NCBI GenBank assembly: GCA_001714685.2
Contig: MDTP02000064.1
Location: 1 to 34,843, forward strand
Length of the DNA stretch: 34,843 nucleotides
Reading direction: 5' to 3'
DNA from: Methanosarcina sp. Ant1
Lineage (GTDB): Archaea; Halobacteriota; Methanosarcinia; Methanosarcinales; Methanosarcinaceae
Shown here: piece by piece, positions 1 to 34,843 of the stretch
How positions within the stretch are numbered: the first letter of the stretch is position 1
Layout: each line of letters opens with the position of its first letter
Notes under the pieces: generated by a model
Seen by the model: the letters and a program-made list of their open reading frames with translations, nothing else
The model's database searches: none
Told to the model about the DNA's origin: nothing
Translations under genes and position numbers: made by a program

Positions 1-467
1 ATATATTTGATGAAAATACCTCTAAAAATTGGAGGATTTTTATGAAGTGCAAAATTTTGCGCTGAAATCTTTACGATAGGTAACTATTAGCTACTTTTAC
101 GACTCTATCTTATTAAGGGCAAAAACATCCCTATTTTCCAGTACGAAAAGATTTCTTGTTTAAATGTGTAAGAAGGTTATACCGAAAATTGGCTAGTTAC
201 TACTGATTTTAACTGCTAGGACTTTATAATTATAATATAGATTAAAGTTTAAGGAATAAAATAAACAACGTCCTGTATATGCATCTCGTATAAAGGCTAC
301 ATCTGTAATAATGTAGAGAAATAATGTAGAGAATGTCAAATACCTTGCTTTGCGAGAATCTTTATAAATAGAGGCCTTAAGATTTTCATATTTTTTAAGG
401 GGCAACATCCTGGTTATTAAGGTGAAGGACTTCGTGGTCTTCGATGTATCATGAGTTGGTATATTTC
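1..467. other. AT-rich stretch without a supported gene
   Basis: No convincing gene is seen. A minus-strand open frame at 193-408 (71 codons) has no clear ribosome binding site, no recognisable domain and AT-driven composition, so I do not call it. Positions 46-63 form a near-perfect palindrome centred on GCAAAATTTTGC, with one imperfect pair, and a weak CCTC/GAGG stem lies at about 20-36. A short GAAGGAC/GTCTTC imperfect repeat lies near 423-441, downstream of the minus-strand gene that follows, and may be part of its 3' end. Confidence 0.4.
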
Positions 468-986
468 TTAATTACAGATACTCCTTTCCATTAATTCAAT
501 TTGTCCAATTTTATCTTCTCCCCATTTTTGTTCTGCTTCCTCACTCCATCTGAGTTTACATTCTCCAATCATAGATTTTGGGATTGCAAAAATGTTTGCT
601 CTTGCGTTTAGAGTACACTTTAACCATTTGTATTGGTTTCCTTCAGCATCATATACCATGTAGTAATCAAGTTTAAACGCGCTCGGTATCTCGGAGGAAT
701 CATAGTAAACTTCTTTTAGCCCTTCTTTTGGCTCTTTTCTTGATCTTCGCTTTCTTTTTTCGATCTCAATTTCTTTCTTTCTTATGTTTTCCAGATGCCA
801 TAAACAACTATCAACTTCACTTTTAAATACAATCATATGCCATTTTAGAGAATGTGAATACTGTTTTCTTAGAAGTCTATGTAATTCGGCGATTATATCA
901 AAGTCATTTGTTGTATTTTCAATTTTTGCCATAATTTCTTTCATTCTGGCCAGATTTGCTTTCTGTCTTTCTTCACTAGTTGCCAT
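468..986 (-). CDS. hypothetical protein, charged, with coiled-coil-like centre
   Basis: I do not recognise this family. The product is about 172 residues from an ATG at 986; a GTG at 998 would add four residues, but neither has a strong ribosome binding site. The N-terminal half is helical and rich in Lys, Glu and Arg, ending in a basic run around residues 75-95 (KRKRRSRKEPK), which could bind nucleic acid. The C-terminal half has a more globular pattern with Trp, Tyr and Phe (for example YYMVYDAEGNQYKWLKC), which argues for a real folded protein. A TATA-like AT-rich element lies at about 1035-1046 in the right orientation. It is surrounded by gene-poor DNA, so it may be an accessory gene. 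No function is proposed. Confidence 0.55.
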   Translation of the reverse strand: MATSEERQKANLARMKEIMAKIENTTNDFDIIAELHRLLRKQYSHSLKWHMIVFKSEVDSCLWHLENIRKKEIEIEKRKRRSRKEPKEGLKEVYYDSSEIPSAFKLDYYMVYDAEGNQYKWLKCTLNARANIFAIPKSMIGECKLRWSEEAEQKWGEDKIGQIELMERSICN

Positions 987-1274
987 AGTTATCAACACAA
1001 CTCACTAATGTTTATTTTATTGTGTATATACAGAGATTATATTTTAAACCTTCGTATTAGTAAAGAATAGGGAGTGAAAATAGCCCAAAGAAGAGACAAT
1101 AGAATAGAAAATCTGGAGGTTTTTAATTTAAAACTCTGCGTTAAACTATTGATAAAATTATAAAGATTTTTAACTCGAAAAAGAAAATTAAAATTACACA
1201 GTTTTCACTATATCTTAACCAGTTTGTATTAATATTTCAATTTAGAAGGTCCAATAAAACATAAAAATGCCTGA

Positions 1275-1539
1275 ATTATAGATGGCGATTTTAATATTAG
1301 AAAGGGATTAAATGTTCGCCTTCTATTCAGTGATAAAGGATTGTCTTTTAGAGCTGCAGTATCCTGTGAAGCAACTCGACATCAGGGTCTAGCTTATATG
1401 GTACGAGCGACGCTTTTCGGAGGATAAAAAAGTTAGGAGAATCGCATCTGAGATGGAAAAAGATGATTACAGAAAAATAAAGAGGAGGAGAACTTATCCT
1501 CTTAATAAAAAGAGTTTTTTGTTTTATTTTGACCTATAA
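1275..1539 (+). pseudogene. possible frameshifted gene remnant
   Basis: Two open stretches follow one another in different frames without an ATG start. The first (1275-1427) contains the residues FSDKGLSFRAAVSCEAT and ends at TAA. The second (1423-1539) contains VRRIASEMEKDDYRKIKRRR and ends at TAA next to the pheT 3' end. Their amino-acid make-up is protein-like rather than low complexity, and the four-base overlap is what a single indel would give. I cannot name a family; a transposase or phage gene relic is one possibility. The second frame also runs through the duplicated pheT tail, so part of it may be coincidence. Confidence 0.25.
1480..1503 (-). terminator. hairpin downstream of pheT, minus strand
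   Basis: AAGAGGA (1480-1486) and TCCTCTT (1497-1503) form a 7-bp stem with a 10-nt loop. Read on the minus strand the hairpin is followed by TTATTTTTC, so it would serve to end pheT transcription, about 55 bases after its stop codon. Confidence 0.45.
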
Positions 1540-1571
1540 GATCGTTTCATTTCATTTTAACCTATAAGATC
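1526..1571. repeat. direct repeat duplicating the pheT 3' end
   Basis: The 18-mer ATTTTGACCTATAAGATC at 1526-1543 recurs with one change at 1554-1571, a spacing of 28 bases. The second copy contains the pheT stop codon and its last codons, so the first is a duplicate of the gene's 3' end. Confidence 0.8.
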
Positions 1572-3185
1572 ATTGAGATCAAGCTCAAACCCAACAACTG
1601 TATATCCGAGCGCGAAATTGCTTATTACTTCCGGATGGAGTTCTCCAAATACCCCGAATTTCTTGCCTTTGAGATATACGTCTGCCCGCCTACCTTCGAG
1701 GAATGCAGGGTCTTCGGACTCTTTTACTTCATAGGGGAGCATCATTTCCCTCATCAGGGCATCTACAACCTCATAGATCTCAGTAAAGTTTGCCTGCGGG
1801 TGAATCGAAACAGCAGATACATGCTGGCCGGTCTTTTCATTGCTTACAACCTCACCGAACTCAAAGATCTTCTGGGGAAGTTCTCTGTGCTGGTTTAAGG
1901 CCAGGATTTCAAGAAGGTTAGGAAGCAAAGTTGCCCTGAGCATTGTCTGGTCTTCGCTGATCGGGTGAAGCACATACGTAATATCATCTGTTTTTGGCCT
2001 GCGCATATTCTCGAAGTTTATTTTTTCGCTTGTAAGTGTAAAAGGCATTACCTCATAGTAACCCAGGCCAACCATTATCTCGTTTACAGGAGAACGCAAT
2101 AGAGAAATCGGATGAGACTTTCCTGCTGTATAGGTCTCAGGAATTTTTACTTTGATATTTTCATAACCATAGCCTTTGGCAATATCTTCTACAAGGTCAT
2201 AATTATGGAGGATATCTGCTCTGTAGGCTGGCACTTTTACCTCAACTGTCTCCTCGTCAAGGGCTTTCGCTCCAAAACGCATCCTTTCAAGCTGTTTAAC
2301 AACTTCTTCTACGGAAAGTTCCATACCAAGCAGGGACTTTACTTCAGTTTTCGTAAGGAACCTGGTTTTTGGCTCGAGATCAGGCAGAATAAGTTCTTCG
2401 CCATTTGGCCTGAAGACCCTTACAAATTCTATCTGTCCGCCACGCTCGGCAAGGGCTGTGACAACAATGTTTAGAGTCGTATATACAGCTTCTCCAAGCC
2501 CTGTTACATCGATAAAGAGATCAGTCGTGTTTTCGGTCACACTTGTAAGTGTCCCGTTAATAATGGGCGGGAAGGACAGCACATTGTCATTTGCGTCCAG
2601 GATTATCGGGTATTTTTCAAAACCCCTTACGAGATGGGCAAACCTTTTGCCTTTGGGATGCTTTTCCAGGATTTCGGTCATACTCATCTTTTCAGTGTAA
2701 TCAAGAGGCACGAACTCGAAATTAGGGTCAACTGCCATATAGCGGAAAGGTGGCTTCACGTTTGAGAGATCATGAACTCCTACAGAAACTTTTTTCCTGT
2801 TTCTCCCAAGCCCCCAGTGCAGGTCTTCCTGAAGGTCCATAAGGGATTTTATGGAAGAGGATGTGAACTTTACGCCCCTGACAACCGCGCACCCAAGGAA
2901 GGGCCTGATTCTCAGGATATCCTCGCTGACAGAGATCGAAACCTTGTAAGGCTTCACCTCATATTCGGAAAGTCCGATCTCAAGGTCCAGGAAACCCCGC
3001 ATTGCCCTGGCTGCTCCTTCCACACTATAAAGGTCAGGCCTGTCAGGGAAGAACTCTATATCAATAGATTCGTCTTCAACCCTTTCAATATCAGCCCCTA
3101 TCATGGGCACCCTTTTTATGATGATTTCCTTATCTGTTCCTGTGAGCTTTTCGAGGTCATCGTACTGCAAGGTAATTACTGGCAT
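1557..3185 (-). CDS. pheT: phenylalanine--tRNA ligase beta subunit
   Basis: This is the beta subunit of the cytoplasmic alpha2-beta2 enzyme that charges tRNA(Phe). The 542-residue length matches the archaeal/eukaryotic-type beta subunit, which is shorter than the bacterial one because it lacks the N-terminal tRNA-binding and C-terminal anticodon-binding extensions. Visible parts are the start [16 protein letters not shown], a central B3/B4 editing-like region around residues 90-260, a B5 domain around 270-350, and a C-terminal catalytic-like core with [31 protein letters not shown], including the typical LR..LLP.LL.....N motif. No pheS lies next to it, which is common in archaea where the two genes are unlinked. 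It is divergent from rnhB. The ribosome binding site is weak (GAGATG about 9 bases upstream). Confidence 0.96.
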
Positions 3186-3313
3186 TGGGAATTCATCTCG
3201 TCTGTTGCTAGCTAACTTAACTCCAAAAATACCAACTTAAGATTTAATGCTTTTGTTTCAGGAAGTGTTCGAAATATTCTGGAAGAATATATTGTAGGTA
3301 AAAAGAGCAAGCC

Positions 3314-3326
3314 TTAATAAATAAAA
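3314..3326 (+). promoter_or_regulatory. TATA-like element upstream of rnhB
   Basis: An AT-rich run TTAATAAATAAAA lies about 40-50 bases before the rnhB start, the expected place for an archaeal TATA box plus a short leader that carries the GGAGG at 3350-3354. Confidence 0.4.
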
Positions 3327-3363
3327 AAAGCGCTCTTCTCTCAAATCAGGAGGCAGCCAGAGA

Positions 3364-4035
3364 ATGATGATAGCAGGAATCGATGAAGCCGGAAAAGGAC
3401 CTGTAATCGGGCCCATGTGCATAGGAGGCGTAAAAATTGAGGAGTCTAAGGGCCATATCCTCAAGGTGCTAGGTGTTGCTGATTCCAAGAAATTGACGCC
3501 GAGAAAAAGAGAACAGCTTGCAACCCAGATCAAAAAGCATGCAGAAGGCTTTTTCGTTCTTGAGGTCAGCCCCTCTCAGATTGATGAACTCCGGAAGATC
3601 ATGAGCATGAACGAAATAATGGTGGTCTGCTTTGCTAAAGTGCTTGAGCAGCTAAAGCCTGATCTGGTGTATGTGGACGCCGCCGACGTTAAAGCTGAAC
3701 GTTTTGCCGAAAATCTTCGCAGGCAGTATGCAAAAACCAGTCCTGTTCACTCAAAGGAAATAGAAATCATCTCCATGCACCAGGCAGATGCAATCTATCC
3801 CACGGTTTCAGCAGCCTCCATCATTGCAAAGGTACGCAGGGATGAGTTGATCGAAGAGCTCAAAAAAGAGTGGGGCATGGATTTTGGGAGCGGATACCCC
3901 TCTGATCCTAAGACAAAGGAATTTCTGCTGAAATGGGGAAAAGAACACAATGGGGAGTTTCCAAGCATTGTCAGGCAGTCCTGGCAGACTGTAGAAAATA
4001 TCAGGGAAGAACTAAAAAAAGCCGAAAAGAAGTGA
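3364..4035 (+). CDS. rnhB: ribonuclease HII
   Basis: This enzyme cuts the RNA strand of RNA/DNA hybrids and removes single ribonucleotides and Okazaki primers. The 223-residue length is typical. The family signature GIDEAGKGPVIGP begins at residue 5, giving the metal ligands Asp7 and Glu8. The other acidic residues are Asp105 in LVYVDAADV and Asp142 in HQADAIYPTVSAASIIAKV. A strong ribosome binding site GGAGG lies nine bases before the ATG at 3364; a second ATG follows immediately at 3367. The gene is divergent from pheT and has its own promoter-like element. All catalytic residues are present, so it should be active. Confidence 0.96.
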   Translation: MMIAGIDEAGKGPVIGPMCIGGVKIEESKGHILKVLGVADSKKLTPRKREQLATQIKKHAEGFFVLEVSPSQIDELRKIMSMNEIMVVCFAKVLEQLKPDLVYVDAADVKAERFAENLRRQYAKTSPVHSKEIEIISMHQADAIYPTVSAASIIAKVRRDELIEELKKEWGMDFGSGYPSDPKTKEFLLKWGKEHNGEFPSIVRQSWQTVENIREELKKAEKK

Positions 4036-4142
4036 AAAATGGGAAAATAATAAGCTGAAAAAAAGTGAAAAATCAAGAAATAACAAAAGAAAAACTACAG
4101 AATAAACAGATATTCAGAAGAGAAATATTCCGAAAAATGGAA

Positions 4143-4163
4143 AAGATCCTGGAAAAGGATCTT
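4143..4163 (-). terminator. hairpin terminator between rnhB and the NosD-like gene
   Basis: AAGATCCT (4143-4150) and AGGATCTT (4156-4163) form a perfect 8-bp stem with a 5-nt loop. On the minus strand it is followed by TTTTCCATTTTTC, so it fits best as terminator for the secreted beta-helix gene, though it could act for both convergent genes. Confidence 0.55.
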
Positions 4164-4322
4164 ATCAATAAGACATTTACAATAAAGGTTTTCTCACTTA
4201 CCTACCAATCGCCTCATATCGTTTTCCTCATAAATTGAGATATCAGGGATTGCAAATAATGCTCTCCTTGATATTTAGTAACAGGTGGCAATTTATTTAT
4301 GGAATTTGATTTGATAGATTAT

Positions 4323-5408
4323 TTACATACTGTTATTGCCACTCATGTTTTCTGATGTATTACCACTCATATTTTCTGAGGTATTAATACTTATATTTAC
4401 TGAAGTATTGCCTGAGAAAAGAGGCATGTAGTCTATGCTTTCGGTTGTCTGGTTAATAACGTATGGAGTATCGCCTACGCCGTTTCCGTCAGCGTCTTGT
4501 CCGGTATAGTTACTCCAGAAGTTACCTTTTGAATCGCTGTTCCATATGTTTTTTCCCTCGTCAACTGCATTAAGGAAGTTGGAAAATTTGTTCTCATAGA
4601 TGGCGTTATCAGCTGACTCTGTGAAGTACACACCAACATCATTCAGGTACAGGCTATTATTGATCATATAGTTGGATTTTGCTCCCTGACCAAGAATCCC
4701 ATATACGTTTCTCATAATAAAGTTATAAGTAAATGTATTTCCCTGAGACATTCCTAGGAGAACTCCTATCATATTTGAGTCCGCGGCATTATTAACAAGG
4801 GTATTATTCACGGAATTATTCAGCAAGATTCCATTACTATTTGTCGTCACCGTGTTATTGGACAGAACATTATCGTTAGAGTTAACAAGGGCAATTCCGT
4901 CCTTCCCAAGGCTTACGAGGTTGTTGTCAAGGTAGTTGCTTTTCGAACCATTGATAGAAATACCTATGTCATTAAGTACTAAGGCATTGTTGCTCAACGA
5001 ACAATTCTCCACTCCTTTAAGATTAATTCCGATCTCATCTCGTTCCGTTCCGGAAGGGCCTCCTATTATATAGAAGCCTTTTATATTCACATTGTTTGAG
5101 TAGATGTCAAAGACATCATTTTCCGAACCAGCGCCTATGACATATGTACGGTTAGTCTGGTTGGCTGAGAGAGTGGGATTTGAGAGAATTGTGAGTTCTT
5201 TATCCACTGCTACATTTTCCTGATACACTCCAGGGTTCACAAGGATCGTATCCCCGTTTTGTGCATTATTGACAGCTTCCTGGATCGAACTATAGTTGCC
5301 TCCTCCATTACTATCTACAGTAATAGCTGTAGCACCTGCCGGGGTTAATGTTGCCCCAAGCACAAAGAGGAAAATTATACAAATATTTTGAATAGATTGC
5401 CTTTTCAT
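4323..5408 (-). CDS. secreted NosD-like right-handed beta-helix protein
   Basis: The 361-residue product starts at ATG 5408, chosen because GGGGAG lies nine bases upstream; an in-frame TTG at 5414 is possible. A signal peptide is clear: basic KRQ, a hydrophobic core IIFLFVLGATL and a cleavage-like AGATA around residues 25-28. The region IQEAVNNAQNGDTILVNPGVY is the classic start of the NosD/PbH1 beta-helix family found in many Methanosarcina surface proteins. It is followed by repeating turns with asparagine ladders (for example SNDNVLSNNTV, GNTFTYNFI), and a terminal module with DADGNGVGDTPYVIN. The tail, about residues 335-361, is a degenerate N-T-S-E-N-M-S-G repeat rich in potential N-glycosylation sites and may be a spacer at the cell surface. 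No membrane anchor or S-layer domain is visible, so it is probably released or held by partners. Substrate unknown. Confidence 0.85.
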   Translation of the reverse strand: MKRQSIQNICIIFLFVLGATLTPAGATAITVDSNGGGNYSSIQEAVNNAQNGDTILVNPGVYQENVAVDKELTILSNPTLSANQTNRTYVIGAGSENDVFDIYSNNVNIKGFYIIGGPSGTERDEIGINLKGVENCSLSNNALVLNDIGISINGSKSNYLDNNLVSLGKDGIALVNSNDNVLSNNTVTTNSNGILLNNSVNNTLVNNAADSNMIGVLLGMSQGNTFTYNFIMRNVYGILGQGAKSNYMINNSLYLNDVGVYFTESADNAIYENKFSNFLNAVDEGKNIWNSDSKGNFWSNYTGQDADGNGVGDTPYVINQTTESIDYMPLFSGNTSVNISINTSENMSGNTSENMSGNNSM

Positions 5409-5991
5409 AAACAAATACTCCCCTTAATTAATTAAGTTATATAGACAGGAAAAAATAAATACTGTCTTTATACTAACTCATAGGAATAATAATTCGAGAT
5501 AATAAAAAGATTTTGAAATATATATTCTGAAAAATAAACCTGAACTCTTTTTTTTCTGCTTCATCTATCTATCTGCCAGCTACCGGAAAAACAATTCAGT
5601 TGGAGAAACCGGAAACCTGAAAACCTGTGAAATTGCCTGAAAAATAATTAAAGGTATGGAGAAAAAAAGAGAGGTAGAAAAAAGAGATTAATATAAAAAA
5701 GTAATGAATAAATTGCCAAAACTAGAATGATATAATTATTACCTTAATATGACAGATTCTACTAATTAGTACAGTATTTTCTTAAGAAAAAAGCATTGCA
5801 TCGGCGCAGAATCTTTCGGAAAAATGAAAAATGTCAAAAATCAAAAAACACAAGATAGAACTTTGAATTGTATGAAGAAAACATAAGCATGAAGCCCATT
5901 TATACATTATAAAATGTATGCTTCTGTCAAATTCGGGTTATTAAAAAATAAAAAAAGCTTGAAAAGAAAAAATCGAAAAAGAAATGCTGAT
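5409..5991. other. AT-rich intergenic stretch
   Basis: No gene is seen. A TATA-like sequence (TATATAAC on the minus strand, about 5435-5445) precedes the NosD-like gene at its right place. The rest is A-rich DNA with no open frame that looks coding. Confidence 0.45.
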
Positions 5992-6199
5992 CTATTGTTG
6001 CCAACTTTGTATTGCCGGAAATATTGCTGAGAAATTATCGATCGAAGTAGGCAAGTGGTCTATACTTTTTGTTGTCTGATTGACAACGTAAGGAGTGCCT
6101 ACGATACCATTCCCATCAGCAGCTGTTCCGGTAAAATTGTTCCACGAATTACCTTCTGAACTGCTGTTCCAGATGTTATTTCCTTCATCCATGGCGTTA
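5992..6199 (-). pseudogene. truncated C-terminal copy of the NosD-like gene
   Basis: The translation (NAMDEGNNIWNSSSEGNSWN, then NFTGTAADGNG and PYVVNQTTKSIDHLP) matches the terminal module of the intact neighbour at 4323-5408 (NAVDEGKNIWNSDSKGNFWS, then DADGNGVGDTPYVINQTTES). Only the last 68 or so codons survive. Similarity ends abruptly at 6199, one base before an inverted repeat, and no upstream beta-helix coding lies beyond. The ATG at 6192 is just the internal Val/Met position of the module, not a real start. This is a remnant of a tandem paralogue, unlikely to be made as a secreted protein. Confidence 0.8.
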
Positions 6200-6378
6200 G
6201 GTCGTCCACTGATATAGGGTTGGTGTTTTAGGGGGAAATATCTAAAGCTCCTCTTGATGGCGTTTTATGTTATTGCGACACGATAGTTCTAAAAACTCCA
6301 AAGTCACGAGAAAAGAATGAGGGTAGACGTTATTTTGATTATTGTGGAATAACAACAACTGAATACAAATGGACGACC
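6200..6378. repeat. 9-bp inverted repeat pair bounding a 179-bp segment
   Basis: GGTCGTCCA at 6200-6208 is repeated in inverse at 6370-6378. The left copy begins exactly where homology of the neighbouring NosD-like fragment stops. This could be the ends of a small inserted element, or a scar of recombination. No target-site duplication is obvious. Confidence 0.45.
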
Positions 6379-6405
6379 AGGAAATTCGGAGGTGATGTGT
6401 TCTAA
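6232..6405 (+). pseudogene. remnant open frame with GRF-like zinc-finger residues
   Basis: A 57-codon open frame runs from just after a TAG to TAA at 6403-6405 and has no ATG, so it is a fragment. Its centre reads CYCDTIVLKTPKSREK followed by NEGRRYFDYCG and, eight residues later, YKW. The order C-x-C, then G-R-R-Y-F, then C, then an aromatic-x-Trp is that of the GRF zinc finger found in some topoisomerases and nucleases, with one extra residue before the third Cys. Family assignment is by eye only. The frame crosses the right inverted repeat at 6370-6378. Confidence 0.35.
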
Positions 6406-6446
6406 TGTTTCTATTCCATCATATGTATTTATGTGTAAATATAGAT

Positions 6447-7382
6447 TTAACCGAGTTTCTTTAATTTTTCTAATGTCCTTTTCACACCTACCTTCGGATT
6501 AAGTTTCAATGCGATTTCAAAATGTTCAATTGCCTCAACGTTGTTTCCATGTAAAAGGAGAATTTCACCTAAAACCCTATGAATTTTTGATTTATTATCT
6601 CTATCAGAAAATCTTTGTAATCCTTTTTTTAGAGGAGTTATAAGTGAATCATATTCTCGGGGATCTGTATTTGCAGCAGAAAGCTCTCCTTTCAATTCTT
6701 TAATAGCTTCAAGGAATTCAATATCGTTTCCAACATTGATGCAATCATGTCTATAGAATTTAGAATCAATGAAAGTCCCTTCAAAAGTGTAACGGTAAGC
6801 TCTATTTTTATTATGTATCAGATACATGACCTTTTTTTTAGTATCAAAGCGGTAGCTTTCTGCCCAATTAAGCTCAGGTCCGATCGTTTCAGGCAATTTT
6901 TTCCATAACAATTTTCTTTTCTTTACATCAAAGAAAAATAGTTTACAGCTATCCGACTTATTGGTACTTTCTAAAGCCTGGCAAGCAGCAAAATGCCCGT
7001 CATCTGAAATGCCAGTATAACCAAGATTTGCCTTACATCTTTGCCTGATCAGAGTTTCTCCGTCTGCATTAATTATATTGAATACCCAATACATGCCCTT
7101 AGAAGTCCAATCATTTAGAATAAATACTCCCGAGTTTGAAACCATCCCATTATTAGGGTGTCTCATTTTAGCTTGAAGTTTTACCTTCCCGTTTTCGAGT
7201 AAAATGTATTTCCCTTTTTCATTTAGATCGTCCCATACCAAAATAAATTTGCCGTTTGGTGATCTATTATATTCCCCTGTAAAATCACCTATTGATAGAA
7301 GGTGGCCATTTATCGAATAATTTGATCTAGGCGAGTTTCCAAAATGCTCTGTTTTATTTTTCAAAAAGTCAAATATACCCAT
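6447..7382 (-). CDS. TPR-repeat protein with propeller-like N-terminal part
   Basis: The ATG at 7382 (MGIFDFLKNK) is preferred because GGTG lies about eight bases upstream; an earlier start at 7400 is possible. No signal peptide, so cytoplasmic. Residues about 20-220 contain repeated strands of the form NGKFILVWDD, SGVFILNDW and DGHFAACQAL spaced about 45 residues apart, like blades of a beta-propeller that reads out stored values. The C-terminal 80 residues form helical repeats, ending in a clear tetratricopeptide unit (GEILLLHGNNVEAIEHFEIA, then LKLNP). Such proteins usually scaffold other proteins; no partner is evident here. The gene lies between two decayed regions and has its own AT-rich surroundings, which suggests an accessory gene. 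Confidence 0.7.
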   Translation of the reverse strand: MGIFDFLKNKTEHFGNSPRSNYSINGHLLSIGDFTGEYNRSPNGKFILVWDDLNEKGKYILLENGKVKLQAKMRHPNNGMVSNSGVFILNDWTSKGMYWVFNIINADGETLIRQRCKANLGYTGISDDGHFAACQALESTNKSDSCKLFFFDVKKRKLLWKKLPETIGPELNWAESYRFDTKKKVMYLIHNKNRAYRYTFEGTFIDSKFYRHDCINVGNDIEFLEAIKELKGELSAANTDPREYDSLITPLKKGLQRFSDRDNKSKIHRVLGEILLLHGNNVEAIEHFEIALKLNPKVGVKRTLEKLKKLG

Positions 7383-7456
7383 ATTATAAACACCAAACAA
7401 AATGTATTTCTCACTCTATTATTACTCACCGTATAAATTATTATGATATTGGTTTT

Positions 7457-8057
7457 TTAAGAGGCATCAATCTCGAGGGCCTGGAAAGGCATTTTTTTGC
7501 AACTACTCACAGCCTTAAAAGCGAGTTCAAATTCCGAAGAGAAATACAGTGTTGTCCCTATCTGGGTTTTCAGGAATTTACCCATACCTCCAAACTGTAG
7601 ATCCTTCTCAGAAAAGCAGACGGAAAATTACTGTGCTCCTGGTTTCAGGAATTATACACATTTTTTACATATTTTTCCCGGTCTTCCGGAAATATATGGT
7701 GCAAAAATTTCCAGTCATAGCCAAAGTTAAACGTCTCTTTTACTTCATGCAGGTCGCCGAGGAGATCAGCGATAATAAACCTGCACCCGACTCCCCGTTT
7801 TTGTGCATTTTCAGTAGCGATCTTTATTGCTGTAGGAGAACTATCGACACCGATTACCTCAAATCCCTGGTCTGCCAGGTATATAGCAAGTTGCCGGCGC
7901 CGCAACCGAGATCAATGGTCCTGCAGGAACGGACTTTTCCATTTTGAACCAGCCCAAAAAGCGAATCCTGGGGTGTCTCGCTATTCCATGGAATTTTATC
8001 AAGCGGTACTTTCTGGTAAAGCACAAAAAACGCACAGCTACTAATGAAAAACTTATC
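7457..8057 (-). pseudogene. class I SAM-dependent methyltransferase, multiply disrupted
   Basis: The coding sequence can be followed through three segments on the minus strand. The first (8057 to about 7891) reads YQKVPLDKIPWNSETPQDS and TIDLGCGAGN, the glycine-rich SAM-binding motif I. A one-base loss near 7890-7892 moves it to a second frame with LAIYLADQGFEVIGVD, where the acidic residue ends motif I's following strand, and later LHHIFPEDREKYVKNVY. A further shift near 7648 and an in-frame TAA at 7628-7630 lead into SEKDLQFGGMGKFLKTQIGT and LYFSSEFEL. The same protein family is recognisable throughout, so this is a decayed gene and not overlapping ORFs. The N-terminus lacks an ATG; GTG at 8024 is the best remaining start. 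It should not give an active enzyme. Confidence 0.8.
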
Positions 8058-8268
8058 TCAAGGCTCGGTATCACTTCAGGCTGGCGGAATCTATGCCTAA
8101 GGCCATAAGAAGGACAACTATATAATAAACCCGAGAAATCTTCTAGCAATCTCGTCAAAAGGTTTCTTGCTGTTGCGGTGTAAAAATGGACTTATTCGGT
8201 TGAACTAAGAAACCGATAGCATTAAACGTCTAACTGTCTAAAATGTAAATTTAACTGTATGTCTGTTG

Positions 8269-8290
8269 AACTTGATTTTATGCATCAAGT
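8269..8290. other. small hairpin downstream of the DUF2111 gene
   Basis: ACTTGAT (8270-8276) and ATCAAGT (8284-8290) form a 7-bp stem 19 bases beyond the stop of the minus-strand DUF2111 gene. No T-run follows, so a terminator role is uncertain. The surrounding stretch 8058-8308 shows no gene. Confidence 0.3.
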
Positions 8291-8308
8291 GCATATGTCA
8301 TAATTAAT

Positions 8309-8815
8309 TTACTTCTTTGCATCCTCTACTTCTTCCATTACGCAAACGTATTCCTGAAAAACGGATGGGAGGTCAATGGTAGTCAGCAGATCTACAATCC
8401 CGAGAGCTGCAATAACTTTCCCGTCCTTTGCGCGAATGGGAGCAACAACCACAGATTTTCCCCTGTACATACCTTCAGTTGGAACTGCATGGACAACTTT
8501 GTTGATCTTCAATACTTCTTCGAGCACAGGTCCTGTGTAGTCCCTGTCAAGAATTTCCCCTTTTTCAAGGCGAAGCCCTTTTCGTTTGAGACTGCGAATG
8601 GTTGTAGGAAGCCCAATAAGCGAGTGTACTGCGACTGCTATTGCTTCAAGGTCTTCAGGCCCTGAGTCTTCTGATATAGATAGGGAAATAATGTTTTCAC
8701 CCCGTAAATTACTGGCAACCGGCATAGGCAAAAAGCCAGGATTTTCTGAAATAAAAACTGGATACCACCTTCCGGCTATATTTAAAATATGTTTTTTCAA
8801 AGAATATATAATCAC
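8309..8815 (-). CDS. DUF2111 family protein
   Basis: The 168-residue product shows the signature of a family (DUF2111) known mainly from methanogens: SEDSGPEDLEAIAVAVHSLI, then LPTTIRSLKRKGLRLEKGEI, LDRDYTGPVLEEVL and VVVAPIRAKDGKVIAALGIVDL. The last stretch resembles the ligand-binding beta-sheet of PAS/GAF-like sensor folds, but the biochemical role is not known. The annotated start is GTG 8815; neither it nor the internal ATG at 8725 has a clear ribosome binding site, and the first 30 residues (MIIYSLKKHILNIAG...) are outside the conserved part, so the shorter form of about 138 residues is plausible. It stands alone, between the methyltransferase pseudogene and the IS110 copy. Confidence 0.75.
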   Translation of the reverse strand: MIIYSLKKHILNIAGRWYPVFISENPGFLPMPVASNLRGENIISLSISEDSGPEDLEAIAVAVHSLIGLPTTIRSLKRKGLRLEKGEILDRDYTGPVLEEVLKINKVVHAVPTEGMYRGKSVVVAPIRAKDGKVIAALGIVDLLTTIDLPSVFQEYVCVMEEVEDAKK

Positions 8816-9142
8816 TTCTTATTCGACTCAATTCCATAATCCAGTGATTTCACTATTTTCTTTTCACTTGATCATGACTTTCCTCAAATTAGTTTCATCA
8901 GTATGTTAAATTCATATTCCAGCTTCACCTTAAGTGCCAAAATCCAGTGATGAACATAAAATTAAAAATCATTAGATTTTGTAATTGCTTACAATCCTTG
9001 TGATTATACTTATTTGTTGAAGTCTTTATATATCGAATGTTAATTTTGATTAGAGATTGAATTCTTCTTACGAATTCAGATTTTCAATCAAGAAATGCAA
9101 AAATCACTGGATTTGGCATGAAAGTACATGAGGATATCTCCC
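8816..9142. other. intergenic DNA with inverted repeats beside the IS110 copy
   Basis: No gene is seen. TGCCAAAATCCAGTGAT (8935-8951) is matched in inverse by ATCACTGGATTTGGCA (9103-9118), with one extra A in the left copy, and a third CCAGTGAT lies at 8841-8848. A long imperfect hairpin spans 9046-9091 with GAATTC on both inner arms. These sit just downstream of the transposase stop and may include the right end of the element. Confidence 0.5.
9046..9091 (-). other. imperfect hairpin 3' of the transposase
   Basis: The left arm TTGATTAGAGATTGAATTC pairs with the right arm GAATTCAGATTTTCAATCAA in most positions, around a 7-nt loop. It lies about 50 bases after the transposase stop on the minus strand and may be the element's end structure or a terminator. 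Confidence 0.4.
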
Positions 9143-10386
9143 TCATGTGCTCTCTCCTTCCTCTTTTCCCATGATTGCTATTATTCCACTAATTATTTTT
9201 ATGCGCTCATCAACCGAAAAGATCTCAGTTTCAACAATCTTCCTCTTTTGAATTTCTCCCTTTTGATACCCCGTTTCATCTTCGTACATCTCATCATTTG
9301 TAATAAGATGCCATATTATTGTTGCAATTTTCCTTGCCAGTGCAATAATTGCCTTTGAATGTCCAATTGATTTCTTTTTCCTGTTAAAAAACTCTTTTAA
9401 CTTGCTATTTTTCTTTCTTGCTGCTGCTTGAGCAATCTGTGTTAGAATCCACCTTGCTTCCTTAGATCCTCTCTTTGTAATTCTGCCGTTATAGAATTTA
9501 TCCGCTGATTGGTATACATTCGGAACTACTCCAAGCCATGAAGCAAGCTTATCTCCAGAGGAAAAATCCTTGAAATTCTCTATTTCAGCAATTAGAGTTG
9601 CTGCACCAAGTTCCCCAATTCGATGAACTGACATTAAAATTTCCATTTCCCGCTTATGCTCTCCATAAGCATAATTGAAAATTTCCCTCTCCAAAGATTT
9701 AACTTCGTCGTCAAGATGCTTTATAAGATCCAGGCAGACCTGAAGCCTGACTGCAGCACTTTGAGATATTTCTCTGTCCAGAATCTCTCTTATCAGAATA
9801 CCTTTTTTACGAACATTTGGGGAAAAGCTTTCTATGATCTGGTCAGTACTCTTACCTGAAGTAATTCCTGATAAAATTGATATACCATTCTTGCCAAAAA
9901 TATCTGCCAGCACATCATTTAGATTAAACATTTCAGGTGCGAGAATAGCATGAGCCTCATTTTTTATATCCGTTCTTTTTTGCACAAGTTTGTGACGAAG
10001 CCGAACATATGAACGAAATTCTCTATGATCTTTTGGGAAAACTCTTGATGGCTGAATCATCTTATTCAATGCAAGTTGTGCAATGACTTCTGAATCTATC
10101 TTATCTGTTTTTTGTGTGTAAACGCCTTCATATCTCGCGCATTTCCAATTATAACAGGTAGATGCTTTATCACTGAATCATAAATAGGAACCCAGAAGTC
10201 ACTTGTTGATTCACATGTAACAACATCACATTTTTCAGATATAACCCAATTCTTAAGGGCTAAAATTCCATCATCATCTCTAGCGAAACGTTGTTGTTGT
10301 TTTTCACCGGATATACTGAGGATTGTAGCGATGAAAAAATGTTTGTGAATGTCTAAACCACAAGATTTGTTTACGATTTCTGACAA
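9143..10386 (-). mobile_element. IS110-family transposase, frameshifted
   Basis: Two open frames together give one IS110-family transposase of about 414 codons. The 5' part (10386 to about 10096) has the DEDD RuvC-like start CGLDIHKHFFIATILS and an acidic VVTCESTSDFW. It is interrupted within a run of six A residues at about 10108-10115. There the frame must slip back one base to read on into TDKIDSEVIAQLALNKMIQP. The 3' part (from 10069) carries the Transposase_20 region MSVHRIGELGAATLIAEIENF, SWLGVVPNVYQS and GRITKRGSKEARWILTQIA. The frame break lies right at the third acidic motif. Either the copy is dead through one lost A, or the A-run supports slippage; the former is more likely because the family is normally a single frame. 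IS110 elements lack terminal inverted repeats, so the element's edges cannot be set by eye. Confidence 0.88.
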
Positions 10387-10412
10387 TTTAGATCACCCAA
10401 TTTGTTTGGGCA

Positions 10413-10482
10413 GTGGAATTGACTCAAAGGCAATTTGGCATCCGTGATCAAAGTCACATTTGAGCCTTCGATGGCAATTCAC
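10413..10482 (-). ncRNA. candidate IS110 bridge RNA region
   Basis: Upstream of the transposase start, on the same strand, is a foldable segment. Outer arms GTGAATT and AATTCCAC (10476-10482 with 10413-10420) and inner arms GGCTCAAA and TTTGAGTC (10459-10466 with 10421-10428) enclose a loop that carries a further small hairpin, GTGA/TCAC at 10444-10457. A second hairpin CCCAA/TTGGG lies at 10396-10410. IS110-group elements encode a guide (bridge) RNA in the non-coding end upstream of the transposase, with stem-loops whose internal loops pair with target and donor. Position and shape fit; the assignment is an inference. Confidence 0.4.
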
Positions 10483-10559
10483 TGATTAGTTTTGGTACGG
10501 TTTTTAAAAACCAAAATAATTACAACCTTCCTGACCAAGGTAATGATGAAATCAATAGT

Positions 10560-11058
10560 CAAAAAAGGTAAGGTGAAAAGTACTTTCATTTATTTGAGCC
10601 TGTTATTCGAAGAATTTCATGTTCGTTTTCTGGGTTTTTGATTGATCGCAGTCACTTAATTTGGAAAACAATAACTATTTTTGACTCTCCCAGAAGATAT
10701 TAAAAGTTTCTAATAAGGCAAATCCCCAATCCGATTTAATCCGTTAAATTTGAGATGGGATTGGTAGAAAGGAGGGGATGGAAGAGAGAAGCTGATTAAT
10801 ACTGAGAATCGGCCCCTTGAGGCTCAGAGACTCATGTATCGTAAAGTAAGACGTCAACGAGGTATCATTTGTTAGCTGCGAAAGGATCAGATAATCCTTC
10901 TTTAAGCCCAGTAAAACAGGAAGTTTTCTAAAGCAATCTTAATAAGACCTGAAAACTGGGAATCCTTTGAAGGTTAAACGGATCCCTGGACATGAGATTG
11001 AAACCTAAGATAAAAATATTGTTTTTCAAAGGTGTAAGCTGATAAAGGAGTTGTATCT
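10560..11058. other. gene-free stretch with stem-loops ahead of a small ORF
   Basis: No protein gene is seen between the IS110 left side and the 41-codon ORF. Two stem-loops stand out: AAGGAT/ATCCTT (10882-10899) and a longer one with CCCAGT plus CAGG pairing to CCTG plus ACTGGG (10907-10960). A purine-rich run is at about 10757-10795. This may be a structured leader of the small gene, or an unnamed small RNA. Confidence 0.4.
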
Positions 11059-11184
11059 ATGACCCATCATAACGAGGAAAAGAAGGCAGAACCGAAGAAA
11101 GAAGAAGAAGCTCACGTTGAACCCATACACCCCTCTGAAAAAAGGGGAGGGAAAAAGAAAGGCATTTTGGACACTTGTAAGTAA
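11059..11184 (+). CDS. small highly charged protein, 41 residues
   Basis: A complete small gene: ATG at 11059, stop TAA at 11182-11184, and a strong ribosome binding site AAAGGAG eight bases upstream. The product begins MTHHNEEKKAEPKKEEE, continues AHVEPIHPSEKRGGKKKG and ends ILDTCK. It is almost all Lys, Glu, Pro, His and Gly, so it is likely disordered, with a single Cys near the C-terminus. No known domain. The strong start signal, and upstream stem-loops, support that it is expressed. Small proteins of this kind are known in Methanosarcina, but I cannot match it to a named one. Confidence 0.6.
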   Translation: MTHHNEEKKAEPKKEEEAHVEPIHPSEKRGGKKKGILDTCK

Positions 11185-11423
11185 GTAGGCTCCTATTTGA
11201 TATGGGGGTGAGTCCTTGATTAAATCTAAAAAAACGAGCATCCCCTTTTTTGGAAAACGTTAAGAGATATTCTCGTGCTTACGTTTCCCAGTAACTCGCC
11301 CCCCGAAGTGATTCAAACCAAATATCCAGGATTTAAACGGAAATTTGCTTTGTATAAATTTTTAAAGGATTTCCAAAGTCAAAAAAGTTTGGAAAGGAAA
11401 TCCCTGCTTATGGAAGAAATTAT

Positions 11424-12056
11424 TTAAGTGGTATCCTCATCGTCCTTTTCATCAAACTCCTTGTAACTGTCGCTTCCTACCATTGCAGCCGCGATGGAAT
11501 CAATCCCATCAAGCCATTCCGCAACAATGCCATAGGGAAGTTCGGCCATAATCTCTTCAGGCAAGCTTTTCCCTTTGAGCACGATTGCACCGCATTGTGC
11601 AGTATAATCAAGGGCAAGTTCAAGGTCGTCCGAGGCTTCAGCCTCAACAGCTACTTTTATAAGTTCCTCGATATTTGCTCCTTCGTCATAGTCACCCATA
11701 ATATAGCATTCAAAGGCGATAAACACCCCCATGAGAGAGGTCTGGATCGAATCGATCATAAGATCGACATCTTCGGAAATTGGTTCGACCTCGGAAAGTA
11801 CTATGTCCCTGATCTCCCCTGTGATTTGTAGAGCCTTTTCTCTGGAAAGCATACCTTTGTCAAAACGTGCAGTCACTTTCAGGCATGCAAGGATAACATC
11901 ATCAACCATATTGACGAATATGGCACTTTCTTTTCCGGCTTCTTCTTCCGGTTCCTTTATTTGGAAACCGCTTTCTTTTGCCCTTCCGAGCCAGTTTTCC
12001 CAGCGCTTTTGGGTGTAAAACTCATAGGGGACCTGGTTCATTTCCTGTTCAGGCAC
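11424..12056 (-). CDS. DUF2150 family protein
   Basis: The acidic 210-residue protein matches a family (DUF2150) seen in Methanosarcina and related methanogens, whose function is unknown. It starts at GTG 12056 with GGTG six bases upstream. The body is predicted helical: FVNMVDDVILACLKVTARFD, REKALQITGEIRDIVLSE and MIDSIQTSLMGVFIAFECYI are amphipathic helices. The C-terminus is Asp/Glu-rich and ends in DEKDDEDTT. No catalytic motif, signal peptide or membrane segment is visible. It lies 73 bases after the UPF0179 gene on the same strand and may be cotranscribed with it. Confidence 0.8.
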   Translation of the reverse strand: MPEQEMNQVPYEFYTQKRWENWLGRAKESGFQIKEPEEEAGKESAIFVNMVDDVILACLKVTARFDKGMLSREKALQITGEIRDIVLSEVEPISEDVDLMIDSIQTSLMGVFIAFECYIMGDYDEGANIEELIKVAVEAEASDDLELALDYTAQCGAIVLKGKSLPEEIMAELPYGIVAEWLDGIDSIAAAMVGSDSYKEFDEKDDEDTT

Positions 12057-12129
12057 TTATAACACCGCTTCAACCTTTTTTATTTATTAATAATCAATCC
12101 TAATATTACTAAAATGTGTTCGTTTACAT

Positions 12130-12579
12130 TTACCAGGCCAATTTCACCTTTTTCAGGGAATGGCCGGCTTCACACTTGGAGTCAGGGCTTTCGAGCACCT
12201 CTACAATTTTACATTTATCTCCTCTTGAAAGTCCTTCAGGATGGCAAATCTCATATGTTTCGCACTCCTTTTTACCGCACCTTGGGGGTTCGTACATGGT
12301 TTTCGCCCCGTCGACTGCTTTTCTTGATTCCATTGTGGTCAGAATAGGAGCCTTGCGCACGTCAACGGCAAGTACGCCACTGTCGTGCAGGAAACATTCA
12401 TGGATGTCATTGCTCCTGACTCCCTCGACCCTGTACCTGCGTCCGGGTTCAAGGTTCAGGCAGGTATTTTTTAGCCGGCATTTCTTGCATTCAGGCATCT
12501 CACCTTTAAATATGAACTCCAGCCCTTCCCTTGCAAGCCGTGATCCGATAAGTGTTATTTTAATATCGCTTTCTGTCAT
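12130..12579 (-). CDS. UPF0179 family protein, Cys-rich
   Basis: The protein of about 149 residues matches the archaeal UPF0179 family, of unknown function. The start at ATG 12579 (MTESDIKITLIGSRLAREG) fits the family's N-terminus; longer frames reach 12678 but the added residues are not conserved-looking. Cysteines occur in pairs: CKKCRLKNTC, then later CGKKECETYEIC, and single Cys in KC near the end. This pattern suggests a metal centre, zinc or iron-sulfur, but the metal is not known. It is the first gene of a likely pair with DUF2150, downstream and divergent-free from egsA on the same strand. Confidence 0.82.
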   Translation of the reverse strand: MTESDIKITLIGSRLAREGLEFIFKGEMPECKKCRLKNTCLNLEPGRRYRVEGVRSNDIHECFLHDSGVLAVDVRKAPILTTMESRKAVDGAKTMYEPPRCGKKECETYEICHPEGLSRGDKCKIVEVLESPDSKCEAGHSLKKVKLAW

Positions 12580-12844
12580 AATAGCTCTTCCATTTAATTG
12601 TTTTCGGGCCTTCATCCGGATTATAATGTTTGCCTGGAAATTATCCCGAAATAATTTGAGATTCAATATTGGAATCAATTTGAAATAATTTCTAATTGGA
12701 CATTCAGTGACTCAGGATTAACCGAACCCATTTTAACCGGGTATGAGTAACGAAATTTATAAATCTAAACTTAATTCCAGCCTTAATCACCGGACCCTAA
12801 ACAGGGACTGATTTTTTTGCTTCAGCCTGAATAAGAACAACTTT

Positions 12845-13915
12845 TCAACTTATGACCTTTGTGATTCTTGCAACTTTCTCGGCAGCCGATGGAGTAAGCC
12901 CGTTCCCTAGAATTGTATAACGTTCCGGACGGATGCTATGTGCATGTAACAGGGCTTCAACTATATATTTATCTTCTATGCCCAGATCTTCTGCAGTTGT
13001 CGGAGCCCCTATCTTTTTTAAGGCGTCCCTTATCTCCTGCCAGTTCCCCCCATGAAGGTACATCATCATAATTGTGCCAACTCCACACTGCTCACCATGG
13101 AGCGCGTGTTTCGGGGCTATCCTATCAAGAGCATGGCTAAACATATGTTCCGATCCGGAAGCAGGTCTTGAAGAGCCTGCAATACTCATTGCAACGCCGT
13201 TAGAGACCAGAGCCTTCACTACAAGCCTTGCCGATGTCTCATGCTCTGGCTTAATCGAATCTGCATACTCTATAATCACTCGAGCAGCCATGCGAGAAAG
13301 GGCTGCAGCGTATTCTCCAAAATACTCGTTTCTCAGTCTGCTTGCAAATTCCCAGTCCAGAACTGCCGTGTAATTGGAAATTATATCTCCACAACCCGCT
13401 GCAAGGAAACGGAAAGGAGCTGCGGAAATAATTTCTGTGTCTGCAATGACTGCAATTGGAGCCTGCGCTTTTACAGAAGTACTTTTCCCGTTGTCCACAA
13501 TTGAGGCGTGGGAAGACGCAATGCCGTCATGAGAAGCTGCAGTCGGAATGCTGATAAAGGGAAGTTCAAGCCGGGTTGATGCAAGTTTTGCAAGGTCAAT
13601 AGACCTGCCGCTTCCTACCCCGAGAAGGAAATTAGCCTCTATTTCGAGAACCTTCTCCATGACCTTTTCAACCTCCTTCATGGTAGCTTCGCACGTCAGA
13701 ATTGTCTCCGCATTGCTGCCCATGCTGCGGAGGATGTCACAAACTCTCTTGCCTGCAACATCCCATGTGGTACTGCCGGTTACGATCAGCGCGTTTCCTT
13801 TCAAATTCAGATCTCTGCAGACATCTCCAACTTCATTAAGCACTCCGTGCCCGACAAGCACATCTCTTGGAAGCTGCATCCATTTTGCGCTGTTTTTGTT
13901 TATAGTCAATTTCAT
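12845..13915 (-). CDS. egsA: sn-glycerol-1-phosphate dehydrogenase
   Basis: This enzyme reduces dihydroxyacetone phosphate to sn-glycerol 1-phosphate with NAD(P)H, the step that sets the archaeal lipid stereochemistry. The 356-residue length matches the family. Features seen are the nucleotide-binding GVGSGRSID (residues 99-107), the substrate/phosphate region [16 protein letters not shown] (123-138), and zinc ligands Asp177 in GCGDIIS, His257 in [10 protein letters not shown] and His273 in ALHGEQCG. The ATG at 13915 gives the usual N-terminus [17 protein letters not shown]. It is essential in archaea. A 600-base AT-rich spacer separates it from the divergent DUF63 gene. Confidence 0.96.
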
Positions 13916-14518
13916 ACCCGCATCAATATTCGATCGTGATAAATGACAAATTATGTTTTATAAACCCGAATATACGTTAGAGATCACACGTAATCCAGAT
14001 GTTACAGTCATTTGCTTACTGGGAGATTAACATATATCAATCTTTATAACAGATATCCTGATTACCAGGCTGATACTTATAAAGACATTCGATTACCAGC
14101 AAACTACCGCATTTCATGAGACATAATTTAATATGTTAATTTAATTCATTAACTTAATTCATTAACTTAATTCTTGATTAGCTTAAATCTGGCACATGCT
14201 TCAAGATTAATTTGTTCAGAGTTCTTTTATTCAGAAGTAATTCAGATTTCACTATTACTTCACTATTAATGCTCACTCCATAAATTATCTGTATTATTAA
14301 GTTAGAGGAAGGCCGATAATTATAAAAATATATTAATGATACCATTAGCCTTTACTTGAGATAAAAACTTCCGGAAAGAAATATCTGCCATTATCTGCCA
14401 TTAAAGCGAACAACACACTGGAGATAGAGTATTACTTTCTTAATTCAAGAAGTTAAGTTCGCTTAGCACAGTAAGTATTAATTGTATTAGGATATTGCCA
14501 TTTTAAACGAGTGATAAG
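13916..14518. other. AT-rich spacer between divergent genes, with short tandem repeats
   Basis: No gene is seen. A 13-base unit TTAATTCATTAAC is repeated head to tail at 14141-14153 and 14154-14166, with a partial third copy to 14176. A 10-base unit TATCTGCCAT is doubled at about 14381-14401. The spacer must contain promoters of egsA (minus) and the DUF63 gene (plus), but the AT richness prevents a firm TATA call. Confidence 0.5.
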
Positions 14519-15376
14519 ATGAGTTTTTTAATAGATAAGATTTCACAATTTATTAATACCTATTATCTCGACCCCATACGAACTGATGAAGGATATAACC
14601 TTGTAAATACCTTCACGTGGGCAATAGTACTGGGGATTTGCATATTCGGAGTCTTCAGGCTTCTCGAAAAGCTGGAGGTAAAGATCACACCTCGCTTTAT
14701 TATTTCTGTCCTGCCTTTCGTGCTTGCAGGCTCTTCCCTGCGCGTGATTGAAGATTCCCCTGCAGATATTATTCACCCACCACTCAGCTATTTGTTAATA
14801 ACCCCTAACATCTACTTTCTAGTGTTTGCAGTAACCATAGGCTGCCTTTGGCTTTCCATCAGGCTACAGAAGACAGGGCTGGTAAAGGATTTTCATCTCA
14901 TCTTTGCAGGTTTCGGACTCGCATGGTTTTTTGCAAACCTCATCATCCTGCTGCATTTCCAGGAAGTGCTAGCTGGTTACGTCCCTTTATTCGTAATTGG
15001 AGCAGGAACAGGACTTACCTTTGCTTTTTACCTGGTAGCCCGTCATTTCAAATCCTCGATATTTACCGATCCCCTGAACCTTTCCATCCTCCTGGCCCAT
15101 CTGATGGACGCTTCTTCAACGTACATAGGGGTAGACAAACTAGGGTACTATGAAAAACATGTAGTACCCGATTATCTTATCCAGCTTACTGGTACCGCAT
15201 TGGTTATGTATCCATTGAAACTTATTATCTTCATAGGAGTTCTTTACTTGCTTGACACTCAGTTTGAAGATGATAAACAGTCCTCAAATATGAAAATGCT
15301 AATTAAAATGGTTATTTTGATTCTTGGGCTTTCCCCTGCAACCCGGAACACAATCCGAATGATGTTGGGAATCTGA
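14519..15376 (+). CDS. DUF63 family multi-pass membrane protein
   Basis: The 285-residue protein belongs to DUF63, a membrane family of archaea without known function. It has about seven hydrophobic segments, for example FTWAIVLGICIFGVFRLL (residues 33-50), FIISVLPFVLAGSS, IYFLVFAVTIGCLWLSI, LIFAGFGLAWFFANLIILL, YVPLFVIGAGTGLTFAFYL and ALVMYPLKLIIFIGVLYLL. Conserved polar spots of the family are visible: GSSLRVIEDS (charged residues next to a membrane segment) and LAHLMDASSTYIGVD, with His/Asp that could bind metal. It starts at ATG 14519 with a weak GTGAT ribosome binding site. It lies 73 bases ahead of a SpoIIM-like membrane gene, likely one operon. Confidence 0.85.
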   Translation: MSFLIDKISQFINTYYLDPIRTDEGYNLVNTFTWAIVLGICIFGVFRLLEKLEVKITPRFIISVLPFVLAGSSLRVIEDSPADIIHPPLSYLLITPNIYFLVFAVTIGCLWLSIRLQKTGLVKDFHLIFAGFGLAWFFANLIILLHFQEVLAGYVPLFVIGAGTGLTFAFYLVARHFKSSIFTDPLNLSILLAHLMDASSTYIGVDKLGYYEKHVVPDYLIQLTGTALVMYPLKLIIFIGVLYLLDTQFEDDKQSSNMKMLIKMVILILGLSPATRNTIRMMLGI

Positions 15377-15449
15377 GATAAAACTGGGTGTACAGGTACC
15401 TGCATTTTGAATCAATATTAAGCGATAAGAAAATTTGGTGGGGATAAGT

Positions 15450-16193
15450 ATGGAAAGAGAGGGGGATTATGATTTACAGGAGAAAAGAGAAGGAGTGCCA
15501 ATAGGAACTCCGGAGGGGGAGATGGAAAATAAAGGATATGCTGCAACAGAGAAGGACTTTTCTACCTCGAACACGGAAGCAAAAACCTGGCCGGAGAGCA
15601 GAAAAAAATCAAGAAAAGCCGAGTTTACCGGATATATTCGGATTCTCTGGCCTTACCTAATTATCATAGTCTTTGTATTTTTCGGATCTTTACTTACAGG
15701 TTATGCCTCAGCAGCAAGTTTCCCTGATATGGCTAATACCATGATGAAAAATTTTAGTTCCCGCTTCGGGCCGCTCCTGACAATGAGCCCTCTTTACATA
15801 ATGCTTGCGATCTTTCTCAATAATGCCTTCGTAAGCCTGGTTTCCCTGGTACTCGGGCTAGCTTTAGGAGTTTTTCCAATACTATTTATCGCCTCCAACG
15901 GATATCTTGTGGGAGTGATCTCGTATATAATAGGCCAGCAAAGAGGCTTTCTCTTTATTCTTCTCGCTCTTCTCCCTCACGGGGTAGTAGAGCTGCCTAT
16001 GGTATTCCTGTCTGCAAGCATAGGGCTCCGGCTCGGACACCATGTATTTCTCTTCCTTATAGGCAGGCCGACCGAGGTAAAAAGAGAATTCAAGAAGGGG
16101 CTCAAGTTTTATTTCATCTGGATCGTGCCTCTTCTTTTCGTTGCAGCAATAATTGAGACTTTTGTTACGCCTCTTATTCTGAGTTTAATTTGA
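15450..16193 (+). CDS. SpoIIM-like (stage II sporulation protein M family) membrane protein
   Basis: The start ATG 15450 is supported by GGTGG about eight bases upstream; a TTG at 15435 would add five residues. The first about 70 residues are charged and probably cytoplasmic. The rest is a SpoIIM/DUF95-type core: a first membrane segment IRILWPYLIIIVFVFFGSLL, then MSPLYIMLAIFLNNAFVSLV, the family signature LPHGVVELPMVFLSASIGLRLG, and a final membrane pair. In bacteria the namesake takes part in forespore engulfment, but archaeal members occur without sporulation and have no proven role. The acidic/basic N-terminal extension is longer than usual. It follows the DUF63 gene, which suggests a joint membrane function. 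Confidence 0.85.
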   Translation: MEREGDYDLQEKREGVPIGTPEGEMENKGYAATEKDFSTSNTEAKTWPESRKKSRKAEFTGYIRILWPYLIIIVFVFFGSLLTGYASAASFPDMANTMMKNFSSRFGPLLTMSPLYIMLAIFLNNAFVSLVSLVLGLALGVFPILFIASNGYLVGVISYIIGQQRGFLFILLALLPHGVVELPMVFLSASIGLRLGHHVFLFLIGRPTEVKREFKKGLKFYFIWIVPLLFVAAIIETFVTPLILSLI

Positions 16194-16208
16194 GGGGCTG
16201 AAAAATTA

Positions 16209-16265
16209 GGAGGTAACTGGATAAGAAGCAGATCACCTTTTCTGGTCTATCCTAGCCTACCCTCC
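16209..16265 (+). terminator. long stem-loop after the DUF63/SpoIIM pair
   Basis: GGAGGTA plus GGATA (16209-16223) pair with TATCC plus TACCCTCC (16248-16265, with one bulged C), forming an extended hairpin. It sits 15 bases after the SpoIIM-like stop codon and is likely the 3' end structure of that transcript. A clean T-run does not follow. Confidence 0.4.
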
Positions 16266-16393
16266 ATTATATAAATGATTACTTCTATTAGAAAGGGTTT
16301 TAATAGGTAAAGCTGTTAATGGAAAAAAATTAGATTCGGGCTTCTATTTCATAAAATGTGGCATTCGTCTCCATGCCTGTACTGTGGGAAATT

Positions 16394-16433
16394 TTTACTC
16401 AAAATCAGGTTTTATTTACTCGAAATTAGGTTT
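16394..16433. repeat. 19-bp imperfect direct repeat upstream of purP
   Basis: TTTACTCAAAATCAGGTTT (16394-16412) is followed at a period of 21 bases by TTTACTCGAAATTAGGTTT (16415-16433), differing at two positions. The two copies lie 60-100 bases before the purP start. Two helical turns apart, they could be paired binding sites of a regulator. This is inference. Confidence 0.5.
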
Positions 16434-16492
16434 GAAAATCACACATATGCTATCTCATAGAAAAAAACATTTCCAACCAAGGAACATCAGAT

Positions 16493-17656
16493 ATGATTGA
16501 CAGGAAAGAAATTAAGGAAATAGTTGAAGGTTATTATACACAAGCTGATAAGATCAAAGTAGGGACTATAGCCTCCCACTCAGGGCTTGACATTTGCGAC
16601 GGGGCAGTTGAAGAAGAATTCCGAACTCTCGCAATTTGCCAGGCTGGCAGGGAAAAGACCTACAGCGAATACTTACGGGCCCAGAGAAGCCCTTCTGGAA
16701 GAGTAAAACGAGGAGTCGTTGACGAAGCAATTGTTTTTAATAAGTATAGCGACATCCTCCTGCCTGAAAACCAGAAGAAGCTGGTTGATGAGAAAGTGCT
16801 CTTTGTTCCTAACCGTTCTTTCACCTCTTACTGCAGTATAGATGAGATAGAAGAAAACTTCAGGGTGCCTCTTGTAGGAAGCAGAAATATCCTTCGGAGC
16901 GAAGAACGAAGTGAGCAGCAGAGCTATTACTGGATTCTTGAAAAGGCAGGGCTTCCTTTTCCCGAAAAAATAGAATCCCCGGAGGATATTACCGAGCTGG
17001 TAATGGTTAAGCTTCCACATGCAGTAAAGAAACTGGAAAGGGGATTTTTTACCGCTTCAAGCTACAGGGAATACCTGGAGAAATCCGAAGCCCTCATAAA
17101 ACAGGGGGTTATTACACGGGAAGCACTGGAAAACGCCAGGATAGAGCGTTATGTCATAGGTCCTGTGTTCAACCTTGATATGTTTTACTCTCCAATTGAG
17201 CCTGAAATGAGCAAGCTGGAACTTCTGGGAGTTGACTGGCGATTTGAGACCAGCCTTGACGGGCACGTAAGACTACCTGCTCCACAGCAGATGGCCCTGG
17301 CCGAACACCAGTTAACCCCTGAATACACGGTCTGTGGACATAACTCTGCAACACTTCGTGAGTCCCTTCTCGAAAAAGTGTTTGAAATGGGGGAAAAGTA
17401 TGTAAAAGCTACCCAGGAACATTACGCTCCAGGGATTATAGGACCTTTCTGCCTGCAGACCTGTGTGGATAAGGACCTGAACTTTTATATATACGATGTT
17501 GCCCCAAGAGTGGGAGGCGGAACCAATGTACACATGTCAATTGGACACTCTTACGGCAATTCACTCTGGAGAAGGCAAATGAGTACAGGCAGAAGGCTAG
17601 CCTTTGAGATAAGGCGCGCTCTGGAGCTCGAGAAACTCGATATGATCGTCACATAA
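16493..17656 (+). CDS. purP: FAICAR synthetase (formate--phosphoribosylaminoimidazolecarboxamide ligase)
   Basis: PurP makes FAICAR from AICAR, formate and ATP, the archaeal folate-independent replacement for the bacterial PurH transformylase in purine synthesis. The 387-residue protein has the two family parts (DUF1246 then DUF1297, an ATP-grasp fold). Visible are TIASHSGLDICDGA (residues 25-38), RSFTSYCSIDEIEENFRVPL (108-127), SRNILRSEERSEQQSYYWIL, and near the C-terminus GIIGPFCLQTCVDKDLNFYI followed by DVAPRVGGGTNVHMSIGHSY, which contains the acidic/Arg/Gly ATP-grasp end. Methanosarcina often carry more than one PurP-like gene, so a paralogue role cannot be excluded. Start ATG at 16493; no strong ribosome binding site. 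Confidence 0.92.
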   Translation: MIDRKEIKEIVEGYYTQADKIKVGTIASHSGLDICDGAVEEEFRTLAICQAGREKTYSEYLRAQRSPSGRVKRGVVDEAIVFNKYSDILLPENQKKLVDEKVLFVPNRSFTSYCSIDEIEENFRVPLVGSRNILRSEERSEQQSYYWILEKAGLPFPEKIESPEDITELVMVKLPHAVKKLERGFFTASSYREYLEKSEALIKQGVITREALENARIERYVIGPVFNLDMFYSPIEPEMSKLELLGVDWRFETSLDGHVRLPAPQQMALAEHQLTPEYTVCGHNSATLRESLLEKVFEMGEKYVKATQEHYAPGIIGPFCLQTCVDKDLNFYIYDVAPRVGGGTNVHMSIGHSYGNSLWRRQMSTGRRLAFEIRRALELEKLDMIVT

Positions 17657-18029
17657 ATTTATTAAGGCTTTCCGGCATTAGTAGATATGAATTATGCAGG
17701 ATACCGTAAACTTTAATAGTATCGCCGGAATCTGCAAGATTCATGCTGCGATAAAAAATTTAATGAAGAATTTGCCCAGGTTTCCGATTAAGGAAATCCA
17801 GAATCTACTCTGGGGACCGGGGGAGAATTTCGGGCTCATTTTAAGCCCTCATCCAGCAAAAATCCCGCTTTAACTTCTAAGTTGCAGTTTAAATTGCGGA
17901 TCAGATGAGTTTAGGGTTGGAATCAGCGGACTCACTGGAAAAAAGCAATACAAATTCTTATGCTACAGATTTAGGATAAACATCTGCCTTCTATCAGATT
18001 AGCTTCACTTTACTGGAGGAAATTACAAC
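17657..18029. other. spacer between purP and the translation cluster
   Basis: It holds an open frame of 59 codons at 17694-17873 (MQDTVNFNSIAGICKIHAAI... ending HPAKIPL) without a ribosome binding site; I treat it as uncertain. A small hairpin GGGCT/AGCCC lies at 17832-17848. The remaining bases lead to the aIF2-gamma ribosome binding site at 18015-18020. No tRNA or other RNA gene is recognisable. Confidence 0.4.
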
Positions 18030-19256
18030 TTGAGTCAGCCTTGTGTTAATATTGGCATGGTAGGCCATGTCGACCATGGAAAAACCACACTTGTTAAAGC
18101 CTTATCAGGCGTGTGGACAGATACGCATAGTGAAGAAGTAAAAAGAGGAATTTCTATCAGGTTGGGGTATGCGGACTCCCCATTTATGAAATGTCCTAAG
18201 TGCCCTTCGCCTCAGTGCTACACTGTAGAAAAGGTCTGCCCTAACTGCGGAGAAAAGACGGAAGAACACAGGACTGTGTCTTTTGTAGATGCCCCAGGAC
18301 ACGAAACCCTGATGGCAACCATGCTCTCAGGAGCTGCAATTATGGACGGGGCAGTGCTGGTAATTGCCGCAAACGAAGACTGCCCGCAGCCCCAGACAAA
18401 GGAGCACCTGATGGCTCTGGATATAATAGGGATTGAAAATATTGTTATAGTGCAGAATAAGATAGACCTTGTATCCAGAGAACGCCTTATTGAGCACTAC
18501 CACCAGATAAAGGAATTTGTCAAAGGCACTGTCGCTGAGAACGCACCTATAATCCCGATCTCCGCCCAGCAGAATATTAACATCGATATATTGATCGATG
18601 CTATGGAAACCCAGATTCCTGCTCCTATCCACAAAGTTGATAAGCCTGCCAGTATGCTGATTGCACGGTCTTTTGATATTAACAGGCCAGGTGCTTCAAT
18701 CGACGAAATCCGTGGAGGAGTTATAGGAGGTACCCTGACAGAGGGCGTACTTCATCCTGGAGACGAGCTCGAGATAAGGCCCGGAATTAAGATCACAACC
18801 GAAGGCAGCACAAAATGGGTTCCCATTCTGACAGTTGTGTCATCTATCTTTGCAGGCGCGACAATGGTAGAAGAAGCAACCCCAGGGGGACTTCTGGCTG
18901 TCGGAACTTATCTTGACCCCACCCTCACAAAAGGTGACTCTTTAACTGGACAGATTGCAGGCGCACCAGGTACTCTTCCTGATACCAGACACCAATTTGT
19001 CATGGAGTTACACCTGCTAGATAGAGTTGTGGGAGTTACAAGGGAAGAAAAGATTAACGAAATAAAGACCAGTGAACCCCTTATGCTTAACATAGGAACC
19101 GCAACGACTGTAGGAGTGGTCACAAGTGCCCGGAAAAATGAAGCACAGGTGGCACTCAAACGCCCAATCAGTGCAGCCATCGGGTCAAGGGTTGCTATCA
19201 GCAGGAGAATTGACTCTCGCTGGCGTCTCATCGGAGTAGGGGTAATTAAGAGTTGA
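18030..19256 (+). CDS. eif2g: translation initiation factor aIF2 gamma subunit
   Basis: This GTPase is the core of the archaeal aIF2 complex that brings Met-tRNAi to the ribosome. The 408-residue protein shows the G1 loop [10 protein letters not shown] (residues 11-20), G3 DAPGHE (87-92), G4 NKID (143-146), and the zinc knuckle with Cys55, Cys58, Cys70 and Cys73. The C-terminal half is the two beta-barrel domains found in EF-Tu-like factors (for example RSFDINRPG, and GGVIGGTL). The start is TTG 18030, with GGAGGA nine bases upstream. Its stop overlaps the start of the PIN-domain gene. It opens the conserved gene cluster. Confidence 0.97.
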
Positions 19257-19618
19257 AAATCATAATTGATACTAACGGATTCATGATTCCTGTCCAGTTC
19301 GGAGTGGATATTTTCGAAGAACTGAAAAGGCTAGGATTTAACGAATTTTTTGTGCCTGAAGCTGTAGTATTCGAGATAGAAAGACTCATAAAGCGGGAAA
19401 AAGGTTCGGACAGAACAGCCGCAAAGGTCGCCAGGTCCATGATGAACATGTGCGAACGCATAGCTGTTACAGGGCCTGCGGATGATGTGATTCTCAGGCT
19501 GGCAACAGATATGGGAACCGCTGTTCTAACGAACGATATAGTGTTGAAACGCAGGCTTGCCGAAAAAGGGATCCAGATTGTATCCCTGCGTCAGAAAAAC
19601 AAACTGGACCTTGTATGA
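19253..19618 (+). CDS. PIN-domain protein (VapC9/Fcf1-like)
   Basis: The 121-residue protein has the PIN nuclease core: Asp6 in IIIDTNGFM, Glu41 in VVFEIERL, Asp78 and Asp95 in [11 protein letters not shown] form the acidic site. PIN proteins in this exact position, between aIF2-gamma and rpoE1, are widespread in archaea and resemble the rRNA-processing nucleases Fcf1/Utp23 more than toxin-antitoxin toxins. No antitoxin gene is nearby, which supports a housekeeping role. Start TTG 19253 shares the sequence TTGA with the stop of the preceding gene, so translation is probably coupled. Confidence 0.87.
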
Positions 19619-19676
19619 AGGCCACCGGATTTTCCGGATAGTATTGCAATTAATTGTGTTTATGGGTGATTAGCAG

Positions 19677-20261
19677 ATGTATAAAATGATGAAACTCGTT
19701 GATACTGTTCGTATCCCTCCTACCCTACTAGGGGAACAGGTGATGCCAACTGTTAAAAATGCGTTAAGGGAAAAACTCGAGGGACAGGTGGACAAAAAAC
19801 TGGGTTCCCTCGTCGCTGTTTGCAAGATCGACGAGATTGGGGAAGGGCACATCCTCGTAGGAGACGGGGCAGTATATTACGATGTGACATTCGAAGCAGT
19901 CATGTTTGTGCCTGAGCTCCAGGAAATCATTGAAGGTGAAGTCGTGGAAGCCGTTGGTTTCGGAGTTTTCGTAGGGATGGGGCCGATGGACGGTTTACTT
20001 CACGTCAGCCAGATTACTGATGATTTTATGTCATATGATGCCAAGAACGCAAGGCTTATAGCAAAAACCGGAGGCAAGTCCATTGCTGAAGGGGACCATG
20101 TAAGAGCCAGAGTTGTTGCAGTAAGCATCAACGAAAGAGAGCCAAAAGAAAGCAAAATTGGACTTACCATGCGCCAGACTGCCCTTGGAAAGCTTCAGTG
20201 GATCGAAGAAGCTCGCAAAAAGAAGCAGCCTCACGAAGTCGTTAATGAAGGAACTGCCTGA
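19677..20261 (+). CDS. rpoE1: DNA-directed RNA polymerase subunit Rpo7 (RpoE1)
   Basis: Rpo7 forms the stalk of archaeal RNA polymerase with Rpo4 and binds emerging RNA. The 194-residue protein has the N-terminal RNP-like domain with MYKMMKLVDTVRIPP and VGDGAVYYDVTFEAVMFVP, and from about residue 82 an S1 RNA-binding domain: EGEVVEAVGFGVFVGMGPMD and GLLHVSQITDDFM. Length and order fit the archaeal family. It is followed 24 bases later by spt4, another transcription gene, as in most archaea. An ATG start at 19677 is used; the ribosome binding site is weak (GGGTGAT about 12 bases upstream). Confidence 0.96.
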   Translation: MYKMMKLVDTVRIPPTLLGEQVMPTVKNALREKLEGQVDKKLGSLVAVCKIDEIGEGHILVGDGAVYYDVTFEAVMFVPELQEIIEGEVVEAVGFGVFVGMGPMDGLLHVSQITDDFMSYDAKNARLIAKTGGKSIAEGDHVRARVVAVSINEREPKESKIGLTMRQTALGKLQWIEEARKKKQPHEVVNEGTA

Positions 20262-20285
20262 AAAAAATAAAGATGAGGATTTACA

Positions 20286-20471
20286 ATGGCAGAAAAAGCG
20301 TGTAGACACTGCATGAGGGTCCTGGAAGGACAAAACTGCCCTATCTGCGGGACTTCGGATCTTGCAGAAGGATGGAGTGGGCTTGTAATTATTCTGGACG
20401 CAGAGCGCTCAGAAATCGCAAAAAAGCTCGGGGTTGACATCCCGGATAGATTTGCCCTGAAGGTGCGCTGA
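20286..20471 (+). CDS. spt4: transcription elongation factor Spt4 (RpoE2)
   Basis: Spt4 pairs with Spt5 to keep RNA polymerase processive. The 61-residue protein has the zinc ribbon with Cys6, Cys9, Cys18 and Cys21 (CRHC ... CPIC) and the conserved WSGLVIILDAERSEIAKKLG. Stop and the TTG start of the next gene are one base apart. Ribosome binding site GAGG lies eight bases before the ATG. Confidence 0.95.
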   Translation: MAEKACRHCMRVLEGQNCPICGTSDLAEGWSGLVIILDAERSEIAKKLGVDIPDRFALKVR

Positions 20472-20472
20472 G

Positions 20473-21060
20473 TTGAGTATTCATATCGAGCTTCCTAAAG
20501 AACTTCGCCCACTTATGAAAAAACCCCTGGGTACACTATATGTGGGGAAAGGTAGCGATACCATAGAAAAGTTTGTAGGAGAGCTTGCAAGCTCCACAAA
20601 ACTTATATCCGTAGGGGATGTTACTACCTTCCACCTGCTCGAGGCCGGGATTATTCCAGACATCTGTATTGTAGACAACCGCACCAAAAGGAAGCCCGTT
20701 GCCATACATGTGTCGACCCGGAACATGGACAAGGTCTATGAAGAAGTTTCTGTGGACAACCCTGCAGGGATTATTACTGATGAGTTAATTAAAGCCCTTT
20801 GCGAAGCGTTTGCCTCTGAAAAACCTCTCAGGATATTTGTAAGGGGAGAAGAAGATCTGGCAACCCTTCCGGTAATCCTGCTGGCTCCCCTTGGAGCTGT
20901 GGTCCTGTACGGACAACCCGATGAAGGTGTTGTTTTTGTGAAGGTCACTGAGGAAAAAAGAAGAGAGATAAGAACCTTATTTGAAAAGCTCATCAGCAAA
21001 AATCAGAATTATGAATTGGATAAGATACGGAGAATTTTAGATGGACATAAAGATCCTTAA
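20473..21060 (+). CDS. GTP-dependent dephospho-CoA kinase (DUF359)
   Basis: DUF359 proteins phosphorylate dephospho-CoA with GTP, the last step of archaeal coenzyme A synthesis, shown first in Thermococcus kodakarensis. The 195-residue protein has the family features [31 protein letters not shown] and [10 protein letters not shown] at residues about 25-78, and later [20 protein letters not shown] and [19 protein letters not shown]. It starts at TTG 20473 with AAGGTG about nine bases upstream, directly after the spt4 stop, and overlaps rps24e by 20 bases, so it is within the same operon. Coupling of coenzyme A synthesis with ribosomal genes is a known archaeal arrangement. Confidence 0.92.
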
Positions 21061-21346
21061 AGACAAGAAAAATTCACTTTTAAACAGAAGGGAACTGGAT
21101 TTCGTTGTGAAATATGAAGGTCCTACTCCTTCCAGAAATGACATCAGGAATAAAATTGCTGCAATGTTGAATGCCCCTCTTGAACTGCTGGTAATCCAGA
21201 GAATCAAAACAGAATACGGAATGCAGGAATCAAAAGGCTATGCCAAACTCTACGAAGATGCAAACCGCATGAAAGAAGTGGAACTGGAATACGTCCTGAA
21301 GAGAAACGCAGTCCCTGGAACAGAAACTGAGGGAGAAGAGGCTTAA
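21041..21346 (+). CDS. rps24e: 30S ribosomal protein S24e
   Basis: A ribosomal protein shared by archaea and eukaryotes. The 101-residue length and the sequences [36 protein letters not shown] and [10 protein letters not shown]-like [18 protein letters not shown] fit the S24e family. It starts inside the preceding gene (20-base overlap) with GGAGA about eight bases upstream of ATG 21041. Confidence 0.96.
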
Positions 21347-21368
21347 GCCTTAACAGAGGTGCATACAA

Positions 21369-21518
21369 ATGACAGTAAAAGACTACTACAAAGTCCAGGG
21401 CGACTCCATAACTAGACTCAAACAGTTCTGTCCCAGATGCGGACCCGGGATATTCCTTGCCGATCACAAAAACCGCCTTGCATGCGGAAAGTGCGGCTAT
21501 ACCGAATTCAAGAAATAA
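21369..21518 (+). CDS. rps27ae: 30S ribosomal protein S27ae
   Basis: The 49-residue product begins [16 protein letters not shown] and has the zinc finger [20 protein letters not shown] followed by KCGYTEF, which is the S27a protein without the ubiquitin part seen in eukaryotes. Ribosome binding site GAGGTG lies about eight bases before ATG 21369. It ends the ribosomal part of the cluster; a terminator follows at 21559-21585. Confidence 0.96.
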
Positions 21519-21558
21519 TCCTTTTTACGAACTAGTCTAACTTATTTTTCAATCCTGA

Positions 21559-21585
21559 CCACAGGAGTTTTCCTGTGGTTCTTTT
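21559..21585 (+). terminator. terminator after rps27ae
   Basis: CCACAGGA (21559-21566) and TCCTGTGG (21571-21578) form a perfect 8-bp stem with a GTTT loop, followed by TTCTTTT. It lies 40 bases after the rps27ae stop and separates the ribosomal cluster from kae1-bud32. Confidence 0.8.
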
Positions 21586-21637
21586 CGTTCAGGTTCTCCT
21601 CGATAGGAGAATTTCTCAAGACTTTTCTTTTGCATAA

Positions 21638-21784
21638 TTCAGTACATTCTGTCCTCTCTTATTCAAGCTTTCCGTAAATCTCTTTAAATCCTTTGACCCT
21701 GAAACTCCGGATTTGGACATTCCTGCGTCTAATCTTGATGAATTTACGGAAAAGATTGAAAAAACTGTTCCCCCAGACCCATGA
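21638..21784 (+). pseudogene. possible gene remnant, acidic tail
   Basis: A 48-codon open stretch with no ATG, ending with TGA at 21782-21784. It contains DPETPDLDIPASNLDEFTEK and shows codons of purine-first type. It is likely the 3' end of an otherwise lost gene. Family not recognised. Confidence 0.22.
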
Positions 21785-21944
21785 AAGAAAGAGTACAAAA
21801 GCTTGGAAAGTTTTGAAGCCGTGAAAAAACATCAAAAAGTTCTCCTCGGGATGTCAGAAAAGCAAATGTATATAAGTTCTATCCTGTATTATCGAAGGCA
21901 GTGACAGCAAGCAGAGGAGAAGGACTGAAAGGAGACTGTAAGCC

Positions 21945-23588
21945 TTGAAAAACACGTTTATTCTTGGAATCGAAGGCACTGCCTGGAACCTTAGTGCCGC
22001 AATCGTAAACGAGACCGAGATTATTGCCGAGGTCACAGAGACCTATAAACCCGAAACTGGAGGAATCCATCCCAGGGAAGCTGCCCAGCACCATGCAAAA
22101 TATGCAGCGAGCGTTATCAAAAAACTCCTTGCAGAAGCAAAAGAAAAAGGAGTTGAAGCTTCAGATATTGACGGGATAGCTTTTTCCCAGGGACCTGGAC
22201 TAGGGCCATGCTTGAGAACGGTTGCAACAGCAGCCAGAATGCTTTCCCTTTCCCTGGGAGTTCCCCTTATAGGGGTCAACCACTGCATAGCCCATATTGA
22301 AATAGGAATCTGGAGAACGCCGGCGAAAGATCCAGTTGTTCTTTATGTAAGCGGAGCCAATTCCCAGGTTATCTCCTATATGGGAGGACGGTACAGGGTT
22401 TTTGGGGAGACTCTGGATATAGGACTTGGGAATGCGCTTGATAAATTTGCGCGGGGAGCTGGCTTGCCGCATCCAGGAGGGCCCAAGATTGAGGCATATG
22501 CAAAGAATGCAAAAAAGTATATTCCTCTCCCTTACGTGGTGAAAGGAATGGACCTTTCCTTCTCCGGGCTTTCAACGGCTTCCAGCGAAGCTCTGAAAAA
22601 AGCTTCTCTTGAAGATGTCTGCTATTCTTATCAGGAAACGGCTTTTGCAATGGTTGTAGAGGTTGCAGAGCGAGCCCTCGCCCACACAGGGAAAAAAGAA
22701 GTGCTACTAGCAGGAGGGGTCGGGGCAAACACAAGACTTCGGGAAATGTTAAACGATATGTGCGAAGCCAGGGACGCAAAATTCTACGTGCCCGAAAAAC
22801 GCTTTATGGGAGACAATGGAACCATGATTGCATATACCGGGCTTCTGATGTATAAGTCAGGAAACACTCTCTCCCTTGAAGACTCCCGTGTAAACCCGAG
22901 TTTCAGGACTGACGATGTAAACGTGACCTGGATCAAGGAAGAAGAAATGAAAAAAGTCCCTGAAATTTCCCCTGAAACCTTCCTCAGCATGCCTCCAGGA
23001 GAAATGCTGGACAACGGGGCTGAAGCTGTTGTATATCTGGAAGAAGGACATGAAGGAAAGAAATTGCTTGTTAAGGAAAGGGTCCCGAAGGTTTACAGGC
23101 ATAAAGAGATCGACGAAGTGATCAGGAAAGATAGAAATCGGACAGAAGCCAGACTGATGTCTGAAGCCCGGCGCAGTGGGGTTTCGACGCCGATTATCTA
23201 TGATGTAGAAGATTTCAAGCTCAAAATGCAGTATATTGAAGGGGTTCCCATAAAATACCTTATCACCCCTGAGATTTCTGAAAAAGTTGGAGAACTTGTC
23301 GGAAAACTCCACAGTTCAGGTATAATTCATGGAGACCTGACCACATCAAATCTTCTGCTTGCAGGTGAGAGACTTTATCTCCTGGACTTCGGACTAGCTT
23401 ATTTCGATAAAGGCCTGGAAGACAGAGGCGTAGATGTCCATGTGCTTTTCCAGACTTTTGAGAGTACTCACAGCGCCCATGAAGCCCTCATCGAGGCTTT
23501 CAAAAAAGGGTATCAAAGTACTTTTATAGATTCACAGGATGTTCTCAAGCGCGTTGAAGAGATAAAAAAGAGGGGTCGCTATGCATAA
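21945..23588 (+). CDS. fused Kae1-Bud32: tRNA t6A synthase and KEOPS kinase
   Basis: One 547-residue protein joins two KEOPS subunits. Kae1 (about residues 1-325) transfers threonylcarbamoyl to A37 of ANN-decoding tRNAs; it shows the metal ligands His113 and His117 in [14 protein letters not shown]-type [13 protein letters not shown] at the start, and [12 protein letters not shown] near 290. Bud32 (about residues 340-547) is a small kinase/ATPase with a lysine in [25 protein letters not shown] and the metal-binding LLDFGLAY. Fusion of the two genes is known in Methanosarcina and Methanocaldococcus and fixes a 1:1 ratio. Start TTG 21945 has GGAGA upstream. The gene overlaps the next one by eight bases. 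Confidence 0.97.
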
Positions 23589-24135
23589 AATAGTCTTTGT
23601 TACGGGAAATAAGGGCAAGTTTGCCGAGGTAAGGGATATCCTCAAAACTTTTGGAATCGAAGTAATCCAGGATAAAAATGGCTATCCTGAACTTCAAGAG
23701 GATGAGCTTGAGCCTATTGCAGCCTATGGGGCGCAGCATGTTGCAAATAAACTTAACATGCCTGTGATGGTAGACGATTCCGGAATATTCATAAAAGCCT
23801 TAAACGGCTTTCCTGGCCCCTACTCCCGTTTTGTTGAAGATAGACTCGGAAACCCGAAAGTACTCAAACTGATGGAAGAAGAAAAAGACAGAACAGCCTA
23901 CTTTAAGACAGTAATCGGATACTGCGAGCCCGGAAAAGAGCCTCTTGTTTTTCCAGGCATTGTGGAAGGGAAGATAGCATATGAAGAGCGAGGCACAGGC
24001 GGTTTTGGGTACGACCCTATCTTCGAGTATGAGGGCATGACCTTCGGGGAACTAGGGGATGCCGAGAAGAACAAGGTTTCCCATCGACGCAGGGCCATTG
24101 ATAAGTTTCTGGAATGGTTTAATAGTAAGACCTAA
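23581..24135 (+). CDS. XTP/dITP diphosphatase (HAM1/RdgB family)
   Basis: This enzyme hydrolyses dITP, ITP and XTP to monophosphates and cleans deaminated purines from the nucleotide pool. The 184-residue protein has the family signatures [16 protein letters not shown] at residues 5-20, [20 protein letters not shown] around 64-83 with the catalytic Asp, [13 protein letters not shown] around 140-152, and [15 protein letters not shown] near the end. All the usual binding residues are seen. ATG 23581 lies eight bases before the kae1-bud32 stop, so translation is coupled. In many archaea it follows kae1. Confidence 0.96.
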
Positions 24136-24206
24136 AAACCTGCATCCGCAGAAAAACTGCCTGCAAAAGACTAATTACATAACTTCTTCTCTTTTTCCAC
24201 TTTACT

Positions 24207-24671
24207 TCATTCTTCCAGCTTGTGCTTGAGCATATCAAGGGATACACTTAGCTGATTCAGACCCAGTTTAAGGGCGACAGTAATGATTTTGGTATTCGAA
24301 GTATTACAGAAATGTTTTTTGATTGCAAATAAATCCATTATGCACTGCTGATCCAGGACGAGAGGACTATCAAGCAGATCTTTTGAGGTAGGCTTACCTT
24401 TAATTTCAATTTTCCTTGGCTCGGCTTTTGACCCGTTTTCGGATTTTGCAGCTCCTCCTCCGTATTCAGATGCTTCAGGCTTTTGCCCATAGGTATACTC
24501 CATTTGCTGAAGGCAGTGAGTAAGGCAAACGTTTTTTAGAAAATCTTCAACTTCCATCTTATTTATAGCTGCATACTTTTTGATTTCCTCAAGCTGCTCT
24601 TCCGAAAAAGGTATACAGAGCAAATTTTCGCCGCTTTCTTCGCTTATCCTAAACCCTCCAGGTACTTTCAA
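24207..24671 (-). CDS. hypothetical protein with helical ends
   Basis: I do not recognise this family. The product is 154 residues from a TTG at 24671, which has no clear ribosome binding site, so the start is uncertain. The N-terminal part, FSEEQLEEIKKYAAINKMEV and EDFLKNVCLTHCLQQM, is helical and resembles ribbon-helix-helix proteins in pattern. A Gly/Ser/Lys linker with GGGAAKSENGSKAEPRK follows. The C-terminal part, FAIKKHFCNTSNTKIITVAL and KLGLNQLSVSLDMLKHKLEE, has a similar strand-helix-helix pattern. This two-lobed layout could be a DNA-binding regulator, but no match is made. It is convergent with the XTP pyrophosphatase gene. Confidence 0.6.
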   Translation of the reverse strand: MKVPGGFRISEESGENLLCIPFSEEQLEEIKKYAAINKMEVEDFLKNVCLTHCLQQMEYTYGQKPEASEYGGGAAKSENGSKAEPRKIEIKGKPTSKDLLDSPLVLDQQCIMDLFAIKKHFCNTSNTKIITVALKLGLNQLSVSLDMLKHKLEE

Positions 24672-24921
24672 GTTTCATTATATCTTTTAGCTTATTTTAT
24701 TCTTTAATCTGGACAGTACAGATTTGAATCTTTGCTTTATGTAAGCCTGAGTTTTTTCACTAATCTGCCCTTTATTCAAGCTTTCTTTTAACCTTTAATC
24801 TCGTATTTATCCTTTAGTCTTTTCTTTGTCCTTCAAGTTTTCCTTTTAGTTTTTGATTATCAAAGGTCATTTGTTTTGACCAAACATAAAATTATTTACA
24901 ATGTTGTCCTATTAATTCTAT
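24672..24921. other. pyrimidine-rich spacer
   Basis: This 250-base spacer is very T- and C-rich on the plus strand, with near repeats of CTTTTAGTY and CCTTTAATC between about 24770 and 24860. No gene is present. Confidence 0.4.
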
Positions 24922-25521
24922 ATGAGACAGTTTTTCTCCGACACAATGGCTGCAGATACTATCCCGCTAAAACTCGTTGTATATCTCGGGTTACTTGCGG
25001 CAGTCTTTATCCTATTGGCTCAGGCCTGGCACACGGCAATTCCAATTCTGGAAGATGCGGCAATCAAAGACCAGGCAGAAACTGCTTCTCTGTCTATTCG
25101 TTCAATTCAGGGAGGGTATGCCCGAAACCCTGTAGATACCTACAGTCCTGAAGGGAGTAAGTGTTCCCTTGATTTTTCTTTTCCTGCTTCAGTCAGGTAC
25201 ATCAGCTTTGGAGTAGACCCTGACCCTGAATGCAACGGGCAGCTGAACGACTCTAATTGGACCCTGGAAAACAATACCATTATCTACCAGTATAAAAACG
25301 GAGTGAAAAAAAGAGTATTTCTTGAAGGAAAACCGGTCCATTTTGTAAAAGGCGAGCGCAACTCAGAAGGGATATGGACTCCTCTAGAAGATGAGGAGGA
25401 CAATAAAACAATTTTAGCTCTTGAAAAGACGGGAGTGGTAATAGAGTATCCGGTTTCAGGAGAGTTTTTATTCGAGATGGTTACACGGAATAGCGTAAGA
25501 TATACTATGTCTTATTTCTGA
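24922..25521 (+). CDS. membrane-anchored extracellular protein, pilin-like architecture
   Basis: The 199-residue protein has a short N-terminal cytoplasmic part (MRQFFSDTMAADTIP), one hydrophobic segment at about residues 16-37 (LKLVVYLGLLAAVFILLAQA), and then a soluble domain rich in beta-strands. This layout is that of archaeal pilin-like or pseudopilin proteins, in which the hydrophobic helix is near the N-terminus, but no clear prepilin peptidase site is visible. Asn sites such as NDSNWT and NNTI could be glycosylated. ATG 24922 has no clear ribosome binding site and ATG 24946 is an alternative. I do not know its function. Confidence 0.65.
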   Translation: MRQFFSDTMAADTIPLKLVVYLGLLAAVFILLAQAWHTAIPILEDAAIKDQAETASLSIRSIQGGYARNPVDTYSPEGSKCSLDFSFPASVRYISFGVDPDPECNGQLNDSNWTLENNTIIYQYKNGVKKRVFLEGKPVHFVKGERNSEGIWTPLEDEEDNKTILALEKTGVVIEYPVSGEFLFEMVTRNSVRYTMSYF

Positions 25522-25575
25522 AGATAGTAAAATCAGGGGCATCGGAATCAAGGATATAGGAATCAAGGGTAAAAA

Positions 25576-26277
25576 TCAGGAGTAAGAGATCAATAACGCT
25601 CTTGCAGGCGCTCCATCACAACCTTCAATTTTAAGAGGCAAGCACAGGAAGAAATAGACCCCCGCATCCACGGAACTGAATTCAAGGCATTCCACAATAT
25701 TTACGTTGCCTGAAAGAAGTATGTGGTGGGCAGGTAGAACTTCAGAATGAAGAATATCCACAGAAAAGTTGTCTATTCCGATGGTTTTGAATCTTTTTTC
25801 GACAATCCAAGACGCTGCACTTTCATCAAGGTATGCGGGATCGAACTCCTCTCCCCCAAATTCCTCGTTCTGAGAGTTTATATCTTCTGCGCCTTTTCGT
25901 TTTAGGGAAGAATCTTCCGTTTTCAGGAGGAGAATAGAGATATTTTCAGAGACCTCTGTATTCAGGAAGGCTTTCTCAAGAATATCGGCAGTCAGTGCGC
26001 CTGTCAGTGAAGAAAAATCGAGAAGAAGTGCTATGCCCATCAGGCTTGCGAGTTCCAGTTTGTCAACAGACAGTCCATTGTTCAGGACATGAGAAGGAGC
26101 ATCAACATGAGTGCCGGTATGGCTTCCGAAAGTTAATCTGGATACTGCACAGCCTTCCTTTTCAAAGGTACAGACTTTCTCAATTGCAGGTTTCGGGTCT
26201 CCTGGAAAGACCCGCGTAAAAAGAGAAATCGGGGTTGTAATGTCTATGATTTTTCCCTTAAATGGATTTTTTTCCAC
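25576..26277 (-). CDS. cyclase family / kynurenine formamidase-like metal hydrolase
   Basis: The protein carries the signature of the cyclase (PF04199) family: GSHTGTHVDAPSHVLNNGLS, giving metal ligands at His60, His64, Asp66 and His70 (numbered from the longest start). These enzymes hydrolyse N-formyl or cyclic amide and lactone bonds; kynurenine formamidase is the best-known member, and the true substrate here is unknown. I prefer GTG 26277, preceded by AAAGGTG six bases upstream, giving 233 residues; an ATG at 26298 adds seven residues encoded by the tandem repeat. A short insertion, SLKRKGAEDINSQNEEFGGE, lies around residues 130-150. It directly follows the ferredoxin gene. Confidence 0.83.
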   Translation of the reverse strand: MEKNPFKGKIIDITTPISLFTRVFPGDPKPAIEKVCTFEKEGCAVSRLTFGSHTGTHVDAPSHVLNNGLSVDKLELASLMGIALLLDFSSLTGALTADILEKAFLNTEVSENISILLLKTEDSSLKRKGAEDINSQNEEFGGEEFDPAYLDESAASWIVEKRFKTIGIDNFSVDILHSEVLPAHHILLSGNVNIVECLEFSSVDAGVYFFLCLPLKIEGCDGAPARALLISYS

Positions 26278-26353
26278 ATTAAACACCTTTTTCCACATTA
26301 AACGCTTATTTCATATTAAACGCCTTATTCCATATTAAACGCCTTATTCCATA
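26272..26353. repeat. tandem 19-bp repeat across the ferredoxin/cyclase junction
   Basis: Units close to TTCCATATTAAACGCCTTA are repeated four times (26272-26290, 26291-26309, 26310-26327 and 26328-26346), with a partial fifth copy entering the ferredoxin 3' end. The third unit is one base short. The array covers the ferredoxin stop codon, the gap and the possible longer cyclase N-terminus. Confidence 0.85.
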
Positions 26354-26529
26354 TAGATAATTGATCTGTTTGTGCACGCATCTATACACTCCATGCATAG
26401 AGTGCATTTTTTCTGGTCGATTTTTGAAAGCTCGTTTTCTTCGTAAATTGCGCCCACGGGACAAACATCCTTACATTTCCCGCACCTTTTGCAGCCGAAA
26501 ACCACTACGTATCCAGTCTTCTCTGACAT
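26344..26529 (-). CDS. 2[4Fe-4S] ferredoxin
   Basis: A 61-residue electron carrier with two complete 4Fe-4S motifs: CKRCGKCKDVCP (Cys14, 17, 20, 24 counted with the TTG at 26532) and CTLCMECIDACT (Cys43, 46, 49, 53). The second motif lacks the usual proline after the last Cys. ATG 26529 has AGGT seven bases upstream and is preferred. The gene is followed by the cyclase-family gene on the same strand and is divergent from the radical SAM gene, which needs electrons; the ferredoxin may serve either. Confidence 0.93.
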   Translation of the reverse strand: MSEKTGYVVVFGCKRCGKCKDVCPVGAIYEENELSKIDQKKCTLCMECIDACTNRSIIYME

Positions 26530-26628
26530 CAATGAACCTTTAGTACTTATGATATATTAGTCTCTGGGAAAAATTCCGTTTTCATTAAATTTCCTGATCA
26601 TGAGTGTAGCGATACCCGGAAACAAGCC

Positions 26629-26639
26629 TTATATATAAA
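26629..26639 (+). promoter_or_regulatory. TATA box of the radical SAM gene
   Basis: TTATATATAAA lies 23-33 bases before ATG 26662. With the usual archaeal distance of about 25 bases the transcript would begin at or just before the start codon, so it would be almost leaderless. Confidence 0.65.
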
Positions 26640-26661
26640 AAAAGGATATGCAGGTTCAGGT

Positions 26662-27723
26662 ATGGAAAACTTCACTGAAGACAAGACTGGCTCTTTTAGC
26701 AGTTACCTTTCAGAAGGTTGCAGGCTCTGCCAGGAAGGGGCGAAAATGGTACTTTTCGTAACAGGTCTTTGCCCTAAAAGTTGCTTTTACTGTCCACTTT
26801 CTGATGAAAGAAGCGGAAAAGACCTTATTTTTGCAAATGAAAGGTCTGTAAAAAACGATGAAGATTTACTAAAGGAAGCTGAGCTTATGGATGCCCTTGG
26901 AACGGGGATTACAGGCGGAGAGCCCCTCCTGAAAATAGAAAGAGTCCTGCATTATATCAGGATGCTGAAATCCTCTTTCGGAAAAAAACACCATATACAT
27001 CTTTATACATCTCTGGCTCCAGATAGGCAAGTACTTGAAAGACTCGCCGAGGCAGGCCTTGATGAAATTCGTCTACACCCATCGCAGGAAAGCTGGGGAG
27101 ATCTCAAGCACAGTCCGTATGCAGATGCCCTTCAAAATGCAAAAAAACTGGGAATAGAGGCAGGAATCGAAATTCCTGCCCTTGAAGGAGCTGAAAAGGT
27201 TGCAGCTTTTGCTGAAGAGATGGAAGTTTTTCTTAACCTGAATGAACTGGAGTTTTCAGATAACAACTCAAAGGCCCTCCTGAAAAGTGGCTTTTCCCTC
27301 AAGTCAGACATATCCAGCGCGGCTGAAGGCTCCTGTAAATATGCTGAAACTGCCTTTTCTGCATGTAAAAGAGCTCATTTTTGCTCCTCAACCTATAAGG
27401 ATGCAGTTCAGCTTCGTAAAAGGTTTCAGCGGATCGCAAAGAACACGGCAAGAGGGTTTGATGACACCACAGAAGACGGTACTCTTGTCTATGGGGTTAT
27501 TGAGTGTGGAGATCAAAAACTTGCAGAAGAAATCCTGCAGGATATGGAAGTCCCTTCAGAATTGTTTGAAGTAAAAGACGGGAAAATCGAAATCGCCTGG
27601 TGGGTACTTGAAGAGCTAAAAGAAGCGATTAAAGAAGAATTGGAACCCCTTGGAACCAAGCTTTCCATTATCGAGAGGTATCCGTTTGAAGATGGGATGG
27701 TTGTCGAATTGACCCCACTTTAA
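26662..27723 (+). CDS. radical SAM protein
   Basis: The 353-residue protein carries the radical SAM 4Fe-4S motif CPKSCFYC (Cys37, 41, 44) and the SAM-binding GITGGEPLL (residues 82-90), so it should cleave S-adenosylmethionine to start a radical reaction. A second Cys pair, Cys20 and Cys23 in GCRLCQEG, and several cysteines around residues 225-245 (CKYAETAFSACKRAHFC) may bind another cluster. The C-terminal part (residues 270-353) is an added domain with DTTEDGTLVYGVIECGDQKL. Methanogens have orthologues of unknown substrate. The gene has a TATA box close upstream and is divergent from the ferredoxin gene. Confidence 0.86.
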   Translation: MENFTEDKTGSFSSYLSEGCRLCQEGAKMVLFVTGLCPKSCFYCPLSDERSGKDLIFANERSVKNDEDLLKEAELMDALGTGITGGEPLLKIERVLHYIRMLKSSFGKKHHIHLYTSLAPDRQVLERLAEAGLDEIRLHPSQESWGDLKHSPYADALQNAKKLGIEAGIEIPALEGAEKVAAFAEEMEVFLNLNELEFSDNNSKALLKSGFSLKSDISSAAEGSCKYAETAFSACKRAHFCSSTYKDAVQLRKRFQRIAKNTARGFDDTTEDGTLVYGVIECGDQKLAEEILQDMEVPSELFEVKDGKIEIAWWVLEELKEAIKEELEPLGTKLSIIERYPFEDGMVVELTPL

Positions 27724-27865
27724 GTTCAAGTTACCAGACAATATTGTTAAGATATATACTTCTTGAGTACCATTCTTATTTAATATTTGCAATAAGTATT
27801 AAATACTTTAGAAACAAGTCCTTCTTGGTTTTAAAATATTTTTATTTCAAAGAAAGTGCTTTATC

Positions 27866-28450
27866 ATGCCATATCCAGTTGCACATGTTCTGTTCTTTGT
27901 GTTCTGTATTAGTGCAGCAGCAGTTTATGCTATAATCAGATCGATTTTTCGCAGGGAGCTTTCATTAAGGGATTCGATACAGATCCTATTGCTGCTATCT
28001 ATAGGCAGTTTGTCTGCGCTGCTCCCGGATGTCCCGGCAATTTATAACCTGATCGTAAACGGCGGTTCAGGACACTGCTGGATTGGCCCTGTCCCAACAC
28101 ATTCATTTCTATTTAGTTTCTCTGCCTTCATGTACGGAACGCTTGCAGGACTAATTGCATACGGAAAATTTAGCAAGGCAATATATCTGGGTATTTTTGC
28201 AGAAGCTGCTTTCCTTTCGCATCTGCTGCTGGATGATGCTCACGAAGGAAGTTGTACTTACTTGTATCCGATATACAACAAAAGTATCAGCGTATTCTCG
28301 TTAATGAATGTAAGTTTTTATGAAAATGGCCTATTTAATTATCTTATAAAATCCTTTCTATCGGTCTTTTTCTTTTGCTTTGTAATAATGATGGCACTGT
28401 TTGCCCTGAATCAACTGGGTTTCGAGTTCAAATACAGGTCCAAAAAATAG
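27866..28450 (+). CDS. YdjM/DUF457-like membrane protein, putative metal-dependent hydrolase
   Basis: The 194-residue protein has about four hydrophobic segments and the conserved polar spots of the YdjM (DUF457) family of membrane-bound, presumably metal-dependent hydrolases: AHVLFFVFC near the N-terminus, LSALLPDVP (about residues 50-58), PVPTHSFLFSF (75-85) and FLSHLLLDDAHEG (115-127), giving His and Asp ligands in the membrane. Start ATG 27866 has a weak AAAGTG ribosome binding site. The gene stands alone after the radical SAM gene; its 3' end is 18 bases from the end of the convergent acyltransferase gene. Substrate unknown. Confidence 0.78.
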   Translation: MPYPVAHVLFFVFCISAAAVYAIIRSIFRRELSLRDSIQILLLLSIGSLSALLPDVPAIYNLIVNGGSGHCWIGPVPTHSFLFSFSAFMYGTLAGLIAYGKFSKAIYLGIFAEAAFLSHLLLDDAHEGSCTYLYPIYNKSISVFSLMNVSFYENGLFNYLIKSFLSVFFFCFVIMMALFALNQLGFEFKYRSKK

Positions 28451-28468
28451 TAAAAAAAGATATGAAGA

Positions 28469-29002
28469 TCAGGTTTGAAGCTCCCCTACACCATCAAGTT
28501 TCTTAACAACTCTAGCCGGGTAGCCCAGAGCTAGACTATTTGGAGAGATATCACGGTTGACTACGGACCCTACTCCTATTATGGAATTTTCTCCAATTTC
28601 AACCCCCTGAGTGATTATACACCCTGGATTTACAGAAACTCCACGTCCGATTGTTATGGGACCCATGCTTCTTGGATATGCCTGTCTTGTAGTTAAACTG
28701 CCTCTTGAATGTGCAGATAGTATGCATCGATCTCCGATCTCAGCATAATCTCCTATTGTAATTAATTCGGGGTGTATCCTATCAAAAACTACATCGTAAC
28801 CAACGTATACATTCTCCCCGATATTTACACCCCTCATTCTATGCAATTTTGCTCTCCATGAAGGAACAGGAACGCTTGAGGCGAGTCGTTCCAAAATCCA
28901 GTTCTTAAAATATTTAATTCCAAACAGGAGTTTGTTACTGTGGTAATGATCAGCAATTTCGCGAAAGGTTACTTTATCTCTGTTAGATACTACTGCAGTC
29001 AT
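28469..29002 (-). CDS. hexapeptide-repeat acyltransferase
   Basis: The 177-residue protein is a left-handed beta-helix acyltransferase of the WbbJ/maltose acetyltransferase type. Hexapeptide turns are visible from about residue 60 on: IGENVYVGYDVVFD, ITIGDYAEIGDRCILSAHS (with the catalytic-type His), ITIGRGVSVNPGCIITQGVE and IGENSIIGVGSVV, ending with the usual SLALGYPARVVKKL. Such enzymes O- or N-acylate sugars and similar acceptors, with acyl-CoA or acyl-ACP as donor. GGGGGT seven bases before ATG 29002 supports the start. It is the last gene of the minus-strand cluster that starts with an acyl carrier protein, 127 bases after the DUF362 gene, so an acyl-ACP donor is a reasonable guess. Confidence 0.86.
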   Translation of the reverse strand: MTAVVSNRDKVTFREIADHYHSNKLLFGIKYFKNWILERLASSVPVPSWRAKLHRMRGVNIGENVYVGYDVVFDRIHPELITIGDYAEIGDRCILSAHSRGSLTTRQAYPRSMGPITIGRGVSVNPGCIITQGVEIGENSIIGVGSVVNRDISPNSLALGYPARVVKKLDGVGELQT

Positions 29003-29129
29003 AGTATGACCCCCATTTTCAATGAAATCTTTCAGTTTCCATCATTCCTTAATGAATAAATATATTTCTATAGTTAACCCCTTCCTAGAATGAGTTATTA
29101 AGAGGCAGTGATTTTTAATTGGACTTTTT

Positions 29130-30263
29130 TTAGCTTTTACTTCTGGTTATAAGCTTCAGAAGCAATGATTTCTTAATTTCTACCGCATCCTTTGGGCAAA
29201 GTTCACGGCAACAATAACACTGGATGCATTTTTCCTCGTTGATTTTGAGCGACCTGCCTACTTCTTCAATTGCATGTGCCGAACAGTTCGAAACGCATGC
29301 TTTACAAAATGCACAACTTGAAATGTTGATGAAGGGCTTTACAGTTAACTGCTTTCGAAGGATCCTCATAAGAAAGGAGGGCATCATGGCAGTAATTCCG
29401 CCTTCTGGTCTTTTGAACCTGATCTTCACTTCTTCCAATGGTATTCCTACAATCTCCGGATGTTCAGTCCCAAACCCCCTTGAGAGTGCAGCTTTGTTTG
29501 TGGGAACCTTTAAAGGATCGATTCCTATGAGCTCAGAGGCTACGACATCCAGGGCTACGCAGTCATAGCTTGCCATGATCACGCCTGTAAAGATAGGTGT
29601 ACCGTTTGCAGGACCATTCCCTTCCATTCCTACCACACCGTCCATAATTGCAAGATGAGGCTTTACGATGGAATAGATATCAACAACCGCCTCTCCGAAA
29701 CGATTACGGTCTTCCAGGAAGTGAGCCTGCTTTCTGTTTTTCTGAGGTATTGTACCAAAGAAGTTTTTGACCGCTCCTGTATAGAGAGTGAGTTCATGGG
29801 TTTTGAGCTTTGGAAGCGAGATTATTACATCTACCTCGAGTATGGCTCTTGAGATATGGATACGCGAGAACTGAGTGGCACCGGGAACATCAACCTCAAC
29901 ATAACCATAGGTTTCGAAATTGATTAGCCCTACCCCGCAACTTGAAGCTACATCTTCAATACCCGATGCCTTAAATGCCTGAGAAGTGGTAGTAGACCCG
30001 GGTTTTACGATGCCGGATCCGTCTCCTATAATTGGAATACCCCCCGCCTCTGAAACCAGTTCACACATTGCAGCTACTACCGCCGGGTGAGTTGTGACAG
30101 CGTCCTCTGGAGGTCGAATGGCAAGTACATTGGGTTTGAGCAGTACGCGGTTGCCGGGAGATATAATCTTTTCAAGGCCGCCTATCAGGTTAAGCGACTC
30201 TTTGATAGCGTCTTTTGCGTTCGAATAATCGCTGCAGTGAATAATAGAAACCCTGGTATTCAT
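29130..30263 (-). CDS. DUF362 protein with two 4Fe-4S motifs
   Basis: The 377-residue protein begins at ATG 30263 (MNTRVSIIHCSDY), where the DUF362 domain begins; the frame is open to 30335 but the added residues look non-coding. The DUF362 part has VLLKPNVLAIRPPEDAVTTH, IIGDGSGIVKPGS and SLPKLKTHELTLYTGAVKNF, with the conserved Lys/His spots of the family. The C-terminus has two ferredoxin-type motifs, CAFCKACVSNCS and CIQCYCCRELCP, so it carries two 4Fe-4S clusters. DUF362 proteins are often found with methanogen or anaerobe redox genes and their reaction is unknown. It is 254 bases after the NadE-like gene, so it may have its own promoter. Confidence 0.84.
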   Translation of the reverse strand: MNTRVSIIHCSDYSNAKDAIKESLNLIGGLEKIISPGNRVLLKPNVLAIRPPEDAVTTHPAVVAAMCELVSEAGGIPIIGDGSGIVKPGSTTTSQAFKASGIEDVASSCGVGLINFETYGYVEVDVPGATQFSRIHISRAILEVDVIISLPKLKTHELTLYTGAVKNFFGTIPQKNRKQAHFLEDRNRFGEAVVDIYSIVKPHLAIMDGVVGMEGNGPANGTPIFTGVIMASYDCVALDVVASELIGIDPLKVPTNKAALSRGFGTEHPEIVGIPLEEVKIRFKRPEGGITAMMPSFLMRILRKQLTVKPFINISSCAFCKACVSNCSAHAIEEVGRSLKINEEKCIQCYCCRELCPKDAVEIKKSLLLKLITRSKS

Positions 30264-30517
30264 AATCACACATTTGATATACTTAGTAAGTTTGTTTTTA
30301 CCATAACCATATCTTCTGACATTCATATATCTCAATAGACTCTCTAATATAGCCCTGAAGGACCGAGCTTAAAAAATAATATTATTTTGCAATATCTTCC
30401 TTAATATCGACCTGTAAGATTATTTTTATGGTTATGGTGATTTTCTGCGTCAGGCAAAGCTGTAAAATTTAAGACTTCAGCTAAGCTTTTGCCACCAAGA
30501 ATTTGTCTTTCTGCAGT

Positions 30518-31510
30518 TTATCTGTTAAGGTAGTAGATAGGCGGGGTGGCTCGCACATATTCGGTGGTATCTCTTATTTTATTAATGTGCCTTTGAGCTT
30601 TTTCTATCTTGTCTCTGGGAAGCCCCGTGTTCTTTTCAATTATGTGTAGAGGTAAATGATGTTCCTGAGAATACAACAACTGGTCCATGACGTGAATAGG
30701 CATGCGCCAGTAGAACTCTTCATCAGTCGTGTAATGACTCCACGTATCAGCACTTGGTGGGCGTTTCATAATCTCTTCGTTGACATTCAAAAATTTCCCC
30801 AGAGCATAGATCTGAGTCTTATAGCAGTCTGCAAGAGGTTCGAGGTCTACACCTCCATCTCCATATTTTACAAACTGACCAAGGACAAGTTCAGTTTTGT
30901 TAGTTGTTCCGCACACCACATAGTTCAGCTTTTCTGCATACATGTACTGGATTACCATTCTGGATCGCTGCTTAACACCCTGCAACCCGATTAATTCCAA
31001 GTAATCATTCGCCTTCAGCCTGTATTTTGCAACCGTTTCGCCATCCTTTATTAACCGAATATAAGGGACGTTCAAAAGCCCCTGGTTAAGAAAATCAGGC
31101 AGTACTAATGAAGTTTTGTGGATTCTGGGATCATATTCTGGACAGGTTCTCTTTATAATCTGTTCCTTCTTTTCATAAATGTTAAGCGATTCCAGGATTG
31201 GAGAGATAGGAACCTCCTCATACTGCACACCCAGGCTTTCACAGATTTCTGTGCCCAGAGTTCTACTGGAAGGAGCAGATTCTTTTTCAGGAAGAAGAAT
31301 ACCATATACTTTTTCCTTCCCCAACTCCTGTACGCACAGGGTAAGAGCTACAGCTGAATCAATTCCCCCTGAAACCCCTAATACTACCCCTTTTTTCTTA
31401 AAACTCGATATTTGACTTTTAATAAAACTTCTTATATTTAAGGCCAGATTTTCAATATCTCTGTTCAATTTTTCCATTATCTGAACATTAAGTTCTTCCA
31501 CTACCTGCAT
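30518..31510 (-). CDS. NadE-like amidating ligase (NAD synthetase family)
   Basis: The 330-residue protein has the full NAD synthetase core: the PP-loop LGVSGGIDSAVAL (about residues 43-55), the ATP/substrate motif CGTTNKTELVLGQFVKYGDG with DLEPLADCYKTQIYALGKFL, and the C-terminal RPPSADTW. Family members convert a carboxylate to an amide by adenylation and ammonia transfer. Compared with the 250-275 residues usual for ammonia-dependent NadE, it has an insert of about 55 residues (near 115-170, with CPEYDPRIHKTSLVLPDF). It lies in a carrier-protein cluster, so a role in amidating another carboxylate is plausible, but NAD synthesis is not excluded. AAGGGGG upstream of ATG 31510 is a good ribosome binding site. 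Confidence 0.87.
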   Translation of the reverse strand: MQVVEELNVQIMEKLNRDIENLALNIRSFIKSQISSFKKKGVVLGVSGGIDSAVALTLCVQELGKEKVYGILLPEKESAPSSRTLGTEICESLGVQYEEVPISPILESLNIYEKKEQIIKRTCPEYDPRIHKTSLVLPDFLNQGLLNVPYIRLIKDGETVAKYRLKANDYLELIGLQGVKQRSRMVIQYMYAEKLNYVVCGTTNKTELVLGQFVKYGDGGVDLEPLADCYKTQIYALGKFLNVNEEIMKRPPSADTWSHYTTDEEFYWRMPIHVMDQLLYSQEHHLPLHIIEKNTGLPRDKIEKAQRHINKIRDTTEYVRATPPIYYLNR

Positions 31511-31546
31511 AGCATTTCCCCCTTAATGATTTGACTGTTTTTAGCA

Positions 31547-32584
31547 TTAAATAGCAGTTAATATTTTTTGAGAATTTTTCACATTCATTTTGAGCTTCTT
31601 TGCAGCTTCCTCTATCAGCTGCTTAGATAGCTCCTGGTTAATTTTTTCAAATCCTTCTTCTCTAGACATTTCCCCACTTCGGACAAGCCCTGCTGTATCA
31701 AAGGCATAAGGATGGAATCCATATTTCTCCAGATGGTTATAGCAGGCAAAGGAGTTCAATGTACAATTGGTCGAATTGCTGTCATTGATGCCCGGTAATT
31801 CCCACCCGATTTTCAACAATGTCTCCAGTACTTTATCTTCACTATAATCCCATAGGCAAAGAGGATGCAGGATACTTGGAGCATTCTCACCCATATCTTT
31901 AATTACCTCACTTTTTATGAGGAACAACTCATCTTTATCGTCAACACCTATTTTTTGAAGCTGTTTCTCAAATAGGGTCCTGGACCACCGTACAAAACTG
32001 GTTGAGAGCTCAATTATGGGGTTAGGAGATTGTCCGGCTGTGAAAGCAAATACAATAAAAGGTGCTTTCTGAATAATGGCCTGCTCTATCAGCTTCTGTT
32101 TGATGATAGTAATACAGACATTACATATATCACTGGCTCTATATTTGGCAAACTTAGGAAATGCATCGTATGATTCGGCCGCATTTCGGAATGTATCGTA
32201 CAGTATCTCCTTTTCCATTGTCAGCTGGAAATAATCGCAGCCCGTGATCTTGCACATCTTTCTGGCATTTTTTATTGCATCTTCAGAAGTAAATCCGTTA
32301 TCGAACTGGACAGCCAACACCTTCAGGAAAGGATATTCTTTTTTGAGTTTGTAAAGCGTGTATGAAGAATCCTTCCCACCGGAAAGTGCATAAATCACGT
32401 CATAATTGCCCTTCCCGCTGTAATTTTTAAAAAGCTTATCAATTTTGCTCAGATATTCACTCTTTTCCTGTGAGGAAAGAGGGGTGTATGTCTCACAAAA
32501 ATGACAGAGACCAGTTTCCTTATTAATGTCTATGCCTGGAATATCCGAATCCAGAACACATTTTTTACACACTAGCTTTGACAT
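31547..32584 (-). CDS. PP-loop ATPase, N-acetyl sugar amidotransferase-like
   Basis: The 345-residue protein has a zinc-finger-like N-terminus with Cys6, Cys9, Cys27 and Cys30, then the PP-loop YALSGGKDSSYTLYKL (residues 65-80, core SGGKDS) that adenylates a substrate, and later HPLCLWDYSEDKV with another Cys. This arrangement is that of the WbpG/PseA-type enzymes which amidate sugar carboxyl or carbonyl groups during surface polysaccharide synthesis, with ammonia from a partner. No HisH/HisF-like partner is in the window, so ammonia could come from elsewhere or another reaction could be involved. ATG 32584 overlaps the end of the AMP-ligase gene by 20 bases. Confidence 0.82.
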   Translation of the reverse strand: MSKLVCKKCVLDSDIPGIDINKETGLCHFCETYTPLSSQEKSEYLSKIDKLFKNYSGKGNYDVIYALSGGKDSSYTLYKLKKEYPFLKVLAVQFDNGFTSEDAIKNARKMCKITGCDYFQLTMEKEILYDTFRNAAESYDAFPKFAKYRASDICNVCITIIKQKLIEQAIIQKAPFIVFAFTAGQSPNPIIELSTSFVRWSRTLFEKQLQKIGVDDKDELFLIKSEVIKDMGENAPSILHPLCLWDYSEDKVLETLLKIGWELPGINDSNSTNCTLNSFACYNHLEKYGFHPYAFDTAGLVRSGEMSREEGFEKINQELSKQLIEEAAKKLKMNVKNSQKILTAI

Positions 32585-34043
32585 GTTTGTATTCCTCTAT
32601 GATGGATCGATTGGATATTTTCCCGTTCTCGCTCAATGGGAGATGATCTATGAGCAGTATCTCTCTTGGGCACAGGTAACCTGGAAGGCTCTTCCGGCAG
32701 AATGCAAAAAGATCATCGGTTTCTGTTCCTTCTATAGGTATCACCATGAGGCTGATCGCAGTTCCCATAAGCTCATGGGGTACAGGCACAACAAAAACCT
32801 TGGAAACCTTATTGTTCTCCTCTATATGCCTTTCAATTTCTCTTGGGTTCACACGATGGTCCCCGATTTTAATAAGATCATCCTTGCGCCCCAGAAGTCT
32901 GATATATCCATTGGGCAATTTTTGTGCAAGATCTCCTGTATGCAGCCACCCATTTATGATCCTCTTCTTAGTAGCGATTTCATCATCCAGATAACCTAGC
33001 AGGATATTGTCTCCCCTGGCAACCAGTTCACCTGTTATGTTTGGCTCTACTGATCTGCACTCAGAATCGAAGACTTCCAGCGTAACCCCGGGAATTGATT
33101 TTCCTATAGTGTCAACGAATTTGTCCACATCTTCTGATGGCAGGTAGGCAAGCCGTGCTGTGGCTTCGGTCTGGCCATACATTGGCAGAATCTTTAGATC
33201 AGGAGCTAAATCAAGGATATCTTTTACAATTCCCCTATCCATGCCTCCGCCTGCGGATGCGGCAGTTCTGACATTAGTAAAAGATTTTTTGAATCTATCT
33301 GGATATCGGAGAAGTATACGATAGGTACTGGGCACTCCATAGAATATGGATACTCCTGACCCTATCAGATTGAAAACCGAATCAATAAAATTCATGTTTC
33401 CGATTCTGATTGAGCCTCCAGCCATAATATGGGAATCGATAATGGAATTCCCAAAAGCATGGTGAGGGGATATTACCAGTGCCCCTTTATCTTTAGAAGT
33501 TATGCAAAGTACTTCTATTATCGATTCTGCATTTGCTACCAGGTTTCTGTCACTCAACATAACCCCTTTTGGAGTACCTGTTGTTCCCGAAGTGTACATA
33601 ACCAATCGCAGTTCCGGATTATTTGTCTCAGATTCGATTTTCTTACGCAGAATATTTAATGAAGTATCGTTGGAAACAACGATTACGGTTCCAAAACGCT
33701 CAAAAAAATTCTCCCCAAATCTTGAATACTGCGTATCTGTTACAATTATATTATTGACATTGGCAGCATCAAGGATTAACTCAAGACTGAACTTAGGAAA
33801 CTCTATAGGCAGAGGGATTGCGATGTTAGCTGACCTATATACAGCCATTAGTAATTTTATGTACTGTATACCTGTTTCTGCCAGTATTGCAAATCTGCAA
33901 TGTTTAAAATCCATCAGGGGTGAGGCAATGATATTTATATCCCTGTCAAGACAACCATAAGAAATTGAATTTTTGCCCTCCTCCAGGGCAATGTTTTGAG
34001 GAGTTTTTCTGGCGTATTCCGTGATATACGCATCAATTCGCAT
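32565..34043 (-). CDS. AMP-forming acyl/aminoacyl ligase (ACP-linked)
   Basis: The 492-residue protein belongs to the AMP-dependent synthetase/ligase superfamily (ANL). It has the P-loop MYTSGTTGTPKGVMLS (residues about 149-164), MYGQTEATARLAYLPSED near 290, GWLHTGDLAQ near 368, the hinge GRKDDLIKIGDHRVNPREIE near 388, and the conserved catalytic Lys in LPLSENGKISNRS close to the end. This set is typical of enzymes that activate a carboxylic acid as an acyl-AMP and transfer it to a thiol. The adjacent ACP gene, six bases away, suggests transfer to that ACP's phosphopantetheine arm. The substrate (amino acid, fatty acid or other) cannot be read from sequence by eye. Confidence 0.9.
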   Translation of the reverse strand: MRIDAYITEYARKTPQNIALEEGKNSISYGCLDRDINIIASPLMDFKHCRFAILAETGIQYIKLLMAVYRSANIAIPLPIEFPKFSLELILDAANVNNIIVTDTQYSRFGENFFERFGTVIVVSNDTSLNILRKKIESETNNPELRLVMYTSGTTGTPKGVMLSDRNLVANAESIIEVLCITSKDKGALVISPHHAFGNSIIDSHIMAGGSIRIGNMNFIDSVFNLIGSGVSIFYGVPSTYRILLRYPDRFKKSFTNVRTAASAGGGMDRGIVKDILDLAPDLKILPMYGQTEATARLAYLPSEDVDKFVDTIGKSIPGVTLEVFDSECRSVEPNITGELVARGDNILLGYLDDEIATKKRIINGWLHTGDLAQKLPNGYIRLLGRKDDLIKIGDHRVNPREIERHIEENNKVSKVFVVPVPHELMGTAISLMVIPIEGTETDDLFAFCRKSLPGYLCPREILLIDHLPLSENGKISNRSIIEEYKHVKASV

Positions 34044-34049
34044 ACTTTT

Positions 34050-34295
34050 TCACTTCGCCAGTTTTTTTACCATATTAGTAATTCCCTGCAATGAGTCAAA
34101 ATTTTCCGGTGTCAGCATCTCTTCAGGAATTTCAATAGAATATTTCTCACTGATATAGTCCATGAGTTCAAGCAGACCAATGGAATCTATGACACCCTTC
34201 TGAGTAAGGGAGTCATTATCTTCCAAGTTGGTGCCCTTGTCCATAAAAGAGTTAGCTTTCAAATAATCTACTATAACATTTTTTATCTGTTCCAT
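34050..34295 (-). CDS. acyl carrier protein
   Basis: An 81-residue carrier protein from ATG 34295, which has GGGGAT about six bases upstream; longer frames to 34346 would add a non-conserved leader. The phosphopantetheine site DSIGLLELMDYIS gives Ser38, and the four-helix pattern with acidic helix II (DYISEKYSIEIPEEM) is clear. ACPs of this size load acyl or aminoacyl groups. Archaea have few ACPs because they do not make fatty acids by a type II synthase as bacteria do, so a lone ACP with a dedicated ligase points to secondary metabolism or surface modification. It is the promoter-proximal gene of a tightly packed four-gene unit. Confidence 0.9.
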   Translation of the reverse strand: MEQIKNVIVDYLKANSFMDKGTNLEDNDSLTQKGVIDSIGLLELMDYISEKYSIEIPEEMLTPENFDSLQGITNMVKKLAK

Positions 34296-34780
34296 ATATC
34301 GTATCCCCTTTGCTTTCATTTGTTTGGCATCGATTGTGAGTAACACACCTCTATTCCCTTGTAGTCTGAAAGCCCATTGCTAGTTATGCGATACAACTAT
34401 ATAAATAATTTGAGGCTATTTGCTCGCAAGATAAAATTATGCACAAAAAATTAGATATAAAGAGAATGCTGTAAAAGTGGCAGATGAATGTGCTTTAAAG
34501 AAAATAAATTTAGTATAGATAGACCAGCATGTCATAAAATATAGATATGAACTATCTAATATTATATAGACGATAGAAGCACTTAACACAGTAGATTTAA
34601 ATTAAGAGATTATAACAATTTAATAAGGTGGAAAAAACAAGTTTTTAATAAAATTTATTAAGTACAGCCACTTCATTGGATCTTTATTTGTAACTATTCA
34701 GATAGCCTTTCAAAGGCTACAATTTTTTCTCGTTTCGAGGAAAAATTGCATATAAATTGAATCCTATTTGTTTCGTTATT
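34296..34780. other. AT-rich promoter region of the ACP cluster and edge of a mobile element
   Basis: Minus-strand ATTTATATA at 34398-34406 is a good TATA box for the ACP operon, about 100 bases before its start codon. No gene lies here. A perfect hairpin TAGCCTTT/AAAGGCTA at 34703-34719 followed by a T-run is at the right side, 60 bases before the transposase-like start; it is either a terminator or part of an insertion element end. Confidence 0.5.
34398..34406 (-). promoter_or_regulatory. TATA box of the ACP operon
   Basis: ATTTATATA on the minus strand lies about 100 bases before the ACP ATG. With an archaeal spacing of about 25 bases, transcription would begin near 34375, leaving a leader of about 80 bases with the GGGGAT ribosome binding site. 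Confidence 0.5.
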
Positions 34781-34843
34781 ATGCTTACACGTGAAGAGAT
34801 TTTTGTTATCTATGAAGCTGGTCCTGAAGCTGTAATTTCTGTA
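34781..34843 (+). CDS. transposase N-terminus, IS66-like, cut by window end
   Basis: The window ends 21 codons into an open frame starting ATG 34781: MLTREEIFVIYEAGPEAVIS. This resembles the helical N-terminus of IS66-type transposases in archaea (REEI, then YE.GPEAV). A TATA-like GCATATAAA lies about 30 bases upstream and would be part of the element. Identification rests on these few residues only. Confidence 0.5.
   Translation, partial: MLTREEIFVIYEAGPEAVISV

Follow-up and report, generated by a model that had tools for sequence, protein, structure and literature searches.

We examined a window of 34,843 nucleotides, which is the whole of one contig (C64) of the genome of Methanosarcina sp. 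Ant1 (G000). Six open reading frames on the minus strand were present in the list of open reading frames, and profile searches matched all of them to named families (Table 1): PP-binding (ACP), AMP-binding with the C-terminal domain (LIG), WbuX-like PP-loop (PPL), the PRK00876 subfamily of NadE (NADE), DUF362 with 4Fe-4S (D362), and hexapeptide (HEX). The gene identities given in a preliminary description of this DNA thus hold at the level of families, with the reservation that the PP-loop enzyme is no ordinary N-acetyl sugar amidotransferase. The distances between the first four genes, 6, -20, and 36 bases, were exactly those reported, and they support co-transcription of these genes as probable; the negative value reflects the start of PPL, which lies inside LIG. 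Two starts had to be revised. The ACP starts at a conserved ATG at 34295 and not at the GTG at 34346, while its 4'-phosphopantetheine site, Ser38 in the motif DSIG, stands; the conserved start of D362 is the ATG at 30263 (377 aa), and the gap between NADE and D362, counted from this start, is therefore 254 bases. A conserved TATA-box segment is located approximately 100 bases upstream of the ACP start, and the TATA-like site upstream of HEX suggests a separate HEX transcript.

Table 1. Genes and other features of the locus, with coordinates in the window.
Feature	Position	Strand	Evidence
ACP, acyl carrier protein, 81 aa	34050..34295	-	PF00550, 21.3 bits
LIG, class I adenylate-forming acid:ACP ligase, 492 aa	32565..34043	-	PF00501 and PF13193
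PPL, PP-loop (AANH) enzyme	31547..32584	-	TIGR03573, 115.8 bits, below cut-off
NADE, NadE-like ammonia-dependent amide-forming enzyme, PRK00876 subfamily	30518..31510	-	NF002048, 487.8 bits
D362, DUF362 protein, two C-terminal 4Fe-4S motifs, accessory module	29130..30263	-	PF04015, 209.7 bits
HEX, left-handed beta-helix (hexapeptide) acyltransferase, accessory module	28469..29002	-	PF00132
Conserved TATA-box segment, TCAAATTATTTATATAGTTGT	34393..34413	-	almost identical in 11 of the 13 loci aligned
TATA-like site upstream of HEX, GAAATATATTTAT	29056..29068	-	recurs in several of 13 aligned loci
Repeated element, probably IS, start of a transposase-like ORF	34687..34843		83% identical to L047:2876-3035

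Each of the six genes has a dN/dS of 0.03-0.23 in comparisons with four relatives and is under strong purifying selection. Because of these values, the gene order kept across dozens of genomes, and the near-identity of the TATA-box segment among aligned loci, the six-gene observation is confirmed as real and not due to chance. The preliminary description had named two findings that would count against a carrier-protein pathway, namely a gene order that is not conserved and the absence of a phosphopantetheinyl transferase (PPTase); the order is conserved, and the PPTase is encoded elsewhere in the genome.

In relatives, the PPTase is a core gene just upstream of ACP (directly upstream in 15 of the 16 loci surveyed). 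It is absent from the window because the contig ends in a repeated, probably IS, element; using the protein of a relative as a query, we found the gene of this genome at the end of contig C132. It should be noted that a PF01648 profile search of the same genome gave no PPTase match. This is a false negative, since the divergent PPTase was recovered with the relative's protein; against a cut-off of 25 bits, this PPTase scores 17-22 bits in Methanosarcinaceae and 25.4 bits in L083. The protein has the Sfp-type motifs G-x-D-x-E and W-T-x-K-E-A, and in the alignment Asp133, Glu135, Glu173, and Ala174 are invariant, with W169 and K172 nearly so. The PPTase was detected in 49 of 51 PPL-positive Methanosarcinaceae genomes versus 1 of 61 others (Fisher p = 3.8e-28); no recognisable PPTase was found in G393, a core-positive genome that is 97% complete. 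In the sampled phylum, PPTases of this type with scores above 100 bits were found only together with the cassette (32 of 32 genomes), and the PPTase and the cassette therefore appear to form a closed system.

The core is thus PPTase-ACP-ligase-PP-loop-NadE. The same 51 of 112 Methanosarcinaceae genomes carry both PPL and NADE, and the NadE-like gene is present in the genome of M. acetivorans. The core is absent from 61 of the 112 genomes, which led us to reject an essential methanogenesis-cofactor role. A FabG-like SDR is added to the core in other genera. ACP, PPL, and NADE remain linked in three archaeal families; for example, in G274 and L083, which belong to another archaeal family, the GNAT, ligase, PPTase, PPL, ACP, and NADE genes are found in one locus of approximately 6 kb.

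The ACP exceeds the PF00550 cut-off (20.8 bits), its best NCBIfam match is the cispentacin ACP AmcB, under the cut-off of that model, and it is 51% identical to PPL-adjacent ACPs of two other archaeal families. In LIG, the catalytic-type Lys475 is invariant in the aligned family, and so is Gly198, which occupies the position of Asp235. In NRPS amino-acid adenylation domains, Asp235 binds the alpha-amino group; loading of an alpha-amino acid by LIG was rejected because its equivalent residue is Gly. The best matches of LIG are general acyl-CoA ligase models, every one of them under its cut-off, and LIG and the bacterial cassette ligases resemble the exosortase/EPS-associated ligase family TIGR03098.

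PPL contains an SGGKDS motif, four N-terminal cysteines, and a triad, Cys154/Cys157/Cys274, that is invariant in 49 of 49 aligned sequences. Enzymes of the NcsA/TtuA type have a C-x2-C together with a distal C, and PPL probably carries a [4Fe-4S] cluster. Its score is below the TIGR03573 cut-off (203.2 bits), which the L099 and L100 proteins pass, and its triad is absent from the true WbuX of the related genome L099; on these grounds an ordinary N-acetyl sugar amidotransferase was rejected. In the predicted structure, the nearest fold is that of WbuX (8wex, the N-acetyl sugar amidotransferase of Legionella), followed by the NcsA/TtuA/LarE thiolases, in a model of moderate quality (mean pLDDT 69) that does not place Cys274 and is too uncertain beyond residue 266 for triad geometry. 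PPL shares the overall fold and the N-terminal four-Cys motif with WbuX/WbpG/PseA (TIGR03573); however, it differs in the extra Cys triad, in the linkage to an ACP, and in having no glutaminase/cyclase partner in the cluster, and at the loci surveyed no ammonia-supplying partner of the HisH/HisF type was seen next to the core. The PP-loop fold is also common to the [4Fe-4S] thiolases NcsA/TtuA and to LarE, which have tRNA or cofactor substrates, whereas the spacing from C-x2-C to the third Cys is closer to that of CtaC. Some bacterial NRPS proteins contain fused homologues of PPL that share its Cys triad. In a Roseovarius NRPS, the homologue is inserted within an adenylation domain, just before the carrier domain, which brings the ligase, PPL, and ACP together in a single module; in Streptomyces, a homologue is fused to a condensation domain.

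NADE scores well above the NF002048 cut-off of 313 bits (a Nitratireductor member reaches 513.4) and has the ATP-PPase fold and catalytic motifs of NH3-dependent NAD synthetase, but it differs from housekeeping NadE in an insert of approximately 55 residues, in its subfamily, and in clustering with an ACP and a ligase. A canonical NadE is encoded separately on contig C103 (271 bits), and a role in NAD synthesis was therefore rejected. No glutaminase partner is encoded in the cluster, which would leave free ammonia as the source of nitrogen. The predicted structure of D362 was unusable (mean pLDDT 42).

Contrary to the preliminary description, which knew of no pathway with this exact set of genes, a relative exists in the pSymB operon of Sinorhizobium meliloti (smb20651/smb20650 type), where an ACP, an AMP-ligase, a PRK00876-type NadE, and an ATP-PPase amidotransferase are adjacent, as in the archaeal core; no paper on the archaeal cluster was found in a literature search. 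The ACP-ligase-NadE set with AsnB occurs in S. meliloti, Mesorhizobium, Azospirillum, Nitratireductor, and Shinella, with identities to the archaeal proteins of 34-36% for NADE, 26-30% for LIG, and 28-35% for ACP, and some members include a GNAT-like protein. The amidotransferase of the bacterial cassette is a glutamine-dependent AsnB, which also resembles the XrtA/EPS family TIGR03108; in contrast, the archaeal cluster contains no AsnB gene, with the three-Cys PP-loop enzyme in its place, and has a linked Sfp-type PPTase. The S. meliloti ligase SMb20650 was reported to lead to acylation of the ACP SMb20651 in vivo in E. coli and was unable to replace FadD (PMC7232532). A second comparison is to CtaC, the thioamide synthetase of the closthioamide route in anaerobes, an AANH enzyme whose partners are an acyl ligase and free-standing carrier proteins, and in which Asp77, Ser78, Cys154, Cys157, and Cys284 were shown to matter (PMC6772006). 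Compared by these published residues, CtaC and PPL have the PP-loop and the three-Cys cluster motif in common; the archaeal cluster differs from that of closthioamide in having no ATP-grasp, transglutaminase-like, or second PCP genes.

On balance, and with moderate confidence, we consider the locus a carrier-protein tailoring cassette of methanogens, in which an acyl group is built on the ACP and then transferred. From the gene content and order, motifs, co-inheritance, and fusions observed, we infer the ACP as the site of chemistry, the bond type, and the acceptor. The following steps are proposed: (i) the PPTase, encoded here on C132, would arm the ACP; (ii) the ligase would activate a small carboxylic acid, not a standard alpha-amino acid, and load it onto the ACP arm; (iii) PPL, probably with its [4Fe-4S] cluster, and NADE would each activate an oxygen of the tethered acid, carboxyl or amide, by adenylation and then replace it, yielding an amide, amidine, or thioamide; (iv) an acyltransferase, HEX in this genome and a GNAT-like protein in two other archaeal families and in Azospirillum, would pass the completed group on to an acceptor, which is most likely an amino sugar of a surface glycan. 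The ACP-bound product is most likely an acyl group that has been amidated, amidinated, or thioamidated, and the target of transfer is probably a surface glycan. The main Methanosarcina copy lies outside a glycan cluster, with no glycan genes at the locus. The surface-sugar role that had been suggested is nevertheless plausible, as extra copies and distant relatives sit in glycan clusters: the extra copies of G103 are followed downstream by glycosyltransferases and a flippase, and copies or homologues are found within polysaccharide clusters in L084, Azospirillum, Roseateles, Roseovarius, and Paludibaculum.

A possible but doubtful alternative is a thiotemplated route like that of closthioamide, independent of NRPS, in which the cassette would produce a small diffusible metabolite bearing a thioamide or an amide, and HEX and DUF362 would be unrelated neighbours. 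Asp72/Ser73 and the Cys triad of PPL are of the kind shown to matter in CtaC, and the NRPS-embedded homologues, as well as the lack of glycan genes at the main locus, are in line with this alternative; however, the cluster contains no condensing enzyme, second carrier protein, or exporter, and the polysaccharide clusters around extra copies and distant relatives argue against it. A single operon and a single pathway for all six genes, in which redox chemistry by DUF362 and transfer by HEX would both be obligatory, is quite unlikely. Almost every Methanosarcina, as well as the genus g12, has D362 and HEX after NADE, and the presence of each is associated with that of PPL (Fisher p = 2e-18 for D362 and 4e-19 for HEX). 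Conversely, a close D362 homologue is present in 37 of the 51 core-positive genomes and missing in 14, HEX is present in 40 and missing in 11, with variable linkage to the core, and five g14 genomes have D362 (66-68%) without the core. Moreover, three of the four g5 genomes carry a D362-HEX pair that lies several kb or more away from the core, and HEX is preceded by a TATA-like site of its own. The two genes are an accessory module, separable from the core; of the single six-gene pathway of the preliminary description, the ACP-dependent part stands and the unity does not. Still less probable is that PPL and NADE serve in a conventional sugar pathway, one that combines acetamidino formation of the WbuX type with the synthesis of uronamide or NAD, and that the ACP and ligase are mere neighbours: the nearest fold and best named family of PPL point that way, but the sub-threshold score, the triad lacking in the L099 WbuX, the lack of a HisH/HisF-type partner in the cluster, the linkage of ACP, PPL, and NADE in three families, the PPTase that tracks PPL, and the separate canonical NadE do not. 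A cluster with no carrier-bound chemistry, in which LIG would be a CoA ligase of general type for fatty acids or acetate and the ACP a relic, is extremely unlikely. The sub-threshold matches of LIG to general acyl-CoA ligase models speak for it; against it, the ACP has kept its Ser motif and the cassette its dedicated PPTase, LIG resembles TIGR03098, and SMb20650 is no substitute for FadD (PMC7232532).

Within the tailoring cassette that we favour, a more specific version is speculative and rather unlikely, namely an archaeal thiotemplated pathway in which the Fe-S PP-loop enzyme installs a thioamide or amidine on the ACP-bound acid and the product decorates a methanogen surface glycan. Acyl carrier proteins are seldom found in archaea, and carrier-protein biochemistry is usually attributed to bacteria and eukaryotes; in the present case, an entire group of methanogens retains an ACP together with its own PPTase. 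The PP-loop family ties these archaeal genes to NRPS-embedded enzymes, and our results suggest that the name 'NAD(+) synthase' (PRK00876) has been given to many biosynthetic paralogues. M. acetivorans is genetically tractable, so the cassette is testable at once. We know of no earlier carrier-protein-based acyl decoration of an archaeal glycan; if true, the thiotemplated glycan reading would represent the first such decoration in archaea, as well as an archaeal counterpart of closthioamide chemistry.

We confirmed the six minus-strand genes in the window, together with the families to which the preliminary description had assigned them, and the spacings it gave for the first four genes (6, -20, and 36 bases) proved to be exact. 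The acyl carrier protein (ACP), read from its conserved start, is 81 aa long with Ser38 within a DSIG motif, and the DUF362 protein is 377 aa long. The dN/dS values for all six genes, 0.03-0.23 in comparison with four relatives, indicate purifying selection. A separate TATA-like site lies upstream of the hexapeptide acyltransferase gene. The window also encodes a radical SAM protein, a ferredoxin, and a putative cyclase, whose position next to the cassette is kept in many Methanosarcina.

Features of the cassette, its surroundings, and related loci
Feature	Location	Remark
TATA-box segment	34393-34413	upstream of ACP; near-identical in 11/13 aligned loci
ACP, conserved start	34295	ATG
NadE-like enzyme	30518-31510	among PRK00876/NF002048 proteins named 'NAD(+) synthase'
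DUF362 gene, conserved start	30263	ATG
Radical SAM protein	26662-27723	
Small ferredoxin	26344-26532	
Putative cyclase	25576-26298	
PPTase of this genome (L053)	G000:C132:12585-13280	
Ligase of relative L031	8534 and 9343	split into two ORFs
Roseovarius plasmid NRPS	L097:9424-17472	PP-loop domain inserted in first adenylation domain

The observation of a gene cluster holds and withstands the refutation that the preliminary description had set for it: the phosphopantetheinyl transferase (PPTase) on which that description made its ACP-dependent pathway depend is encoded on another contig of this genome, C132, and upstream of ACP in relatives. In 15 of the 16 relative loci surveyed, a protein of 225-255 aa is encoded directly upstream of ACP; we regard it as the PPTase on account of weak matches to PF01648 and two Sfp-type motifs, G-[IV]-D-x-E and W-T-x-K-E-A. 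A Pfam PF01648 search of the Ant1 genome did not detect a PPTase, although the gene exists at the end of C132, where the flanking gene is also the PPTase neighbour in relatives. The window spans an entire contig, G000:C64, which terminates in a repeated element, probably an IS, and synteny suggests that C132 and C64 are adjacent in the genome. It should be noted that Phe replaces Trp of the WTLKEA motif in the Ant1 PPTase, and that this protein matches the L044 type at 63%, versus about 50% for most other Methanosarcina, a closeness that the neighbouring ACP, ligase, and PP-loop genes do not share.

Within Methanosarcinaceae, the PP-loop enzyme was found in 51 of 112 genomes and the NadE-like enzyme in the identical 51, while the PPTase was found in 49 of these (the other two being 60% and 81% complete) and in one further genome (86% complete). 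Among 393 sampled genomes of the phylum, the PP-loop enzyme and an above-cut-off PRK00876-type NadE occurred in the same 33, and a PPTase of this type scored >100 bits in 32 of them and in no others. This co-occurrence indicates an accessory cassette that is patchily distributed and inherited as a unit. Several relatives (L031, L038, L092, L016) have frameshifted or shortened ligase genes, which reflect either sequencing errors or decay.

We treated DUF362 and the acyltransferase as a module accessory to the core (PPTase, ACP, ligase, PP-loop, and NadE-like genes): a close DUF362 homologue was present in 37, and the acyltransferase in 40, of the 51 genomes. In genera g7 and g11, most members have neither, and a FabG-like SDR comes after the NadE-like gene instead; in three of four g5 genomes a DUF362-acyltransferase pair is separated from the core by at least several kb, and five g14 genomes have a DUF362 homologue (66-68%) without the core.

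The ligase has Gly198 in place of the aspartate to which the alpha-amino group binds in amino-acid adenylation domains, and this aspartate is likewise missing in bacterial cassette ligases; thus, the substrate is expected to be a carboxylic acid but not a standard alpha-amino acid. The name 'NAD(+) synthase' is probably wrong in function for the PRK00876/NF002048 subfamily, since its members are encoded in clusters with ACP and ligase genes, and Ant1 has a separate canonical NadE. The predicted fold of the PP-loop enzyme (pLDDT 69) is nearest to Legionella WbuX (8wex), then NcsA, LarE, and TtuA, and its score is under the WbuX family cut-off. Its Cys154, Cys157, and Cys274 are invariant in 49 distinct sequences, whereas they are missing from a true WbuX encoded in a related genome. 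Thioamide formation on a carrier protein by CtaC needs Cys154, Cys157, and Cys284, with the PP-loop Asp and Ser (PMC6772006). A VCNGC ... S-x-NC motif is common to the archaeal enzyme and its Roseovarius and Streptomyces homologues; the Roseovarius PP-loop domain lies inside an adenylation domain, whose C-terminal portion comes after it together with a carrier domain, and the Streptomyces homologue is fused to a condensation domain. These fusions suggest that ligase, PP-loop enzyme, and carrier act together. The Roseovarius NRPS sits in a nonulosonate/polysaccharide cluster. Methanosarcina also has a second family of WbuX-like PP-loop proteins (L101, L102, L103, L122), in which the cysteines are similarly arranged (MMCIAC ... 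FDC).

In bacteria, PRK00876-type NadE genes on alphaproteobacterial plasmids adjoin ACP, AMP-ligase, and AsnB, and tblastn gave the order AsnB-ACP-ligase-NadE on S. meliloti pSymB. Ramos-Vega and colleagues are said to have placed, in 2009, asparagine synthetase and NadE in the operon of SMb20651 and SMb20650. The published pSymB pair SMb20651 (ACP) and SMb20650 (ligase) very probably belongs to this AsnB-ACP-ligase-NadE operon. SMb20650 yields acylated SMb20651 in E. coli and does not substitute for FadD (PMC7232532). The bacterial cassette ligase and AsnB are similar to the exosortase/EPS-associated TIGR03098 and TIGR03108; a TIGR03108-related AsnB (WbpS, PGN_1234) makes a uronamide in the linking sugar of P. 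gingivalis, and the predicted N-acetyltransferase VimA is believed to attach an amino acid to this sugar (PMC7468200).

Elsewhere in archaea, G274, from another family, has GNAT, ligase, PPTase, PP-loop, ACP, and NadE-like genes all in one place, and in G393, from a third, a homologous GNAT-like gene with NadE-like, ACP, and PP-loop genes adjoins polysaccharide genes. Some Methanosarcina (L090, L091, L093; G103, G075) have two or three ACP-ligase-PP-loop(-NadE) copies and one PPTase. In G103, additional core copies are followed by two GT2 glycosyltransferases, a flippase, and a group-1 glycosyltransferase, such a glycan cluster standing after two of the copies.

Sequence analysis documents the parts, order, co-inheritance, motifs, and fusions of the cassette. 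In the pathway that we propose, the PPTase would arm the ACP, the ligase would load an acid on it, the PP-loop and NadE-like enzymes would act on a carboxyl or amide of the acid held on the carrier and, via adenylates, swap its oxygen for nitrogen or sulfur, and an acyltransferase would hand the modified group on. The context of the extra copies and of relatives points to a glycan as the acceptor; of all the steps we are least sure of this one, since the main Methanosarcina copy has no glycan genes among its neighbours. This pathway represents a new, archaeal version of the ACP-ligase-amidotransferase-NadE cassette already known from bacteria.
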